A stretch of DNA of 64,000 nt from an uncultured Clostridia bacterium (GTDB taxonomy: Bacteria > Bacillota > Clostridia > Christensenellales > UBA3700): the NCBI GenBank assembly GCA_945872615.1, contig CAMBZZ010000002.1, positions 138,271-202,270 on the forward strand. The letters run 5' to 3'. The position numbers and the translations under genes were made by a program. The first letter of the stretch is position 1. The number at the start of each line of letters is the position of its first letter. This document shows positions 1 through 64,000 of this stretch, piece by piece. The notes beneath the pieces are model-generated. The model was given only the letters and a program-made list of their open reading frames with translations. It did not search any database and had not been told where the DNA came from.

Positions 1-1
1 T

Positions 2-457
2 CAAAACGTCAAACAACCCGTCAAAGCCAAGGGGTTGGTATACGGTAAGGTGTGGAAGAGTAGCAGACTTGTTTTGCCCGACAAATATATCTCTACGGAG
101 AGGACGGGCAACACTATGATTGCCAATCAAGTGAGCGTGGGAGGCTGGACTTGGAAGAGTAAAAAGCAAAATCTTTTTGAAAACTTCGAGGTGGAAACTC
201 GGCGAAAAAGTACGGGAAATATAATAAAAATCGACGTGGAAAAGACGACGTTTTTTGAAACTACTCCGATAGAAAAGACGGTGGACAGAGATTATATAGA
301 CAGTCGTATCAATAGTGCGAAAATCGATTTGCAGTCGGAGTTCGAGGAGGATTGGAAGGTCGTCGATTGTTGGAATTTTGAAAAAAGACTGGACAATTTA
401 TATATAATAGATATATACTATGAATTAGAAATACCCGTGTGGTATGGGGAGGAATGA
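2..457 (+). CDS. yqfD: Sporulation protein YqfD, C-terminal part (5' end outside window)
   Basis: The reading frame is open from the first base of the window and ends at a TGA overlapping the next ATG, so only about the last 151 residues are present. The visible part begins with a PVKAKGLVYGKVW segment, which resembles the V-x-A-x-G-x-V-x-A-x-x-W stretch typical of the YqfD family, followed by charged soluble sequence rich in Lys and Glu. YqfD is a membrane-associated protein of spore formation encoded just before phoH in many Bacillota, and that is the context here. The assignment rests on this order and the short motif. The N-terminal membrane part cannot be seen. Confidence 0.72.
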   Translation, partial: QNVKQPVKAKGLVYGKVWKSSRLVLPDKYISTERTGNTMIANQVSVGGWTWKSKKQNLFENFEVETRRKSTGNIIKIDVEKTTFFETTPIEKTVDRDYIDSRINSAKIDLQSEFEEDWKVVDCWNFEKRLDNLYIIDIYYELEIPVWYGEE

Positions 458-1413
458 TTATCGAAAAGACAATAGAATTGCAAGATTTGCAAGATACGAT
501 GGCACTATGCGGCGTGAGAGACGAAAACCTCGAATATATGCGTGAAAAGTTTGGGGTAGGCATTAGGTTATTCGGCAGCAACTTGACGATTATAGGAGAA
601 CAACAACAATGCGACCGCGTGGCGGAAGTGATTGAGACGTTGATGAGCAAAGCTCGCAGCAACAATATCAATCGCAACTTTATCGATTTCGTCACCGATA
701 TGATTGACGCGGGTGACAGCGATAAGTTTGACGAACTCACTCGCACCGTCGCAATGACGATAAAGGGTAAACCTATCAAATGTAAGACCTATGGACAAGC
801 TGCCTACGTCAAGGCTATCAACGACAATCCCATCGTCTTCGGCGTGGGTCCCGCCGGTACGGGTAAGACCTATCTTGCCGTAGCTTTGGCGGTGGTTGCA
901 TTCAAAAATAAACTCGTGGATAAGATTATCCTCACTCGTCCCGCCGTGGAAGCAGGGGAGAAATTGGGATTTTTGCCGGGAGATTTGGGGGCTAAAGTCG
1001 ACCCTTATCTCAGACCTCTCTACGACGCGTTGCAAGAGATGTTCGGGCTGGAGACTTACAACAAACTGATGGAAAAGGGCGTCATCGAGATTGCTCCGCT
1101 CGCGTATATGAGAGGTAGAACGCTGTCGGGCGCTTTTATAATCCTCGACGAAGCCCAAAACACCACGGGCGAACAAATGAAGATGTTCCTTACCCGTATG
1201 GGCGAGGGCAGTAAAATCGTCGTGACGGGCGACACGACCCAGATAGACTTGCCTAACAACAAGGCGAGCGGACTAGTAGAAGCAGTATCTATTTTGGAGG
1301 GCGTCAAGGGTATTGCCGTCGTCAACTTGACTGCTAAAGATATTGTGCGTCACCCGTTGGTACAAGCAATAGTCAATGCTTATGAAAAACACGGAAAAAC
1401 CAAGGAGAATTGA
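454..1413 (+). CDS. phoH: PhoH-like ATPase
   Basis: Predicted 319-residue PhoH/YbeZ family P-loop ATPase, a cytoplasmic protein linked to RNA metabolism and repeatedly found beside the RNase YbeY. An N-terminal KH-like region (about residues 1-90) precedes the ATPase domain with Walker A GPAGTGKT at residues 132-139 and Walker B ending in FIILDEAQN (Asp near 232). Length is normal for the family. The ATG at 454 overlaps the upstream TGA and has a GGGGAGGA sequence immediately before it. An in-frame GTG at 439 is possible but has no ribosome site. Tight coupling to yqfD and pgpH points to one operon. Confidence 0.95.
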   Translation: MIIEKTIELQDLQDTMALCGVRDENLEYMREKFGVGIRLFGSNLTIIGEQQQCDRVAEVIETLMSKARSNNINRNFIDFVTDMIDAGDSDKFDELTRTVAMTIKGKPIKCKTYGQAAYVKAINDNPIVFGVGPAGTGKTYLAVALAVVAFKNKLVDKIILTRPAVEAGEKLGFLPGDLGAKVDPYLRPLYDALQEMFGLETYNKLMEKGVIEIAPLAYMRGRTLSGAFIILDEAQNTTGEQMKMFLTRMGEGSKIVVTGDTTQIDLPNNKASGLVEAVSILEGVKGIAVVNLTAKDIVRHPLVQAIVNAYEKHGKTKEN

Positions 1414-2850
1414 ATGACTGAACAAAAGCAAAAAGAAATATGGATTGTCGTGGCTTATATTGCGGTGTATATCGTTTTGGCGTTGTTTACCGCGGCTATA
1501 GGTACGGCGATTTTGCTCAAGGATATTACCGCTATGGCTAAGGCGTCGATTGTTTTGCCCGTGGCGGTGGGAATATTCGTTTGCTACTTTGCAACGATGA
1601 TTTACGCGCGATATATCCTCAATAAGGACAAGGATATAGAGTGCAGTGTGCTCAAAGGCAATTTGATTATTTTGCCGACTTTGTTTTTGAATATCTTGGC
1701 AAGTTGCACCGTCTTTACTTTCGGCTTGCCCGGGTCTATGCCTATAGCGTTTAGTTCTTTGATTATTACGATGATGCTAAGACAAAGATTGGGACTTATG
1801 TGTACCTTTACCACTACCGTCGGCTCGTTGCTTTTGTGCGCTATGGTCAACGGCGGAGTGGATTTGGGAACGATAATTGCGTTGCTTTCGTCTGCTTTGA
1901 CGGGAATATTTATGATATTTTTGATAAGACGCAGATACACCCGATTTAGACTGACTTGGGGTACTATCTTCATTGCCGTGGCTATGATACCGTTCACCTT
2001 TTTGTTGGGACTTGTACAAGGCTTGAGTTTTGCAAAATCTGCTATCGAATTGGCTCTCGAAACCTTTATAGGCAATATGATAAGCATTGCTTCCTTTACG
2101 ATAACGTTGCCTATATACGAGTTGATTTTCCGCATTTGGACAGACTTTAAGTTGGCGGAACTGTGCTCATTTAATCAGCCTTTGCTCAAGAAATTGAGGG
2201 AGGAGGCGTCGGGCACGTTTAATCACTCGATGATAGTCGCCAACCTTGCCGAAAATTGCGCTATAGCCATCGGAATCAATCCGTTTATGGCGAGGGCGTG
2301 CGCGTATTTTCACGACATAGGCAAGATAAAAAATCCACGCTTTTTCGTCGAAAACCAAATGGACGGATACAACCCTCACGACGAACTCATACCCGAAGTG
2401 AGCGCAAGTATGATTACGCGCCACGTCGCCGACGGTACGGAGATACTCAAAGAGTATCGTATGCCTAACGAGGTGATTAAGGCGGCGGGAGAGCACCACG
2501 GCGACAGCCCTGTGATGTACTTCTACCTCAAAGCAAAGGTCATCACCGAGGGAGAACTCGATATGGACGAATACCGCTACGACAGCGACTTGCCAACCAC
2601 CAAATACAGCGCGATTATTATGATTTGCGACGTGTGCGAGGCAATGATAAGAAGCAAAGCGCCTAACTCGGATGAAGAACTCGACGAGATGATTGGCGGT
2701 ATCATCAAGGACAAAATGTTGGACGGTCAGTTCGACAACTGCGATCTCACCATACACGATATGGTGGTAATCAAACAGACTATATGCAATATCATTCCTA
2801 CTATGATGCACAAGCGTATAGATTACAACAAAGCTAAGGACAGAAGATAA
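1414..2850 (+). CDS. pgpH: 7TM-HD phosphohydrolase (PgpH/YqfF type), without the extracellular domain
   Basis: 478 residues: several hydrophobic segments from residue 9 to about 240 (the 7TM part), then a cytoplasmic HD phosphohydrolase domain with FNHS, HDIGK (His300-Asp301), GEHHGDSP and a late Asp in ICDVCEA. Members of this family degrade cyclic di-AMP. Usual PgpH proteins are around 700 residues because an extracellular 7TMR-HDED domain of some 250 residues precedes the 7TM block; here the first membrane segment starts at residue 9, so that sensor is absent. The AAGGAG ribosome site lies within the phoH 3' end, and its TAA overlaps the ATG of ybeY. Confidence 0.9.
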   Translation: MTEQKQKEIWIVVAYIAVYIVLALFTAAIGTAILLKDITAMAKASIVLPVAVGIFVCYFATMIYARYILNKDKDIECSVLKGNLIILPTLFLNILASCTVFTFGLPGSMPIAFSSLIITMMLRQRLGLMCTFTTTVGSLLLCAMVNGGVDLGTIIALLSSALTGIFMIFLIRRRYTRFRLTWGTIFIAVAMIPFTFLLGLVQGLSFAKSAIELALETFIGNMISIASFTITLPIYELIFRIWTDFKLAELCSFNQPLLKKLREEASGTFNHSMIVANLAENCAIAIGINPFMARACAYFHDIGKIKNPRFFVENQMDGYNPHDELIPEVSASMITRHVADGTEILKEYRMPNEVIKAAGEHHGDSPVMYFYLKAKVITEGELDMDEYRYDSDLPTTKYSAIIMICDVCEAMIRSKAPNSDEELDEMIGGIIKDKMLDGQFDNCDLTIHDMVVIKQTICNIIPTMMHKRIDYNKAKDRR

Positions 2851-3329
2851 TGCCGATAGAATTGTACGACGACGTAAATTCGAATATTGACAAGAGTTTC
2901 GTAGATAAGATTTTTTACGCTACGCTTAAGCATTTCGGCATGCCCGACGAGGTGGAAGTTGAGATAAGCATAGTCGACGAGGACACTATCAAAGAGGTCA
3001 ACAAAACTACTCGCCAAATCGAAAAAGTGACAGACGTATTGAGTTTTCCCACTCTAAATCACCCTTTGCCGTATAATAAGGATGAGCATTTAGACGACGT
3101 AAACCCCGATACGGGCAATGTAATGCTGGGTGAGTTGTTACTGTGCGAAAAGCGTGCGAAAGAGCAAGCGAAAGAGTACGGACACAGCTATGAGAGAGAG
3201 TGCGGCTATCTGGTGTTGCACGGTTTGTTGCATTTGCTCGGCTTTGACCATATACAACGAGAAGATAAGCTAGAGATGAGAAAACACGAAGAAGAAATAT
3301 TGGAAAGTCTGGGAATAGTGAGAGGATAA
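2850..3329 (+). CDS. ybeY: Endoribonuclease YbeY
   Basis: 159-residue single-domain metal-dependent endoribonuclease acting in 16S rRNA 3'-end maturation and ribosome quality control. The zinc-binding signature H-G-x-L-H-L-x-G-[FY]-D-H is present as HGLLHLLGFDH near residues 127-137. Length is typical. It starts by overlapping the pgpH stop codon and is followed one base later by era, the conserved phoH-pgpH-ybeY-era order of Bacillota. The dgkA and cdd genes often found between ybeY and era are absent. Confidence 0.95.
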   Translation: MPIELYDDVNSNIDKSFVDKIFYATLKHFGMPDEVEVEISIVDEDTIKEVNKTTRQIEKVTDVLSFPTLNHPLPYNKDEHLDDVNPDTGNVMLGELLLCEKRAKEQAKEYGHSYERECGYLVLHGLLHLLGFDHIQREDKLEMRKHEEEILESLGIVRG

Positions 3330-3330
3330 A

Positions 3331-4221
3331 ATGAAATCGGGATTCGTATCGGTAGTGGGCAAGCCTAACGTGGGTAAGTCCACTTTAATAAATACCTTGG
3401 TGGGAGAAAAGGTGTCCATCGTAAGTTGGAAACCGCAAACCACCAGAGATAAAATTTTGGGCATAGTCAACGGCGAGGGATACCAAGTCGTTTTGGCGGA
3501 TTGCCCCGGTGTGCATACGCCGAAAAACGCCCTCAGCGAATATATGATGAAGTCGGTGGGTAGCGCGGTGGAAGGCGTGGACGCTTATATCTACGTGATT
3601 GCGTGCAGTAAAAAAATCGACGACGTCGATATGCAATATATCAACAAGTTTATAAGTAGCGGAATACCGCTTTTTATCGTAATCAACAAGTGCGACGAGG
3701 TTAAACCCGAAGCCATCGGACAAAAAATCGACAGCCTCAAAGACCTAAAAGGCGTCAAAGCCATTATCCCCGTCAGCGCTTTGACGGGCAAAAATTGCGA
3801 CTTGCTCTTGAAAGAGTTGGTAAACGTGTTGCCCGAAGGTGTGGCGTATTACGATACCGATTCTTATACCGACAAGACGGTTAGATTTATGGTAGGGGAG
3901 ATAGTGAGAGAAAAGGCTCTGCGTTTACTCGGAGACGAAATCCCTTACGGTATATGCGTAGCCGTCAATAGATACGAAGAACGCGACGACGGCTTGGTGA
4001 GCATTGACGCCGACATTGTGTGCGAAAAACAAGCCCATAAGTCTATCGTCATAGGTAAAGGCGGCGCTATGATAAAAAAGATTTCTACCATGGCTCGGCA
4101 AGATATAGAAAAACTCGTCAACGCCAAAGTCTATCTAAACCTATTCGTCAAAGTCAAAGAGAATTGGCGTGATAGTGCTAGTTTGGTGGGGCTGATGGGA
4201 TATAATATAAAAGACCTATGA
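3331..4221 (+). CDS. era: GTPase Era
   Basis: 296-residue ribosome-assembly GTPase that binds the 3' end of 16S rRNA. G1 GKPNVGKST (residues 10-18), G3 DCPG, G4 NKCD and a C-terminal KH domain with the VIGKGGAMIKKI loop are all visible; length is standard. It follows ybeY after a single base with an AGAGGATAAA ribosome site. A family B repeat begins at the base after the TGA stop, so the 3' end of this operon transcript carries that structured element. Confidence 0.96.
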   Translation: MKSGFVSVVGKPNVGKSTLINTLVGEKVSIVSWKPQTTRDKILGIVNGEGYQVVLADCPGVHTPKNALSEYMMKSVGSAVEGVDAYIYVIACSKKIDDVDMQYINKFISSGIPLFIVINKCDEVKPEAIGQKIDSLKDLKGVKAIIPVSALTGKNCDLLLKELVNVLPEGVAYYDTDSYTDKTVRFMVGEIVREKALRLLGDEIPYGICVAVNRYEERDDGLVSIDADIVCEKQAHKSIVIGKGGAMIKKISTMARQDIEKLVNAKVYLNLFVKVKENWRDSASLVGLMGYNIKDL

Positions 4222-4346
4222 TTTGACGGCGGATATGCATCGTTATACTTTGTCGAGCGGCAATTTTTCTTGCTCACATACGCAATAGTATGCTCGCTTC
4301 GATAAAATCACCGCTTTTCGCGTCTAACTCGCACATTCACCGTAAA
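4222..4346 (+). repeat. Family B hairpin repeat, copy 1 (after era)
   Basis: Starts with TTTGACGGC directly after the era stop and ends in a degenerate CACCGTAAAAT. It shares internal blocks TTTGTCGAGCGG, GCTCACATACGC, GTATGCTCGC and TTCGCGTCTAACTCGCAC with the copies after kdgK and dinB. The best copy (20078-20205) defines the element. Confidence 0.75.
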
Positions 4347-4349
4347 ATG

Positions 4350-4705
4350 GGGGATAATCGGATAAGCCGTGAGAGCCACCTTCTCGAACACAAGAGGACG
4401 GCTTCAAAAGGATTGAGATTGCCACAGCGTTTTGAAAACGCTTCGCAATGACAATATAGGTCAATCCCCAACCCGACTTTTGTCGGGAGCCCCTTTTGCA
4501 CAAAGGGACCTTTAATATTGTTGAGATTGCCACGCTATGGCACAAGTGCCTTGCTCGCAATGACAAAGAGGTCAATCTCTCCGTCTTGTCTGAGGGCAAG
4601 CCACCTCCCTTTGCACAAAGGAGGCACAAAAGGATAGAGATTGCCACAGTCGCTACGCTCATCTTGGGTAACGCAAAACGTACACGGCGCAATGTTAAAA
4701 AATAA
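4350..4705 (+). repeat. Family A repeat island 1
   Basis: About 350 bp without a credible gene, built of shuffled family A blocks. Visible blocks are two GATTGCCAC...GCAATGACA units, a CCTCCCTTTG/CAAAGGAGG inverted repeat at about 4602-4622, a related CCCCTTTTGCACAAAGGG hairpin, and a CCGTCTTG...AGGGCAAG pair. Reading frames crossing it are low-complexity translations of the repeat and were not called. Confidence 0.75.
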
Positions 4706-4765
4706 TTGAAACTTGGCGTATATATTTTTCCTATTTGCTCACAACATAGGCAAGGGGGAGAAACT

Positions 4766-4867
4766 ATGTCGGATATACAAGACACGTTGTGGAAACTGTT
4801 CGAAAGTACGGGACAAGTCAATTATTATCTTATGTATAACGCGATTAGCAAAGAAAATAAGCGATAA
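4766..4867 (+). CDS. yqzL: YqzL-like small protein
   Basis: A 33-residue reading frame beginning MSDIQDTLWKLFESTGQVNY and ending ENKR. It matches the pattern of the YqzL family (W-x-x-F-x-x-T-G-x-x-x-x-Y-L-x-Y), tiny proteins of unknown function encoded between era and recO in Bacillota. A strong GGGGGAG ribosome site lies 5 nt upstream and the position between era and recO is exactly as expected. The family match is from memory of the motif and the neighbourhood; the function is not known. Confidence 0.8.
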   Translation: MSDIQDTLWKLFESTGQVNYYLMYNAISKENKR

Positions 4868-5085
4868 TACGCACAAATATTACAATATCGAAAATTTCGC
4901 AAAAGACTGCCTTATAATTAAGACTAAAAGACGCCTCAAATGTGAGAAACGAAATAGTTAAGATAAAATTATTTAGGTTATTAGACGGAAAGTAAAGATT
5001 GTTGGATAAAGAGTTGGAATATTTTGCAAATATCGTAGTTGCTATATGCAAATAATCTAGCGGAAAATCGCAAATTAGGAGACGT

Positions 5086-5622
5086 ATGGAATATTTTGAC
5101 GCGGATTGCTTATGTTTGAGAGCAACCGACTATAAGGACAACGACAAGTTGCTAACCCTATACGCACCGGAGAAGGGCAAGATTTTTGCTGTTGCCAAGG
5201 GCTGTAAATCGCCAAAGGCAAAGTTGAAATACGCCGCTTCTCCTCTTTGTTTTGGGCACTATTATTTTTCCGTCAAAAACGGTAGATTTACTTTGATAGG
5301 CTGCGATTGTTACGATAGTTTCTTCGATATGAGCCAAGACATCGAAAAGTATTGCTCTGCAATGACCGTGGTGGAGACGCTGGACAAAACTCAAATGGAA
5401 GGACAGTACGACCACGAGGTGTACGTCCATTCTTTACAAACCTTGAAAAATCTAAAAAACAGCCAAGAAAAATGCGAGGAAGAGGTAAGAAAATTTTTGG
5501 CAAAAGCCCTAATATTGTCGGGATATAAGTGCGAAGCCGACGACTTGAGATCTACATACGACGTGTTCGTAAGAGAGTTTGGTATCAAACTCAATTCTTT
5601 GGAAATGCTGATAAATCTGTAA
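5086..5622 (+). CDS. recO: DNA repair protein RecO, short form
   Basis: 178 residues against the usual 240-255. RecO binds single-stranded DNA through an N-terminal OB fold and loads RecA with RecR. The OB-fold part (residues 1-80, with LRATDYKDNDKLLTLY and the GKIFAVAKG strand) is clear, and the end (YDVFVREFGIKLNSLEMLINL) resembles the normal RecO C-terminus. What is missing is the middle: no CxxC zinc-binding module is present. It therefore looks like an internal shortening, not a truncated end. The GGAGACGT ribosome site is 5 nt before the ATG. Confidence 0.82.
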   Translation: MEYFDADCLCLRATDYKDNDKLLTLYAPEKGKIFAVAKGCKSPKAKLKYAASPLCFGHYYFSVKNGRFTLIGCDCYDSFFDMSQDIEKYCSAMTVVETLDKTQMEGQYDHEVYVHSLQTLKNLKNSQEKCEEEVRKFLAKALILSGYKCEADDLRSTYDVFVREFGIKLNSLEMLINL

Positions 5623-5694
5623 GTATACTTTATGTAATTGTAAAAGGAAATTTTACAATTTTTTCTATTTAATTAAAAATTATATAAATAAGTC

Positions 5695-5723
5695 TTGAAA
5701 AAATATTTTTTTTCTTGTAATAT
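5695..5723 (+). promoter_or_regulatory. Sigma-A promoter of ppdK
   Basis: TTGAAA (5695-5700), 17-nt spacer, TAATAT (5718-5723). The start point would lie near 5730, giving a 30-nt leader with a TAAGGAGG ribosome site. Confidence 0.8.
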
Positions 5724-5759
5724 GTAGTTGTATAAGAAAAAACTTCTAAGGAGGCAATT

Positions 5760-8423
5760 ATGGCTAAATATGTTTACCTTTTCAAAGAGGCAGACGGAGA
5801 CAACAAAGCGTTGTTCGGCGGTAAAGGCGCAAACCTTGCTAAAATGACGTCTTGGGGTATGCCTGTACCACAAGGCTTTACGATAACGACCGAAGCGTGC
5901 ACCAAGTATTACGACGACGGGGAAACTATCGTTGACAGCGTGGTTGAAGAAATATTCGACGCGTTGGCAAAGGTTGAGGCTGACGCAGGTAAGAAGTTCG
6001 GCGACGAAGAAAATCCGTTCCTCGTATCGGTAAGAAGCGGTGCAAGAGCTTCGATGCCAGGTATGATGGATACCATTCTCAATCTCGGACTCAACGACGT
6101 GTCCGTAAAGGGTCTTGCAAAGAAGACCGGCAACCCTAGATTTGCTTACGACTGTTACAGAAGATTTATTCAAATGTTCTCAGACGTGGTTATGGGCTCT
6201 TCTAAGTCGTCTTTTGAAAAGATTATCGACGAGCTCAAGGAGGCTAAGGGCGTAAAACTCGATACCGAGCTGACCGCAGAGGACTTGCAAGAACTTATCG
6301 CTAAATTTAAACAATTCTACAAAGAAGACCAAGGTCAAGAGTTCCCTCAAGACCCTAAGGTGCAACTCATCGAAGCAGTTAAGGCGGTGTTCCGTAGCTG
6401 GAATAACCCTAGAGCTATCGTATATCGTCGTATGAACGATATTCCGGGTAGTTGGGGTACCGCGGTAAACGTACAATCGATGGTGTTCGGTAACATGGGC
6501 GAAACTTCCGGTACCGGCGTTGCATTTACCAGAGACCCTTCGACGGGCGAAAAGAGATTGTACGGCGAATATCTTATGAACGCTCAAGGCGAGGACGTGG
6601 TTGCAGGTATCCGTACCCCAATGACTATCGATCACTTGGCTCAAACCAACAAAGCCGTTTACGAGCAGTTCGTAGCCATTGCCAACAGACTAGAAAAAGA
6701 AAATAAAGATATGCAAGATATGGAATTTACCATCGAAGAGGGTAGACTTTATATGTTGCAAACCCGTAATGGTAAGCGTACCGCAAGAGCCGCTATCAAG
6801 ATTGCTTGCGACCTCGTAGACGAAGGTATGATTACCGAAAAAGAAGCTTTGCTAAAGATTGAGCCAAAACAACTCGACGCATTGCTCCACCCACAATTCA
6901 ACGCCAAAGCCTTGAAGAGTGCAAAACCTATAGCTGCAGGTTTGCCGGCTTCCCCTGGCGCTGCTTGCGGTAAGATTTCTTTCTCCGCCGAAGAAGCAGT
7001 TGCAAGAGCTGCCGCAGGTGAAAAGGTGGTTTTGGTTAGACTTGAGACCTCTCCTGAAGACATCGAAGGTATGTATGCCGCTCAAGGCGTTTTGACTGCT
7101 CGTGGCGGTATGACCTCTCACGCAGCCGTAGTCGCTCGTGGTATGGGTGCTTGCTGCGTTGCAGGTTGCTCCAACCTCAAGATTGACGAAGAAAACAAGA
7201 TTTTGTACATAGACGGCGTCAAATATACCACCGAGGATTACCTCTCTTTGGACGGCTCTACCGGTAACGTTTACGGCACCAAGATAGAGACCGAAGAGGC
7301 TAGCGTAAGCGGTGACTTCGCAAGAATTATGGAATGGTCCGACAAGTACAGAGCGCTCAAGGTAAGAACCAACGCCGACAACCCAACCGACGCTGCCGTT
7401 GCAGTTAAGTTTGGCGCGGAAGGTATCGGTCTTTGCCGTACCGAGCATATGTTCTTCGCCGAGGACAGAATCCCTGCAATAAGAGAGATGATCGTGTCCA
7501 AGACAGAAGAGGCAAGAAGAAAGGCTCTCGCTAAACTCTTGCCAATGCAAAGAGAAGACTTCATAGGTATCTACGAGGCTATGGCAGGCAGACCTGTTAC
7601 TATCCGTTTCCTCGACCCACCTCTCCATGAGTTCGTACCACATAAGGACGAAGAAATCCAAGAGTTGGCTGACAACATGGGTATGAGCTTCGAAGAGCTC
7701 AAAGAAGTGGTTGAAGGCTTGAAAGAGTTTAACCCAATGATGGGTCACCGTGGTTGCCGTCTCAGCGTAACTTATCCTGAAATCGCCGAGATGCAAACCC
7801 AAGCCGTTATCGAAGCTGCTATCGCGGTAAGCAAGAAGGGTATCAACGTCGTTCCTGAAATTATGATTCCGCTCGTTGGCGAAGTGAAAGAATTGAAGTA
7901 CGTCAAAGACGTGGTTGTCAAGACTGCAGAAAAGGTACTCGCCGACAACAACACCACTATGGAATACCATATCGGTACGATGATTGAAATCCCAAGAGCT
8001 GCTTTGACCGCAGACGAAATCGCTAAAGAGGCTGAGTTCTTCTCCTTCGGTACCAACGACCTCACTCAGATGACCTTCGGCTTTTCGAGAGACGACGCGG
8101 GCAAGTTCCTTGGCGAATACTACGACAAGAAGATTTTTGAGTCAGACCCATTCGCAAGACTTGACCAAATCGGCGTAGGTAAACTCGTTAAGATTGCCAT
8201 TGACGGAGGTAAATCTACCCGTCCTGACATCAAACTCGGTATCTGCGGAGAGCACGGCGGAGACCCTTCGACTATCGAATTCTGCCACAACGTAGGTCTT
8301 ACTTACGTATCTTGCTCGCCTTACCGTGTGCCTATCGCAAGATTGGCTGCCGCTCAAGCAAATATCATCAACCCAAGAATCAAACCTGAGGGTATGGCAA
8401 CGAGATATTTGCAAGAAAACTAA
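5760..8423 (+). CDS. ppdK: Pyruvate, phosphate dikinase
   Basis: 887 residues, full length. It interconverts pyruvate + ATP + Pi with phosphoenolpyruvate + AMP + PPi, a common glycolytic or gluconeogenic link in anaerobes. The N-terminal ATP-grasp domain begins with KEADGDNKALFGGKGANLA; the swivelling phosphohistidine domain carries GGMTSHAAVVARGMG with catalytic His454; the C-terminal TIM barrel has GLCRTEHMF, GTNDLTQMTFGFSRDD and GICGEHGGDP with catalytic Cys829. Single-gene unit with its own promoter and terminator and a strong AAGGAGG ribosome site. Codon use is more biased than in its neighbours, fitting high expression. Confidence 0.98.
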   Translation: MAKYVYLFKEADGDNKALFGGKGANLAKMTSWGMPVPQGFTITTEACTKYYDDGETIVDSVVEEIFDALAKVEADAGKKFGDEENPFLVSVRSGARASMPGMMDTILNLGLNDVSVKGLAKKTGNPRFAYDCYRRFIQMFSDVVMGSSKSSFEKIIDELKEAKGVKLDTELTAEDLQELIAKFKQFYKEDQGQEFPQDPKVQLIEAVKAVFRSWNNPRAIVYRRMNDIPGSWGTAVNVQSMVFGNMGETSGTGVAFTRDPSTGEKRLYGEYLMNAQGEDVVAGIRTPMTIDHLAQTNKAVYEQFVAIANRLEKENKDMQDMEFTIEEGRLYMLQTRNGKRTARAAIKIACDLVDEGMITEKEALLKIEPKQLDALLHPQFNAKALKSAKPIAAGLPASPGAACGKISFSAEEAVARAAAGEKVVLVRLETSPEDIEGMYAAQGVLTARGGMTSHAAVVARGMGACCVAGCSNLKIDEENKILYIDGVKYTTEDYLSLDGSTGNVYGTKIETEEASVSGDFARIMEWSDKYRALKVRTNADNPTDAAVAVKFGAEGIGLCRTEHMFFAEDRIPAIREMIVSKTEEARRKALAKLLPMQREDFIGIYEAMAGRPVTIRFLDPPLHEFVPHKDEEIQELADNMGMSFEELKEVVEGLKEFNPMMGHRGCRLSVTYPEIAEMQTQAVIEAAIAVSKKGINVVPEIMIPLVGEVKELKYVKDVVVKTAEKVLADNNTTMEYHIGTMIEIPRAALTADEIAKEAEFFSFGTNDLTQMTFGFSRDDAGKFLGEYYDKKIFESDPFARLDQIGVGKLVKIAIDGGKSTRPDIKLGICGEHGGDPSTIEFCHNVGLTYVSCSPYRVPIARLAAAQANIINPRIKPEGMATRYLQEN

Positions 8424-8435
8424 ATACGGGTCGAC
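8421..8435. repeat. Diverged copy of the GTCRATACGTRTCGA palindrome
   Basis: TAAATACGGGTCGAC followed by AAAAA overlaps the ppdK stop codon. It resembles the 28881 and 38593 copies but has lost symmetry, so membership is uncertain. Confidence 0.3.
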
Positions 8436-8450
8436 AAAAACCTATAAATC

Positions 8451-8483
8451 AAAAACCGAAACTCGAAAGAGCTTCGGTTTTTT
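8451..8483 (+). terminator. Rho-independent terminator of ppdK
   Basis: AAAAACCGAA ... TTCGGTTTTTT with the inner stem CTC-GAAA-GAG, beginning 27 nt after the stop codon and ending in six T. Confidence 0.85.
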
Positions 8484-8538
8484 GATGATATGAGTTTTGT
8501 TTCGGGATTGTATCGCCGATGGCTAGCTATTACACGGT

Positions 8539-8931
8539 AGGGCAATTCTTCCGGCAACTGCGTTGACACCTCCCTTTGCACAAAGGAGGCTTTTTGCAAG
8601 GTTGAGATTGCCACGCTGCGGCATCTTTGCCTTGCTCGCAATGACAGCACTACTTGCTCTACGCTCCGCTTTGCTAACGCAAAATGCACTGGGGCAATGA
8701 CATACGGATTGAGATTCCCACGCCTTACAAGAAAGGCTCGGAATGAAGTAAGGGCAATTCTTCCGTCAACTGCGTTGACACCTCCCTTTGCACAAAGGAG
8801 GCTTTTTGCAAGGTTGAGATTGCCACGCTGCGGCATCTTTGCCTTGATCGCAATGACAGCACTACTTGCTCTACGCTCCGCTTTGCTGTCGCAAAATTAC
8901 TGGGGCAATGACATACGGATTGAGATTCCCA
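8539..8931 (+). repeat. Family A repeats, tandem duplicate of about 182 bp (period 212 bp)
   Basis: Unit 1 (8539-8720) and unit 2 (8751-8931) are nearly identical. Each runs from AGGGCAATTCTTCCG through the CCTCCCTTTGCACAAAGGAGG hairpin and GATTGCCACGCTGCGGCATC to ACATACGGATTGAGATTCCC. No gene is supported in either strand. Confidence 0.85.
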
Positions 8932-9130
8932 ATGTGCACAACGGAATGACAAAACATTTGAGATTGCGGGGTTACGCTACGCTCCACCGCAATGACAATA
9001 GGGCAATCCCTCCGTCTCGGCAAAGCCGAGCCACCTCCCTTTACACAAAGGAGGCTCGAAAAGATAGAGATTCCTACGCTCGCTTTGCTCGCTCTGAATG
9101 ACAGCACTACTTGGTCTGCGCTCCACCGCA
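8932..9130 (+). repeat. Family A repeat, third unit of the island
   Basis: A shorter, diverged unit with CTCGGCAAAGCCGAG and CCTCCCTTTACACAAAGGAGG hairpins and a GAGATTCCTACGCTCGC...GAATGACA block. It ends 8 bp before the 3' end of the minus-strand GH2 gene, so it may form the 3' region of that transcript. Confidence 0.75.
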
Positions 9131-9138
9131 ATAGTATA

Positions 9139-11412
9139 TTATTGTTTAGCGGTTGCCTTTGGCTTTTTGATGCGGTTGAGGGCGCGATTGATGGACAACA
9201 ACTCTTCTTTGGAGAAGGAGACGTTGAGCATACCCATCATACCCGTGAGGCGGAGCACGGTAAAGCCGCCCACCATTTTGAGCATATCGCCGTTCATTTT
9301 GAAGGCGGGGTTGCCTTCTTGCGAGGACGACTTGGACTTGTTTGCCAAGTTGATTTTTCGCTTTACTCTTATACCGAAGCCTATTGCCCACAGCTTGCCC
9401 ATAAAGGTTGAGAGAATGTCGGAGAACTTGTCGTTGAGAGAAAATCTTCCCTCGGGTGTCTCGACGTCAAACCAGTTGAGGACGGCGTTTTTCTCCTTGA
9501 GAATATAGTCTTCGTTGAACTTGTCTACCTTGCGAATGGTCGCCGTATCGCGACAGTCGCCGGCTATTGCTTCGATAGTGCTTTCGCCTTTGTTGTCAAT
9601 GGTAAAGCGGAAGATATGGTCGGTGGACTTTTGACTTCCGATTGGCATTCCGTTGACAAGCAACTGCACCTCGTCCATATTGGAATAGACTTTGACCTGC
9701 GTCTTATCTTCCACTCTGTCCACGTAGCGTTTGGAGCAGATATGCACGAATTTTTCGTCCGACAACCACGCCTTGTAGATATAGAAAGAATCCTTTTTGT
9801 AGGAGCGGTCGAAGGTGACCAAGCCTTTGTGGTTTTGTCCGTTTTCGCCGCCTTCCGCGCGAGCGTCCGCACCAAAGTCAAACATATTCCACACGTGCGT
9901 CGCCCAAATATAAGGACGGGAGAAGAGTTGCTTGATGAGTTCTTCGTGATAGTAGGCTTGATACTCTTCGCTGTAATCGCCCTGCATTGGGTTGGAATTG
10001 TGCCAATTTAGAGCTTCACAGCCGTACTCGCTGCACCCGATTGGAACGTTAGGATATTGGGCGTGGAATTTGTCAAACCAAGGTCCGTTCATATCCACGT
10101 CGCCGCCGTACCAACCGAAATAGTGATTGTAGGATATGGCGTCGGGGATTTTGATATACTCGCTGCCTATACTACACATTGACACTACCGCAACCACGGT
10201 GGCGCGAGTAGGGTCGAGGGAGTGAGCTAATTCGTTGAGAGCGCGGTGATTGTCTATCATATCTTGAGACTCGCCCGACATGGTAATTTCGTTGGATAGT
10301 CCCCAAACTACGATAGAAGGGTGGTTGTAATTCTGAACGATGAGTTCTTGCATTTGGCTGAGGGTATTGGGCATACCCGAAGGCATATGGTTGGAGATAT
10401 AAGGTATTTCCGCCCAAACCACCATACCCCTCTCGTCGCATAGGTCGTAGAAAAACTCGTCGTGTTGATAGTGCGCCAGACGAATGGTATTGGCACCCAC
10501 CTCGCATATTAAATCCATATCCTCGATATGATGCTCTCTCGTCAAAGCGTTGCCTACGCCGAGCCTATCTTGATGTCTCGATACGCCGTGCAGAGGATAT
10601 GATTTGCCGTTGAGGAAAAAGCCTTGTTCGGGGTCTATGCGAAAGGTTCTTATACCGAAGCGGGTGGAGATTTCGTCGAGAGTTTTGCCCTCTTGGACAA
10701 GTTTCGCCGTGGCGGTATAAAGGTATGGGTCGAGTCTTCCTTGCCAAAGATGAGGATTGTCGAGGCTAAAACTCACTCTATCTTCTTTGGACTCGTTTGA
10801 GGCGACCTCGCCACCGTTTTGGTCAAAAATCGTGTAGTGAATACTTTGACCCGATTGTCTATTGGTGAGGAATACGTGAATATCAATCGTTGCCTTGTCG
10901 CCGTGCACCTTTGGAGTGACCGCAATGCCCGACCCGCCGTAGTAATCGAGGTCGAAGTGAGAATCCGATACGGCAATTAGATTGACGTCACGATAGAGCC
11001 CGCCGTAGAAGGTAAAGTCTGCCATTTGAGGATAGACGGTGTCGCTCGGCGAGTTGTCCACGATTATCTGCAGCAAAGATTTATCTTGCAAATAATCGGT
11101 TATATCGGCTCTAAACGTAGAGTAGCCGCCGTCGTGAGAAACTACCTTTTTGCCGTCGATATACACCGTGGCGGAGGAGTTGGCTGCTTTGATTTCGAGA
11201 TAATATCTATCGGATCGCGGTAGATCGGCTTTGACGATATTTTTGAAGTAACTGCACGCTCCGCGATAGTAGTCGTTGCCTCCGTCTTGACCGTCGGTCG
11301 CGTTCCAAGTGTGAGGCAAGTCGACGTTTTGGGCGTCGCTCGGTATGGAGCCGACGACGCCGTCTTGTTTGATAAATTGCCAGTTGTCGTTGATATTGAT
11401 AATTTTTCTCAT
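9139..11412 (-). CDS. Glycoside hydrolase family 2 (beta-glucuronidase or beta-galactosidase)
   Basis: 757 residues with no signal peptide, so cytoplasmic. It has the GH2 sugar-binding jelly roll (residues 1-165), an immunoglobulin-like domain, and a TIM barrel with acid/base Glu375 in WGLSNEI and nucleophile Glu462 in GCSEYGCEA. An N-x-K-G motif (NHKGLVTFDR) occurs where glucuronidases contact the carboxylate, though many family 2 beta-galactosidases carry a similar KGLVTYDR segment. The C-terminal 90 residues form a helical tail with MLKMVGGFTVLRL. It lies 16 nt after the GPH symporter and next to a glucuronate catabolic operon, which favours a glucuronidase role; sequence alone does not settle it. 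Ribosome site GGAGAATAAT. Confidence 0.85.
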   Translation of the reverse strand: MRKIININDNWQFIKQDGVVGSIPSDAQNVDLPHTWNATDGQDGGNDYYRGACSYFKNIVKADLPRSDRYYLEIKAANSSATVYIDGKKVVSHDGGYSTFRADITDYLQDKSLLQIIVDNSPSDTVYPQMADFTFYGGLYRDVNLIAVSDSHFDLDYYGGSGIAVTPKVHGDKATIDIHVFLTNRQSGQSIHYTIFDQNGGEVASNESKEDRVSFSLDNPHLWQGRLDPYLYTATAKLVQEGKTLDEISTRFGIRTFRIDPEQGFFLNGKSYPLHGVSRHQDRLGVGNALTREHHIEDMDLICEVGANTIRLAHYQHDEFFYDLCDERGMVVWAEIPYISNHMPSGMPNTLSQMQELIVQNYNHPSIVVWGLSNEITMSGESQDMIDNHRALNELAHSLDPTRATVVAVVSMCSIGSEYIKIPDAISYNHYFGWYGGDVDMNGPWFDKFHAQYPNVPIGCSEYGCEALNWHNSNPMQGDYSEEYQAYYHEELIKQLFSRPYIWATHVWNMFDFGADARAEGGENGQNHKGLVTFDRSYKKDSFYIYKAWLSDEKFVHICSKRYVDRVEDKTQVKVYSNMDEVQLLVNGMPIGSQKSTDHIFRFTIDNKGESTIEAIAGDCRDTATIRKVDKFNEDYILKEKNAVLNWFDVETPEGRFSLNDKFSDILSTFMGKLWAIGFGIRVKRKINLANKSKSSSQEGNPAFKMNGDMLKMVGGFTVLRLTGMMGMLNVSFSKEELLSINRALNRIKKPKATAKQ

Positions 11413-11428
11413 ATTATTCTCCGTTGAT

Positions 11429-12997
11429 TTAGTTGTTGTCGTCGTTATTTGAGTCGTCTGTTGAAGCGTCGTTTGCTTGGTCGTCTTCGATAGGCGTTAC
11501 GTCAATGCTAAGGTCGTTAAGATTTTCGTAATCGACGACGTTTTCGTCAATGACCGACTCTACGCCCTTGGCAAGAGAGTCGTCAACCTTGCTGTTGTTA
11601 GAGTGCTTTTCTTTGAGTATTGCCACGTTGCGCTCCACTTGTCTTTTGTGCAAAGGATACCACAGTAAAAGCACAAGTCCCAGTACTAGAAAACCGAATG
11701 CGGGTAGTAGGGTGGCAATGGCAAAAATTCCGTCTTTGACGTTAGGGTCAAACGCAGTAGCGGAAGTGTAGCCGATAAGCGAGAGCAATCCGCCGGTAAG
11801 ACCTGCCGAAGCCGCTTGACCCAACTTGCGGGCAAAGGAATAGAGCGCGTAGACGCTGCCGTCCTCTCGTATGCCGTTGACGATCTCCGCGTGGTCTATA
11901 ACGTCGGTGATGAGCGCCCAGGATATCATCGAAAAGAGCCCAAGCCCCAACCAACATACAGCTTGCAAAACCGTAAATACCCACACGTTTTGAGGCTTGA
12001 TGAAGAAGGTGAGGAAACTGATGAATGCGGCAAAAAAACTCGATACGTATCCGATTTCTGCCTTGCCGAAGCGTTTGGCAAGAGGCTTGGCAAGAAAGCC
12101 TGCAATTATCATGCCGAGTGCCATTACCAAGAAGGACACCGATTGCATTGCCGCGTTGTTGTAATAGTTAGGGTAAACGTAGTTTGCCATAGTTTGCATG
12201 GTGAGTTGGGCAAGCAACATAAATACCGAAGCAACTATTATAGATATGAGAGCACGGTTTTTGAATGCGTTGGAGAGCATTTTGCGCACCGAATTGTTGC
12301 GGAATACGTCTTCTTTGACTTGGGGTTGTACTCTCTCGGTGGTGAGCGCAAAGCATAGAGCGTAGCACAATACCGCAAGTACGGAGAATACTCCCGCAAC
12401 GATAGTAAATCTTCCGCCGTTCATTACGTCGACCTCGACGCCGTTTTGGATAACTTTGTCGTATACGATGAGAGGTACGCCGACCGAAACGATTGCCCCC
12501 GCGAACATTCCGCCCATGGTACGGAAGGTGGAGAGAGATTGTCTATCTCCCGGCTCTGCCGAGATTGCCGAAGCCATCGAGCCGTAAGGTATATTGATAG
12601 AAGTATAGAATACCGAGCCCCACAATATATAGGTGATAAATAACCATATAATTTTGAAAGTCATGCTTGCGGACGCGAGCGAGCTTTGGTACATCAAAAA
12701 GGACGATATTGCCACGGGTCCGCACATTCGCAGTAACCACGGTTTGAATTTGCCCGATTTGGTGAGTTTGCTTCTATCGCATATTCTACCCATCGCCACG
12801 TCGGTGAACGAATCGACGAAACGCGCTGCCATCATTACGATACCTACTACGCCTGCGGCTACCCCCATTACGTCGGTGTAAAATTTGAGCAAAAACGACG
12901 ATGAGAGTATAAAGGTAAAGTCGTTGCCGAAGTCGCCGAAAAGATAGCCTATCTTGTCCCTAATGCCGAAGGGACGAACGGTTTTTTCTTTTCTCAT
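11429..12997 (-). CDS. GPH-family sugar:cation symporter
   Basis: 522 residues with about 12 membrane segments, of the glycoside-pentoside-hexuronide (MelB/UidB/YicJ) type of the MFS. The N-terminal FGIRDKIGYLFGDFGNDFTF signature and the RICDRSKLTKSGKFKPWLL loop after TM2 are characteristic. The C-terminal 60 residues are hydrophilic and very acidic (Asp/Asn-rich), an unusual tail. It is the first gene of the minus-strand pair, with an AGGAGG ribosome site. Because its partner is a GH2 enzyme and the divergent operon degrades glucuronate, the likely substrate is a beta-glucuronide or a related glycoside. Confidence 0.88.
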   Translation of the reverse strand: MRKEKTVRPFGIRDKIGYLFGDFGNDFTFILSSSFLLKFYTDVMGVAAGVVGIVMMAARFVDSFTDVAMGRICDRSKLTKSGKFKPWLLRMCGPVAISSFLMYQSSLASASMTFKIIWLFITYILWGSVFYTSINIPYGSMASAISAEPGDRQSLSTFRTMGGMFAGAIVSVGVPLIVYDKVIQNGVEVDVMNGGRFTIVAGVFSVLAVLCYALCFALTTERVQPQVKEDVFRNNSVRKMLSNAFKNRALISIIVASVFMLLAQLTMQTMANYVYPNYYNNAAMQSVSFLVMALGMIIAGFLAKPLAKRFGKAEIGYVSSFFAAFISFLTFFIKPQNVWVFTVLQAVCWLGLGLFSMISWALITDVIDHAEIVNGIREDGSVYALYSFARKLGQAASAGLTGGLLSLIGYTSATAFDPNVKDGIFAIATLLPAFGFLVLGLVLLLWYPLHKRQVERNVAILKEKHSNNSKVDDSLAKGVESVIDENVVDYENLNDLSIDVTPIEDDQANDASTDDSNNDDNN

Positions 12998-13016
12998 TGA
13001 TTGCCTCCTAGAATTT

Positions 13017-13091
13017 GTTGGACAAAAAAAGTGTGTCCAACCTATTAGAAGTTAAACCGTAAAAGCGCAATTTTGCTTGCGATAAGCAAAA
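13017..13091 (-). promoter_or_regulatory. Leader of the symporter gene with two inverted repeats
   Basis: Two perfect 8-bp inverted repeats: GTTGGACA/TGTCCAAC at 13017-13041, right before the symporter ribosome site, and TTTTGCTT/AAGCAAAA at 13071-13091. A TATAAT on the minus strand (13121-13116) would start a leader of about 110 nt carrying both. They could be operators or leader hairpins. No regulator gene lies in this locus. Confidence 0.5.
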
Positions 13092-13180
13092 AATGCAATC
13101 AATAACGCTTTTGCCATTATAAAAGGCGAGAAATTAGCAAAACTATATGTGAGATAAGTGTAAGAGTAAATACGAATTTT

Positions 13181-13196
13181 GTCGATACGTATCGAG
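13181..13196. repeat. Palindrome GTCGATACGTATCGAG, copy upstream of uxaC
   Basis: 14 central bases form a perfect palindrome flanked by TTTT and TTTTTT. It sits 25 bp before the uxaC start, so it may act as an operator or a weak attenuating hairpin. Confidence 0.65.
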
Positions 13197-13220
13197 TTTT
13201 TTGTATTGAAAGAGGAAAGT

Positions 13221-14630
13221 ATGAAGGGATTTTTGGATAAGGACTTTTTGCTCGCGACGGATAGCGCGAAAAAACTCTATCACGAGTACGCTTGCAAAAT
13301 GCCGATAATAGACTACCATTGTCACTTGAGTTGCAGAGATATTGTCGAGGATAAAAAATACGACAACGTCGCCGAGGTTTGGCTAAGCCACGACCACTAC
13401 AAATGGAGATTGATGAGAAACAACGGCGTGGACGAGTATTATATCACGGGAGGCGCGAGCGATAGGGAGAAGTGGTATAAGTGGGTCGAAAGCTTGCAAA
13501 GAGCCGTAGGCAATCCGCTATATCATTGGTGCCATATGGAACTTAAAAATTATTTTGGTTACGATAAGCCTTTGACTATGGAAAGCGCGGACGAGGCGTG
13601 GGACTTTTGTAATCAAAAGTTGGCAAGCGGACTGGGCGTAAGAAAAATGATTGAGATGAGTAGAGTGGAGTTTATCGGAACGACTGACGACCCTATAGAC
13701 GACCTGACTTGGCATAAAAAATTGGCGGCAGACAATACTCTAAAAGTCAAAGTCGCTCCCACTTTTCGCCCCGATAAAGCCTTGAATATCGACAACAAAG
13801 ATTGGAAACAATATATGAGCGAATTGTCGAGAGTAAGCGGCGTGGATATAGTCGATTTAGCAAGTTTGCAAAACGCTCTGTCAAAGAGAATGGACGGCTT
13901 TGACGAGCTTGGGTGTAGGTCAAGCGACCACGGTCTCGATAGGGTACCCGACGCGGAGGGCAATCTCATAACGGCGCAAAGAGCCTTTTGCAAAGCAATG
14001 TCGGGCGAGGACGTGGATGCGCATGAGACTGACGCCTATAAGTCGCACCTTTTGACTTGGTGTGCCGAGCAATATGCGGATAGGGACTGGGTGATGCAAC
14101 TGCATTGCAACTGCGTGCGCAATCCTAATACCGTAGCCTACGAAAGTATCGGCGCGGATAGCGGGTTTGACTGCATTTTGCCGTCGGTTGACGGCGTCGC
14201 GCTGCAAAGGTTGCTAGATAGGCTAGAGAGCAAAAAAGTCTTGCCTAAAACCATTCTCTATAGCCTCGATAGCAACGACGACGCCTTTCTCGAAGTTTTG
14301 GCGGGGTCTTTTCAAAGTAGCAAGGCACGGGGAAAGATTCAGCACGGCGCGGCTTGGTGGTTTAACGACCACAAGCAAGGAATAACAAGGCAGTTGTCTT
14401 CGTTGGCTTCGGTGGGAGTGCTCGGCAACTTCGTGGGAATGTTGACGGATAGCAGAAGTTTTTTGAGTTTCGTAAGACACGAATACTTTAGAAGAATTTT
14501 GTGCGACTTCGTGGGAGACTTGGTTGAAAGAGGGGAATATCCTTGCGATATATCCTATCTAGGCAAGATAGTCGAGGATATTTGCTATTACAACGCAAAA
14601 AAATATTTTGGTATCGGAGAAGGAATATGA
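13221..14630 (+). CDS. uxaC: Uronate isomerase
   Basis: 469 residues. It converts D-glucuronate to D-fructuronate and D-galacturonate to D-tagaturonate, the first intracellular step of hexuronate breakdown. The amidohydrolase-fold metal site begins with DYHCHLS near residue 33, and WWFNDHKQG and LTDSRSF, conserved late segments of UxaC, are present. The ATG at 13221 is chosen because an AGAGGAAAG ribosome site precedes it; longer in-frame starts upstream run into a palindromic repeat. Its TGA overlaps the uxuA ATG, so it heads a five-gene operon. Confidence 0.96.
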   Translation: MKGFLDKDFLLATDSAKKLYHEYACKMPIIDYHCHLSCRDIVEDKKYDNVAEVWLSHDHYKWRLMRNNGVDEYYITGGASDREKWYKWVESLQRAVGNPLYHWCHMELKNYFGYDKPLTMESADEAWDFCNQKLASGLGVRKMIEMSRVEFIGTTDDPIDDLTWHKKLAADNTLKVKVAPTFRPDKALNIDNKDWKQYMSELSRVSGVDIVDLASLQNALSKRMDGFDELGCRSSDHGLDRVPDAEGNLITAQRAFCKAMSGEDVDAHETDAYKSHLLTWCAEQYADRDWVMQLHCNCVRNPNTVAYESIGADSGFDCILPSVDGVALQRLLDRLESKKVLPKTILYSLDSNDDAFLEVLAGSFQSSKARGKIQHGAAWWFNDHKQGITRQLSSLASVGVLGNFVGMLTDSRSFLSFVRHEYFRRILCDFVGDLVERGEYPCDISYLGKIVEDICYYNAKKYFGIGEGI

Positions 14631-15673
14631 AGATGTCATTTAGGTGGTACGGGCAAGACGACCCCGTAACCCTCGATAAAATACGACAAATACCTAATAT
14701 GCGGTCGATTGTGTCGGCGGTGTACGACGTCAAAGTCGGTGAGGTTTGGTCGATGAGTAGTCTGGAAAAAATAAAAGACGAGTGTGCTGAACACGGCTTG
14801 ATATTCGACGTGGTGGAGTCTATCCCCGTGCACGAGAATATAAAACTCGGCGACGACGCAGAGGGCTTGATAGACAATTATTGCGAAAACATAAGACGTT
14901 GTGCCGAAGTCGGCGTCAAGTGCGTGACATACAACTTTATGCCCGTGTTTGACTGGACCCGCACGCAGTTGGATAAAGTGGCGGAGGACGGCTCGACAAG
15001 CCTCGTCACCTACACCGAGCAGTTGGAGGGGATAGACCCGTTAAAAGACGACGTGCGTTTGCCGGGATGGGATAGCAGTTATAGCCAAGACGAGGTGAGG
15101 ACTTTGATAGAAAAATACCAAAAGCTCGGCGCGGAAGGACTGTGGAAAAACCTAGAAGTCTTCTTAAAACGCGTCATTCCCGTGGCGGAGAAGAGCGGTA
15201 TAAAAATGGCTATTCACCCCGACGACCCGCCTTATTCTATATTCGGAATACCGCGCATTATAACTGACGAAAGAGCTTTGGATAGGCTGCTTAGCATAGT
15301 GGATAGCCCAAGTAATTGCTTGTGTCTATGTACGGGCTCGCTGGGCTGTGTGGCAACCAACGATATGGCAAAACTCGCGAAAAAGTACGCCGAGCAAGGC
15401 AAAATCGCCTTTGTCCATCTGCGCAACGTGGCGATATTGGATAGGGGCTCTTTTGAAGAAAGAGCGCACTTGTCAAGTTGCGGGTCGCTGGATATGTACG
15501 AGATTGTCAAGGCGTTGGTGGTGGGCGGTTTCGACGGCTACGTGAGACCCGACCACGGTAGAATGATATGGGGAGAAAAGGGAAAACCGGGATACGGTCT
15601 TTTTGACAGAGCCTTGGGAGCAACTTATATCAACGGCTTGTTCGAGGCGTTGGAAAAGGAGTATATAAAATGA
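14627..15673 (+). CDS. uxuA: Mannonate dehydratase
   Basis: 348 residues of the UxuA family (TIM barrel), dehydrating D-mannonate to 2-keto-3-deoxygluconate. Clear segments are MSFRWYGQDDPVTLDKIRQI at the start, IHPDDPPYSIFGIPRI, VHLRNV and RPDHGRMIWGE. The start codon overlaps the uxaC stop as ATGA and has a GGAGAAGGAAT ribosome site. It ends by overlapping uxuB. Translational coupling through the operon is likely. Confidence 0.96.
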   Translation: MKMSFRWYGQDDPVTLDKIRQIPNMRSIVSAVYDVKVGEVWSMSSLEKIKDECAEHGLIFDVVESIPVHENIKLGDDAEGLIDNYCENIRRCAEVGVKCVTYNFMPVFDWTRTQLDKVAEDGSTSLVTYTEQLEGIDPLKDDVRLPGWDSSYSQDEVRTLIEKYQKLGAEGLWKNLEVFLKRVIPVAEKSGIKMAIHPDDPPYSIFGIPRIITDERALDRLLSIVDSPSNCLCLCTGSLGCVATNDMAKLAKKYAEQGKIAFVHLRNVAILDRGSFEERAHLSSCGSLDMYEIVKALVVGGFDGYVRPDHGRMIWGEKGKPGYGLFDRALGATYINGLFEALEKEYIK

Positions 15674-16521
15674 AACAAAACGTATTGAATACAGATTTGA
15701 GCGGCAAAGTCGCGGTCGTGACAGGCGGGGGCGGCGTGCTGTGCGGGTACTTTGCCAAGGTGTTGGCACGAGCCGGCGCAAAGGTGGCGCTATTGGACCG
15801 AAACGAACAAGCGGCGACGAGGTGCGCTATGGAAATCATCGCCGAGGGAGGCATGGCGAAAGCGTACGTTTGCAACGTGTTGGATAGAGATATTTGCAAT
15901 GCGGTGGCAGAGCAAGTAAAAGCCGACTTGGGCGGGTGCGACTTGCTAATCAACGGCGCCGGCGGAAACAACCCCAAAGCCACGACCGACAAGGAATATC
16001 TCGAAGAGGGCGACCTCGATAGCGACGTCAAGACCTTCTTTGACCTTGACGACAAGGGAGTGGGGGGAGTGTTTGACCTCAACTTTTTGGGTACGCTGAT
16101 ACCTACGCAAGCATTTGCCAGACAAATGGTGGGCAAAAAGGGCTGTTCAATCGTCAACCTATCGTCGATGAACGCATTTACGCCCTTGACCAAAATTCCC
16201 GCCTACTCGGGAGCAAAAGCCTCGGTGAGTAACTTTACGCAATGGCTTGCCGTGCACTTTAGCAAAGTGGGTATTAGGGTCAACGCCATTGCCCCCGGAT
16301 TTTTTTCTACCAAGCAAAACGCCAAACTCTTGTGGAACGAGGACGGCTCGCCTACCGCTCGCACGGGCAAAATTCTTGCCGCAACCCCTATGGGTAGATT
16401 TGGCGAGAGCGAAGAGTTGGAAGGGTCGCTACTATTTTTGGTAGACGAGAGGGCATCGGGCTTTATTACGGGCGTGGTGTTGCCCGTGGACGGCGGTTTT
16501 TCCGCATATTCGGGGGTGTGA
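15670..16521 (+). CDS. uxuB: SDR-type fructuronate reductase (mannonate oxidoreductase)
   Basis: 283-residue short-chain dehydrogenase with a glycine-rich nucleotide motif VTGGGGVLCGYFA (about residues 18-30), an NGAGGN segment and catalytic YSGAK. In Bacillota the D-fructuronate to D-mannonate step is carried by an SDR protein (YjmF type) and not by the long-chain UxuB of enteric bacteria, and the position between uxuA and eda supports that role. The start overlaps the uxuA stop; ribosome site AAAAGGAG. The substrate is inferred from context. Confidence 0.88.
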   Translation: MKQNVLNTDLSGKVAVVTGGGGVLCGYFAKVLARAGAKVALLDRNEQAATRCAMEIIAEGGMAKAYVCNVLDRDICNAVAEQVKADLGGCDLLINGAGGNNPKATTDKEYLEEGDLDSDVKTFFDLDDKGVGGVFDLNFLGTLIPTQAFARQMVGKKGCSIVNLSSMNAFTPLTKIPAYSGAKASVSNFTQWLAVHFSKVGIRVNAIAPGFFSTKQNAKLLWNEDGSPTARTGKILAATPMGRFGESEELEGSLLFLVDERASGFITGVVLPVDGGFSAYSGV

Positions 16522-16522
16522 A

Positions 16523-17083
16523 ATGGAAAAATATATCCCTATAGTAGTGGTAGAAAATTTGCAAGACGCAGACAAAATTTTGGGTGCGTTGAAAGAGGTG
16601 GGTATCAACACCGCCGAGATTACCTTTCGCACTTCGTGTGCCGTTGAGGCGATTGAGTTTGCCAAAAAGAAATATCCCGATATGTGCGTTGGCGCGGGAA
16701 CGGTCATCAACGCCAAGCAGTGCGATAGAGCTATAGACGCGGGTGCGGGATTTATCGTGTCTCCCGGACTGAGCGCGCAAGTGGCTGAGGTGTGTCGGCG
16801 CCGCGGCGTTCCGTACTATCCCGGGTGCGTAACTCCGACCGAGATTATGGCGGCACTAGACTTAGGATTGACGACACTCAAGTTTTTTCCGTCGAGTATC
16901 TACGGAGGGCTCGACGCTCTCAAAGCATTGGCGGCACCATTCCCGCAAGTGAAGTTTATACCTACGGGCGGTGTGGATAGCAGTGATATGCAACGCTACC
17001 TCGACTACGAAAAGGTGGTCGCCGTGGGCGGTAGCTTCTTGGTCAAAGAGGCATTGAAAAAAACGGAGAAGAGATATGACTAA
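16523..17083 (+). CDS. eda: 2-keto-3-deoxy-6-phosphogluconate aldolase
   Basis: 186-residue class I aldolase splitting KDPG to pyruvate and glyceraldehyde 3-phosphate. It has AEITFRTSCAVEAI with the catalytic Glu-Thr-Phe-Arg region, VGAGTVINAKQ and the Schiff-base lysine in the TLKFFPSS segment, then PTGGVDSS for phosphate binding. About 20 residues shorter than E. coli Eda but complete. It follows uxuB by one base and overlaps kdgK by 8 nt. Confidence 0.95.
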   Translation: MEKYIPIVVVENLQDADKILGALKEVGINTAEITFRTSCAVEAIEFAKKKYPDMCVGAGTVINAKQCDRAIDAGAGFIVSPGLSAQVAEVCRRRGVPYYPGCVTPTEIMAALDLGLTTLKFFPSSIYGGLDALKALAAPFPQVKFIPTGGVDSSDMQRYLDYEKVVAVGGSFLVKEALKKTEKRYD

Positions 17084-18098
17084 AGTAGTTACTTTTGGAG
17101 AATTGATGCTGAGACTTGCCCCCGAGGGGTATTATAGGCTCTTTCAGAACGACCGCATGTCGGCAACCTTCGGCGGGGGAGAAGCCAACGTTGCCGTTTC
17201 ACTCGCTAATTTTGGCTTGGATAGCGTGTTCGTAAGCAAGTTGCCTCTCAATGCCGTGGGACAAGCCGGGGTAAACTCCTTGAGAAGTCTAGGCGTGGAT
17301 ACTTCCGATATAGTGAGAGGCGGCGATAGAACGGGTATCTATTTCGTCGAAAAGGGCGCGTCGCAGAGGGGCAGCGTGTGCATATACGATAGAGCGGGCT
17401 CTGCACTTTCGCTTGCATCGACCTTCGACTTCGATTGGACGAAAATTTTGGAGGGCGCGGATTGGTTTCACTTTACGGGTATTACGCCCGCGCTCGGCGA
17501 CAACGTGGCGAAAATTTGCGAAGAGGCTTGCAAAATTGCTAAGGCTATGGGCGTGAAAATTTCTTGCGACCTCAATTACCGCGCAAAACTGTGGAGTAGA
17601 GAAAAGGCGCGCGCCGTGATGAGCGAACTTTGCAAATACGTCGACGTGTGCATCGCCAACGAGGAAGACGCCAAGGACGTCTTCGGCATAGAAGCCGATG
17701 CCACCGACATCTACGGCGGTAAACTCAACCACCAAGGCTATAAAACCGTCGCTATGCAACTTGCCGAGCAGTTCGACTTTGAAAAAGTCGCCATAACTCT
17801 CCGCGGCTCTGTGTCCGCCAGCGACAACGATTGGTCTGCTATGCTCTACGACGGCAACGACTTCTATTTTTCTAAGCAACACCGCTTGCATATCGTTGAC
17901 AGAGTAGGCGGCGGAGATTCCTTCGGCGCGGGGCTAATTTATTCTCTCGTCACCGGTAAAACGAGTAGCGAAGCCATAGAATTTGCCGTTGCAGCCTCCG
18001 CCCTCAAACATTCCATCGAAGGCGACTACAATAGGGTCACCGTTGCGGAAGTGGAGAGGTTGGTGAGTGGGGATGGGAGTGGGCGTGTGCAACGCTAA
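17076..18098 (+). CDS. kdgK: 2-dehydro-3-deoxygluconokinase (PfkB family)
   Basis: 340-residue ribokinase-fold sugar kinase phosphorylating KDG to KDPG, the substrate of the preceding aldolase. Typical elements are GELMLRLAPEGYYRL at the N-terminus, FGGGEANVAVSLA, and the anion-hole/catalytic motif DRVGGGDSFGAGL near residue 270. It completes uxaC-uxuA-uxuB-eda-kdgK. No terminator of the usual kind follows; a family B hairpin element begins two bases after the TAA. Confidence 0.94.
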   Translation: MTKVVTFGELMLRLAPEGYYRLFQNDRMSATFGGGEANVAVSLANFGLDSVFVSKLPLNAVGQAGVNSLRSLGVDTSDIVRGGDRTGIYFVEKGASQRGSVCIYDRAGSALSLASTFDFDWTKILEGADWFHFTGITPALGDNVAKICEEACKIAKAMGVKISCDLNYRAKLWSREKARAVMSELCKYVDVCIANEEDAKDVFGIEADATDIYGGKLNHQGYKTVAMQLAEQFDFEKVAITLRGSVSASDNDWSAMLYDGNDFYFSKQHRLHIVDRVGGGDSFGAGLIYSLVTGKTSSEAIEFAVAASALKHSIEGDYNRVTVAEVERLVSGDGSGRVQR

Positions 18099-18099
18099 A

Positions 18100-18219
18100 T
18101 TTGACGGCATATCTGCTTCGTAATACATTGTCGAGCGGAGATTTTGCTCAGTCACGTACGCTCAAGTACGCTCCTGTCGCAAAAACTCCGCTCTTCGCGT
18201 CTTACTCGCACCTATGACG
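18100..18219 (+). repeat. Family B hairpin repeat, copy 2 (after kdgK)
   Basis: Begins TTTGACGGCATATCTGCTTCGTA, identical in its first 20 bases to the copy after dinB, and keeps the inner stem CGGAG...CTCCG and the CGTAC/GTACG apex. The right terminal repeat is diverged (CTATGACGCGAG). Confidence 0.8.
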
Positions 18220-18319
18220 CGAGAGCCTTACTACTTAGCAACTTATTATATAACGAGGCTGATGCTCCCTTACGCCGTCCTCGTTCTCTTCGCCTGACTT
18301 GTAATTTCGGCGTTTAGTG

Positions 18320-18440
18320 AGTTTTTGTATGGGCGTTATGCTTTGTCGACTTTACGTTTTTGCTTAGGTCACGCACGCGCATAGTACGCTCCCCACGCAA
18401 AAGCCGCAGTCTTCGCGCCTAACTCGCACCTATGACGCGA
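18320..18440 (+). repeat. Family B repeat, diverged copy 3
   Basis: Contains ATGCTTTGTCGAC, GTTTTTGCT, GCGCATAGTACGCTCC, GCAAAAGCCG and TTCGCGCCTAACTCGCAC in the family order. Like copy 2 it is followed by CTATGACGCGAGAGCCTTA.TACTTAG, suggesting a duplication. The stretch 18220-18319 between them holds only degenerate fragments of the family and no gene. Confidence 0.65.
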
Positions 18441-18465
18441 GAGCCTTAATACTTAGTTGCTAATA

Positions 18466-18735
18466 TAGGACAACCCTTCCACCACTTCGTGGTCCCCCTT
18501 CCCTTGCACAGGGACGGCTTTTAATAGGATGAGATTCCCACGCCTTGAAACAAGGCTCGGAATGACACACTGCATATTCTACGCTCCATCGCAATGACAA
18601 TATGTCAATCCTTCCGTCTTGCCTAACGGCAAGCCACCTCCCTTTGCACAAATGAGGCGCAAAAGGAAGAGATTCCCACCCTACGCTTTGCTAACGCAAA
18701 ATGTACACAACGGAATGACAGAACTACTTCCAACA
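18466..18735 (+). repeat. Family A repeat island 3
   Basis: Blocks CCTTCCCTTGCACAGGGACGG, GATGAGATTCCCACGCC...CGGAATGACA, GCAATGACAA, CCGTCTTGCCTAACGGCAAG and CCTCCCTTTGCACAAATGAGG in the order seen elsewhere. No gene is supported. Confidence 0.75.
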
Positions 18736-18808
18736 CCTTTTGACCGCGTAGCTACGAGCTCGACAATGTATTGCGAAGTATATACACGGTCAAAATACAA
18801 ACAAATGT

Positions 18809-18837
18809 TTGCAATTAAATAAAAAGCTTGCTATAAT
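18809..18837 (+). promoter_or_regulatory. Promoter of dinB giving a leaderless mRNA
   Basis: TTGCAA (18809-18814), 17-nt spacer, TATAAT (18832-18837). Only 7 nt separate the -10 box from the ATG at 18845, so transcription should start at or one base before the start codon. No ribosome site is present. Confidence 0.8.
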
Positions 18838-18844
18838 ATACGAT

Positions 18845-20074
18845 ATGGACAAGGTGATTTTGCATTGTGACGCCAACAATTTTTATGCGAGTGTGGCGTG
18901 TATGTTGGACAAAAGTCTCGAGGGTAAGTGCGTGGCGGTGGCTGGAGACCCCACCAAGAGGCACGGTATAATTTTGGCTAAAAATCAAAGAGCCAAGGAG
19001 ATGGGCGTCAAGACGGGCGACGTGATTTGGGAGGCGCAAAAAAAGTGCCCCGACCTCGTGTTGGTTGCTCCGCGCTACGATATGTACGTCAAGTATTCAG
19101 ATATATTGTTTGACATCTACACGCAGTACACCGATAGGGTAGAGCCCTTTGGTATAGACGAGTGCTGGTTGGACGTGACGCATTCGCTCAAGTTGTTCGG
19201 AAGCGGAGAAAAGATAGCCAACACTCTTAGAGAGAGAATAAAAAAGGAAGTAGGAATTACTATCTCGGTGGGGGTGTCGTTTAACAAAATCTTTGCCAAA
19301 CTCGGCTCGGATATGAAAAAGCCCGACGCTACCACCGTCATCAGTAGAGAAAACTACCGCCAAAAGACGTGGAATTTGCCCGTCGGCGACATGCTGATGA
19401 TAGGTCGCAAGACTTGCGCCAAACTGGAGTTGATGGGGGTGAGAACGATAGGCGACCTTGCCAAGACCAACGTAGATGTATTGAAGAGAAAGTTTGGCAT
19501 CAACGGCGAAAAAATGTATCAAAACGCCAACGGGATAGGCGACGATGAGGTAAGACTGTATTATCAACCGCATATCCCTAAGAGCATAAGCAACGGCACG
19601 ACTATGCCCAAGGACGTGACGGATATGAGCGAAATAAACGCCGTGCTTACCGCATTGAGCGAAATGGTGGCGATAAGAATGCGTAGGTACGACTTTGAGG
19701 CTAGTGGCGTGGGTGTGGCTATACGATACAACGACTTTAGCGGAATTTCGCAACAAGCAAGACTATTGGTGCCTACCGCCAACGCGGGCGTAATTAGGGA
19801 TAACGCGGTGCAGTTGCTCAATCAAGTCAGACGACTCGACAAGCCTATTAGGGGACTATACGTCTTTGCGTGGGACCTTAGCAACGACAAAGAGAGACAA
19901 GCCACCCTATGGGACGACCTAAGACAAAGCGAAAAGAAGAGTAGGTTGGATAAAAGTATAGATTGCCTAAGAAACAAGTACGGCTACAACGTGGTGCAGT
20001 CGGCAAGAGTGCTCGAACATCCATATCTTTGCGGGCAGTTGGAGGATAGTGATTTTAGACCATTTAAGAAATAA
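18845..20074 (+). CDS. dinB: DNA polymerase IV
   Basis: 409-residue Y-family translesion polymerase. Catalytic acidic residues lie in HCDANNFYASVA (near residue 8) and GIDECWLDVT; finger, thumb with the helix-hairpin-helix MGVRTIGDLAKT, and the little-finger domain are complete. The ATG at 18845 is the conserved start; longer in-frame starts extend into the promoter. It appears to be made from a leaderless transcript. It stands alone between two repeat islands. No LexA or DinR box was recognised. Confidence 0.95.
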   Translation: MDKVILHCDANNFYASVACMLDKSLEGKCVAVAGDPTKRHGIILAKNQRAKEMGVKTGDVIWEAQKKCPDLVLVAPRYDMYVKYSDILFDIYTQYTDRVEPFGIDECWLDVTHSLKLFGSGEKIANTLRERIKKEVGITISVGVSFNKIFAKLGSDMKKPDATTVISRENYRQKTWNLPVGDMLMIGRKTCAKLELMGVRTIGDLAKTNVDVLKRKFGINGEKMYQNANGIGDDEVRLYYQPHIPKSISNGTTMPKDVTDMSEINAVLTALSEMVAIRMRRYDFEASGVGVAIRYNDFSGISQQARLLVPTANAGVIRDNAVQLLNQVRRLDKPIRGLYVFAWDLSNDKERQATLWDDLRQSEKKSRLDKSIDCLRNKYGYNVVQSARVLEHPYLCGQLEDSDFRPFKK

Positions 20075-20077
20075 CGC

Positions 20078-20205
20078 TTTTGACGGCATATCTGCTTCGT
20101 AATACTTTGTCGAACGGAGATTTTTGCTCAGTCACGTACGCCCAAGTACGCTCCTGTCGCAAAAACTCCGCTCTTCGCGTCTTACTCGTACCTATGCCGT
20201 CAAAA
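20078..20205 (+). mobile_element. Family B MITE-like hairpin element, best copy (after dinB)
   Basis: 128 bp bounded by perfect 13-bp terminal inverted repeats TTTTGACGGCATA / TATGCCGTCAAAA. Inside, CGGAG-A-TTTTTGC pairs with GCAAAAA-CTCCG (one bulge) and CGTAC pairs with GTACG at the apex, so the whole element can fold as one long interrupted hairpin. It starts 4 nt after the dinB stop. It has no coding capacity, and calling it mobile is inference from the terminal repeats and copy number. Confidence 0.7.
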
Positions 20206-20320
20206 CTATTCTAACAAACTTTACTTTTGGGCAACTTTTCTTGCTCACGTACTCAATATAGTACGCTCCCTCACGCCGTCCTCACTCTCCTTGTCTAACT
20301 CGCATCTCCGCCGTCAAATG
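20206..20320 (+). repeat. Family B repeat, diverged copy 5
   Basis: Carries TTGCTCACGTACTCAATATAGTACGCTCC and TCTAACTCGCATCTCCGCCGTCAAA, the right-hand end of the family, while the left end is degenerate. A further fragment GCGGATATGCGTCATTATG lies at about 20352-20371. Confidence 0.6.
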
Positions 20321-20377
20321 TGTGTAGCGGATATTTACTTCGTTACTCGTGGCGGATATGCGTCATTATGTATTATA

Positions 20378-20515
20378 AAAAGCCGTCCCTTGCACAGGGA
20401 CGGCAGGCAATCCCTCCGTCTCGGCAAAGCCGAGCCACCTCCCTTTGCACAAAGGAGGCTTCAAGCGGATGAGATTCCTACGGTTTACAAGCAAGCCTTT
20501 GAATGACAACACTAC
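20378..20515 (+). repeat. Family A repeat island 4
   Basis: GCCGTCCCTTGCACAGGGACGGC hairpin, CTCGGCAAAGCCGAG hairpin, CCTCCCTTTGCACAAAGGAGG hairpin and GATGAGATTCCTACGG...GAATGACA. No gene is supported between the dinB stop and the XRE gene. Confidence 0.75.
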
Positions 20516-20553
20516 ACGTTTCACTAATACAAACGTTAGGCTATGCTGTAAGA

Positions 20554-20584
20554 CAAAAAAACTCGATACGTATCGAGTTTTTTT
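20554..20584. terminator. Palindrome with A/T arms, likely bidirectional terminator
   Basis: Perfect palindrome around CTCGATACGTATCGAG with seven A before and seven T after. It can form a hairpin followed by a T run on either strand and lies downstream of both dinB (plus) and the XRE gene (minus). It is also the most symmetric copy of the short palindrome family. Confidence 0.65.
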
Positions 20585-20639
20585 GCTATTTATTATGTGA
20601 TTTTGGATAAATATTATTTTGGATAAAGAAGAAAGAAAA

Positions 20640-20852
20640 CTATTCTTTTCTGCCGATGAGATAGTCAATATCTTCGTCGAAAAAATCGGCAATTTTGCAT
20701 AGATTAGTGAGGGTGATTTCTCTTTGACAGAGCAAATATCTCGATATGGTCTGTTGCGGAATGCCCACCTTTTTGGCAAGGTCGGATACCGACATGTCTC
20801 CCATCAAGAGTTTTAGATTTTTCGCAAAAGCCTCAACCAAGTCTTCTTTCAT
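20640..20852 (-). CDS. XRE-family transcriptional regulator
   Basis: 70-residue one-domain helix-turn-helix protein. The HTH spans about residues 20-45 (SVSDLAKKVGIPQQTISRYL). There is no effector domain, as in small phage-like repressors. It is transcribed away from the LRR lipoprotein gene; the shared 111-bp region holds palindromic operators overlapping its own upstream region and lying between the -35 and -10 boxes of the neighbour. It probably represses both genes. Confidence 0.88.
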   Translation of the reverse strand: MKEDLVEAFAKNLKLLMGDMSVSDLAKKVGIPQQTISRYLLCQREITLTNLCKIADFFDEDIDYLIGRKE

Positions 20853-20862
20853 ATAATTATTT

Positions 20863-20878
20863 TACACCAATCGGTGTA
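20863..20878. promoter_or_regulatory. Operator 1 of the XRE/LRR pair
   Basis: TACACCAATCGGTGTA, an inverted repeat of TACACC. It lies 11 bp before the XRE start codon on its upstream side, suiting autorepression. Confidence 0.7.
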
Positions 20879-20884
20879 TAATAT

Positions 20885-20914
20885 TTGACATTACACCAAA
20901 TGGTGTGATATATT
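20885..20914 (+). promoter_or_regulatory. Promoter of the LRR lipoprotein with embedded operator 2
   Basis: TTGACA (20885-20890), 18-nt spacer, TATATT (20909-20914). The spacer is almost filled by the palindrome ACACCAAATGGTGT (20893-20906), which matches operator 1. A further half site TTGGTGT lies at 20933-20939. Repressor bound here would exclude RNA polymerase. Confidence 0.75.
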
Positions 20915-20963
20915 CTAATAAATATAATTATATTGGTGTTTCAATATAAAAAAGGAGAGAATT

Positions 20964-22502
20964 ATGAAGAAGAGAATCGTACTCGTATTGTGTATGGTGA
21001 CGTTGTTGATTACGGCAATGGCATTGGCGGTGGCGTGTGGTACCAAGGATAAAGCACCAGCAGACGACAATAGCGGAATAACTAATGGTGGTGGCAACGA
21101 CGAAAATGGCGACAACAGCGGTGGTGGCAATGGTGATGTTGACGATAGTGGTGAAGAGTTGGAACTTGTCGACATATCGCAATATCTGACCTACGAACTC
21201 AACGAAGACGGCAATAGCTATGCAGTGACAGGATTGACGGAAGAAGGATATGTACTTGCGGGAAATACAAAAAATATAGATTTTTTAGGAAAAACAGTAA
21301 AAAGCAAATTGATTATTCCTACTCTATATCAAGGCAAGACCGTGACCGCTATTGCAGATAGTGCGTTTAGTGGTTGCTGGAGTATAACAAAAATAAGTAT
21401 TCCCAACAATGTTACTATTATAGGAAAAGAAGCGTTTTTAGGTTGTGAAAGCCTAGTCAACATTACTTTATCAAGCAAAGTGACAAAAATAGCAGACGGT
21501 GCCTTCTTAAGTTGTTGGAGTATAAAGAGTATAACCATACCTGACGGTGTGACGAGCATAGGAGATTGGGCATTCTCTTATTGCAGTAGTTTAACAAGCA
21601 TAACCATACCGGGCAGCGTGACGAGCATTGGAGATGCGGCATTCTATAATTGCTTTAGCCTAATAGAAGTATATAATAAGTCTTCTCTATCTATAGTTGC
21701 AGGAAGTAGTGATTATGGCTACGTAGGCTTTTATGCTAAGAACGTATATACCGAAGAAGGCGGAAGTAAACTAAGCACCGATAAAAACGGCTATGTCATT
21801 TATGTGGACGGAGACGATATAATATTGGTGAAATATATGGGCAATGATACCGATTTGACTTTGCCTATCGACATAACTGAAATCAATCAAGGTGCGTTAT
21901 ATCTCTGTCATTACTTGACAAGTATAACCATCCCCGTTGGCGTGACGAGCATAGGAGATTGTGCATTCTCTGGTTGTTATAGTCTAATAGAAGTATACAA
22001 TAAGTCTTCCCTCGATATAGTAGCAGGAAGTAGTGATTATGGCGAAGTAGCTCGTAATGCAAAGAACGTATATACCGAAGAATGCAGAAGTAAATTGAAT
22101 ATAGATGAAAACGGTTACATTATCTATACCGACGGAGAAGACAACATATTGGTAAAATATTTAGGCAAGGATACTGACTTAACTTTGCCAAACGGTATTA
22201 CAGGAATCAATCAAGGAGCATTTCTTGGTCGTACTAATTTAACAAGCATAAGCATATCAGAGAGGGTGACGAGGATTGGACTTTTGGCGTTCAGTGGTTG
22301 CGGTAGCTTGACAAACATAAACATTCCAAAAAGCGTAACGAGTATTGAAAGTAGTGCATTTAATGTTTGCTCTGGCTTGATAAGAATCGAATTCCAAGGA
22401 ACACAAGCAGAGTGGGAGATGATAAGTAAAGATAGTTATTGGGATAATAATACGGGACAATATACAATATATTGCACCGACGGAGATATTGCTAAAGAAT
22501 AA
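20964..22502 (+). CDS. BspA-type leucine-rich repeat lipoprotein
   Basis: 512 residues. A signal peptide ends in lipobox LAVAC-G (Cys near 25), then a Gly/Asn/Asp-rich linker (residues 30-60), then repeats of the LRR_5/BspA class with the recurrent pattern F-x-x-C-x-S-L-T-S-I-x-I-P-x-x-V-T-S-I-G-x-x-A-F. Two long units (about residues 230-300 and 335-405) share an inserted EVYNKSSL-IVAGSSDYG segment. Such proteins are displayed on the surface and often bind host or bacterial ligands. More AT-rich than neighbouring housekeeping genes, and controlled by the adjacent XRE protein through a promoter operator. AAGGAGAG ribosome site. Confidence 0.88.
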   Translation: MKKRIVLVLCMVTLLITAMALAVACGTKDKAPADDNSGITNGGGNDENGDNSGGGNGDVDDSGEELELVDISQYLTYELNEDGNSYAVTGLTEEGYVLAGNTKNIDFLGKTVKSKLIIPTLYQGKTVTAIADSAFSGCWSITKISIPNNVTIIGKEAFLGCESLVNITLSSKVTKIADGAFLSCWSIKSITIPDGVTSIGDWAFSYCSSLTSITIPGSVTSIGDAAFYNCFSLIEVYNKSSLSIVAGSSDYGYVGFYAKNVYTEEGGSKLSTDKNGYVIYVDGDDIILVKYMGNDTDLTLPIDITEINQGALYLCHYLTSITIPVGVTSIGDCAFSGCYSLIEVYNKSSLDIVAGSSDYGEVARNAKNVYTEECRSKLNIDENGYIIYTDGEDNILVKYLGKDTDLTLPNGITGINQGAFLGRTNLTSISISERVTRIGLLAFSGCGSLTNINIPKSVTSIESSAFNVCSGLIRIEFQGTQAEWEMISKDSYWDNNTGQYTIYCTDGDIAKE

Positions 22503-22524
22503 TCTACGTATAAAAACAGCAAAG

Positions 22525-22556
22525 AAAAACGCAAGTAGGTATCTGCTTGCGTTTTT
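22525..22556. terminator. Bidirectional terminator between LRR gene and galU
   Basis: AAAAACGCAAG ... CTTGCGTTTTT, 11-bp stem with A and T runs on both sides, serving two converging genes. Confidence 0.85.
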
Positions 22557-22576
22557 AGTTATGAGTGTTGAATTTT

Positions 22577-23458
22577 TTAGAAAGTCGAAACGATTTTTTT
22601 GAGGTAATCTTTGAGTTTGGCGTTGATTGTGTCGTCGCGAAGACCGTATTCTATCGAGGCTTCGATATAGCCTACTTTGTCGCCGACGTCGTAGCGCTTG
22701 CCCTCGAAGTCGTAGGCGTATGCGCCGCTGGTGTTGGCAAGGGTAAGTATGGCGTCTGTGAGATATATCTCTCCGCTTGGGCTTGGTGGCGTATTCTCGA
22801 GAATATCGAATATATCGGGCGTCAACACGTATCTACCCATACTTGCAAGGGTGGACGGCAACTTGTCGATAGGAGGCTTTTCTACGAAGCCTTTGATCTC
22901 GGTATATCTGCCTTTGATCGCGCCCGGTTGAACTATGCCGTACTTGACGGCTTCTTCTCTAGGTACGTTTTGGCAGCCGACTATCGTCTTGCCCGTCGTT
23001 TCGTATGCCTTGATGAGTTGGGAGAGGGCAGGTGAGTTAGGATTGTACACCACGTCGTCGCCGTATATTACGCCGAACGGCTCGTTGCCGACGAAGGCTT
23101 TGGCAAGCAAAATGGCGTGTCCCGAACCCTTCATCTCCTTTTGTCTGATATAGTGGAAGTTAGCCATATCGGCAATCTCCCTAACCACTTTGATTTCCGC
23201 GTTTTTGCCAGCTTTGGCAAGCAAGTTTTCGAGCTCGACGGCGTAGTCGAAGTGGTCTTCGATACACTTTTTGTTTTTGCCAAGGATAATCAACACGTCG
23301 GTAATTCCGCTCTTGACGGCTTCTTCCACCACGTATTGAAGCGTAGGCGTATCCACTATAGGGAACATCTCCTTAGGCAACGACTTGGTCGCAGGTAAAA
23401 ATCTCGTTCCAAACCCCGCCGCGGGTATTACTACTTTGGTAACTTTTTGCATATACAC
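22577..23458 (-). CDS. galU: UTP-glucose-1-phosphate uridylyltransferase
   Basis: 293-residue nucleotidyltransferase making UDP-glucose. GFGTRFLPATKSLPKEMFPI at the N-terminus is the family signature; VIYGDDVVYN and GFVEKPPIDKLPSTLASMGR are also typical. Length is standard. Stands alone, convergent with the LRR gene. Ribosome site GGAGTG. UDP-glucose would feed envelope polymers, but no polymer locus adjoins it. Confidence 0.96.
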   Translation of the reverse strand: MYMQKVTKVVIPAAGFGTRFLPATKSLPKEMFPIVDTPTLQYVVEEAVKSGITDVLIILGKNKKCIEDHFDYAVELENLLAKAGKNAEIKVVREIADMANFHYIRQKEMKGSGHAILLAKAFVGNEPFGVIYGDDVVYNPNSPALSQLIKAYETTGKTIVGCQNVPREEAVKYGIVQPGAIKGRYTEIKGFVEKPPIDKLPSTLASMGRYVLTPDIFDILENTPPSPSGEIYLTDAILTLANTSGAYAYDFEGKRYDVGDKVGYIEASIEYGLRDDTINAKLKDYLKKIVSTF

Positions 23459-23645
23459 TCCTATATTATCGGTATCGTGATTATAGCGATATTCGTATTG
23501 TCGCTAATCTATACAATAATAGTATATTATATTCTTTCAAAAAAATCAATAGCCTCGTCAATTTATATAACGTGGGCACGTTGTGTAACGAAGGTACGCT
23601 AACGGAAAATAATTGTAAAAAAATTGAAAAATGACAAAAAAACTA

Positions 23646-23673
23646 TTGACATTGCATATATTGGTGATATAAT
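23646..23673 (+). promoter_or_regulatory. Promoter of the ctsR operon
   Basis: TTGACA (23646-23651), 16-nt spacer, TATAAT (23668-23673) preceded by TGA as in extended -10 boxes. Upstream, 23459-23640 holds no gene and no other clear signal. Confidence 0.85.
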
Positions 23674-23674
23674 A

Positions 23675-23699
23675 AAGTCAAAGGTCAAAGAAAGTCAAA
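23675..23699 (+). promoter_or_regulatory. CtsR operator
   Basis: GGTCAAAGAAAGTCAAA at 23683-23699 matches the known heptad repeat operator (A/G)GTCAAA-NAN-(A/G)GTCAAA, and an extra AGTCAAA half site precedes it at about 23676-23682. It covers the predicted transcription start, so bound CtsR would block initiation. Confidence 0.92.
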
Positions 23700-23731
23700 C
23701 TTAAGAAAAGAGACTTATAAAGGAGGTAAAT

Positions 23732-24184
23732 ATGGCAAATATATCTGATACGATAGAAGAGTTTATCTTGTCGGTGATAGGCGACGACGACAGCCTTCAG
23801 TTGTCGAGAAACGAACTCGCCAATTATTTTGCCGTTGCGCCAAGTCAGATAAACTACGTGTTGGCAACAAGGTTTAATACCGACAAAGGGTATATTATAG
23901 AATCTAAGAGGGGCGGCGGCGGATTTATTACGCTGATAAGGATATGTAAGACGGACGACGAATTGTCGGCAATCTTGGATGAGATTGAAAAACTCGACGG
24001 TCTTACCTATCAAAAAGCAAGCAATATAATAGATAGATTGGTAAGAGACGAAGTAATAGACGAAAAACAGGCAAACATTATAAAGAGCGCGGTGGGCGAT
24101 AAGGCGCTCAACGTGCCTATGAACAATAATAGGCTGAGAAAAAGCGTGCTCAGCCAAATATTGATAGGACTGATTAGGAGGTAG
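23732..24184 (+). CDS. ctsR: Transcriptional repressor CtsR
   Basis: 150-residue class III heat-shock repressor. The winged helix with the tetraglycine-type loop (SKRGGGGFITLIRI, residues 60-75) that contacts DNA is present, as is the C-terminal dimer domain. It heads ctsR-mcsA-mcsB-clpC. A CtsR box lies between promoter and start codon, so the operon is autoregulated. AAAGGAGG ribosome site 6 nt before ATG. Confidence 0.96.
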   Translation: MANISDTIEEFILSVIGDDDSLQLSRNELANYFAVAPSQINYVLATRFNTDKGYIIESKRGGGGFITLIRICKTDDELSAILDEIEKLDGLTYQKASNIIDRLVRDEVIDEKQANIIKSAVGDKALNVPMNNNRLRKSVLSQILIGLIRR

Positions 24185-24188
24185 AAAT

Positions 24189-24668
24189 ATGAAAATGTGT
24201 GAAATATGCGGAAAACACCCCGCAACGATATTTATTAAGACCAACGTCAACGGCGTTAAGACGGAAAAGCAAGTGTGTGCCGAATGCGCAAAGATGATGC
24301 AAGAGTCTACGGGCTTTGCCGATATATTCGGAGGTATGAGCTTCGGAGGCTTCTTTGACGCGCCTAAGACCCGCACTATGAGGGTATGTCCTAAGTGCGG
24401 CATGACGGAAAGGGACGTGTTGGAGCAATCGCGATTTGGTTGTAGCGAATGTTACGAAACCTTTGGCGATATAGTGGACAGTTTCGTTGCCAACCTCGGC
24501 GGCAAGACCTACGGCGGTAGCATGGCGGTAGAAAAAAGAGCCGAGCCAAAGCCAAAGTCGCAACTCGATATTTTGAAAGAAGAGTTGGACAAGGCTGTGG
24601 AAGAGAAGGACTTCCTCAAAGCCAACGATATTCACAATAAAATCCTCGCATTGAAAAAAGGAGAATAA
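24189..24668 (+). CDS. mcsA: McsA, activator of the arginine kinase McsB
   Basis: 159 residues. Two zinc-binding Cys pairs at the N-terminus (CEICG / CAECA) and a second set (CPKCG / CSECY) are followed by a C-terminal UVR domain (about residues 125-158, LDILKEELDKAVEEKDFLKA). It activates McsB and helps steer client proteins to ClpC. It lies 4 nt after ctsR with a TTAGGAGGT ribosome site. Confidence 0.94.
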   Translation: MKMCEICGKHPATIFIKTNVNGVKTEKQVCAECAKMMQESTGFADIFGGMSFGGFFDAPKTRTMRVCPKCGMTERDVLEQSRFGCSECYETFGDIVDSFVANLGGKTYGGSMAVEKRAEPKPKSQLDILKEELDKAVEEKDFLKANDIHNKILALKKGE

Positions 24669-24671
24669 CGT

Positions 24672-25670
24672 ATGGATTATATGAAAGACGTGGTGTTTTC
24701 TACCAGAATACGCTTGGCGAGAAATATAAAGGATTTGCCTTTTCCTCATAGGCTCAGCGGCGAAGAAGAGATATACGGCGTGTTGATGAAGGGTGTGGAA
24801 CAAGCGGTGAGTAAATTGATGAAAGCCGACTTCTATAAGATGAGCGATATGGACGAACTAACCAAGCAAACCTTGGTAGAAAAGCACCTCATCAGCCCGG
24901 GTCTCACCCAAAGCCAATACGGCGCGGTGGTGGTGAGCAAAAACGAGGACGTGTCCGTAATGATAAACGAAGAAGACCACATCAGAGAGCAGTGCATTAT
25001 GGACGGATACGCACCCGAACAAGCCTACCAGACGATAGCGGCGGTGGACAAAGAAATTGGCAAAGTTTTGGTAGTCGCGCACGACGAAAAACTTGGTTAT
25101 CTCAATACGTGTCCGACGAATCTCGGTGCGGGAATGAGGGCGTCGGTTATGTTATTTTTGCCCGCGCTGTCGATGAGCGGCGCGATAGGAAGCATAATCA
25201 GAGCGATACAAGACCTCGGATTTACAACTCGCGGCGTGTACGGCGAGGGTAGCAAAGCGCAAGGATTTATGTATCAAATATCCAATCAGGCTGCTATCGG
25301 ACAGAGCGAAAGACAAATATTGGATAGATTGAACGGTGTGGTTATGAAGATTGTGGACGCCGAAAGACAGGCTCGAAGCAATCTTGCAAAGACCCAAGGA
25401 GTAAAACTAAAAGACAAAATTATGCGCGCTTACGGAACGCTGAAATATGCGGCGATGATGAGCAGCGAAGAATTTATGGAATTGCTTGCCTTGGTAAAGT
25501 GGGGAGTTTGCGAACACTATATCGACGCCGACATGGACAAACTCAACAGCCTTATCACGGTGACGCAACCCGCCATGCTGTGTAAACTGGCAGGTAAAAA
25601 ATTGGGAGCGGACGAAAGAGACGTGGCGAGAGCCGCTATGGTAAGAAATCTGCTCAAGGATAGACAATAG
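24672..25670 (+). CDS. mcsB: Protein arginine kinase McsB
   Basis: 332-residue phosphagen-kinase-like enzyme that phosphorylates arginines to mark proteins for ClpCP. Nucleotide-binding arginines lie in FSTRIRLARNIKDLPFP; EEDHIREQ and the LTSCPTN-type loop (here LNTCPTNLG with the reactive Cys) are present, as is the C-terminal phosphoarginine-receptor region with RMAMVRN-like RAAMVRNLL. Slightly short (usually about 350). Follows mcsA by 3 nt. Confidence 0.95.
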   Translation: MDYMKDVVFSTRIRLARNIKDLPFPHRLSGEEEIYGVLMKGVEQAVSKLMKADFYKMSDMDELTKQTLVEKHLISPGLTQSQYGAVVVSKNEDVSVMINEEDHIREQCIMDGYAPEQAYQTIAAVDKEIGKVLVVAHDEKLGYLNTCPTNLGAGMRASVMLFLPALSMSGAIGSIIRAIQDLGFTTRGVYGEGSKAQGFMYQISNQAAIGQSERQILDRLNGVVMKIVDAERQARSNLAKTQGVKLKDKIMRAYGTLKYAAMMSSEEFMELLALVKWGVCEHYIDADMDKLNSLITVTQPAMLCKLAGKKLGADERDVARAAMVRNLLKDRQ

Positions 25671-25681
25671 GAGGTGATACT

Positions 25682-28102
25682 ATGCAAAATTTTAGTAGCG
25701 AATGTGCAAAAGTAATGAACAAAGCGACGGAATACGCGTCGATGAGCGGTGGTCTGCTGGGTACCGAACATCTTATATGCGGTATGATTGACGTAGAGGA
25801 TAGTTATGCGGGAGCATTGCTCAAAGAGAGCGGATTGGTCAAGGAACATATCGGTATGTTGATACAGACCGACGGATATACTCAAGCGGTAAGTCTAAGC
25901 AACCGTACCAGAAACGTCATTGCCAACGCGCAAATTCTCGCCGAGAGAGTGGGAGAACAAATTATATCTTCGGATAAACTTCTCTTTGCGATTTTGTGCG
26001 AAAAGTCTTCGTACGCTTACAAGGGCTTGGAGAGTTTTGGCGTGAACATCGAAGCTTTGAAGAGTAAAATAATACAAAACATAGAAAAACAAAAGTCGGG
26101 AGGCAGCGGCTTTTCTACCAACGGTTTTGAGGAAAATTCTAACTCGCAAGAAGGCGAAAAGAGCGAACTCGACAACTTCGGCGTCGACCTGACTCAAAAG
26201 GCAAGACAAGGCAAACTCGACCCGGTAATAGGTAGAAGCAAAGAGATCGAGAGAATAATACAAGTGCTTAGCCGAAGAACCAAAAACAACCCTGTTTTGA
26301 TTGGCGAGCCGGGCGTTGGTAAGAGCGCGGTAGTCGAAGGATTGGCGCAAGCGATAGTGAACGGCGACGTGCCCGAGATGCTCAAAAACAAAAAAGTATT
26401 TAGCCTGGATATGGCAAGTTTGCTTGCGGGCACCAAGTATAGAGGCGACTTCGAAGAGAGACTCAAAAACGCTATCAACGCTCTCAAAAAGGACGGCAAT
26501 ACAATCTTGTTTATAGATGAAATCCATACCATCGTCGGCGCGGGCTCGACGGGCGAAAACGGAATGGACGCGGCTAACATTCTCAAGCCGCAACTGGCTA
26601 GAGGCGAGTTGCAGACTATAGGCGCGACTACCTTGGACGAATATAGAAAATATATCGAAAAAGACAGCGCGCTGGAGAGAAGATTTCAACCGATAACCGT
26701 TGACCCGCCAACCGTTGAAGATACTATACTCATACTCAAAGGTTTGAGAGAAAAGTACGAGCAACACCATAAGGTTACCATTACCGACGAGGCTATCAAG
26801 GCGGCTGCGGAACTCAGCGACAGATATATCAGCGATAGGTTTTTGCCCGACAAAGCCATAGACCTAATAGACGAGGCGGCAAGCCGTAAAAAGATAGGAG
26901 CCAACGTCGCTCCTAAAGAGATAAAAGAAACCGAGGATAAGTTGACGAGACTGAGAGTGGAACTCGAGGACGCGAAGAACCACGGCGAGTACCTAAAATG
27001 CCACGATATTCAGCAACAAATCAACTCTTTGGAAGAAAAACTGGCGGGCGAAAAGGAAAAATGGAAGGATAGTCAAGTAGAGAAAGAACTGTCTATCGGT
27101 GAACAAGAAATCGCTCAGATAGTTTCTTCGTGGACTGGCGTGCCAGTTGTAAAAATTACCCAAAGCGAGAGCGAAAAACTGCTCGACCTAGAAAATATCT
27201 TGCGTAAGAGAGTAATAGGTCAAGACGAGGCGGTGGAAGCTGTAGCCAAAGCGGTGAGAAGAGCGAGAGTAGGAATCAAAGACCCTAACAGACCTATCGG
27301 CTCCTTTATCTTCTTGGGTCCTACGGGCGTGGGTAAGACGGAACTGTCCAAGGCTTTGGCGGAGGCTATGTTCGGCGACGAAAACTTGATGATAAGAGTG
27401 GATATGAGCGAATATATGGAAAAGTTTAACGTGTCCAAACTTATCGGCTCGGCTCCGGGATACGTAGGCTTCGACGAGGGTGGTCAACTGACCGAAAAGG
27501 TGAGAAGAAAACCTTATTCCGTAATACTATTCGACGAGATAGAAAAGGCTCACCCCGACGTATTTAACATTATGTTGCAGATACTCGAGGACGGTAGATT
27601 GACCGACTCGCACGGCAGAGTGGTTAGCTTCAAAAATACCATAATCATCATGACCTCCAACATAGGCGCGGAAGAAATTAAATCTACCAAGAGCCTTGGC
27701 TTTGGCGACAACAACAACTCTTACGAAAATATGAGAGAAAGACAAATGGACGCTCTCAAAAAGGCGATGAGACCCGAGTTTATCAATCGTATCGACGATA
27801 TAGTGATTTTCCGTGCTCTCGAAAAGGAGGATATGAAGAAGATTGCAAGCCTCATCGTAGACAACCTTGTGGGAAGACTTGCCAAGAACGGCTACAAACT
27901 CTCGGTATCCGACGCGGCTAAGGATATGGTCATCGAAAAGGGCTCCGACGCTCAGTACGGCGCAAGACCTCTGAGAAGAGCCGTGCAAAGAATGATTGAG
28001 GACGAACTGTCCGAGCGTATCCTCAAAGGCGAATTTGCAATAGGCGACGAGATTGACGTCGATAGAGACGGTGACAAACTTACCTTTGCAAAAAAAGTGT
28101 AA
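25682..28102 (+). CDS. clpC: ATP-dependent Clp protease ATP-binding subunit ClpC
   Basis: 806-residue Hsp100 unfoldase: double Clp-N domain (1-145), AAA-1 with Walker A GEPGVGKS and FIDEIHTIVGAG, a middle UVR-type coiled coil (LEDAKNHGEYLKCHDIQQQI), AAA-2 with GPTGVGKT and LFDEIEKAH, and the D2-small domain ending with GARPLRRAVQRMIED. It unfolds arginine-phosphorylated proteins for ClpP. Last gene of the CtsR operon, with its own GGAGGTG ribosome site and a following terminator. Confidence 0.97.
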   Translation: MQNFSSECAKVMNKATEYASMSGGLLGTEHLICGMIDVEDSYAGALLKESGLVKEHIGMLIQTDGYTQAVSLSNRTRNVIANAQILAERVGEQIISSDKLLFAILCEKSSYAYKGLESFGVNIEALKSKIIQNIEKQKSGGSGFSTNGFEENSNSQEGEKSELDNFGVDLTQKARQGKLDPVIGRSKEIERIIQVLSRRTKNNPVLIGEPGVGKSAVVEGLAQAIVNGDVPEMLKNKKVFSLDMASLLAGTKYRGDFEERLKNAINALKKDGNTILFIDEIHTIVGAGSTGENGMDAANILKPQLARGELQTIGATTLDEYRKYIEKDSALERRFQPITVDPPTVEDTILILKGLREKYEQHHKVTITDEAIKAAAELSDRYISDRFLPDKAIDLIDEAASRKKIGANVAPKEIKETEDKLTRLRVELEDAKNHGEYLKCHDIQQQINSLEEKLAGEKEKWKDSQVEKELSIGEQEIAQIVSSWTGVPVVKITQSESEKLLDLENILRKRVIGQDEAVEAVAKAVRRARVGIKDPNRPIGSFIFLGPTGVGKTELSKALAEAMFGDENLMIRVDMSEYMEKFNVSKLIGSAPGYVGFDEGGQLTEKVRRKPYSVILFDEIEKAHPDVFNIMLQILEDGRLTDSHGRVVSFKNTIIIMTSNIGAEEIKSTKSLGFGDNNNSYENMRERQMDALKKAMRPEFINRIDDIVIFRALEKEDMKKIASLIVDNLVGRLAKNGYKLSVSDAAKDMVIEKGSDAQYGARPLRRAVQRMIEDELSERILKGEFAIGDEIDVDRDGDKLTFAKKV

Positions 28103-28109
28103 ATAATTT

Positions 28110-28138
28110 CAAAAGCCCCCTTGAAGAGAGGGCTTTTG
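28110..28138 (+). terminator. Terminator of the clpC operon
   Basis: CAAAAGCCCCCTT-GAAG-AGAGGGCTTTTG; stem with T run, 7 nt after the clpC stop. Its loop contains the -35 box of the hpf promoter. Confidence 0.85.
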
Positions 28139-28149
28139 TATGTTATAAT
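28121..28149 (+). promoter_or_regulatory. Promoter of hpf nested in the clpC terminator
   Basis: TTGAAG (28121-28126), 17-nt spacer, TATAAT (28144-28149) with an upstream TGT (extended -10). The -35 box lies in the terminator loop and 3' arm. Confidence 0.75.
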
Positions 28150-28203
28150 CAAAGTACAAAATAGGTGCGGCACCTAAGGTACAGGCACCGCAAGGAGGAC
28201 AAC

Positions 28204-28725
28204 ATGAGAGTAGAAATCGTATCCAAAAATTACAAGGTATCCGACCACATCAAAGACATCATCGAGATGAAACTAGAAAAGTTTGGCAGATATTTTGAAG
28301 ACGACGCCGTGGCTAAAATTATGCTGAAAGAGATTGGCAAAGAAAAGTACGTAATGGAAATTACAATCTTCTTCGGCGGCAATATGGTAAGAAGCGAAGT
28401 AATGTCCGACAATATGTACAACAATATCGACATTGCCTTGCCAAAGATAGAAGGTCAAATAAGAAAACATCGCACCAAACTCGGTAAAATGAGAAAGAGC
28501 GCTTTGGAAGCCGAGAGTATGTACGACATTCCTCAAGCCAAAGAAAAAGAGTTGGTCAAGACAAAATCTTTCCAACTCAAAAAAATCAGCGTAGCGGAGG
28601 CTATTGCGGAGATGGAACTCGTCGACCACGACTTCTTTGCCTTCGTCAACGAATCCAACGGTATGGTCAATATCGTGTATAGGAGGACTGACGGCAACGT
28701 CGGCTTGATTGACCTAGTGTACTAA
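28204..28725 (+). CDS. hpf: Ribosome hibernation promoting factor, long form
   Basis: 173 residues. N-terminal HPF/RaiA domain (residues 1-100, MRVEIVSKNYKVSDHIKDII) that occupies the decoding site of idle 30S subunits, and the C-terminal dimerisation domain (about 115-173, FQLKKISVAEAIAEMELVDH to the end) that joins two ribosomes into 100S. The ATG at 28204 has an AAGGAGG ribosome site. Monocistronic between two terminators. Confidence 0.96.
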   Translation: MRVEIVSKNYKVSDHIKDIIEMKLEKFGRYFEDDAVAKIMLKEIGKEKYVMEITIFFGGNMVRSEVMSDNMYNNIDIALPKIEGQIRKHRTKLGKMRKSALEAESMYDIPQAKEKELVKTKSFQLKKISVAEAIAEMELVDHDFFAFVNESNGMVNIVYRRTDGNVGLIDLVY

Positions 28726-28763
28726 GCATTGGCTTAAATAGCAAGTTAATTGACGATTATATT

Positions 28764-28795
28764 AAAATATCGGCTGGAATAAGCCGATATTTTTG
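28764..28795. terminator. Terminator after hpf
   Basis: AAAATATCGGCT-GGAAT-AAGCCGATATTTTT; 10-bp stem flanked by A and T runs. Confidence 0.85.
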
Positions 28796-28880
28796 TGCCA
28801 ACGCTTGCATTTTGGAGGGCAAAGGTATTAAAATCTTTGTGTAAGCAATACGTCTCGTATCGTTTGATATGGGGCAAAAA

Positions 28881-28896
28881 GTCAATACGTGTCGCA
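28881..28896. repeat. Palindrome family copy GTCAATACGTGTCGCA
   Basis: Variant with two changes from the perfect form, flanked by AAAAA on both sides, 15 bp before the start codon of the acetyltransferase. Confidence 0.5.
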
Positions 28897-28910
28897 AAAA
28901 GGAGAAAAAG

Positions 28911-29408
28911 ATGAACGAACAATGGGAAATCGTGCAAGTCAAAAAGCAAGAAATCGAAGAGTTTAGTAAGTACGCAAAAGGCATATGGGGAGAGTATTTT
29001 ACCGCGCTGCTCACGAGCGAGCAAATCGCCTATATGTTGGATATGTTTTTGTCGATAGAGGTGCTTAAAAAACAGCTTGACGGGGATTACAAATACTTCT
29101 ATTGTTTGGTGGACGGCAAAAAAACAGGATTTATAGGTTTGGAATATGAAAAAGACGCGCTCTTTTTGTCCAAACTCTATTTGGCTAAGGAGTATAGAGG
29201 CAAGGGGTTGGCAAGCAAAATGTTCGTCTTTATAGAACAACAAGCGGTGGACAACGGATATAACAAGATATACCTCACTTGCAACAAGTATAATCGTCAT
29301 TCTTTGGACGTGTACGCCAAGAAGGGGTTTGAAATAATAGAAAGCGTGGTGACGGATATAGGAAGCGGCTTCGTTATGGACGACTACGTGTTGGCGAAGA
29401 AAATATAA
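28911..29408 (+). CDS. GNAT-family N-acetyltransferase
   Basis: 165 residues with the acetyl-CoA binding motif A as LYLAKEYRGKGLASKMF (about residues 95-111) and a motif B region ending in VYAKKGFEIIES. Substrate unknown. The ATG at 28911 is chosen over an upstream frame extension because an AAAAAGGAG ribosome site lies 8 nt before it. No functional link to its neighbours is evident. Confidence 0.85.
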   Translation: MNEQWEIVQVKKQEIEEFSKYAKGIWGEYFTALLTSEQIAYMLDMFLSIEVLKKQLDGDYKYFYCLVDGKKTGFIGLEYEKDALFLSKLYLAKEYRGKGLASKMFVFIEQQAVDNGYNKIYLTCNKYNRHSLDVYAKKGFEIIESVVTDIGSGFVMDDYVLAKKI

Positions 29409-29414
29409 ATTGTG

Positions 29415-29443
29415 TGGACACGGCGCGTGGGTTGTGTTAGAAT
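29415..29443 (+). promoter_or_regulatory. Promoter of the M60-like lipoprotein gene (leaderless)
   Basis: TGGACA (29415-29420), 17-nt spacer, TAGAAT (29438-29443) preceded by TGT. Seven nt separate the -10 box from the ATG and no ribosome site is present. Confidence 0.7.
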
Positions 29444-29450
29444 TGAGTAT

Positions 29451-32400
29451 ATGAAAAGAAAAATCTTTTTTATTTTGGCGATTGTCGCTACGATATGTTT
29501 GAGTGTGGGGCTCAGCGCTTGTAAAAGCGTGGAACAATCTTTGGCATACAATGATGAAATCGAAGCAAGATACGCCGACGGTATAAGTATCGTTGCAACC
29601 TCCAATGCTCCGACTTACGCCGCCGAATACCAAAACAAAGCCAGAATAGAACAACTGATGTACGTGGATAATTCCGTCAAAGGATTGCATTTGACGGGAC
29701 TTTATTTGCCTAAAGGAGAGACTATAAGCGTGACGGTGTCGGCGGAAACGGCTCAAAAAAGTCACAAGTTGGTCATCAACAGTTGTACGAATAATGAAGA
29801 AATCATAGAACTCGATTCCGTAAGAACGCAATATACCTCTACCGACGGTGGAAGAGTAGATATTTGGGTAGACGGAGCAGTTGAAGAAAAAAACGTGTTT
29901 GAGATAAAAATTTCGGGTTGCGTAAGAATGCCGTTTTACCGTCTCGGTGTGGAGAGAGAAAAACCGCAAGCCGAAAGGGAAGGCTGGGCAACTCTCGATT
30001 GCGGAAATATCAGATTCGTATTTCCTTACGATATGTTGGACGACGTGGTAGGATTGGACGATAGCCTTAAATGGTGGCGTTCGGCAGTAGAAGCAATGTG
30101 CAAAATGACGGGCGTCAAGTATATTGACGGAGACTTGTCGCCCATTATGGTGATGGTTGACCCAAGCATCGACGGCGTGGGCGGAGAATGGAATAAGAGC
30201 GAAAAGTACGTAAGAGTGGGCAAGAGCGGTTTTGTCGGAGTGACGAATTACGAGAGCCTCAAGACGGGTGGCGGAAAGCCCCTATTGTATTTGCTCGGCA
30301 ACATGCTTGCCGACGGAGCGGACGGATACGACGAAGGTCCTTTGCAAGACAAACTCGGCAAAGTAATATCAAATCTTACCTACATCATTATGACCGACAA
30401 CGTCGTTGGGGACGAAGGTAACGGCATCGCCAACGCCTACGTGCAATTACAAAAAGCCGTATCGGGCGAGAGTATAGAGGAAAGTAGTATCGAAGTGTTT
30501 TTTGACGGACTGCTGCATTCGATGGGAAGGGAAAAGACCTTCAACGCCTTGCAACGATACAAATATACCATGAAGCAAAGCACTTCCGCGGACAAGTGGA
30601 GCGAATATATCAAAGATATAAGCCAAGAGAGTATAGAAATCGGCGGAGTAAAAAAGCCGTTGATCGGTATGGATTTGTCGTACTACTGCTCTTGGTTGGG
30701 CATGGACGTGTCGCAAGAGTGTCAAGACGCTATGAAGGACAAAATCTTGTTTATCCCCGTACAATCGCAGTATGCCACGGGCGTAAGCCGCGAAAACATA
30801 CAGACGGGTATTAGCCTTGCACTAGGTCAAAAGACGGTGATTGACTTTGCCTCTTCAATAATATCGCCCGTGTCGGGTTGGAGGGTCGAGAGCGTGATAG
30901 GCAACGGTTGGGTAGCTACCGAAAGCGGTAGATACGAATATAATCCGTCTGCAGATAGACCTATCGACGAGTTTTGGCTAAATCTCGTCAACGGAGAACT
31001 GAGAGTTTCGTTGTACGGTAGAGTTACGGTAGATATTAGAGTTGCTTCTTATCAAGTGTATAGAGATATTCCGTTTAGAGACGTGGATAAGGCTATAAAG
31101 GGAGTGGCGAATATGACCCCGAGCGACGCGGCAAGTTTGCCAAAGGCACAGGTGCCGGAAGAGATGGAAGCGGACGAGAGTAAATATTCGTTTGGCGTTA
31201 CGAAAGGAAGTCTGCAAGTCGAAGAAGACGGCAAATACACCTTTTTCCTCAAGAGCAAAGGATTGGTCAAGGTCAACTTCGGCGTCAGCGAATTTATGTT
31301 CGAGATGTTCAACAACTACCTCACCGTCAGCGACTATACCACGGAGTTGCAATATCAACTTGCATTGGAAAGTAACAAAGTATATAATTTTGAAATTTAC
31401 GTGCTGTCTACTCAAGGCGGCGGTTGGGCAACTTTGGGCATGCAAAGCGAGAACGGCGTGGAAGATTTGGGACAAGATAACATAGTGTTTCGGAATATGA
31501 AAAAAAGCGACGAGGTGCGTTACGAAAGTCCGATTTTGCCGATAGAAAATATCGATTTGCATAGTCAAGTTTACAATGACTTTTTGTCTTCGAGATGGGT
31601 GTTGACTAAGGCTCCCGAACTCAAGGAGAGTAGTAATCATATCTATCTGTTCGACGACAACAACGCCACTTATTTTGAGCCTAAGGAGATAAAAAACAGT
31701 TACGTAATCGAGTGGGACATGCAGTCGGAAAGAACTGCCGAGTATTTGGCGTTGGACGTCAAAACCGATATGCTCGGCGCCAATATCAAAATTCTAACTG
31801 CAAGCAAGGATAAAGAGTGGACGGAAACCTTTGACGGAAACATAGTTGCTACCGACAACGTGTTGGAGTTTGGCAAGAGCGTGCCGTGCAGATACGTAAG
31901 GATTGTCGTAGAAAAACCTATGAATTTCGTATGTTCTATCGCAGGAGTGGCTCTTGGAAAAATAGTCGACCAAAGCCGTATCGTGCCTAATACGAGTACG
32001 GCTATATCCTATCAAGGCGAGTGGAAGAGCATAGACAAATATGCAAGCGTCAACGGCTCTCTTGCCGGCAACGTGGACAAAAACTGCGCAATGGAATACG
32101 AGTTTTACGGTTCGATGATTGCCGTCTACGCAACCAGAGATAACGTCTTTGGACACGCCAAGGTCTATATCGACGGCAAGGAACATTCTATCATAGACTT
32201 GTCAAGCGACGTGGCAAAGTGCGGAGTGAGAGTATTTTCGCAAGTGTTTGACGAAATTGGGTTGCACACCATCAAAATCGTTCCCGTCGCAGACGACCTA
32301 ATCAATATAGATTATTTGACCGTAATAGAAGGACAAAGACCCGAGAGAGAAGAGCCTAAGTTTAATTATTGGTTGATAGCAATCATTCCGTCGGTGGCGT

Positions 32401-32465
32401 TGGTCGGATTCGTCGTGGCTTTGATAGCCGACAAGATTGCCAAAGATAAAAAGAGAAAAAACTAA
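29451..32465 (+). CDS. Large surface lipoprotein, peptidase-M60-like without the HExxH site
   Basis: 1004 residues. Signal peptide with lipobox VGLSAC-K (Cys about 24). Residues 70-160 resemble the N-terminal beta-sandwich of M60-like (enhancin) proteases (TGLYLPKGETISVTVSAE). Residues 180-370 follow the M60 core, but the place where the HExxH helix is expected reads GGGKPLLYLLGNML (about residues 273-286), with no His or Glu. Later parts look like a PA14-type sandwich (about 600-690), a discoidin-like module (about 710-830) and a further jelly roll. The protein ends with a membrane helix and a basic tail, so it may be anchored at both ends. Active M60 members cut mucins; this one is probably a binding protein. 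The family match is by eye. Confidence 0.65.
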   Translation: MKRKIFFILAIVATICLSVGLSACKSVEQSLAYNDEIEARYADGISIVATSNAPTYAAEYQNKARIEQLMYVDNSVKGLHLTGLYLPKGETISVTVSAETAQKSHKLVINSCTNNEEIIELDSVRTQYTSTDGGRVDIWVDGAVEEKNVFEIKISGCVRMPFYRLGVEREKPQAEREGWATLDCGNIRFVFPYDMLDDVVGLDDSLKWWRSAVEAMCKMTGVKYIDGDLSPIMVMVDPSIDGVGGEWNKSEKYVRVGKSGFVGVTNYESLKTGGGKPLLYLLGNMLADGADGYDEGPLQDKLGKVISNLTYIIMTDNVVGDEGNGIANAYVQLQKAVSGESIEESSIEVFFDGLLHSMGREKTFNALQRYKYTMKQSTSADKWSEYIKDISQESIEIGGVKKPLIGMDLSYYCSWLGMDVSQECQDAMKDKILFIPVQSQYATGVSRENIQTGISLALGQKTVIDFASSIISPVSGWRVESVIGNGWVATESGRYEYNPSADRPIDEFWLNLVNGELRVSLYGRVTVDIRVASYQVYRDIPFRDVDKAIKGVANMTPSDAASLPKAQVPEEMEADESKYSFGVTKGSLQVEEDGKYTFFLKSKGLVKVNFGVSEFMFEMFNNYLTVSDYTTELQYQLALESNKVYNFEIYVLSTQGGGWATLGMQSENGVEDLGQDNIVFRNMKKSDEVRYESPILPIENIDLHSQVYNDFLSSRWVLTKAPELKESSNHIYLFDDNNATYFEPKEIKNSYVIEWDMQSERTAEYLALDVKTDMLGANIKILTASKDKEWTETFDGNIVATDNVLEFGKSVPCRYVRIVVEKPMNFVCSIAGVALGKIVDQSRIVPNTSTAISYQGEWKSIDKYASVNGSLAGNVDKNCAMEYEFYGSMIAVYATRDNVFGHAKVYIDGKEHSIIDLSSDVAKCGVRVFSQVFDEIGLHTIKIVPVADDLINIDYLTVIEGQRPEREEPKFNYWLIAIIPSVALVGFVVALIADKIAKDKKRKN

Positions 32466-32480
32466 ATTGATAGATAAAAA

Positions 32481-32496
32481 GTCAATACGTATCGAC
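32481..32496. repeat. Palindrome family copy GTCAATACGTATCGAC
   Basis: Between AAAAA and AATTT, 15 bp after the M60-like gene. The rest of 32497-32642 has a GGCGCGTCGC/GCGGCGCG inverted repeat and no credible gene. Confidence 0.6.
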
Positions 32497-32642
32497 AATT
32501 TCGGCGCGTCGCTTTGTATAAGCGGCGCGTTGTCGTTGGGTTAGTGAGCAACGAAAATTTTTGCGCATACTATGTATCGGACAAAAACGAGGCAAAAGCA
32601 GACGTATTGTATAAAAATACACGAGAGCGCGGCTCAATTCGT

Positions 32643-32671
32643 TTGACACTTGCTACGTCAAAGGCTATAAT
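32643..32671 (+). promoter_or_regulatory. Consensus promoter of the antiporter gene
   Basis: TTGACA (32643-32648), 17-nt spacer, TATAAT (32666-32671). Predicted leader of about 26 nt with an AAAGGAG ribosome site. Confidence 0.85.
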
Positions 32672-32703
32672 TATGTCGATTGAAAAGGAGTTACTAAAGA
32701 GGT

Positions 32704-34107
32704 ATGGACTACACGTTTTTATTGGTTTTGGCAGTAATACTGTTTTCCACCAAACTGCTTGGCATTGCCATGAAAAAACTCGGCTTGCCACAAGTGTTGG
32801 GATATTTGCTGGCGGGCATTATTCTCGGTGTGACGGGACTAGTGAAGAGATCTACCGAGTTGACGGTTTTTGCAACGATAGGCGTCAACCTCATTATGTT
32901 TTCGGCGGGGCTCGAGACCAATATCAAAGAGATAAAGCGGAACGGTGCGGCGTCAGTGCTTATAACTTCGCTCGGCGTTATCGTTCCTATGCTGGTGGGC
33001 TTCGGTATTTCTTGGATTTTGCCTGACCTCGAGATGAAGGAGAGATGGTTTTTCGGAGTAATTCTCACCGCGACGTCGGTAGGTATTACCGTGGCGTGCC
33101 TCAAAGAATTGGGCGTACTTCACGGCAAAGTGGGAGCTTCGATTATTACCGCGGCGGTGTTGGACGACATTATCGGCATCGTTATACTGGCTTTCTTTAC
33201 GGCGGAAGCCAAGGACGAACATATCGGCGTAAAGCTTATCAAAGCTTTTGGCGGAGATATGAGCAAAATGGCGGGCTTTGCCGTATTGCTCAACGTGGTA
33301 CTCTTCTTCGCGATGGGAATAGGTCTGGGATTGCTCGTGCACTATGCTTTTAAACTGTTGAGCAAAAGATTTCCTCATACAAGAAGATTGTCGGCGTTCG
33401 GTCTAATACTTTGCTTTTTGTATGCAGGCGCGGCGGAGAAATTTTTTGGCGTGGCGGCAATTACCGGCTCTTTTCTTGCGGGTATGATGTTGTCTAATAT
33501 GCAAGAAACGGAATACGTCGAGAGAAGAATAGACATCAGCGCTTATATGCTGTTTTCGCCTATTTTCTTTGCCAATATCGGCATTTCGTTGGACTACGCT
33601 TCCTTGCTGGACAATCTCAGCGGTAGACTGGTGTTGTTTTCGCTTGCCTTCGTCGTATGCGGTATGCTTGCCAAAGTCATAGGCTGCGGCGCGGGTGCGA
33701 CGATATTTAGGTATAAGCCAAACCAAAGCCTCAAAGTCGGCGTCGGTATGATGGTGCGAGGCGAAGTTTGCCTCATAGTTGCACAGACGGGACAGAGAGC
33801 GGGAATAATAGATTCGCAATATTTCCCTGCCATAATCCTATTGATAGTCGCTTCTTCGATAGCGACGCCGCTGATACTCAAGGTGTTGTTTAAGAAATAC
33901 CCTAACGAGCCACTCGACGAAAACAAAATCGGCGCAATCGACACCGTAGTCAAAGTCGATGCCGCTATGAGCGAAGTGAGAGAATTTTTGGGAGGAGTAG
34001 ACGTGCAAAACATAGAGGTCAAGGCTCATAGTCAAAGAGAGGCAATACAACAAAGCCAACAAAAAACCGACGACCAATCTTGCGATAATAGCACCGAAAA
34101 TAAATAA
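32704..34107 (+). CDS. Monovalent cation:proton antiporter, CPA2 family
   Basis: 467 residues with some 12-13 membrane segments. KLGLPQVLGYLLAGIILG near the N-terminus, SAGLETNIKEI, LDDIIGIVILA (the ion-binding Asp pair of CPA2 proteins, about residues 157-160) and GEVCLIVAQTG are typical of Kef/NapA-type Na+(K+)/H+ antiporters. There is no C-terminal TrkA-N domain; instead a hydrophilic Gln/Ser-rich tail of about 60 residues ends the protein. Monocistronic with consensus promoter and terminator. The ion cannot be told from sequence. Confidence 0.9.
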   Translation: MDYTFLLVLAVILFSTKLLGIAMKKLGLPQVLGYLLAGIILGVTGLVKRSTELTVFATIGVNLIMFSAGLETNIKEIKRNGAASVLITSLGVIVPMLVGFGISWILPDLEMKERWFFGVILTATSVGITVACLKELGVLHGKVGASIITAAVLDDIIGIVILAFFTAEAKDEHIGVKLIKAFGGDMSKMAGFAVLLNVVLFFAMGIGLGLLVHYAFKLLSKRFPHTRRLSAFGLILCFLYAGAAEKFFGVAAITGSFLAGMMLSNMQETEYVERRIDISAYMLFSPIFFANIGISLDYASLLDNLSGRLVLFSLAFVVCGMLAKVIGCGAGATIFRYKPNQSLKVGVGMMVRGEVCLIVAQTGQRAGIIDSQYFPAIILLIVASSIATPLILKVLFKKYPNEPLDENKIGAIDTVVKVDAAMSEVREFLGGVDVQNIEVKAHSQREAIQQSQQKTDDQSCDNSTENK

Positions 34108-34134
34108 CAATCGAAAAACTAACGAATATTAACT

Positions 34135-34169
34135 AAATTGCTCGTACATTACGATGGACGAGCAATTTT
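34135..34169 (+). terminator. Terminator after the antiporter gene
   Basis: AAATTGCTCG ... CGAGCAATTTT, 9-bp stem with a 14-nt loop and a T-rich end. Confidence 0.75.
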
Positions 34170-34197
34170 GCTTTTTGGACATTTTTCGGTAGGGATG

Positions 34198-34226
34198 TTG
34201 AAAAATAATATAAAGAGTGTTATTAT
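34198..34226 (+). promoter_or_regulatory. Promoter of the transglutaminase-like lipoprotein (leaderless)
   Basis: TTGAAA (34198-34203), 17-nt spacer, TATTAT (34221-34226) with an upstream TGT. Six nt precede the ATG at 34233 and no ribosome site exists. Confidence 0.75.
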
Positions 34227-34232
34227 ATAAAT

Positions 34233-36875
34233 ATGAACAAAAAAATCGCTACTTGGATTATATTGACTTTGATAATAGCGTTGTGCTTGGTAGGCGGTTG
34301 CGACGATAAGAAGGAACCGACCAGTCTTGGCGCGGCGGCGTTGGAGTGGGATAGCCAAAACTATTCGGTAAATTGGGTGGCGGTAGACAAGGCAACGATG
34401 TACGTTGCCAAAGTTTGGGCGGCGTCGGACTTGGCACTAAATCGTACGATATATCCCGAAGACGAAAAGGACGGCAAGCTATCTATTGACTTGCAGTCGT
34501 TGAGCGACGGGGATTACCAAGTGGAAGTCACCGTTTCGGCGGATGGGTACAGAAGCGCAAAAAGCAACTTGGCGGTGTCTATCAAGCGCTCGACTAAAGA
34601 AGACGAACAATACAACGAAGGCGAAACTACCACCGACGATATTTTTGTGGACGAAGACGGAGAGTTGTATTTGCCGCAAGAGTTGTATTGCAAGAGCGGC
34701 GATAGTAACGATCTGGTCATAGATTGCGCGCAAGGTGTGACGGTCAACGCCATCTCCGCCGTTGCTTTGGACGGTAGGTACGAAGTCAACGACGAAACCA
34801 ACGAGATTATTATTTCGTCGGAGTGGACGAGGCAGTTCTCCGTAGGCGCGAAGATTGCCTTGACGATAGATTACGGTACGGACAAAAGTTTGCAGACGTA
34901 TATCAATTTCGTCAGCGAATTGCCTTATACTTTGTCAGGCAACGTAATTACTTATACCAAACTCAGCGGAACGGGCTTTAGAGTAAGACTATCGGAAGCG
35001 ACGACGACCTACGGCGTAGTCAATAAAGTAGCTATCGACGACGTGACTTTGAACAGTAGTTATTATAGTCTCTCTTCTACAGGCAACACTTTGACTATGC
35101 AAGAAAACCCCGTTCTGAAGGATTTGAGCGTGGGAAAACATACTTTGCAAGTGTTTACCTCGCGTGGTATGTCGACGGCTATTCTTAAGGTAAGGGTCGG
35201 TTTGAAGTACGAGCCTTACGACGTCAAGATAGACTGTGACGAAAACTTTCCTAATGCCAAGATAACTTGGAGGGACGACGCCGACGAGGTGCAACAATAT
35301 ATCGTCGCAATAGACGGCGAAAATTATAGTTCTGTGGAGTATAAAACTAGATTTGACGGCAAGAGTTTCGACGCAACGGGTTTAGTCGGCGTTGATAGTC
35401 AAATACAAGTCAAAGCCGTGGTCAACAGATATACTTACACCTCTCAACCCGTATACTGTTACGTGGACGCTACCGACCCCGTACAACAAGAATATCTCTC
35501 CAAGACCTACGAGTTTTTGGGCGAGACTCACAACTTTTATATCACTAGCGAAAGTGAGATGAAAGACTTTTTGTACTACTATCTTTTGCACTACGACCAA
35601 TTCCCTTCGGCAACTATTGAGGTGCAAGGAATGACTAATATCGAAAAATTTAGACAAGCCGACGTGTATTGGTCTATCAACGGGCAGTTGCCTACATCTA
35701 ATTGGTACGATACGATTCTCAAATATTTCAATACTTTCTCCGAAGCGATGAGCATAAGTCTCAACGTGGTAAAAATAGGTGAGGAAAATACTAACGAAGT
35801 AAGTATTTTGCTGTGGCTCAAGACGCCTATGGTGCCAACCAACTCCAACACCCTTGAAGACCAAGCATATAGAGAATACGAAGGTAAACAAGGAAGATAT
35901 AGTAAGGTCGGACGAGACGTCGACTTCGACGATTGGGCAATCGATAAGATAGACAAAACCGCATCGGTGTCTACGACTTACGAACTATATATGGCTATGG
36001 AGAGAGGCTATAGACCCGTGCCGAAGACGGGCAGCGACGCCGAGCGTATCTACGAAAAAGCCAAAGAAGTGTTGCGTAAGATAATAGACGACTCTATGGA
36101 CGACCTCGACAAAGTGAGAGCGATATACGATTGGTTGTCTTGCAACGTCGTCTACGACCACAAGTTGGCTGCGGATAGTTCCAATGCGACGATTGGCTCA
36201 AAGGAATACTACGAGTTGTTCGGCAACAAGGCTTTTTATGCGGAGGGAGTATTTGAAAACGGCTTGGCTGTGTGCAACGGTATAGCCATTGCCTTCGATA
36301 TACTTTGCCGAATAGAGGGCATCGAGTGCTATAAAGTGTTGGGTTGGTCGGGCACCGTGTCGCACGCGTGGAATAAAGTCAAAGTGGGCGGATATTGGTA
36401 TATATGCGATGCTACTTGGGCGAGCAAAGCCGTGGACTGCGGAGAGTATTACCTGGAATATTTGGACGAGGACTATCTGTTGATGGACTACCTGACTTCT
36501 ATGCCCGACAGCAAACATAAGGAAAATGCCAATCGAAGCGGTGGCAGCGAGTATTATGCCGGCGATACCAACTACGACGTCTATGCCAATACCATATTCG
36601 TTGACAACGTTGACGGCAAAGTCTACGACACTATATTGACCGCGCGGGACAAAAGTTATATAGATAAATTGTTGGAGTTAATAGTGGAAGATATAGACGC
36701 CGGTATGGATATTGGCGAATATAGGATTGGAGTAAAATGCTCGCAAGCAAAATGGAATAATATATACGGTCCCGCAGCGATAAGTATATGCAACGACAAA
36801 TACAAAGTTAGTTATTCTAAGCACTATACCGACGACGAAAAAGGCTATTTGACTTTTGAAAAACAAGAAGACTAA
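34233..36875 (+). CDS. Transglutaminase-like surface lipoprotein
   Basis: 880 residues with a signal peptide ending in lipobox LVGGC-D (Cys about 20). The first 420 residues look like stacked beta-sandwich modules with fibronectin-like repeats; one (ALEWDSQNYSVNWVAVDKA) is a recognisable start of such a fold. The C-terminal half has a transglutaminase-fold domain (about 630-760) with catalytic Cys681 in AVCNGIA, His711 in SHAWNKV and Asp726 in CDATWA, all intact. Bacterial members act as cysteine proteases or peptide crosslinkers at the cell surface. It shares a leaderless promoter design with the M60-like gene. Substrate unknown. Confidence 0.82.
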   Translation: MNKKIATWIILTLIIALCLVGGCDDKKEPTSLGAAALEWDSQNYSVNWVAVDKATMYVAKVWAASDLALNRTIYPEDEKDGKLSIDLQSLSDGDYQVEVTVSADGYRSAKSNLAVSIKRSTKEDEQYNEGETTTDDIFVDEDGELYLPQELYCKSGDSNDLVIDCAQGVTVNAISAVALDGRYEVNDETNEIIISSEWTRQFSVGAKIALTIDYGTDKSLQTYINFVSELPYTLSGNVITYTKLSGTGFRVRLSEATTTYGVVNKVAIDDVTLNSSYYSLSSTGNTLTMQENPVLKDLSVGKHTLQVFTSRGMSTAILKVRVGLKYEPYDVKIDCDENFPNAKITWRDDADEVQQYIVAIDGENYSSVEYKTRFDGKSFDATGLVGVDSQIQVKAVVNRYTYTSQPVYCYVDATDPVQQEYLSKTYEFLGETHNFYITSESEMKDFLYYYLLHYDQFPSATIEVQGMTNIEKFRQADVYWSINGQLPTSNWYDTILKYFNTFSEAMSISLNVVKIGEENTNEVSILLWLKTPMVPTNSNTLEDQAYREYEGKQGRYSKVGRDVDFDDWAIDKIDKTASVSTTYELYMAMERGYRPVPKTGSDAERIYEKAKEVLRKIIDDSMDDLDKVRAIYDWLSCNVVYDHKLAADSSNATIGSKEYYELFGNKAFYAEGVFENGLAVCNGIAIAFDILCRIEGIECYKVLGWSGTVSHAWNKVKVGGYWYICDATWASKAVDCGEYYLEYLDEDYLLMDYLTSMPDSKHKENANRSGGSEYYAGDTNYDVYANTIFVDNVDGKVYDTILTARDKSYIDKLLELIVEDIDAGMDIGEYRIGVKCSQAKWNNIYGPAAISICNDKYKVSYSKHYTDDEKGYLTFEKQED

Positions 36876-36907
36876 ACTAAATGGCAGAGCAACGAAATAG
36901 GTGACAT

Positions 36908-37495
36908 ATGGAAAATGAAAGAAAAACCCGTCGCAAAAGTTTTTTTGACAATATCAAACAATGCGTCAGACACCACAAGACCAAGAGAAACTTCGCCGAG
37001 CAGTACTACGAGATATGTGAAGACGAGTCGGTGAGGATAAGAGTAAATTGTAAAGACGGCGTCTTTTCGCAACTGGGCGGTAAGAGCGACCTTGACGAAG
37101 GCGTGCTAAGCTATATCGAGGACAAAGCTTATTACGTGCCAATAGATAGACCTCTCAAGATTTGTTTCGATGGTGTGGCTAAAGAGGATAGACAAGCTGT
37201 GGCAGACGCTTACAAAAAGTATTTTGATCTAAAATTTCACGACAAATGCCTTGACCTCAAGATTTGTAATATAAAATCTATTTCCCTTATGATTATAGGT
37301 ATAGCTTTTTTGGCGGCGGGCATAGTAGTGGAAAGGTTTTTGCCGAGCATGCTAATCAGCGAGATACTTACCGTTGCGGCGTCCTTTTCTATGTGGGAGA
37401 GTGTGGACTTCTTTCTTTTGGAGCGCACCAACGTCAATACCGAAAAATTAGACACGGCACAGCTGTTGCTTGCCGAGTTGGAATTTGAAGATTAA
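36908..37495 (+). CDS. Unknown protein with two membrane segments
   Basis: 195 residues not recognised as a known family. A basic N-terminus (RKTRRKSFF) leads into a soluble region of about 110 residues containing an acidic patch and a YYEICEDESVRIRVNCKDG segment. Two hydrophobic helices follow at roughly residues 125-145 and 148-168, then a short cytoplasmic tail with a Leu/Ala-rich helix. Two Cys-containing strands may pair. It begins 32 nt after the lipoprotein with AGGTGA as a possible ribosome site, so co-transcription is likely. Function unknown. Confidence 0.7.
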   Translation: MENERKTRRKSFFDNIKQCVRHHKTKRNFAEQYYEICEDESVRIRVNCKDGVFSQLGGKSDLDEGVLSYIEDKAYYVPIDRPLKICFDGVAKEDRQAVADAYKKYFDLKFHDKCLDLKICNIKSISLMIIGIAFLAAGIVVERFLPSMLISEILTVAASFSMWESVDFFLLERTNVNTEKLDTAQLLLAELEFED

Positions 37496-37627
37496 TAGAA
37501 AATCATAAAATTTATCGTAAGTTGTATTGGGCACGTAACGATTGAATTAGAATGGGTTCAATAAGTCATAGCCCTATAAAAAGAATAATGGCTATCGCCA
37601 CACCGAATGTAACGACAACCACTATTT

Positions 37628-37660
37628 TTGAAAAATTACCCAACCTATCGGTCGGGCAAT
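37628..37660 (-). terminator. Terminator of tRNA-Arg
   Basis: Reading the minus strand: TTGCCCGACC-GATA-GGTTGGGTAA followed by TTTTT, directly after the tRNA 3' end. The stretch 37496-37627 holds nothing else recognisable. Confidence 0.85.
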
Positions 37661-37662
37661 CG

Positions 37663-37739
37663 TGGTGCACCCAAAGAGACTCGAACTCCCAACCTTTCGG
37701 TCCGTAGCCGAACGCTCTATCCAATTGAGCTATGAGTGC
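37663..37739 (-). tRNA. tRNA-Arg (anticodon ACG)
   Basis: Full cloverleaf on the minus strand: acceptor GCACTCA/TGGGTGC, D arm GCTC...GAGC, anticodon loop CTACGGA, T arm with TTCGAGT, encoded CCA. The ACG anticodon would be edited to ICG and read CGN codons. Confidence 0.95.
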
Positions 37740-37771
37740 ACGCATATAGGTCTTACGCTATTTGCTATATT

Positions 37772-37800
37772 ATTATAAGTTCAACAATTTTATTTGTCAA
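37772..37800 (-). promoter_or_regulatory. Promoter of tRNA-Arg
   Basis: On the minus strand TTGACA (37800-37795), 17-nt spacer, TATAAT (37777-37772), a full consensus promoter. Confidence 0.85.
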
Positions 37801-37829
37801 TTGATTTTATCTTTTCAAAAGTTAAAAAA

Positions 37830-37838
37830 TGTGATAAT
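37830..37838 (+). promoter_or_regulatory. Extended -10 promoter of the methyltransferase gene
   Basis: TGT-GATAAT with a poor -35 region. The -10 box ends 8 nt before the ATG at 37847, so the leader would be two bases or less. AAGG at 37841-37844 would then not be in the mRNA. Confidence 0.5.
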
Positions 37839-37846
37839 CTAAGGAT

Positions 37847-38584
37847 ATGGATATTTTGCTAAACGAAAACGAAAGACTCGACGACTTGGAATACAAGGGA
37901 ATGAGGCTTATTCAAGACAAAAACGGCTATTGTTTTACTTCCGACGCGGTGTTGCTTGCCAACTTGGTGAGAGCGGGAAAAAACGACGTTGTGGCGGACT
38001 TCGGGTGTGGCAACGGCGTCGTCGCGCTATTGGTGGCGGCTAAGACTACGGCAAAGAGCGTGATAGGTATCGAGATGCAAGAGTGCGCCTTCGAACTCGC
38101 CGAACGAAACATTGCGCTAAACGCGATGCAAGATAGGATACGACTAATCAACGACGATATAGCCAATGCCGATAAGGTGCTGGGAAAAGAGAGTGTGAGC
38201 GTGGTCGTATGTAATCCGCCGTATTTTGAAAAGAACAGCGGACAAAAGAGAATAAGCGAGAGTGTAGCGTTGTCTAGGCACGAGAGCACTTGCAGTCTTG
38301 ACGATATTATTACCAAAGCGAGCGAAGTGCTAAAATTCGGCGGGAAGTTGTGGATGATACACAAGTGCGAAAGAATGGCAGAGGTGCTGACTTCGATGAG
38401 TAATCGAGGGGTAGAGCCCAAAAAGGTAACTTTGATATATCCCAAAGCCGACAAAATACCCGATACCTTCGTAGTGGAAGGTAAAAAATCTTCCGCGCAC
38501 GGTATGAAGATTGACAGCATAATCGTGTACGACCAAGAGGGTAATATGACGGAGCAAGCCAAAAAATTGTATAATAAATCGTAG
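37847..38584 (+). CDS. TrmN6-like tRNA adenine-N6 methyltransferase (YabB type)
   Basis: 245-residue class I SAM-dependent methyltransferase. SAM-binding motif I VADFGCGNGVVALLVA (about residues 48-63), acidic motif GIEMQ, and catalytic NPPYF (about 125-129) point to N6-adenine methylation. The N-terminal LIQDKNGYCFTSDAVLLANL is typical of YfiC/YabB proteins, which modify A37 of tRNA1(Val). Possibly leaderless. Stands alone between tRNA-Arg and the two-component system. Confidence 0.88.
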   Translation: MDILLNENERLDDLEYKGMRLIQDKNGYCFTSDAVLLANLVRAGKNDVVADFGCGNGVVALLVAAKTTAKSVIGIEMQECAFELAERNIALNAMQDRIRLINDDIANADKVLGKESVSVVVCNPPYFEKNSGQKRISESVALSRHESTCSLDDIITKASEVLKFGGKLWMIHKCERMAEVLTSMSNRGVEPKKVTLIYPKADKIPDTFVVEGKKSSAHGMKIDSIIVYDQEGNMTEQAKKLYNKS

Positions 38585-38592
38585 TCCAAAAA

Positions 38593-38608
38593 GTCGATAC
38601 GTGTCGAG
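38593..38608. repeat. Palindrome family copy GTCGATACGTGTCGAG
   Basis: One base off the perfect palindrome, flanked by CAAAAA and AAAAAC, 9 bp after the methyltransferase stop. Confidence 0.6.
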
Positions 38609-38697
38609 AAAAACGCTAAAATAAGATTGCTTGACTATAAGAAAGAAAGGTGTTGCGTCAAACTATCGACAAATTTTGACTATTTTTTTGACGAATA

Positions 38698-38726
38698 TTG
38701 CACATTGGCAATATATGTGATACAAT
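38698..38726 (+). promoter_or_regulatory. Promoter of the two-component operon
   Basis: TTGCAC (38698-38703), 17-nt spacer, TACAAT (38721-38726). Leader of about 18 nt with GAGAGGG as ribosome site. Confidence 0.75.
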
Positions 38727-38751
38727 ATTGATATAGGGTGAGAGGGAAATT

Positions 38752-39414
38752 ATGCTTAATATTTTGGTCGTAGACGACGACAAAGAATTGCTTGACGGAA
38801 TCAAAAGAGAATTGTCCGTCAATTACAACGTTACCACCGCCGACAACGGCGCGGTGGCATTGGATATTATCGAGAAACAAAAGTTCGATTGCGTGCTCAT
38901 CGACATCGTGATGCCTCATATCAACGGTTACGAATTTTGCAGAGCCTTGAGAGAAAGAATGGACTGCACGATAATATTTATGTCGTGTCTTACCGAAGCC
39001 GAGACGGTGGGGAAGTGCTTTGAATTGGGCGCGGACGACTTCATAAGCAAGCCTTTCGGATTCGGAGAACTCAAAGCTCGTATCAACGCTCGCACCAGCA
39101 ACGCCGTAAGAAGCGAATTGGTGTACGGCGACCTTGTGATTGACAACGTGCGCAATAGAGTGACGTATAAGAAAAATCCTATCGTGCTCACCAATATCGA
39201 ATACGATTTACTTTACTTTTTGGCGTCGCACCCCGACGAGCCTTACAGCAAAGAAGATTTGTATCACCAGATATGGAAACAAGACTCGCTTGACAGCACG
39301 CACACCGTTCAAGCGCATATCTTTACTTTGAGAAAAAAATTGCTAGAAAAAACGCAAAAAGATTACATAACGACCTTTTGGAAAAAGGGCTACTTTTTCA
39401 ATCCGAAGGCGTAA
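38752..39414 (+). CDS. OmpR-family response regulator
   Basis: 220 residues. Receiver domain (1-115) with acidic pair DDD at residues 7-9, phosphoacceptor Asp51 in LIDIVMP and the switch Lys in ISKPFGFGELK; the C-terminal winged helix (about 125-220) has NIEYDLLYFLASHPDEPYSK and HTVQAHIFTLRKKL. Transcribed with the histidine kinase 10 nt downstream. Target genes unknown. Confidence 0.95.
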   Translation: MLNILVVDDDKELLDGIKRELSVNYNVTTADNGAVALDIIEKQKFDCVLIDIVMPHINGYEFCRALRERMDCTIIFMSCLTEAETVGKCFELGADDFISKPFGFGELKARINARTSNAVRSELVYGDLVIDNVRNRVTYKKNPIVLTNIEYDLLYFLASHPDEPYSKEDLYHQIWKQDSLDSTHTVQAHIFTLRKKLLEKTQKDYITTFWKKGYFFNPKA

Positions 39415-39424
39415 TTGATTAGTT

Positions 39425-41524
39425 ATGAAAAGACGAGGCGTTGAGACAAACAAGACTTTTGACGTAAGAAGAGCGTTAAGCTTTCCCGTATGGGTTGTGG
39501 TCGTAGGTTTGGCTGTAGCCTTGTTTTTTCTTTTGTTTTATTTTGACAATATCTATGCCAATCGAGTAGATACATCTCAAGCACAATACGAGGGCGGAAA
39601 ACTTATCATCACCGACAAAAACTTGCTGGAACAAGCGACGCCGTTGGAAGAATGGGAATACTTTGCAGACTGTTCTTCTTACGGAGAGTATTGCTTTCGC
39701 TTTGACGGAAGAGTGGTCAACGTCAACGACGACGATACTCATCTATGCAAGGGCAATACGCAATCGGCGACCTATGCGCTGTATATCGTCAACGAAACTC
39801 AAAGCCATTCCAATCTTGCGATGACACTATACGTGCCTCCCGTCAACAGCGCTTGTTGGTTGTTTGTCAACGGAGAATACGTGCAAGGCTCGGGCGACGT
39901 GGGCGAAAATTATAAACCGTACGCCATAGGACAGCAAATCAACTTTACCCTCGAATACAAAGAGAAGGCGGAGATTGTCATTATCGCGGAAAATCGCTCC
40001 AACTTCGAGGGCGGGATAACGTCACCGCCGATGATAGGAAAAAGCGGAAAGATAGTCGGTATGAACAATATCAAGAATATCCTAAGACTGACTACTATCT
40101 TGTACACGGCTTTTCTTAGTGCAATAGCCTTTTGGGTATTTGCTTCTTCCAAAGACAAGGTGTTTTTGTGGTTGGGTATAATGAGCTTGACCTTTGCCGT
40201 AGCAGTGTCGGACGTGTTGGTCGCCAATATAGGCACGGGATGGATATGGGCAAAAGAGATAATATTGGAACTAGCCAAAACTATCTGGGGTCTATATCTA
40301 GTGCTGACTTGTTCTACCATCATCAGTAGGTCGAAAACTTCGTTGGTGGCACAGTACGTGGCGGTGGGTATCAACGCTCTTGCCGTGTTGCTTATATGTT
40401 TCGTCAAGCCTTTTACCAGTTATCTCAACTATGCAATCGACGTCTACAAAGGCGTGGTGATGGTCATCAATATTTTGTATATTTGTATCTATGCCTTGGT
40501 ACATTATATCAGGAGTCGCAAGAGTTATATCACCATTCTCAGTTCTTCTGTGTTGTTTGCTTCGATAATATTCGAGATTTTCGCCCGAGATACCTACTTG
40601 CCAATGTACACGCTCGGACCGTTTGAGTGGGGCTGTCTGATAATGTTGGTGTTGATGTCCATTCGCACGATTAGTCAAATGATGATTATGTCCAAACGCA
40701 ACTTGCAATTCAACGAAAATCTGATGCAAGAGGTGCAAAAACGAACTGCAAAAATCGAAAGTTTGCTCAAAGAACAAAAGGAATTTACGTCAATGGTGGC
40801 GCATGATCTCAAGTCACCGCTTGCTTCTATCAAAATGATGTTGTCGCAAGTGGGCGCTCCTCACAACGACATCGACACTATGGACGCCATGATCAACAAT
40901 ATCGACCTCAAAATCATGGCTATGACAGACAATATCACTACGCTTCAAAATTTCAACGCGCTGGATATGACGGACGAGCCTTATCAGTTGATAGAATTGG
41001 GAGAGTTTTTGGAAGGTATATGCGACTTTATCAGACCCGACGCCGATGTGGAGGGGATAAATCTCCAATTCCGTAGGCACAAAAAAGCCGTTTACATATA
41101 TGCGCCTGTCAAAAAATTGACCCACGCAATCGAGAATATTATATTCAATTCCATCACTTTTTGTGAGGAAGACGACGTGATTAGCGTCAAGTATAGCAGT
41201 AAGATAGATTGCAATCAAATAGTCGTGTCAGACACGGGTTGCGGTATATCGCCACAGGCTTTGCCTCATATCTTTGACAAGTTTTATAGCGAGAGAAGCA
41301 TGTCGGCATCCACCTTCAAGGGCGACGGACTGGGACTGTATTTTGTCAAAATGTTGGTGGAAAGCATAGGAGGTAAGGTTTCGGCAAACTCTTGGCTCAA
41401 GTCGGGTACCGATATAATTATCGAACTACCTAAGGCAGAGACGCCTATGACCGATCTGGCAACCAAAGGCAATCAGGCGGGACAAGATGACGACAAAGCG
41501 AGTGGAAAGGAACAAGATACGTAA
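39425..41524 (+). CDS. Sensor histidine kinase with 7TM-DISM-like input
   Basis: 699 residues. One N-terminal membrane helix (about 17-39), an extracellular beta-rich domain (40-215) with a carbohydrate-binding-like jelly roll (CWLFVNGEYVQGSGD), then about seven membrane helices (220-430), an arrangement of 7TMR-DISM receptors. After a coiled coil the HisKA domain has His460 in VAHDLKSPLAS, and HATPase_c shows the N box, DTGCGISPQALPHIFDKFY and GDGLGLYF. The tail is Asp/Lys/Gln-rich. Pairs with the preceding regulator. The ligand may be a sugar or peptide but is unknown. Confidence 0.88.
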   Translation: MKRRGVETNKTFDVRRALSFPVWVVVVGLAVALFFLLFYFDNIYANRVDTSQAQYEGGKLIITDKNLLEQATPLEEWEYFADCSSYGEYCFRFDGRVVNVNDDDTHLCKGNTQSATYALYIVNETQSHSNLAMTLYVPPVNSACWLFVNGEYVQGSGDVGENYKPYAIGQQINFTLEYKEKAEIVIIAENRSNFEGGITSPPMIGKSGKIVGMNNIKNILRLTTILYTAFLSAIAFWVFASSKDKVFLWLGIMSLTFAVAVSDVLVANIGTGWIWAKEIILELAKTIWGLYLVLTCSTIISRSKTSLVAQYVAVGINALAVLLICFVKPFTSYLNYAIDVYKGVVMVINILYICIYALVHYIRSRKSYITILSSSVLFASIIFEIFARDTYLPMYTLGPFEWGCLIMLVLMSIRTISQMMIMSKRNLQFNENLMQEVQKRTAKIESLLKEQKEFTSMVAHDLKSPLASIKMMLSQVGAPHNDIDTMDAMINNIDLKIMAMTDNITTLQNFNALDMTDEPYQLIELGEFLEGICDFIRPDADVEGINLQFRRHKKAVYIYAPVKKLTHAIENIIFNSITFCEEDDVISVKYSSKIDCNQIVVSDTGCGISPQALPHIFDKFYSERSMSASTFKGDGLGLYFVKMLVESIGGKVSANSWLKSGTDIIIELPKAETPMTDLATKGNQAGQDDDKASGKEQDT

Positions 41525-41581
41525 GCATCGATATTTTGCCGAGAGATAGACGTCGGTATTATCTTGTATAGTGTATAAATA

Positions 41582-41615
41582 AAAGAGCAAACGGACGATT
41601 CGTTTGCTCTTTATT
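41582..41615. terminator. Bidirectional terminator between kinase and aminotransferase genes
   Basis: AAGAGCAAACG-GACGATT-CGTTTGCTCTT, 11-bp perfect stem with flanking A and T. Confidence 0.85.
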
Positions 41616-41631
41616 TGTTAATTATGCTTTT

Positions 41632-41647
41632 GTCGATACGTATCGAG
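41632..41647. repeat. Palindrome family copy GTCGATACGTATCGAG
   Basis: Identical to the 13181 copy, preceded by CTTTT and followed by TTTTT, in the convergent gap before the aminotransferase 3' end. Confidence 0.65.
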
Positions 41648-41691
41648 TTTTTGACGTATTAATTGTATTGCTGTAAGTCGAGATTAACGTC

Positions 41692-42951
41692 TTATACGTA
41701 TTGTTTGATAATTGCGCTATATGTATCGATTACGTATCGTACTTGCTCGTCGGTAAGCTTGGTATGCAGAGGAAGAGTTATTTCGCTAGCGTAACGAGCG
41801 TAGGCGTTGGGATAGTCCTCGATGTCAAATCCCATAGATTTATACGCCGTGTGCATAGGCAACGGTTTGTAATGTACGTTGCACGAAACCCCCGCTTGAG
41901 CCATTTTGACAATGATTTCTCTACGCTCTTCGTCGCTCACGTTAGGTAAATTGGTGATGTAGAGGTGCCCTGACGAGGAATAATCGTCCGAGTAGTGAGG
42001 TAACACTTGTACGCCCAAAGGCTTGAAAGCCTTGTCGTATGCCTCAATAATATCACGCCTTCTTTGTAAAAGTTGTGGATAACGGTCGAATTGGGCAAGT
42101 CCGATAGACGCCATTATGTCGGTGAGATTGCACTTGTACCAAGGGGCAACTATATCGTATTCCCACATTCCCGGTTTGTTTTTGTTGAGAGCGTCCTTGC
42201 TCTGTCCGTGGAGAGAGAGTAGTTGGAGAGTGTGATAGAGCTCATCGTCGTCTACGCCGTCGATATGTCTCCAAGTCAAGCAGCCACCTTCTCCCGTGGT
42301 AAAGTTTTTGACTGCGTGCCAGCTAAAAGAAGAAAAGTCGGCTACGTTGCCTATCATTTTGCCATGCCAATTAGAGCCAAAGGCGTGCGCGGTATCAGCC
42401 ATAACGGCAATTCTTCCCATTGCTCTTTGTATATCGTTGGAGGGGGTGAAGAGCGATTGTTTTCGGTCTACTATGCCAAAAATTTTGTCGTAGTCGCAAG
42501 GCACTCCGCCAAGGTCAACGGGGACGATGGCTTTGGTATGCTCGTTGATTAGCGCTTCTACGGCAGCGTAATCCATCTCCAAACTGTCTTTTTGCACGTC
42601 GACTATTACGAGCTTTGCTCCTACGTGGCATACTACCGAGGCGGTAGCGGTGTAGGTGTAGGCGGGTACGATAACTTCGTCATCGGCACTGCCGCCCGCA
42701 TTGGCACCGATACCCATCAGGCGCAACGCCATCTCTTGGCAAGCCGTCTGGCTGTTGAGAGCAACGCATCTCGGCGTACCTTTTTCCGTGCGCCCTACGC
42801 CTATCCAATCGGCAATTTTTTTCTCTAAAAGCTTGGTCTTGGGTCCCGTGGTTATCCAACCCGAACGCAACGTGTCTGCAACTTCGGCTATCTCTTCTTC
42901 TCCCACGTCGGGCGGGGAAAACGGGATATTCATTTTTGGTTGTTCTGCCAT
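41692..42951 (-). CDS. DegT/DnrJ/EryC1/StrS family aminotransferase
   Basis: 419-residue PLP-dependent sugar aminotransferase. FSPPDVGEEEIAEVADTLRSGW at the N-terminus, VPAYTYTATASV, DTAHAFGS, and the PLP lysine in FSWHAVKNFTTGEGG are clear family marks. Related enzymes transfer an amino group to nucleotide-linked 4-keto sugars (ArnB, PseC, PglE types) for cell-surface glycans. No partner dehydratase or glycosyltransferase is nearby, so it is an isolated gene; the sugar is unknown. AAGGAG ribosome site. Confidence 0.92.
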   Translation of the reverse strand: MAEQPKMNIPFSPPDVGEEEIAEVADTLRSGWITTGPKTKLLEKKIADWIGVGRTEKGTPRCVALNSQTACQEMALRLMGIGANAGGSADDEVIVPAYTYTATASVVCHVGAKLVIVDVQKDSLEMDYAAVEALINEHTKAIVPVDLGGVPCDYDKIFGIVDRKQSLFTPSNDIQRAMGRIAVMADTAHAFGSNWHGKMIGNVADFSSFSWHAVKNFTTGEGGCLTWRHIDGVDDDELYHTLQLLSLHGQSKDALNKNKPGMWEYDIVAPWYKCNLTDIMASIGLAQFDRYPQLLQRRRDIIEAYDKAFKPLGVQVLPHYSDDYSSSGHLYITNLPNVSDEERREIIVKMAQAGVSCNVHYKPLPMHTAYKSMGFDIEDYPNAYARYASEITLPLHTKLTDEQVRYVIDTYSAIIKQYV

Positions 42952-42970
42952 AATTATACTCCTTAAAATT

Positions 42971-42986
42971 GTAAGCGCGAGCTTAC
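42971..42986 (-). promoter_or_regulatory. Leader hairpin of the aminotransferase gene
   Basis: GTAAGC-TCGC-GCTTAC on the minus strand, between the promoter and the ribosome site; perfect 6-bp stem with a 4-nt loop. Confidence 0.4.
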
Positions 42987-42992
42987 TTAGAT

Positions 42993-43021
42993 ATTATAAA
43001 TCACATATCGAGAGTTGTCAA
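42993..43021 (-). promoter_or_regulatory. Promoter of the aminotransferase gene
   Basis: On the minus strand TTGACA (43021-43016), 17-nt spacer, TATAAT (42998-42993). Confidence 0.85.
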
Positions 43022-43069
43022 CCTGGCATTGTATATATATGATTTTTGGTTGGAACGTAGCGAAAAAGG

Positions 43070-43139
43070 CCGACCGCATTAATCAAAAGATTGTAAATCG
43101 TACTTGAGAGAAAGTGAATATTCCTAATTAGTCGGTCGG
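43070..43139. repeat. Long-spaced inverted repeat
   Basis: Arms CCGACCGCATTAAT (43070-43083) and ATTAGTCGGTCGG (43127-43139) are nearly complementary with 43 bases between. It fills most of the 318-bp gap between the aminotransferase and tetR-type genes, which otherwise holds only their promoters. Confidence 0.5.
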
Positions 43140-43191
43140 ACAGAAATACTAAAAAATATCGCGGATAATATCGTTTTTTTGTAATAAAGCG

Positions 43192-43220
43192 TTGACAGTC
43201 GTTGAGTGGAGTGATAATAT
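43192..43220 (+). promoter_or_regulatory. Promoter of the TetR-flavodoxin-ABC operon
   Basis: TTGACA (43192-43197), 17-nt spacer, TAATAT (43215-43220). Downstream are two AAGYGTTCT repeats within 43226-43252 and an imperfect palindrome AAAACAAGTGTTCT (about 43237-43250), placed where a TetR-type repressor would block transcription. Confidence 0.7.
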
Positions 43221-43269
43221 TAAAGCAAGCGTTCTAAAACAAGTGTTCTTAATAAAAAGTGAGGTAAAA

Positions 43270-43923
43270 ATGCCAAAGAAACCAAAGTTTACAAGACAAG
43301 AAATAATCGACGCGGCTTACGAAATAGTGAAAGAGCGAGGCATGGAAGATTTGGTCGCAAGGAGTTTGGCGAAAAAGTTAAATTCTGCGTGCAGTCCGAT
43401 ATTTACCTTGTTCGACAGTATGGAAGAGGTAAAGCAGGCAGTATATGAAAAGGCAAAGAAAATCTTTGTCGACGACCTCAAACAGAGCCTCGATTACTTC
43501 CCGATATTCAAAGAATTCGGGTTGAGATACGTAAAATTCGCTATGGAAAATCCTAACGTTTTTTCGACGTTGTTCGGAGCAAAAAGTAGTGTGGATTTCG
43601 AGGATTTGTTGGTTGATTTTGCCGACGTAGTAGAGCCGATTTTGGAAGGTATTCAAACAACTTTCGACTTGAATAGAGAGGAGAGCCTATATCTTTGCAA
43701 TCATATGATTATTACGGCAAACGGAATGGCAACGGCGTTTGCGGCGAGAAAAAATAAGTACGGCGAAGAAGAACTTGGCAAATACATGAGCGAAACATGT
43801 ATAGGATTGGTGCTTATCCTAAAGACCAAAGACAACAAGTTGGACGTAGACTTTGCTAAGCAAATGGCAAACTCGATAGACAAAATGCCTATCAAAAAAG
43901 ATGCTAAAGAAGGAGAGGCGTAA
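43270..43923 (+). CDS. TetR-family transcriptional regulator
   Basis: 217 residues. N-terminal HTH (about 10-55): TRQEIIDAAYEIVKERGMEDLVARSLAKKL. The C-terminal ligand domain has YVKFAMENPNVFSTLFGA, seen in TetR proteins of Clostridia often paired with flavodoxins. The ATG at 43270 has a GAGGTAAAA ribosome site; earlier in-frame starts would overlap the promoter. It heads a five-gene run and probably regulates it through the repeats in its leader. Confidence 0.9.
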   Translation: MPKKPKFTRQEIIDAAYEIVKERGMEDLVARSLAKKLNSACSPIFTLFDSMEEVKQAVYEKAKKIFVDDLKQSLDYFPIFKEFGLRYVKFAMENPNVFSTLFGAKSSVDFEDLLVDFADVVEPILEGIQTTFDLNREESLYLCNHMIITANGMATAFAARKNKYGEEELGKYMSETCIGLVLILKTKDNKLDVDFAKQMANSIDKMPIKKDAKEGEA

Positions 43924-43927
43924 TAAA

Positions 43928-44437
43928 ATGCAAGCGATAGTTTTTACTTCGAATACGGGACATACCCAAGAATATGCGCAAATGTTGGGGGTAGAGCTAG
44001 GGTTGCCTTGCTACGACTTAAAACAAGCCAAGAGTAATCTACCTTCGGGAGCGGAAATAGTTTATCTCGGGTGGATTATGGCGGGCAACGTGCAAGGACT
44101 AAAAAAGGCGTTGAGAAGATACGACGTCAAAGCGGTGTGCGCCGTCGGTATGAGTGGCAACTCCGACCAACTCAAAGAAATGTACGACAAGTATCGATTT
44201 TTGGAGGACACGCCGCTATTTTATCTGCAAGGTGGTCTAGAATATCAAAAGCTGAAAGGCGTGTATAAGTTTATGATTGGCACTATCAAAAACGTCATGG
44301 GCAAAAAGTTGGAAGCCAAAGAAGAAAAGAGTCAAGAAGAGCAAGAGATGCTCGAGCTTATCGTCAACGGTAAAAGCACGGTTAGTAAGGAAAAATTGAG
44401 CGAGGTGCTTGCTTATTTGAAGGAGAATGTGATATGA
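43928..44437 (+). CDS. Flavodoxin-domain protein
   Basis: 169 residues. The phosphate-binding loop TSNTGHTQEYA near the N-terminus is the FMN signature, followed by a YLGWIMAGNVQGLKKAL strand-helix and AVGMSGN. After residue 125 a Lys/Glu-rich helical extension replaces the usual ending. It may be an FMN electron carrier or flavoprotein of redox or stress response. Five nt after tetR; GGAGAGG ribosome site. Overlaps the next ATG by 4 nt. Confidence 0.82.
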   Translation: MQAIVFTSNTGHTQEYAQMLGVELGLPCYDLKQAKSNLPSGAEIVYLGWIMAGNVQGLKKALRRYDVKAVCAVGMSGNSDQLKEMYDKYRFLEDTPLFYLQGGLEYQKLKGVYKFMIGTIKNVMGKKLEAKEEKSQEEQEMLELIVNGKSTVSKEKLSEVLAYLKENVI

Positions 44438-45285
44438 AAAAGATTTTGATAATAGCGGCATTGGTCGTAACCCTTGCGTGCGTAGGGCTCTTGAGCGGTT
44501 GTCAAGTGCCGTCGGCGATAAGGTGTATGAATTATGCCGATGCGGATAAGTATCTTGTAGGCAATCAGCAATACGAGGGCGAGCTGACTAGTATTTTAGT
44601 AAATTGGTACGTGGGCGAAGTGAACTTCGTGCTAAGCGAGGATAATACGATTAGTATCGTTGAGGACAACGAGTTGGAAGATAAGCAAAAGGTGCATTCG
44701 TATTTTAGCGACGGGGTGCTGAGAGTTGAATTTTGGCAGTCGGGTTTGGCAGATAAGGTCAACTCCAAAGACAAAAAAGTCACTATTACCTATCCGAAAT
44801 GTGGGGATATTGAGTTGATGAGCACTTCAGCCAAAGTTACCGCCGACAAAATGTACGCCGACAACGTAAATATTATCATGACGAGCGGGTATTGTTCTAT
44901 AGGCGAGATAAACGCCAAGACATTTGACTTTATCTCCACTTCGGGCAGTATCGTGGTCAATAAAATGAATTGCACTGTCGTCGATATTGGCTCGACGTCG
45001 GGCGGTTGCGAACTTAATAAAGTTCAAGTCGATACACTTAACTATACGTCGACTTCGGGTAGTGCATACGTCGAGATAGATAGCGCAAAAGTTGTAAAAA
45101 TAGGCAGTACGAGCGGCAGCGTAAACTTGAAGTTGAACGTCGGCGCAACGATAAGTTTCTCTACGACTAGCGGGTCTTTTAGTTGTGAAAAAGAGCATAG
45201 CGACAAACTCGACAAAATGGTTGTTGGCGACGGTGAGACAATAATTGACGTAGGCACCACTAGCGGGTCGCTGAGAGTGAGGTAA
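44434..45285 (+). CDS. DUF4097-type beta-helix lipoprotein
   Basis: 283 residues with a signal peptide and lipobox LLSGC-Q (Cys about 23). From about residue 100 there are repeated short strands of the form V-x-I-x-S-T-S-G-S with repeated TSGS/TSGG turns, as in the DUF4097 (adhesin-like) beta-helix family. Members are often encoded with ABC exporters and small regulators in envelope-stress loci, as here. Overlaps the flavodoxin gene; GGAG ribosome site. Biochemical role unknown. Confidence 0.85.
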   Translation: MKKILIIAALVVTLACVGLLSGCQVPSAIRCMNYADADKYLVGNQQYEGELTSILVNWYVGEVNFVLSEDNTISIVEDNELEDKQKVHSYFSDGVLRVEFWQSGLADKVNSKDKKVTITYPKCGDIELMSTSAKVTADKMYADNVNIIMTSGYCSIGEINAKTFDFISTSGSIVVNKMNCTVVDIGSTSGGCELNKVQVDTLNYTSTSGSAYVEIDSAKVVKIGSTSGSVNLKLNVGATISFSTTSGSFSCEKEHSDKLDKMVVGDGETIIDVGTTSGSLRVR

Positions 45286-45287
45286 GT

Positions 45288-46196
45288 ATGGAAAATATTA
45301 TAGAAATCAAGCATCTTAAGAAGTATTTTAAGGACGTAAAAGCCGTGGACGACTTGACCTTTTGCGTCAAAAAGGGAGAACTGTTTTCCTTTTTGGGCGT
45401 CAACGGCGCGGGAAAGTCGACGACTATATCTATGATTTCGGGTACTTTACAAAAGGATAGCGGAGAGATAGTCATTGCGGGACACAATATCGAAAATGCC
45501 AAAAAGAGTATCTTAAGCGATATAGGAGTAGTGTTCCAAACTTCGGTGCTAGATACGAGCCTATCCGTCAAGGACAATTTGACTACCAAAGCGGCATTGT
45601 ACGGGCTTAGCAAAGAAGCAACGAAGAAGAGGATTGCCGAGCTTGCCAAGATATTGGAATTCGAGGATTTGCTGACAAGGACTGTGGGCAAACTGTCGGG
45701 CGGACAAAAGAGGAGAATAGACGTGGCGAGAGCGCTCATCAACGACCCTAAGATTTTGATACTTGACGAGCCAACTACGGGGCTTGACCCGCAGACCCGC
45801 AAGACGCTGTGGCAAGTAATAGACGAGTGCCGCAAAGAAAAGGGTATGACGGTTTTTTTGACCACTCACTATATGGAAGAAGCGGCTGAATCAGACTATA
45901 TCGTCATTTTGGACGCGGGAAAAATCGTAGCCGAAGGCACGCCTTTGGAACTCAAAAACACCTATACGGGCGACTTCGTGACGGTGTACGGCGTGCAAGA
46001 AGAAGACGTCAAAAAACTTGGGCTAAAGTACGAAAAAATCAAGGACGCCTATCGAATAAGCGTCAAAGATACGCAAGAAGCCAAAGAATTGATTGTAAGC
46101 AACGGCGATTTGTTCAACGACTTCGAGATAACCAAAGGCAAGATGGACGACGTGTTTCTTAACGTTACGGGCAAAAAATTGGTAGGAGGTAACTGA
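45288..46196 (+). CDS. ABC transporter ATP-binding protein
   Basis: 302 residues. Walker A GVNGAGKST (about 38-46), Q-loop VFQTS, signature LSGGQKRRIDVARAL, Walker B ILILDEPTTGLD and H-loop TTHYMEEA are intact. The C-terminal 80 residues form a small regulatory domain as in DrrA-type drug/lipid exporters. Partner of the permease 1 nt downstream. Confidence 0.95.
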   Translation: MENIIEIKHLKKYFKDVKAVDDLTFCVKKGELFSFLGVNGAGKSTTISMISGTLQKDSGEIVIAGHNIENAKKSILSDIGVVFQTSVLDTSLSVKDNLTTKAALYGLSKEATKKRIAELAKILEFEDLLTRTVGKLSGGQKRRIDVARALINDPKILILDEPTTGLDPQTRKTLWQVIDECRKEKGMTVFLTTHYMEEAAESDYIVILDAGKIVAEGTPLELKNTYTGDFVTVYGVQEEDVKKLGLKYEKIKDAYRISVKDTQEAKELIVSNGDLFNDFEITKGKMDDVFLNVTGKKLVGGN

Positions 46197-46197
46197 T

Positions 46198-47097
46198 ATG
46201 AGAGAATTGTTGATGCTGACAAAACGCAACGTAAAACTCTTTTTTAAGGACAAAGGAATGTTTCTGTCGTCGTTGATTACGCCAATTATTTTGCTCGTGC
46301 TATATATGACCTTTTTGGCTAAAATCTACAAGGACACCTTCGTGGCGTCGATGCCCGACGGATTTGTCTTGGAGCAAGGCATAATCAACGGAACGGTGGG
46401 CGGACAATTACTCTCTTCGCTCATTGCCGTGTCATGCGTGACGGTGGCTTTTTGCTCCAACCTAATTATGGTGCAAGACAAGGTGAGCGGAGTAAAAAGA
46501 GACCTCATGGTGTCGCCTATCGAATCGTATAAGGTGGCTATCGCCTACTATCTGGGCACTTTGCTCAATACCATGATAGTGTGCCTATTCGCACTCGTTG
46601 CAGGTTGTATCTATTTGGTTGCGGTTGGCGGTTGGTATCTATCGGCAGTCGACGTGTTGTTGTTGGTAGTGGACGTGTTTTTGTTGACGATGTTCGGCAC
46701 GGCGCTCTCGTCGATAGTCAACACCTTTTTGACTACCCAAGGTCAAATGTCCGCCGTGGGTACGATAGTGTCGGCAGGGTACGGCTTTATCTGCGGTGCG
46801 TATATGCCTATATCCAACTTTGGCGAAGGATTGCAAAAGGCGTTGTCGCTACTTCCCGGTACGTACGGCACGTCGCTGGTCAAAAATCATACATTGAGAG
46901 GCGTGTTCGAAGAAATGCAAAATAGCGGAGTACCGAGCCAAGTCGTAGACGGTATCAAGGGCAGTATAGATTGCTCCTTCGAGTTTTTCGGTCGCGACGT
47001 ATCTATCACCGCTATGTATCTCGTGATGATAATATCCGTCCTCGTGTTGGTAGGAATCTACGTGCTAATCAACGTGTTGAGAAAGAACAAGATTTGA
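46198..47097 (+). CDS. ABC-2 type transporter permease
   Basis: 299 residues with six membrane helices and the ABC-2 membrane pattern; LLMLTKRNVKLFFKDKGMFLSSLITPIILL at the N-terminus and YGFICGAYMPISNFGEGLQKAL in the second half match DrrB-like exporters. With the ATPase it should form a dimeric exporter for a lipid, drug or peptide. Last gene before a terminator; TAGGAGGTA ribosome site. Confidence 0.93.
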   Translation: MRELLMLTKRNVKLFFKDKGMFLSSLITPIILLVLYMTFLAKIYKDTFVASMPDGFVLEQGIINGTVGGQLLSSLIAVSCVTVAFCSNLIMVQDKVSGVKRDLMVSPIESYKVAIAYYLGTLLNTMIVCLFALVAGCIYLVAVGGWYLSAVDVLLLVVDVFLLTMFGTALSSIVNTFLTTQGQMSAVGTIVSAGYGFICGAYMPISNFGEGLQKALSLLPGTYGTSLVKNHTLRGVFEEMQNSGVPSQVVDGIKGSIDCSFEFFGRDVSITAMYLVMIISVLVLVGIYVLINVLRKNKI

Positions 47098-47104
47098 TAA
47101 AAAT

Positions 47105-47132
47105 TCCACCCATATCGGGTGGACTTTTTTGA
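47105..47132 (+). terminator. Terminator of the ABC operon
   Basis: TCCACCC-ATATC-GGGTGGA followed by CTTTTTTG. Confidence 0.85.
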
Positions 47133-47163
47133 TTATCAGAAACTTATTGTCTATATTGAAAAA

Positions 47164-47406
47164 TTACATATATTCTAAATCTTCTCTCTTGAATACGTCG
47201 TTATCCAAAAACTCTAACGGCGACATTTGAAATCCGTCCGCGACTTGATAAATAATAGCAAGAGTAGGGCATTTGGTGTTGCCTTTGATTATATTGACTA
47301 TAGTAGACCTTGCAATGCAATTATCCTTTAGAAATCTGTGCAAGGATACGTTCTTTTCTTTTAATAATTGTTGAAATCTAATTGTAAATGCTTCACCTAA
47401 AGTCAT
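47164..47406 (-). CDS. Small XRE-family regulator (downstream paralogue)
   Basis: 80 residues: HTH around residues 22-46 (LHRFLKDNCIARSTIVNIIKG) and an acidic, Phe/Asp-rich tail FLDNDVFKREDLEYM. It shares its overall plan with the gene just upstream (FxxRxxxLLKEK at residues 8-18, ending in an FDxxxF/LD tail), so the two are tandem paralogues. AT-rich codon use relative to neighbours. Ribosome site not obvious. Confidence 0.82.
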   Translation of the reverse strand: MTLGEAFTIRFQQLLKEKNVSLHRFLKDNCIARSTIVNIIKGNTKCPTLAIIYQVADGFQMSPLEFLDNDVFKREDLEYM

Positions 47407-47432
47407 AGTACGCCAATGGGTATTCGTAATAA

Positions 47433-47678
47433 TTAGTCGTCAATATCTAAATCGTTGAAGTCAAAATATTTGCTATCAAAAAATTCCGCCATCGTCATAC
47501 CGAGCGCACGAATTATGAGAGCCATATTTTTGAAGTTGGGCGTCTGGTACTTGCAGTTGAGAATATCCGTCATCGTGCTATGATACAAACCCGTCTCTTG
47601 CGCCAACTTATATTGTGTCATCTTCTTTTCCTTTAGAAGTTCTCTAACCCTTAGCGAAAATGCTTTGTTCAATTTCAT
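47433..47678 (-). CDS. Small XRE-family regulator (upstream paralogue)
   Basis: 81 residues: FSLRVRELLKEKKMTQYKLAQETGLYHSTMTDIL holds a standard HTH (about residues 20-43), then a short helical end with FFDSKYFDFNDLDIDD. No effector domain. Transcribed toward the second paralogue (27-bp gap) and divergently from the SLOG gene. AGGAG ribosome site. An inverted repeat lies 15 bp before its start, suggesting autoregulation. Confidence 0.86.
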   Translation of the reverse strand: MKLNKAFSLRVRELLKEKKMTQYKLAQETGLYHSTMTDILNCKYQTPNFKNMALIIRALGMTMAEFFDSKYFDFNDLDIDD

Positions 47679-47692
47679 AACGCTTCTCCTAT

Positions 47693-47708
47693 TATAGTTT
47701 TCACTATA
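47693..47708. promoter_or_regulatory. Candidate operator of the XRE/SLOG module
   Basis: TATAGTTTTCACTATA, inverted repeat TATAGT/ACTATA with a 4-nt centre, in the shared upstream region. It overlaps the likely minus-strand -10 (TATAAT at 47696-47691). Confidence 0.5.
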
Positions 47709-47764
47709 TTTAGAGTTTACCCGTCATATACAGTTTAACTATTTAAGGAAAAACGGGTATTTTG

Positions 47765-47792
47765 TTGATTTTTTAGAAAAAACTATTATAAT
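47765..47792 (+). promoter_or_regulatory. Promoter of the SLOG gene
   Basis: TTGATT (47765-47770), 16-nt spacer, TATAAT (47787-47792); start expected near 47799, giving a 26-nt leader. Confidence 0.65.
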
Positions 47793-47824
47793 ATTTATGG
47801 AAAACCCGAATATTGGAAGAGCAT

Positions 47825-48376
47825 ATGAGTTTTGATGAAAGAAAACGAATGGCATGTTCATTTTTTGGTCATAGAAAAATTGAGTTGTCGGTAGAACTTG
47901 AGCAAAAGGTACAAGGTGTTGTTGAAGATTTGATTGTCAATCACAACGTATCTACGTTTTTGTTTGGTAGTCGAAGTGAGTTCGATAGTATTTGTTTGTC
48001 CGTTGTTACTAATCTAAAAGAAAAATATCCATATATAAAAAGAGTTGCTTATACTTGTAAGAATGAGACTTGTATTTTAGAAAGCAAAAAACAAAAAATT
48101 GAAGAGAACTATTCTCACTTGCTCAAGAGAGAAGTGAGCCTAGTCAGTGTAGAAGAAGAATTGGAACACAAAACAAAATATACGGCGGGTAGAGCAAGTT
48201 ATATTGAAAGAAATCAAGCAATGATAAACGACAGCGACTACTGCGTATTCTATTATAATGAAAACTATCAACCGCAAATGCGAAAACGCTCAGGACGTAG
48301 TGTTGTATATACTATCAACCTAAAAGCGGTACTAAACTTGCGTATTATTATGCAAAACAAAAGAAGAAAACCTTGA
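47825..48376 (+). CDS. SLOG-family (DUF1273/YpsA-like) protein
   Basis: 183 residues. Starts CSFFGHRKIELS (residues 11-22), then FLFGSRSEFDSI (about 45-56), YPYIKRVAYTC and YIERNQAMINDSDYCVFYY. These correspond to the strand-loop pattern of SLOG Rossmann proteins, which bind nucleotide-derived ligands and sometimes sit in defence or signalling loci. The ATG at 47825 has GGAAGAG upstream; a TTG four codons earlier is possible. AT-rich like the two XRE genes opposite. Ligand and role unknown. Confidence 0.75.
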   Translation: MSFDERKRMACSFFGHRKIELSVELEQKVQGVVEDLIVNHNVSTFLFGSRSEFDSICLSVVTNLKEKYPYIKRVAYTCKNETCILESKKQKIEENYSHLLKREVSLVSVEEELEHKTKYTAGRASYIERNQAMINDSDYCVFYYNENYQPQMRKRSGRSVVYTINLKAVLNLRIIMQNKRRKP

Positions 48377-48527
48377 TAAACGTGTTGGATATAGAAATAC
48401 ATTGAGAATAATAAGTCGAAATGTAAGGGCGGTGGAAACTGCCTTTAATTTATTTTGCAAAAATTCTCGACTTTTTTGGGATAAAAATGCAAGAAAAATT
48501 GATGAATATGGTATAGAGAAGAAAAAT

Positions 48528-48561
48528 AAAAACCGCCTAAACGTAGTGTTTAAGCGGCTTT
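48528..48561 (-). terminator. Terminator of the tRNA cluster
   Basis: On the minus strand AGCCGCTTAAACAC-TAC-GTTTAGGCGGTTTTT, a strong stem with T run after the last tRNA. The stretch 48377-48527 shows no supported feature. Confidence 0.85.
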
Positions 48562-48565
48562 TGCT

Positions 48566-48641
48566 TGGTGCACCTTCAGAGACTCGAACTCTGGACCCAA
48601 TGATTAAGAGTCATTTGCTCTACCAACTGAGCTAAAGGTGC
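48566..48641 (-). tRNA. tRNA-Lys (anticodon CTT)
   Basis: Acceptor GCACCTT with 3' AAGGTGC, anticodon loop CTCTTAA, T loop TTCGAGT, encoded CCA. Last of nine tRNAs read from the minus strand. Confidence 0.95.
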
Positions 48642-48644
48642 ATA

Positions 48645-48720
<76 letters not shown>

Positions 48721-48797
48721 ATATTGAGTTGATAATGTAAGTATATATGTCTGCGACTACAATGTCAAGTATTTGAAATGTTGTCGCAGTAACTGCG

Positions 48798-48881
48798 TGG
48801 TGCGGATGAAGAGACTTGAACTCCCACGTCGTTGACACTAGATCCTAAGTCTAGCGCGTCTGCCAATTCCGCCACACCCGC
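48798..48881 (-). tRNA. tRNA-Leu (anticodon TAG)
   Basis: Long variable arm (TGTCAACGACGT), acceptor GCGGGTG paired with CATCCGC, anticodon loop CTTAGGA, encoded CCA. Confidence 0.95.
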
Positions 48882-48894
48882 ATGAACGCAGCGT

Positions 48895-48970
48895 TGGTGA
48901 TCCATCCGAGATTCGAACTCGGGACACCATGATTAAAAGTCATGTGCTCTACCGACTGAGCTAATGGATC
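48895..48970 (-). tRNA. tRNA-Lys (anticodon TTT)
   Basis: Acceptor GATCCAT/ATGGATC, anticodon loop CTTTTAA, T loop TTCGAAT, encoded CCA. Confidence 0.95.
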
Positions 48971-48997
48971 GTATTAAGTTGAGGAAAGTGCGCTAAA

Positions 48998-49073
48998 TGG
49001 CTGGGGTGGAAGGATTTGAACCCTCAAGTGCTGGAGTCAGAGTCCAGTGCCTTAACCATTTGGCGACACCCCA
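48998..49073 (-). tRNA. tRNA-Gln (anticodon CTG)
   Basis: Acceptor TGGGGTG/CACCCCA, anticodon loop CTCTGAC, T loop TTCAAAT, encoded CCA. Confidence 0.95.
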
Positions 49074-49076
49074 ATG

Positions 49077-49151
49077 TGGCAGGGGTAGCAGGATTTGAAC
49101 CTACGAATACCAGAGTCAAAGTCTGGTGCCTTACCGCTTGGCGATACCCCT
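49077..49151 (-). tRNA. tRNA-Gln (anticodon TTG)
   Basis: Acceptor AGGGGTA/TACCCCT, anticodon loop CTTTGAC, T loop TTCAAAT, encoded CCA. Confidence 0.95.
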
Positions 49152-49160
49152 ATGCATAAA

Positions 49161-49238
49161 TGGGGTGAGTAAAGGGAGTCGAACCCTTGGCCTCAAGAGC
49201 CACAATCTTGCGCTCTAGCCAACTGAGCTATACCCACC
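49161..49238 (-). tRNA. tRNA-His (anticodon GTG)
   Basis: Acceptor GTGGGTA paired with TACTCAC, an extra encoded G before position 1, anticodon loop TTGTGGC, encoded CCA. Confidence 0.95.
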
Positions 49239-49245
49239 ATATTTA

Positions 49246-49322
<77 letters not shown>

Positions 49323-49332
49323 ATACTCATAA

Positions 49333-49406
49333 TGGAGCGGGTGATGGGAATCGGACCCACGCGACCAGCTTGGAAGGCTGGGATTCTACCATTGAACTAC
49401 ACCCGC
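49333..49406 (-). tRNA. tRNA-Gly (anticodon TCC)
   Basis: Acceptor GCGGGTG/CACCCGC, anticodon loop CTTCCAA, encoded CCA. First tRNA of the cluster. Confidence 0.95.
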
Positions 49407-49429
49407 ATATTAAATCTCAATGCTTAGCA

Positions 49430-49459
49430 ATTTTAACACACCCACCCAAGTTATGTCAA
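49430..49459 (-). promoter_or_regulatory. Promoter of the tRNA cluster
   Basis: On the minus strand TTGACA (49459-49454), 18-nt spacer, TAAAAT (49435-49430). Confidence 0.75.
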
Positions 49460-49531
49460 GAAAAATATAATGGGTTTTTCAATTTTTATTTTTTCTCGAC
49501 ATAGGTCTTGGATTGTGTGGATTATTTTTGA

Positions 49532-51349
49532 TTATTGTTTGTTTTTGGCTGCGATTTTGGCTCTAAGCTCTTTGCTGAGGATAGTCTTACGCAGTCTGAT
49601 TGACTTTGGCGTGACCTCGACGAGTTCGTCGTCGGCGATAAACTCGAGACATTGCTCCAAAGACATCACCGTAGGGGTGATGAGTTTGAGGGCTTCGTCT
49701 GCGCCGCTCGCACGGTTGTTGGTGAGTTGTTTCTTTTTGCACACGTTGACAACGAGGTCGTCTTCACGCGAGTTGACGCCTACTACTTGACCGCCGTAGA
49801 CTGCCACGCCCGCGCCCAAGAATAGGGTAGAGCGTTCTTGCGCGTTGAACAAGCCGTATGCCGTAGTAGTGCCGTCCTCGAAGGCAACTACCGAGCCGCG
49901 ATTGCGCTCTATAATCGTGCCTTTGTAAGGCTCGTAGCCGTCTAGAGTGTGATTCATTACGCCGAAGCCTCTGGTGTCGGTGAGCATCTCGTTGCGATAG
50001 CCGATAAGTCCGCGGGACGGAATTTTGAACTCGAGTTTCGTACCGCCACGCTCGTCGGGGGTCATGTTGACGAGTTCGCCCTTGCGCGCGCCGATTTTGT
50101 TCATAACCACGCCCACGTAGTCGTCGGGCACTTCCACCACGAGATTTTCTACAGGCTCGCATCTCACGCCGTCTATATCCTTGAAGATAACCTTTGGACG
50201 TGATACTTGGAATTCGTATCCTTCACGGCGCATATTTTCGATGAGAATAGATAGGTGCAATTCCCCTCTGCCGTATACCTTGAAGCAGTCGGCACTATCC
50301 GTCTCTTCCACTCTCATACTCACGTTGGTCATCACCTCTTTGAATAGCCTTGCTCTAAGGTGACGGCTGGTGACGTACTTGCCTTCTTTGCCGGCAAAAG
50401 GCGAGTCGTTGACCATAAACATCATGGAAAGGGTAGGCTCGTCAATATTGACGAAAGGCAGTTGTTCTATCTTTTCGCTGTCGCAAATAGTTTCGCCGAT
50501 GTTGAGTTGTTCGATACCGCTGACGGCAACTATGTCGCCCACTTGTCCCGACTCGCACTCGCGTCTCTTGAGCCCTTCGAACTGGTAGAGTTTGACGACC
50601 TTGGCGTTGTAGTGACTGCCGTCGTTGTGAATGACGGCAACGTTGCTACCCGTGTGAATGTTGCCTCTTACCACTCTGCCTATGCCTATTCTGCCGATAT
50701 ATTCGTCGTAGTCGATATTGCACACTATCATCTGCAAGCCGTCGTCGACCTCTCCCGTAGGGGCAGGGATTTCGCTGAGTATCATATCGAGCAAAGGTTT
50801 CATATCCGTGCCTTGCTCGCCAAGAGTAGTGGTTGCCCAGCCTTGTTTGCCCGAAGCAAACACCGTCTTGAAGTCTATTTGTTCGTCGTTGGCACCCAAT
50901 TCGATAAATAGGTCGAGCACTTGGTCAATGACTTGTTCCGGGTCTCCGCCACGGTCAACTTTGTTGATGACTACGATAGGTTTTTTGCCAAGTCCCAGAG
51001 CCTTTTTGAGTACGTAGCGCGTCTGTGGCATGCAACCTTCTACCGCGTCTACGAGCAACAAAACGCCGTCCACCATAGATAGTATGCGCTCAACCTCACC
51101 GCCGAGGTCGGCGTGTCCCGGGGTGTCTATGATATTGATTTTGACTCCGTTGTAGAAGACGGCGGTGTTTTTGGCAAGAATGGTGATACCTCTCTCTCTT
51201 TCTATATCTCCGCTGTCCATAACTCTCTCTACCACGGCTTCGCCCGTGCGGAATACGTGGTTTTGTCTAAGCAACTGGTCGACCAAAGTGGTTTTGCCGT
51301 GGTCGACGTGCGCGATAATTGCTATATTTCTTACGTCTTTTCTAATCAT
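49532..51349 (-). CDS. typA: Translational GTPase TypA/BipA
   Basis: 605-residue ribosome-binding GTPase with G1 [10 protein letters not shown] (residues 13-22), G2 ERGITI, G3 [11 protein letters not shown]4 NKVD, EF-G-like domains II, III and V, and the BipA-specific C-terminal domain ending in [17 protein letters not shown]. It assists ribosome assembly and stress or low-temperature growth. Last gene of a four-gene minus-strand operon, 10 nt after yfcE; AAGGACAAAT ribosome site. Confidence 0.97.
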
Positions 51350-51359
51350 ATATTTGTCC

Positions 51360-51818
51360 TTAAAGTGTTACGATTTTGCTAAATAATCTATCGCCTTGCA
51401 CGGTAACGTAGCAATACGTTCTGCCGTAACTCAGCGACCCGGGGTTGATGAGTGTAACGCCCTCGTCTACGTCTATTTGTGCACGGTGAGTATGTCCGTA
51501 CAAGCCCGCGTTTACACCTTCGATTAGACATTCGGTATGTAAATCTACCGTGTCGGACTTGACCTTGTAGCAATGTCCGTGCGTGAGCAAAAATTTAACT
51601 TCTTCCACTTGAACTATCCTTTGCAAGGGTAGGTCGGAGTGGTCACAGTTGCCTTTGACGGCGACAACCTTGTCGCCAAAAGCTTGTCTTAGCATCTCCA
51701 CGTCACTACTGCCGTCACCCAAGTGAAATATAAAATGACACTCTTGCAACACGTCGAAAAACTCGTCGGTAGGGCGCAAGATATTGTGCGTGTCGGACAT
51801 TACGACGATAGTCTTCAT
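51360..51818 (-). CDS. YfcE/MJ0936-type metallophosphoesterase
   Basis: 152 residues of the calcineurin-like fold: SDTHN (residues 8-12), HLGDGSSD, VKGNCDHSD, LTHGHCYKV and YGHTHRAQID give the full metal-binding set. The usual activity is a phosphodiesterase on unknown substrates. The start at 51818 (MKTIVVMSDTHN) overlaps the rdgB stop as ATGA; a longer frame upstream is an extension through rdgB. Also called YsnB when next to rdgB in Bacillota. Confidence 0.93.
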   Translation of the reverse strand: MKTIVVMSDTHNILRPTDEFFDVLQECHFIFHLGDGSSDVEMLRQAFGDKVVAVKGNCDHSDLPLQRIVQVEEVKFLLTHGHCYKVKSDTVDLHTECLIEGVNAGLYGHTHRAQIDVDEGVTLINPGSLSYGRTYCYVTVQGDRLFSKIVTL

Positions 51819-52402
51819 AGCATCTCTCTCAAGCGTTGCAATGCCATAGCGCGGTGCGATACGGTATTCTTTTCTTCCATACTCGCTTCGGCAAAGGTTT
51901 TGGAGAGTTGATTGCAATAGAAGAGCGGGTCGTAGCCGAAACCTTTGTCGCCACGGTACTCGTCGAGAATAGTACCCTCTACGAAGCCCTCGGCATATTT
52001 GCCAGAGCCGTCGGGGTAGCAAATAGCCACTACCGACACGAATCGCGCTTTGCGATTGATAGGTTGGTTTTTTTCTAAAGAGTGCAGTTTATCGAGTAGT
52101 AGAGCGTTGTTGGCGTCGTCGTTGCAGGGCTCTCCCGCAAAGCGAGCCGAGTAGACCCCCGGTTGACCGTCCAAAGCTTCAACCTCCAATCCGCTGTCGT
52201 CGGCTATTGCGACCAGCCCCGTCAAGCGGCATATCGTATCTGCTTTGATGATAGCGTTTTGGACGAAGGTCTTGCCGTTTTCTTCTACCTCGACGTCTAC
52301 GCCCAATTCTTTGAGTGAATAAATATGCTCGAAGCAGTCGCCCAAAATGGCTCTGATTTCTTGAAGTTTGTGAGCGTTGTTGCTTGCTAATACCGCTTTC
52401 AT
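51815..52402 (-). CDS. rdgB: XTP/dITP diphosphatase (RdgB/HAM1)
   Basis: 195-residue house-cleaning pyrophosphatase removing ITP, dITP and XTP. ASNNAHKLQEI (residues 6-16), DDSGLEVEALDGQPGVYSARF and GFGYDPLF are diagnostic. Start and stop overlap both neighbours by 4 nt, so translation is coupled in the operon. The pairing with yfcE is conserved in Bacillota. Confidence 0.96.
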   Translation of the reverse strand: MKAVLASNNAHKLQEIRAILGDCFEHIYSLKELGVDVEVEENGKTFVQNAIIKADTICRLTGLVAIADDSGLEVEALDGQPGVYSARFAGEPCNDDANNALLLDKLHSLEKNQPINRKARFVSVVAICYPDGSGKYAEGFVEGTILDEYRGDKGFGYDPLFYCNQLSKTFAEASMEEKNTVSHRAMALQRLREML

Positions 52403-52902
52403 TTTTTCTCCTTGTGCGCCATAGGCAAAATCTCGTAGATAGTGTGTGGATTGTGGGCTTTGATGGCGTCTATTACGGCGTCAAAATGCCTCTTATCTAC
52501 GTTGACTTGCAGTATATTGGCTTGAATACCGCTGCGAGAGTCGACTACCTGACCTTGTTTGGTTGTCTTGATATACAATATCAACACCGTTTTGTCGCTA
52601 TCTTGTCTGATGAGCAAAACGTCTTGATAGCTTATAGTGTGGAAAAATACGCCGATATTGCATCTAATACCGCGCTCGGTGAGAGTGTACGCCGACCCGT
52701 AAATCATTACGAGTAAGAGGACGGGCATAACAACGCATATTACCGTAGCTATTATGTCGAGCGGATAGTTGTAGGATTGCATATTTCTCACGCCGCAAAG
52801 TCTAAGAACGTTGACAATCGCACATACCAGTAGTATAATCGATAGGACGGTAGAAGATACCGCAATCCACGCGTTGGGTTTGTATCTAAAGGTAGTTTTC
52901 AT
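52399..52902 (-). CDS. PH-domain-like membrane protein
   Basis: 167 residues. Two hydrophobic helices (about 12-34 and 50-70) are followed by a beta-rich domain with YTLTERGIRCNIGVFFHTISYQDV, the usual start of bacterial PH-like (bPH) domains. Role unknown. The ATG at 52902 is preceded by a promoter whose -10 box ends 6 nt upstream and by no ribosome site, so the operon mRNA should be leaderless. Ends in ATGA overlap with rdgB. Confidence 0.75.
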   Translation of the reverse strand: MKTTFRYKPNAWIAVSSTVLSIILLVCAIVNVLRLCGVRNMQSYNYPLDIIATVICVVMPVLLLVMIYGSAYTLTERGIRCNIGVFFHTISYQDVLLIRQDSDKTVLILYIKTTKQGQVVDSRSGIQANILQVNVDKRHFDAVIDAIKAHNPHTIYEILPMAHKEKK

Positions 52903-52908
52903 AACGGA

Positions 52909-52938
52909 ATTATACCAAATTTTCGCCGTGCGTGGCAA
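52909..52938 (-). promoter_or_regulatory. Promoter of the PH-rdgB-yfcE-typA operon (leaderless)
   Basis: On the minus strand TTGCCA (52938-52933), 18-nt spacer, TATAAT (52914-52909), then 6 nt to the ATG at 52902. Confidence 0.75.
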
Positions 52939-52946
52939 GGGAATAT

Positions 52947-53891
52947 ATGCAATTTAGAAGAATTGAGGATGAAGATTTTTGCGAGATTGACAAAATTTTG
53001 GCTAAGACGGAGTACAACGGCAGCGAATACTCCCCATTGTACCTCAAAGGTTGGAAGTTTTTTAATTTTGAAAGTATGCAAATAGCCTACGAAAACGAGG
53101 CAATTTATCTGCGTTTTTTGCCTCACGCCGAGTATTTTGACGAGGAGAACGGAGTGGACGGATACGTTTATTTGCCACCGCTCGCCACCATTGACAAAAT
53201 CAAGGCGGCGTACGACGATTTAGCAGAATTTTGTCTAAGTCAAGGCGAAAAGATGTACGTCATGAGTACTCCCGAAGAATACGTGCGACTGCTGGATAGC
53301 GACAAGTATAATTTCGTCATCAATCACGACTACGACGAATATCTCTACGACCCTCGCGACCTAATATATCTCGAAGGCAAAAAGTACCACTCCAAGCGCA
53401 ACCATATCAAGCGTTTTGTCGAAACTTACAGCACCTCGGCGGACGGAAAAGGATATGTTTTTAGGAGTTATCAACCGAGCGATTACGACAAGGTGATGCA
53501 ACTGATTTCGGGTTGGCAAAGTACCAAGTCCTTTGACGAAGAGTACAGCGATGCCGAAGCCGACGAGTATAAGCTTGTCAAGATGGCTCTTAGTAGGGTA
53601 GGTACGTGTCCTCGTTGTTTTGCCGACGTCATCGAGTACGACGGCAAGATAATCGCCTTTAGTATGGGAGAGATAACCGCATCGGGCGTGGGTATCACGC
53701 ATATAGAAAAAGGAGATATTGCCTACAACGGAGTATATCCCGCTATTTGTCAAATGTTTGCCAAAAAGCACTTTGAAAATTGTCGCATCGTCAATAGGCA
53801 AGAGGATATGGGCTTGGAAGGGCTTAGACGTTCTAAGAGGTCGCTTTATCCGGTGGGCTGGGCGCAAAAATACGCCGTAATAGCTAAATAA
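52947..53891 (+). CDS. DUF2156 (GNAT-like) protein
   Basis: 314 residues, with FRRIEDEDFCEIDKIL at the start, EYLYDPRDLIYLEGKKYHSKRNHIKRF in the middle and NRQEDMGLEGLRRSKRSLYPVGW near the end. These are marks of the DUF2156 family, related to the C-terminal aminoacyl-transferring domain of lysyl-phosphatidylglycerol synthase. The likely start is the ATG at 52947 with AAGGGA before it; it is divergent from the PH-domain operon by 44 bp. Substrate unknown. Confidence 0.88.
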   Translation: MQFRRIEDEDFCEIDKILAKTEYNGSEYSPLYLKGWKFFNFESMQIAYENEAIYLRFLPHAEYFDEENGVDGYVYLPPLATIDKIKAAYDDLAEFCLSQGEKMYVMSTPEEYVRLLDSDKYNFVINHDYDEYLYDPRDLIYLEGKKYHSKRNHIKRFVETYSTSADGKGYVFRSYQPSDYDKVMQLISGWQSTKSFDEEYSDAEADEYKLVKMALSRVGTCPRCFADVIEYDGKIIAFSMGEITASGVGITHIEKGDIAYNGVYPAICQMFAKKHFENCRIVNRQEDMGLEGLRRSKRSLYPVGWAQKYAVIAK

Positions 53892-53920
53892 AACGCTTAT
53901 CGACTATACGTCTTATAGCA

Positions 53921-53945
53921 GCCTCGATTTTTCGAGGCTTTTTTA
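53921..53945 (+). terminator. Terminator after the DUF2156 gene
   Basis: GCCTCGA-TTTT-TCGAGGC followed by TTTTTT, 30 nt after the stop. Confidence 0.9.
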
Positions 53946-53974
53946 TTGATTTTTGAACGTGTTTGTTGTAATAT
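53946..53974 (+). promoter_or_regulatory. Promoter of the hydratase operon
   Basis: TTGATT (53946-53951), 17-nt spacer, TAATAT (53969-53974). It starts at the end of the preceding terminator T run. Confidence 0.65.
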
Positions 53975-54009
53975 ATTTTTATAAAGTCAACAATAATACG
54001 GAGCGATTT

Positions 54010-56268
54010 ATGATCAAACTTTCTCAACAAGGTATGTATATGGTGGGCGGAAAATTCTACGACGCCGACCAAGTAAAGGGACTTGGCTTGGACGCCAAGA
54101 CTTTGGAGGGAGCCTATCAAGGTACGATGGCTTACTCTATTCTTTCGGCGCACAACGTGGGAAATAAGACGACCAAGGACGGCGCGCTTAATATCAAATT
54201 CGACGGACTGGCTTCCCACGACATCACATACGTGGGTATAATTCAGACCGCCAAAGCCAGCGGATTAAAAGAGTTTCCGATTCCTTACGTGCTGACCAAC
54301 TGCCACAACAGTCTTTGCGCCGTGGGCGGAACTATCAACGAGGACGACCACGTCTTCGGACTGAGCGCAGCCAAGAAGTACGGCGGAATTTTCGTACCGC
54401 CTCATCAAGCCGTCATTCACACCTATATGAGAGAGTGTATGAGCGGTTGCGGTAAAATGTTGCTCGGTAGCGATTCTCACACCAGATACGGCGCGCTGGG
54501 CACTATGGCTATCGGCGAGGGCGGTCCCGAGTTGGTTAAACAACTGCTCAGTCGCACTTACGATATAAAATATCCCGACGTAATAGCCGTCAGCCTCAGC
54601 GGCAAGCCTCGTAAGGGCGTAGGTCCTCAAGACGTTGCTCTTGCAATTATCGGGGCGGTCTTCTCCAAAGGCTACGTCAAGAATAAAGTAATGGAATTCG
54701 TCGGAGACGGCATTGCCAACCTTCCTATAGAATACCGCAACGGCATTGACGTTATGACTACCGAGACGACGTGTTTGACGTCTATTTGGCGTACCGACGA
54801 TAGCGAGGTAAAAGATTATTACGCGGTTAGAGGCAGACTTGACGACTACAAGCCAATCAAGCCTCAAGACGTGGCTTATTACGACGGCGTGGTAGAGGTT
54901 GACCTCGACAAGGTTGTACCGCAGATTGCGCTTCCTTTCCACCCAAGCAACGTTTTTGCGCTCAAGGACGTGATAGAAAATCCTTACGATATATTGTCGC
55001 AAGTAGAAAAGGAAGGCAATAAGTTGCTGGGCAATCCTAAGATTAAATTCCGTCTGACAGACAAAATCAAGGACGGCAAGGTTATGGTAGAGCAAGGCGT
55101 CATCGCGGGTTGCGCGGGAGGAACTTACGACAACATCATCGAGGCGGCAAGCATACTCAAAGACGGCGCGGTGGGTAGCGGAAAGTTTACCCTCAACGTA
55201 TATCCTTCTTCTACGCCTATCTACTACGATTTGCTCAAGAAGGGCGCCATTGCGGAATTAGTCAAGGCGGGCGCAAACGTAAAATCTGCCTTCTGCGGAC
55301 CTTGCTTCGGCGCGGGAGACGTGCCTGCCAACAATGCTTTGTCCATTAGACACACCACCCGCAACTTCGAGAGCAGAGAGGGCAGCAAGCCTGGCAACAA
55401 CCAAATAGCGTCAGTTGCGCTCATGGACGCACGTTCTATCGCCGCAACTGCTTTGAACGGTGGCGTTTTGACGGCGGCTACCGATATTGACTACGACTAC
55501 ACCGTGCCTACCTTCGAGTACGACGGCTCTATCTATGCTAAGAGAGTGTACAACGGTTGGGGTAAGGCTCAACCCGAGGCAGAATTGGAATACGGACCTA
55601 ACATTTGCGATTGGCCGCAAGTTATATCTTTGACCGACAACCTCATCGTCAAATTGGCGGCGGCTATCTACGACCCCGTTACCACTACCGACGAACTCAT
55701 ACCGTCGGGCGAGACTTCGAGTTATCGTAGCAATCCGCTCAAACTCGCCGAGTTTGCTTTGTCGAGAAAAGAACCGAAATACGTGGGCAGAGCCAAAGAA
55801 ATTTATGCCGACGAGCTCTCAAGAAGAGAGAGCGGACTGCCTAAGCAATACGCCGACGCGGTGGCTAAGTCGGGCTTGAAATTGGACGGAACGACCTCTA
55901 TAGGTAGCGGCGTGTACGCAATCAAACCGGGTGACGGAAGCGCGAGAGAACAAGCCGCAAGTTGTCAAAGAGTGCTGGGCGGAGTGTGCAATATCGCCAA
56001 AGAATACGCTACCAAGAGATACCGTAGCAACCTCATCAACTGGGGTATGTTGCCTTTTGTCAGCGAAGATAAGTTCGAGCAAGGCGATATAGTCATCGTC
56101 AAGGACGTCAAAGAAAAATTGATGAAGGGCGACAGAGAGTTCCCTGCCAAAGTGGTAAGGGGAGAACAGACCGTTGACGTAACTCTGAGATTGGACGCTT
56201 TGACCGACGACGAGAGAGAGATTATCAAGCAAGGCTGTCTTATCAACTACTACAAGAGCCAACTGTAA
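54010..56268 (+). CDS. Aconitase-family hydratase (YbhJ-like)
   Basis: 752 residues, the size of E. coli YbhJ. Three iron-sulfur cysteines are in place: VLTNCHNS-type region, then IAGCAGGTYDN and the CxxC of SAFCGPCFGAGD. SDSHTRYGALG, GEGGPE and GSGVYAIKPGDGSAREQAASCQ complete the aconitase core. It is not a standard citrate-cycle AcnA (usually about 890-900). Substrate unknown. The ATG at 54010 has GGAG 7 nt before; one-base gap to the next gene. Confidence 0.88.
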   Translation: MIKLSQQGMYMVGGKFYDADQVKGLGLDAKTLEGAYQGTMAYSILSAHNVGNKTTKDGALNIKFDGLASHDITYVGIIQTAKASGLKEFPIPYVLTNCHNSLCAVGGTINEDDHVFGLSAAKKYGGIFVPPHQAVIHTYMRECMSGCGKMLLGSDSHTRYGALGTMAIGEGGPELVKQLLSRTYDIKYPDVIAVSLSGKPRKGVGPQDVALAIIGAVFSKGYVKNKVMEFVGDGIANLPIEYRNGIDVMTTETTCLTSIWRTDDSEVKDYYAVRGRLDDYKPIKPQDVAYYDGVVEVDLDKVVPQIALPFHPSNVFALKDVIENPYDILSQVEKEGNKLLGNPKIKFRLTDKIKDGKVMVEQGVIAGCAGGTYDNIIEAASILKDGAVGSGKFTLNVYPSSTPIYYDLLKKGAIAELVKAGANVKSAFCGPCFGAGDVPANNALSIRHTTRNFESREGSKPGNNQIASVALMDARSIAATALNGGVLTAATDIDYDYTVPTFEYDGSIYAKRVYNGWGKAQPEAELEYGPNICDWPQVISLTDNLIVKLAAAIYDPVTTTDELIPSGETSSYRSNPLKLAEFALSRKEPKYVGRAKEIYADELSRRESGLPKQYADAVAKSGLKLDGTTSIGSGVYAIKPGDGSAREQAASCQRVLGGVCNIAKEYATKRYRSNLINWGMLPFVSEDKFEQGDIVIVKDVKEKLMKGDREFPAKVVRGEQTVDVTLRLDALTDDEREIIKQGCLINYYKSQL

Positions 56269-56269
56269 A

Positions 56270-56809
56270 ATGACTAAAGAGCAACTGCGCAGAGAGATTA
56301 GAGCGCGCCTAAAAACTATGACCGTAGCCGACAAAAAATCGGCGAGCGAGAAGGTGGCAAGCAACTTGCTTTCCTTGGGGCTTGAGGTAAAGTCGGTGTG
56401 CATATACAACGCGTTGGACAGCGAAGTGGCGACGGAGGCGTTGATAGGATATTTTATGCGCAATGCCAAAGTGTATTTGCCCGTGGTGCGCGGGGAAGAT
56501 ATGCTACTCGTGCAAGTGGACGAAAATACTCGGTACGAGATAGGCGACTACGGAATAAGCGAGCCAAAGGGAGAAGAACTGTCCGCCGATCAAGCGGATA
56601 TAGACCTCTGTGTTACTCCAATGCTCGCTGGGGATAGAAAGCTCAACCGTTTGGGCAAAGGCAAGGGGTACTACGATAGATTTTTCGAGAAGTGCGAGTG
56701 CGTCAAAGTGGGGCTTTGCTTCGATTGCCAAATGGTAGAGGATATTGCAACCGAGCCGTGGGATAAAAAAATGAATTATATCGTCACCGATAAGGAAATT
56801 GTAAAATGA
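56270..56809 (+). CDS. 5-formyltetrahydrofolate cyclo-ligase
   Basis: 179 residues. ATP-dependent conversion of 5-formyl-THF to 5,10-methenyl-THF. RREIRARLKTMT at the start and the diagnostic GKGKGYYDRFF (about residues 126-136; LGKGKGYYDRF) are clear. A short N-terminus is normal. Its 3' end overlaps the RsmD-CoaD ATG by 4 nt. Confidence 0.93.
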   Translation: MTKEQLRREIRARLKTMTVADKKSASEKVASNLLSLGLEVKSVCIYNALDSEVATEALIGYFMRNAKVYLPVVRGEDMLLVQVDENTRYEIGDYGISEPKGEELSADQADIDLCVTPMLAGDRKLNRLGKGKGYYDRFFEKCECVKVGLCFDCQMVEDIATEPWDKKMNYIVTDKEIVK

Positions 56810-57816
56810 GAGTTGTCAGCGGAAAATACCGTGGAAGAAAGATAGAATCGCCCAAGGGCAACGACGTAAGACCGACTAGCGATATGGTCAAGGAAAATAT
56901 CTTCAATACCATTCAATTCGACGTGGCGGGGAGTTGCTTTTTGGACTTGTTTTGCGGTAGCGGCGGTATGGGTATAGAGGCGTTGTCGAGAGGTGCCAAA
57001 CAAGTGACGTTCGTCGACAAGAGCAAGACTAGTATAGCTCTCACGCAAAGAAATCTTGCAGGCATCAAGGACGACTATCGTATAGTCAACAGCGACTTCG
57101 AGAGTGCATTGCGCGGCGTGGGCAAACAAGACTTCATATTCGTAGACCCGCCGTATAAGACGAATTATATCGGTGATATTTGCGCGATTGTTTTGGATAG
57201 AGACCTACTTAGCGATGACGGCTATATTATTTACGAACACGACAAGGACAAAGAATATAGTTTGACGGACGAGTTTCGGATAGCCAAACGCAAGAGATAC
57301 GGTTGTATCGTGGTAGACTTTATCGCTCGTACCAAGAAGATTGCTCTTATCCCGGGGAGCTTTGACCCCATCACCAAAGGACACACGTGGTTGGTCGAAG
57401 AGGCTTTGCAAGAGTGGGACAAAGTGGTGGTTTTGGTGGCTGACAACCCCGACAAACGGTATCTTTTTGACAGAGAAGAGCGTAGACAAATAGCCGAAAA
57501 AGCCTTAGAAAACACCCTCAACGTGAGGGTGGACGACTACGGCGGAATGGTGTTTGAATATTGCAACAGCCACAATATCGGCAATATCGTCAGGGGTTAT
57601 CGCGACGACAAGGATTACTTATACGAGTGCGCAATGAGCGAATTTAACAAGTCGCACGGCGGCGTAGAAACGACGTTGTATAAGTCGGATAACTTGATAG
57701 ACGTATCGTCTAGCGTAGTGAGAGATATGCTAAAAAATAAAACTTCTTTGAGAGGGCTGGTGCCTGACAACTGTATAAAAACTATAGAAAGAATATTGGG
57801 AGAAAAGTATGAATAA
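56806..57816 (+). CDS. Fused RsmD (16S rRNA m2G966 methyltransferase) and CoaD (phosphopantetheine adenylyltransferase)
   Basis: 336 residues in one uninterrupted frame. Residues 1-178 are a complete RsmD: MRVVSGKYRGRKIESPKG, RPTSDMVKENIFN, LDLFCGSGGMGIEALSRGA and FVDPPY. Residues 180-336 are a complete CoaD: ALIPGSFDPITKGHTWL with the T/HxGH nucleotidyl site, VRGYRDDKDYLYECAM and DVSSSVVRDML. These activities are unrelated (rRNA modification and coenzyme A synthesis) but are usually adjacent genes in Bacillota, so this is a stop-codon-loss fusion of neighbours. All catalytic residues look intact. Coupled to the preceding and following genes by overlaps. Confidence 0.93.
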   Translation: MRVVSGKYRGRKIESPKGNDVRPTSDMVKENIFNTIQFDVAGSCFLDLFCGSGGMGIEALSRGAKQVTFVDKSKTSIALTQRNLAGIKDDYRIVNSDFESALRGVGKQDFIFVDPPYKTNYIGDICAIVLDRDLLSDDGYIIYEHDKDKEYSLTDEFRIAKRKRYGCIVVDFIARTKKIALIPGSFDPITKGHTWLVEEALQEWDKVVVLVADNPDKRYLFDREERRQIAEKALENTLNVRVDDYGGMVFEYCNSHNIGNIVRGYRDDKDYLYECAMSEFNKSHGGVETTLYKSDNLIDVSSSVVRDMLKNKTSLRGLVPDNCIKTIERILGEKYE

Positions 57817-58285
57817 CAACAATATCGAAGTTATGCTTGACAAATTGGCAGAGATGATAAGACTTGGCAAAAAGCCCCTTATCGGCAACGGCAGAATTAT
57901 CGACGATATGAGCGCCCTCGATATAATTGCGGCGGTCAAAGAAGCATTGCCCGATTCTATTGCCGAAGCGAGAGTAATAATCGGACAAAGAGACGCCTTG
58001 ATAGAGGACGCCAATCGTGCCGCAAACGATATTCTTGCGGGTGCAGAGAGAGAAGCCAACCGAATGCTCAGCGAAAACGAAATTATCATTCAAGCGAGAG
58101 AACAAGCGCAAAAGATTGTGAACGACGCAACGGCTTACGCTAACAACGTCATCGACCAAAGTTATAAGCAAATTGCCAACGTGATGAACGGCGCGGAGTA
58201 TTATCTCAGACAAACTCTCGACGACGTGTCGGCAAGCAAACAAGAGTTGTTTAAACTGATGAGCGAGCCTATCAACCGAAATTGA
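57809..58285 (+). CDS. Coiled-coil protein, ATPase-subunit-like
   Basis: 158 residues. After a hydrophilic start and an IGNGRIIDDMSALDIIAAVKEAL segment, residues 60-150 form a long amphipathic coiled coil (REQAQKIVNDATAYANNVID). Similar genes after coaD are often labelled ATPase or V-type ATPase subunit H-like because of this coil, without evidence of that function; a DivIVA-like role is equally open. It overlaps the fused gene by 8 nt at its start and the convergent ylbJ by 14 nt at its end. GGGAGAA ribosome site. Confidence 0.75.
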   Translation: MNNNNIEVMLDKLAEMIRLGKKPLIGNGRIIDDMSALDIIAAVKEALPDSIAEARVIIGQRDALIEDANRAANDILAGAEREANRMLSENEIIIQAREQAQKIVNDATAYANNVIDQSYKQIANVMNGAEYYLRQTLDDVSASKQELFKLMSEPINRN

Positions 58286-59261
58286 CAAAAAGACAAGTAA
58301 GCATGGCTAAGCCAAAGGTGACGAGGGCTTGAGATATTTTGGTAAGTATATAATATCTTGCCTCGATGCCGCATTTGCTCAAAAAACTCATAGATTGAAA
58401 GGTGATACAAGCACCGCCCAAAGATAACAGTCCCGCCAAATACGGCAGGGCTGTCGTTGTTTTTATGCCCGCGTGAGCTATATAATCGAAGCCGCGCGTG
58501 AGTTCGATAAAGGATAGAGCGACGCCGTAACAAAGTTCGCTTGGCGCGCCGAGAGGGCGAAGAATAAAGCCGAGAATTTCGCCAACTAATTTTACGGCGC
58601 CCACGTCCACCAAAACGTCTCCGATCATACCGAAAACGGTGATATATCCGCCAACGGCAAGTATGGTGGTAACGCTGTTTTTGATGCAGGCGTCAAGTAG
58701 CGAATCCACCGATTGGACGGTGGGTAAAATTGGAGAAAAAGTCTGCTTTTTGGGACGAAAAATTATGCCGTTGACGAGTGCGCCGAGCACGTGACAAGAT
58801 AGCAAAACCCAGCCTAGATAGGGGGATTGGAAGAGAGACGCGCCCACCGTGCCTAGTATAAACAACGGACCCGACGTGGAACAAAACGCCGTGATACGTT
58901 TGGCATCTTCTCGCGTAAGCATACCCGATTGATATAGGTCGCAGATTATTTTACTGCCCACGGGATAACCGCTGATGAGGCTCAAAACCATGACGTAACC
59001 GCTGATAGGCGGAGCATGAAAGACCTTGGATACCGGTTTGGCAAACACTATGCCTAGCAGGTATCCGCCGCCTACGCAAGTGAGTAAGCCCGAGAAAAAC
59101 AAGAATGGAAACAGAGACGGCAGCACAGCTTTGGCGAAGAGTATCAAACTGCGAGATACCGACGCTATGTAGCGAGAGGGATTGACTACGAGAAAGGTAA
59201 TAAAAAAGCCCGCAACCAACGATAGGGGCAGGGCTTTTTTGAGATCGATACTGCGCTCCAT
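58272..59261 (-). CDS. ylbJ: Sporulation integral membrane protein YlbJ
   Basis: 329 residues with about eight membrane helices; FAKAVLPSLFPFLFFSG and VLSLISGYPVGSKIICDLY are hallmarks of the nucleoside-transporter-fold YlbJ family needed for spore coat or cortex formation. In Bacillus it is made in the mother cell. The first bases lack a ribosome site, and a TATAAT sequence (59272-59267) ends 5 nt before the ATG, raising the option of a leaderless start; a sporulation sigma promoter cannot be ruled out. tmcAL lies 136 nt upstream on the same strand. Confidence 0.9.
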   Translation of the reverse strand: MERSIDLKKALPLSLVAGFFITFLVVNPSRYIASVSRSLILFAKAVLPSLFPFLFFSGLLTCVGGGYLLGIVFAKPVSKVFHAPPISGYVMVLSLISGYPVGSKIICDLYQSGMLTREDAKRITAFCSTSGPLFILGTVGASLFQSPYLGWVLLSCHVLGALVNGIIFRPKKQTFSPILPTVQSVDSLLDACIKNSVTTILAVGGYITVFGMIGDVLVDVGAVKLVGEILGFILRPLGAPSELCYGVALSFIELTRGFDYIAHAGIKTTTALPYLAGLLSLGGACITFQSMSFLSKCGIEARYYILTKISQALVTFGLAMLTCLFVNFG

Positions 59262-59266
59262 ATTAG

Positions 59267-59272
59267 ATTATA
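59267..59272 (-). promoter_or_regulatory. Possible -10 box of ylbJ
   Basis: TATAAT on the minus strand, 5 nt before the ATG, inside a direct repeat of AATCTAAT; no convincing -35 box. The remaining gap 59273-59397 shows nothing else. Confidence 0.35.
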
Positions 59273-59397
59273 TTAGATTGGAAGCGAATTAATAACGACA
59301 AACCACAACTAATAGACTGTACTGCATTCGAGTATTATGCAAAAGCTTCGGTATATGGGAGTGTCGAGCATAGTTGAGTGTTTGATAGGAGGTAACG

Positions 59398-60540
59398 TTA
59401 GGACTTGACTATCGACATCACGGAGCGGTAGCGGTATTTGACGGAGGCATAGAGTAAGTCGGCGTTGCGCTGGACTTCGTCTTTTGCCAACTTATGCGCG
59501 TCGCTTTGCTTGGTAGTGACGGCACAGTCGAAGAGCGAAAGCAGAGATTTTTTGTCATCTTTGACTGCCAAAACGTTGACGTATTCGATAGCTTGACCTT
59601 TGAGTTCTTCATAGGTCAGCGTGTTGTAGGTCAAGGCGTTGAGAAGCAATCTTTTGATGTACGCCATAGGGTAGCGTTTTGTCTTGACTTGTTGCAAAAA
59701 ACTTGAAAAATCGTGGCACGTATCGAGTTTTTGAAGTATTCGGTTGTCAATTCCTTCTTTGACGCCGCATATTTGACTAAGGTCTTGGCGCGGTAGTTGG
59801 TATGAAAGAACGGCATAAAGTCTGTCGTCGCAATCGCTATATTTTTGCAAGTCGTCATAGACGAAAGACGGACAATATTTTTGCAAGACAGCCTTGTCGC
59901 GTAGATTGTTGCGAATAGCCGAAGCGGAAGCGAACTCACCTTCTACCGACATATCGTTGTAACTGCCCAGACGCTTTATTGCGATAGGTGTAATAGCGGC
60001 GTTAAGCCGACGGATTGCCTTGATATATTCTATCGCAAGGAGATTGTTGGGACTATCGAGTAGACTAGCCAAATCGTCTTTGTCGTCTGTGTGGCATACT
60101 GCTTTGACGGCAAGCGAATATGCTTGCGGATAGGATAGACCTTGCGCTAGGTTGCTTTGGGTGATTAAGTCTACTTGTAGGTTGTCCGTTAAAGTTGCGG
60201 CAAGTCTCGTCAGTAAATCTACGTCGCCGCATTCGGAGCCGAAACAAAGGTAAGAGGGTTGAGCAAATCGTGAAATGATTTTGACGCCACCGAGGGCAAA
60301 TATTTGTGCGGGACTTTGGCAATATGCGGCGGGCAATTCCACCACCATATCGGCACCAGCTTTGATAGCCCACTCGGCGCGGGTGTATTTGTCTACCACC
60401 GCCAACTCGCCGCGTTGTACGGTGTTTCCGCTCATAATGCAAATCACGTCGCCGCCCGTCGCCTTTTTGGCTTGGCGTATATGGTATGCGTGTCCGCTGT
60501 GTAGCGGATTGTATTCGCAAATTATGAAACAATGGGACAT
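59398..60540 (-). CDS. tmcAL: tRNA(Met) cytidine acetate ligase (YlbM)
   Basis: 380 residues. Nucleotidyltransferase N-terminus with EYNPLHSGHAYHI (residues 9-21, HxGH type) and MSGNTVQRGELAVVDKYTRAEWAI, then FGSECGD and the helical C-terminal domain. It uses acetate and ATP to acetylate the wobble cytidine of elongator tRNA-Met in Bacillota. Divergent from pta, which makes acetyl phosphate, a plausible but unproven link through acetate. Ribosome site weak (AAGGCGGG). Confidence 0.93.
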   Translation of the reverse strand: MSHCFIICEYNPLHSGHAYHIRQAKKATGGDVICIMSGNTVQRGELAVVDKYTRAEWAIKAGADMVVELPAAYCQSPAQIFALGGVKIISRFAQPSYLCFGSECGDVDLLTRLAATLTDNLQVDLITQSNLAQGLSYPQAYSLAVKAVCHTDDKDDLASLLDSPNNLLAIEYIKAIRRLNAAITPIAIKRLGSYNDMSVEGEFASASAIRNNLRDKAVLQKYCPSFVYDDLQKYSDCDDRLYAVLSYQLPRQDLSQICGVKEGIDNRILQKLDTCHDFSSFLQQVKTKRYPMAYIKRLLLNALTYNTLTYEELKGQAIEYVNVLAVKDDKKSLLSLFDCAVTTKQSDAHKLAKDEVQRNADLLYASVKYRYRSVMSIVKS

Positions 60541-60568
60541 AAAAACCCGCCTTTTTTATTTGTATTAC

Positions 60569-60597
60569 TTTACATAAGCCGATCTTAGTTGTATAAT
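60569..60597 (+). promoter_or_regulatory. Promoter of pta-ackA
   Basis: TTTACA (60569-60574), 17-nt spacer, TATAAT (60592-60597). A leader of about 55 nt precedes the GGGGGAAG ribosome site. Confidence 0.75.
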
Positions 60598-60659
60598 TGG
60601 CTTGTAATATCATTATAAATGATTTTTAACAAAAAATAAAGCAATTATCAGGGGGAAGT

Positions 60660-61655
60660 ATGAGCAAGATTATCGACTCAATCATTGCCAAAGCCAAGAC
60701 TTTGGGCAAAACGATAGTTTTGGCGGAAGGCGACGAGCCAAGAACCGTCAAAGCGGCGCAAATCATCACCGAACAAGGCATTGCAAAAATTATTTTGCTT
60801 GCCGACGAAGAGCAACTTAAGGCAAAATATCAGGGTGTAGACTTTGGCGGTATGCAAATCGTCAATCCGGCAACTGCCGATATTGAGGAGTTTGCTAATG
60901 AATTGTACGAATTGCGCAAAGCCAAGGGCATGACTTTGGAACAAGCAAGAGTGGAGATGAGAAAAAATCTCAACTACGGCGCAATGATGACCCGCAAAGG
61001 TTTGGCAGACGGTATGGTTGCGGGCGCAATCAACTCTACGGGCAACGTTCTCAAAAGCGGACTTACCATCGTCAAGACCAAGCCGGGAACTAAGACGGTT
61101 AGCAGCGTATTTTTGATGTCTTTCGAGGGTACTCCTTACAAGGATAAGGATATTATGGTATTCGGCGATTGCGCAGTCAATATCGACCCAACCGCAGAAC
61201 AACTTGCAGATATAGCTATATCTTCTACGGCTACGGCAAAGGCTTTGGCGGGAATAGACGAGCCTAAGGTGGCTATGCTTTCCTTCTCGACCAAGGGCAG
61301 CGCTAAGCACGCCAACGTCGACAAGGTCGTTGAGGCTACTCGCCTAGTGCAAGAGAGAGCTCCTGAGATAGAAGTAGACGGAGACTTGCAAGTAGACGCT
61401 GCTATCGTACCGTCGGTCGGACAGCTCAAAGCACCGGGTAGCAAGGTTGCGGGACAAGCCAACGTGTTTATCTTCCCATCTCTCGAAGCGGGAAATATCG
61501 GTTACAAACTAACCCAAAGATTTAGCGGAGCAGAAGCAATCGGACCTATCTGTCAAGGTTTCGCTAAGCCCGTCAACGACCTCTCACGCGGTTGCGTAAG
61601 CGAGGATATAGTAGCCGTCGTGGCTATCACCGCCGTTCAGGCAAGTCAAAACTAA
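60660..61655 (+). CDS. pta: Phosphate acetyltransferase
   Basis: 331-residue short-form Pta (no N-terminal P-loop/DRTGG part), converting acetyl-CoA and Pi to acetyl phosphate. KTIVLAEGDEPRTVKAA, NYGAMMTRKGLADGMVAGA, VDGDLQVDAAIVPSVGQLKAPGS and GQANVFIFPSLEAGNIGYK are typical. It forms an operon with ackA 10 nt downstream. The pair yields ATP and acetate. Confidence 0.97.
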   Translation: MSKIIDSIIAKAKTLGKTIVLAEGDEPRTVKAAQIITEQGIAKIILLADEEQLKAKYQGVDFGGMQIVNPATADIEEFANELYELRKAKGMTLEQARVEMRKNLNYGAMMTRKGLADGMVAGAINSTGNVLKSGLTIVKTKPGTKTVSSVFLMSFEGTPYKDKDIMVFGDCAVNIDPTAEQLADIAISSTATAKALAGIDEPKVAMLSFSTKGSAKHANVDKVVEATRLVQERAPEIEVDGDLQVDAAIVPSVGQLKAPGSKVAGQANVFIFPSLEAGNIGYKLTQRFSGAEAIGPICQGFAKPVNDLSRGCVSEDIVAVVAITAVQASQN

Positions 61656-61665
61656 GGAGCGTAAT

Positions 61666-62874
61666 ATGAAAGTATTGGTAGTCAACGCAGGTAGTTCTTC
61701 TCTCAAATACCAACTCATCGAGATGGAAACCGAAACCGTGCTTTGTAAGGGCGTGATAGAAAAAATCGGGCTCGAAGGCTCTTTGATAACTCACAAATAC
61801 GGCGACCAAAAGGTTGTCATCGAGGATACCATCAACGACCACACCAAGGCGTTCAATCTATTGATAGATTGCCTCGTCAACAAGGATTACGGCGTGATAG
61901 ACAGTGTAGAGGAGATAGGGGCGATAGGACACAGAGTAGTGCATAGCGGAGAAGAGTTCGACTCTTCCACCTACGTGGGCGACGAAGAAATGAAAAAATT
62001 GCAATCGGTGGCTCACCTTGCGCCTTTACACAACCCTGCCAACATTGCGTGCATTCAACTGTGCAAGAGCTTGTTGCCAAAAGTGCCTAACGTGGCTGTA
62101 TTCGATACTGCGTTCCATAGCACAATGCCTAAGAAGGCAAAAATGTACGGCATTCCTTACGAGATATACGAAAAATATCAAATCAGAAGATACGGCTTCC
62201 ACGGCACTTCGCATAAGTTCGTGTCGGGCGAAGCAATCAACTACTTGACGTCCAAGGGCTTGCCTTGCGGCAAAATCGTCACCTGTCATCTCGGCAACGG
62301 TAGTTCTATATCTGCGGTCAAGGACGGCAAGTGCGTAGATACCTCTATGGGCATGACCCCTATGGCGGGCGTGATGATGGGCACAAGATGCGGAGACATC
62401 GACCCCGCGATAGTAGAGATGATAGCTGACAATACGGGCATGAGCCTCAAAGAAACTACCAATTATCTCAACAAACAGAGCGGATTTGCGGGAGTGAGCG
62501 GTGTTAGCTCCGACGCAAGAGAATTGTGCAAAGCCGCAGCCGAAGGCAACGAGAGAGCTCAGCTCGCCAAGGATATGTTCGCTTATCAAGTACAAAAGTT
62601 TATCGGTTCTTACGCCGTGGCTATGAACGGTCTAGACTGCGTGGTATTTACCGGCGGAATAGGTGAGAATAGTTGGGAATTTAGAGAACTCATAATGCAA
62701 AATACCGAATTTTTGGGCATTGCTTTTGACCAAGAAAAGAACAAAACCAAAGAGGCAAGAGGTAACTTCTGCGACTTGTCCAAGCCTGAGAGCAAAGTCA
62801 AAGTATTGGTTATCCCGACCAATGAAGAATTGGTAATTGCAAGAGAGACCAAAGAGATTGTTCAATCGTTGTAA
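61666..62874 (+). CDS. ackA: Acetate kinase
   Basis: 402 residues. VNAGSSSLKYQLIE (residues 5-18), GHRVVHSGE, the catalytic region FHGTSHKFVS, CHLGNGSSISAVKDGK, DTSMGMTPMAG and FTGGIGENS are all present. Completes acetate formation from acetyl phosphate with ADP. AAGGAGCG ribosome site. The rpmF gene follows with its own consensus promoter; the yceD gene often found here is absent. Confidence 0.97.
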   Translation: MKVLVVNAGSSSLKYQLIEMETETVLCKGVIEKIGLEGSLITHKYGDQKVVIEDTINDHTKAFNLLIDCLVNKDYGVIDSVEEIGAIGHRVVHSGEEFDSSTYVGDEEMKKLQSVAHLAPLHNPANIACIQLCKSLLPKVPNVAVFDTAFHSTMPKKAKMYGIPYEIYEKYQIRRYGFHGTSHKFVSGEAINYLTSKGLPCGKIVTCHLGNGSSISAVKDGKCVDTSMGMTPMAGVMMGTRCGDIDPAIVEMIADNTGMSLKETTNYLNKQSGFAGVSGVSSDARELCKAAAEGNERAQLAKDMFAYQVQKFIGSYAVAMNGLDCVVFTGGIGENSWEFRELIMQNTEFLGIAFDQEKNKTKEARGNFCDLSKPESKVKVLVIPTNEELVIARETKEIVQSL

Positions 62875-62900
62875 AAACCAAAAATAATGCAAAAATATGT

Positions 62901-62929
62901 TTGACAAAGCCGATAAAATGTCTTATAAT
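62901..62929 (+). promoter_or_regulatory. Consensus promoter of rpmF
   Basis: TTGACA (62901-62906), exact 17-nt spacer, TATAAT (62924-62929). Confidence 0.9.
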
Positions 62930-62970
62930 GGCTAAGCAAATGTATTTGAGAAATACGGGAGGTGTCAAAA

Positions 62971-63162
62971 ATGGCAGTACCAAAGGGAAAAACGTCTAAA
63001 CAAAGAAAGCATACCAGATCGGCTAATTGGAAAATCAGCGCTCCGTCTCTCGTTGAGTGCGGACATTGCCACGAGCTGAAAGAAAATCATAAAGTTTGCC
63101 CAAATTGCGGATACTATGACGGACAACAAGTCGTAGTAAAGAAAGAAAAGAAGGCTGACTAA
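62971..63162 (+). CDS. rpmF: 50S ribosomal protein L32
   Basis: 63 residues: MAVPKGKTSKQRKHTRSANW, then the zinc ribbon CGHCHELKENHKVCPNCGYY with four Cys. The ATG at 62971 is chosen over an upstream GTG because of its CGGGAGGTG ribosome site and the invariant MAVPK start of L32. Encoded between ackA and plsX as in many Bacillota; a terminator separates it from plsX. Confidence 0.97.
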   Translation: MAVPKGKTSKQRKHTRSANWKISAPSLVECGHCHELKENHKVCPNCGYYDGQQVVVKKEKKAD

Positions 63163-63183
63163 TTTTTGTTATGATTGACGACG

Positions 63184-63214
63184 ATATCCACCTAATCAGG
63201 GTGGATATTTTTTT
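63184..63214 (+). terminator. Terminator of rpmF
   Basis: ATATCCACC-TAATCAG-GGTGGATAT followed by TTTTTTT. Confidence 0.9.
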
Positions 63215-63266
63215 GCGGTTTTGACTTAAGTTTTTGTTATTTGACGACAAGTTTACCAATTTGATA

Positions 63267-63295
63267 TTGACAAATTATAATATTTTAATTAAAAT
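63267..63295 (+). promoter_or_regulatory. Promoter of plsX
   Basis: TTGACA (63267-63272), 17-nt spacer, TAAAAT (63290-63295), in a very AT-rich stretch; ribosome site TGGAGG follows. No fatty-acid repressor (FapR-like) operator was recognised. Confidence 0.7.
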
Positions 63296-63321
63296 ATAAA
63301 ATGATATACTATGGAGGCTCT

Positions 63322-64000
63322 ATGGACAATACGAGAGTAATTTTGGACTGCTACGGCGGGGACAACTGTCCGCAAGCGGCGGTGGAGGGCGCTATCGAGG
63401 CGTTGAATAAGGATAATACCGTCAGCGTGGTACTCACGGGCAAAAAGCAAGAGATAGAAAGTCTGTTGGCAACTTGCGAGTACGATCGCACGAGATTGGA
63501 AATAATCGATGCAGACGAGGTTATCACCAACGACGACTCTCCCGCAATCGCTATTAGGCATAAGAAGAATTCTTCTATGGTGTTGGGACTTAGGTATCTT
63601 GCCGACGGGGGCGCCGACGCAATGGTGTCTTCCGGCAATACGGGGGCTTTGCTTACGGGAGCGAGCTTAATTGTCAAACGGCTTGACGGCGTGACGAGAG
63701 CTTCGCTATCGGCAGTTAGTCCGCAAGTGGAAGACGGGAAGTACGTGGTCATCGTTGACGGCGGAGCCAACGTCGATTGCAAAGCCGAGATGCTGTTGGA
63801 GTTTGCCGTAATGGGCGACGCCTTGATGAAATCGTGCTACGGCGTGGATAACCCTAGAGTGGCTTTGCTCAGCAACGGAGCGGAGGAAGAAAAGGGCAAC
63901 GCTTTGACCAAAGAGGCGCACGCCTTGCTCAAAGAGAGCAACCTCAACTTCGTTGGCAATATCGAGGCGAGATATTTGATGAACGACGTTGCCGACGTGG
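63322..64000 (+). CDS. plsX: Phosphate acyltransferase PlsX, N-terminal part (cut by window end)
   Basis: The frame is open from the ATG at 63322 to the last base, 226 residues of about 330. PlsX makes acyl phosphate from acyl-ACP for phospholipid synthesis. VILDCYGGDNCPQAAVEGA at the start (normally DxxGGDxxP), SSMVLGLRYLADGGADAMVSSGNTGAL and VDGGANVDCKAE are typical. TGGAGG ribosome site. Confidence 0.94.
   Translation, partial: MDNTRVILDCYGGDNCPQAAVEGAIEALNKDNTVSVVLTGKKQEIESLLATCEYDRTRLEIIDADEVITNDDSPAIAIRHKKNSSMVLGLRYLADGGADAMVSSGNTGALLTGASLIVKRLDGVTRASLSAVSPQVEDGKYVVIVDGGANVDCKAEMLLEFAVMGDALMKSCYGVDNPRVALLSNGAEEEKGNALTKEAHALLKESNLNFVGNIEARYLMNDVADV

Follow-up and report, generated by a model that had tools for sequence, protein, structure and literature searches.

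Hairpin Copies in the Analyzed Window

Using a covariance model, six copies of a hairpin element were found in the window (the whole 64-kb stretch of DNA that was analyzed). One of them, on the minus strand, is a short derivative with a deletion, and another is a decayed fragment (Table 1). Three copies directly follow the stop codons of era (TGA, 4219-4221), kdgK (TAA, 18096-18098) and dinB (TAA, 20072-20074), starting at about 4222, at about 18100 and at 20078, respectively. All three are located on the plus strand, and the distances of 0, 1 and 3 nt to the stop agree with the initial annotation (0, 1 and 3-4 nt).

Table 1. Positions of hairpin copies, host genes and terminator in the window.
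Feature	Position	Strand	Remarks
era, host gene	3331..4221	+	full length compared to relatives (aligned 1-296)
Hairpin copy directly behind era	4221..4348	+	covariance model 123 bits; era loci of relatives element-free
kdgK / PfkB-family kinase, host gene	17076..18098	+	
Hairpin copy directly behind kdgK (PfkB family)	18099..18225	+	covariance model 125.2 bits
More decayed second copy between kdgK and dinB	18312..18443	+	covariance model 82.3 bits
Internal-deletion derivative upstream of dinB	18738..18795	-	58 nt, both ends retained; covariance model 41.3 bits
dinB (IMS family polymerase), host gene	18845..20074	+	start may be 18809 or 18845
Hairpin copy behind dinB	20078..20205	+	covariance model 139.4 bits; starts 3 nt past TAA
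Decayed fragment after the dinB copy	20222..20295	+	covariance model 19.8 bits
Intrinsic terminator beyond the dinB element array	20554..20585	+	14-bp stem and T-run; strong, bidirectional

The dinB copy is bounded by a perfect 13-bp inverted repeat (TTTTGACGGCATA at 20078-20090 and TATGCCGTCAAAA at 20193-20205) and its 128 nt fold into a single hairpin (−48.2 kcal/mol; z −7.8 compared to shuffled sequences), both as initially described. The ends of the kdgK copy are chimeric, with TTTGACGG on the left and GACGCGAGAG on the right. The earlier statement that none of these genes has an ordinary terminator holds for era and kdgK, near which no terminator was found, but not for dinB, where a strong one lies beyond the element. 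In an Rfam scan of the window only tRNAs exceeded the gathering threshold, and the hairpin element matches no Rfam family.

Other repeats are present in the window as well. The gaps behind the elements (8539-9124, 4360-4700 and 18480-18720) are packed with mosaics of further short repeats consisting of GAGATTgCCACG...GCAATGACA and CCTCCCTTTGCACAAAGGAGG modules, the first of which shows no stop-codon placement. Imperfect tandem repeats of ~69 and 324 nt (21528-22311) are located within an ORF (20964-22502) that looks like a surface protein of the leucine-rich-repeat type.

Size and Fold of the Element Family in the Source Genome

For the source genome of the window (G000, 1.68 Mb), 28 places with the element were found using BLAST. 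A covariance model built from 22 copies resulted in 51 matches, of which about 46 are complete or almost complete in length. The consensus folds as a single long, imperfect hairpin; its apex (TCACGTAC-loop-GTACGCTC) is conserved, and the arms co-vary and are otherwise variable. Fixed across the copies are the apex TCACRTAC-loop-GTAYGCTC and several pyrimidine-rich mismatches, which are purine-rich on the opposite strand. Two-sided compensatory changes, swaps of A-U to U-A among them, were identified in 19 of 30 pairs.

The terminal ends pair inside each copy and differ between copies (TTTTGACGG, CTCTCACGG, TTCAAACGCC), and outer ends were found to be switched between copies (TTTTGAC/GTCAAAA, CTCTCAC/GTGAGAG and TTCAAACGCC/GGCGTTTGAA). 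Unlike in MITEs of DDE transposons, the terminal inverted repeats are therefore not fixed in sequence. Partial gene conversion occurs among the copies, as seen from the chimeric arms of the kdgK copy and of a second one (L231).

Folding is more favorable for the strand opposite to the mRNA, in 42 of 45 copies using RNA parameters and in 44 of 45 using DNA parameters. The number of G-U wobbles (34 compared to 45 in the sense of the other strand) does not single out one strand as the functional one. Since such wobbles are rare on either strand, the hairpin fold may matter as DNA.

Placement of the Element at Stop Codons

Genes were called by codon usage in the stretches around the copies, which are located in draft MAG assemblies. 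Of the 45 copies with a score of more than 60 bits, 17 have their start at −7 to +5 nt relative to an in-frame stop codon on the same strand. Uniform placement within the same gaps, combined with a random orientation, would give 0.58 (P about 7e-22); the mirror arrangement was found for none. When only correctly oriented copies are considered, 17 of 33 are located at a stop (0.82 expected, P 2e-19). These P-values assume uniform placement and independent copies, and two DAHP synthase paralogues may share one event. At least one further stop-adjacent copy, behind the gene for a small HTH protein (C9:12846), is outside the gene-caller output. As a control, two other repeat motifs from the same arrays were analyzed, and 0 of 65 and 0 of 98 were within 40 nt of a stop. 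These values confirm the previous description of a MITE-like hairpin family with a directional and tight placement behind stops that is not explained by random insertion, and extend it well beyond the copies described initially.

A large number of copies is located within arrays or other repeats and not near stops. An effect of T-runs is weak in this genome, with four copies behind T-runs and two in the mirror arrangement; a stricter test for a stem plus T-run resulted in one and one.

The source of the stop codon varies, being the element's own TTTGA in some cases and a native TAA, TAG or TGA just before the element in others. The host genes are ordinary and complete, including those for Era, DinB, PfkB kinase, SMC, GyrA, PGI, AdhE, DAHP synthase and others. 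A creation of the stops by truncation of genes was considered and rejected: the era stop is native, MnmE has its usual C-x-G-K tail and the Pfam domains are complete.

A separate case is a 1348-aa ORF (L091:16-4062 on contig C6 of G000), with matches to the large chain of carbamoyl-phosphate synthase and, following it, to diaminopimelate epimerase. The stop of this apparent CarB-DapF fusion is supplied by an element fragment.

Copies in Other Genomes and Phyla

Independent copies were selected from GTDB genomes solely by the DNA pattern of the hairpin apex. The pattern matches 37 stretches in Clostridia, Lentisphaerae, Sumerlaeia, an alphaproteobacterium and one Porphyromonas. Apart from the Porphyromonas stretch, nearly all of these form a hairpin of the same type. 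The match in Porphyromonas levii (L132) was rejected as a family member, since its fold differs; it is probably a chance match or a relic. For 17 of 36 apex-selected copies the distance between stop and apex was 37-57 nt (1.16 expected, P 2e-17, mirror 0). In 24 of 26 copies of other genomes, greater stability was found for the strand opposite to the gene.

One Lentisphaerae genome contains 33 matches. Of 26 analyzed copies, 10 start a few nucleotides from a stop (0.54 expected, P 1.6e-11, mirror 0), and four more are located 8-9 nt past a stop. Among the other complete copies of this genome, most are found directly behind terminator T-runs (six of 21, mirror 0), an effect that is clear only here, or 10-13 nt past tRNA-Lys and tRNA-Leu; another one comes after a 5S rRNA and its terminator. 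Two copies of sister clostridia were found 12 nt past a 5S rRNA. From the copies at stops, T-runs, tRNAs and 5S rRNAs, the rule is therefore a position behind the 3′-end of a gene, which is mostly the stop codon. In the sister genus g4, where part of the spacing was read by eye, the elements start with TAGGCGA and often supply the TAG stop. According to the initial annotation, copies at random distances and in random orientations elsewhere would speak against the placement; this was checked genome-wide and in other genomes, and the placement rule held. In viral contigs, plasmids and phages the element was not found at the sensitivities used.

Two further structures were observed outside G000. 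The flanks of three loci of sister clostridia (L207, L208 and L222) contain another recurring hairpin, TAATTTATACAATTTA-loop-TTAAATTGTATAAATTA, and one element copy is located directly behind such a hairpin. At G009:C13:28769-29045, an element is split near the apex by ~160 bp of other sequence (matches to positions 1-59 and 72-127 of the query).

Insertion History and Possible Functions at the Gene End

In 29 relatives era ends at about the same place without an element, and in most of them a short gap is followed by the same small downstream gene. For fba, five relatives have the stop, a short spacer and the native terminator, whereas in the four sister species G022, G004, G009 and G014 the element is located directly behind the stop, each time as a different subfamily. 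The last 900 nt of fba are 98.1% identical between G004 and G009, compared to 58.2% for their elements. For the G022 element, a copy with 96% identity is located behind another gene of the same genome. The site behind a hydrogenase gene is empty in G014, with TAA; in G022 and G009 a TAG runs into the element, and in G004 only the element edges are kept. In the element-free relatives the host gene is intact and the native downstream sequence is kept. By eye, a target-site duplication of TA or TAATA is possible at the fba and hydrogenase sites, and a consistent one was not identified. In tandem arrays the stop-proximal copy outscores the next copy in all six testable cases. This comparison indicates a recurrent insertion at the gene end, by which older copies would be displaced downstream.

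The empty sites and the unrelated subfamilies at the same fba stop speak for recurrent insertion targeted to the 3′-end rather than for a terminator function. A terminator role, as considered in the initial annotation, would be in accordance with a strong hairpin near gene ends. No T-runs were found in the right flanks after the hairpin, however, and the elements are not among the terminator-like sites. Moreover, native terminators persist downstream (dinB, fba), copies are also located behind terminators, tRNAs and 5S rRNA, and the mRNA strand is the one that folds worse (42 of 45). That the family is an ordinary intrinsic terminator or processing signal spread by duplication is thus hardly credible.

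Alternatively, insertion could be untargeted and selection could keep only stop-adjacent copies. The hairpin might be useful there, by protection of the mRNA 3′-end, as an RNase III site or in ribosome-coupled control, or it might be harmless because the terminating ribosome prevents folding. Ribosomes at a stop codon were described to repress hairpins a few bp downstream (PMC4824070), which fits this explanation, as do the compensatory changes that keep the arms paired and the persistence of copies at orthologous genes of several species. On the other hand, the same untranslated gaps tolerate extra copies 100-500 nt past the stop. In addition, about 25-30 nt of spacer were free before the native terminator of fba, yet in every one of the sister species the element is located at the stop. 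No ribosome is involved at T-runs and structural RNAs, and the copies behind them are placed just as tightly. Because of these tolerated distant copies, the unused fba spacer and the tightness at terminators and structural RNAs, selection is disfavored; the lower stability of the mRNA strand also speaks against it. We regard this explanation as rather unlikely. A putative role in mRNA stabilization or processing, which had also been suggested initially, looks secondary to targeted insertion.

Comparison with Known Repeats and Mobile Elements

It has been known for decades that small palindromic repeats occur close to gene ends, and their placement is usually attributed to tolerance. The termini of GTAG REPs often provide the TAG stop of flanking ORFs, close to the ORF 3′-ends (PMC3733652), and REP palindromes form a strand-specific hairpin with conserved mismatches (PMC8266576). 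Like REP/REPIN sequences of the GTAG and CGTC families, the element is an interspersed palindrome near ORF 3′-ends, and both its strand-asymmetric hairpin with conserved mismatches and the TAG supplied by the g4 elements would be consistent with a REP-like palindrome that a Y1 (RAYT) transposase moves in the form of single-stranded DNA. The element differs in its length of ~125-128 nt, compared to a stem of 20-40 bp with a GTAG/CGTC foot tag. Neither the aligned copies nor the starts of the sequences read contain such a tag. Furthermore, the apex is the conserved part, only one orientation is found and the start is mostly within about 6 nt of a stop. Y1_Tnp (PF01797) is missing in most element-rich genomes, being absent in G000 (51 copies), G004, G014 and G022, whose assemblies are about 94-96% complete. 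A movement by RAYT is therefore highly improbable and already largely refuted. Neither Y1_Tnp nor RVT_1 was found to be correlated with the copy number, and RVT_1 is absent from the element-rich genomes searched.

The BOX element of Streptococcus pneumoniae provides the extreme gene 3′-end and the stop codon in 36 cases, without evidence of truncation (PMC3049150). Compared by description, BOX is modular (boxA/B/C) and pneumococcal, whereas the element family spans phyla. ERIC/IRU sequences of enterobacteria are imperfect palindromes that are intergenic and probably transcribed; the element is likewise an imperfect palindrome and of similar length. To our knowledge, no stop-codon placement rule is known for ERIC. 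RU-1 is 127 bp in length (PMC2759123). No similarity to the enterobacterial ERIC sequence was seen: 5,426 E. coli genomes contain no match to the element at the sensitivity used.

The attC sites of integrons also have to be considered. The element resembles them as an imperfect hairpin with a more stable bottom strand (42 of 45 copies in G000, 24 of 26 elsewhere), located in sense orientation directly behind stops and forming tandem arrays, as would be expected if recombination sites of an integron-type tyrosine recombinase had remained behind genes. The conserved RYYYAAC/GTTRRRY end boxes and the variable apex of attC are not found; the apex is conserved and the outer ends are variable, which is the opposite. 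In addition, the hosts are scattered housekeeping genes (era, fba, gyrA, SMC) and not cassettes, and the era operon is syntenic with that of element-free relatives. An attC-like origin consequently has very little probability.

Group IIC introns and other elements insert behind terminators. This safe-haven placement is similar, but the element lacks an intron structure and an RT domain, and its main site is the stop codon. Taken together, the family belongs to the small interspersed palindromic repeats, with REP and BOX as partial precedents for stop-adjacent palindromes. In the open-licence papers searched, no description of the sequence family, its cross-phylum spread, the strict orientation or the recurrent insertion at the same stop was found.

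Proposed Mode of Insertion

Based on the sequence comparisons, the element is probably a mobile hairpin with a length of about 120-130 nt, neither coding nor autonomous, and with an insertion directed to gene 3′-ends. DNA alone cannot distinguish an in-frame stop from any other TAA, TAG or TGA; therefore, either insertion reads gene expression or selection filters the insertions. The favored reading is an insertion directed to the 3′-ends of genes or transcripts, for which an RNA-level step may be assumed. Targeting would then be read through gene expression, by an RNA 3′-end or a terminating ribosome rather than by a DNA motif, and the folded strand opposite to the mRNA would be the form that is recognized. 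New copies would be added at the gene 3′-end and older ones pushed away. More tentatively, the copies of several phyla could represent one class of mobile hairpins that insert by recognizing the end points of gene expression, either terminating ribosomes or RNA 3′-ends. We know of no bacterial mobile element whose targeting takes place at the RNA level or is coupled to translation.

In the family described here, it is the stop codon that appears as the address; this holds for several phyla, and sister species show recurrent insertions at one and the same stop. A targeted insertion would require something that reads a gene end that is unmarked by the DNA sequence alone. Such targeting would constitute a safe-haven strategy of a new type and could serve to place DNA behind genes without damaging them. 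It could also explain, in a way that can be tested, why stop codons are so often provided by the ends of REP and BOX elements.

A second preferred insertion point is present within the element itself. Newer copies with CTCTC ends are nested in older ones at one internal point (TGTGTCG^CTCTC), as found in G000 at C1:135190, C3:158313, C5:60811 and C3:195888.
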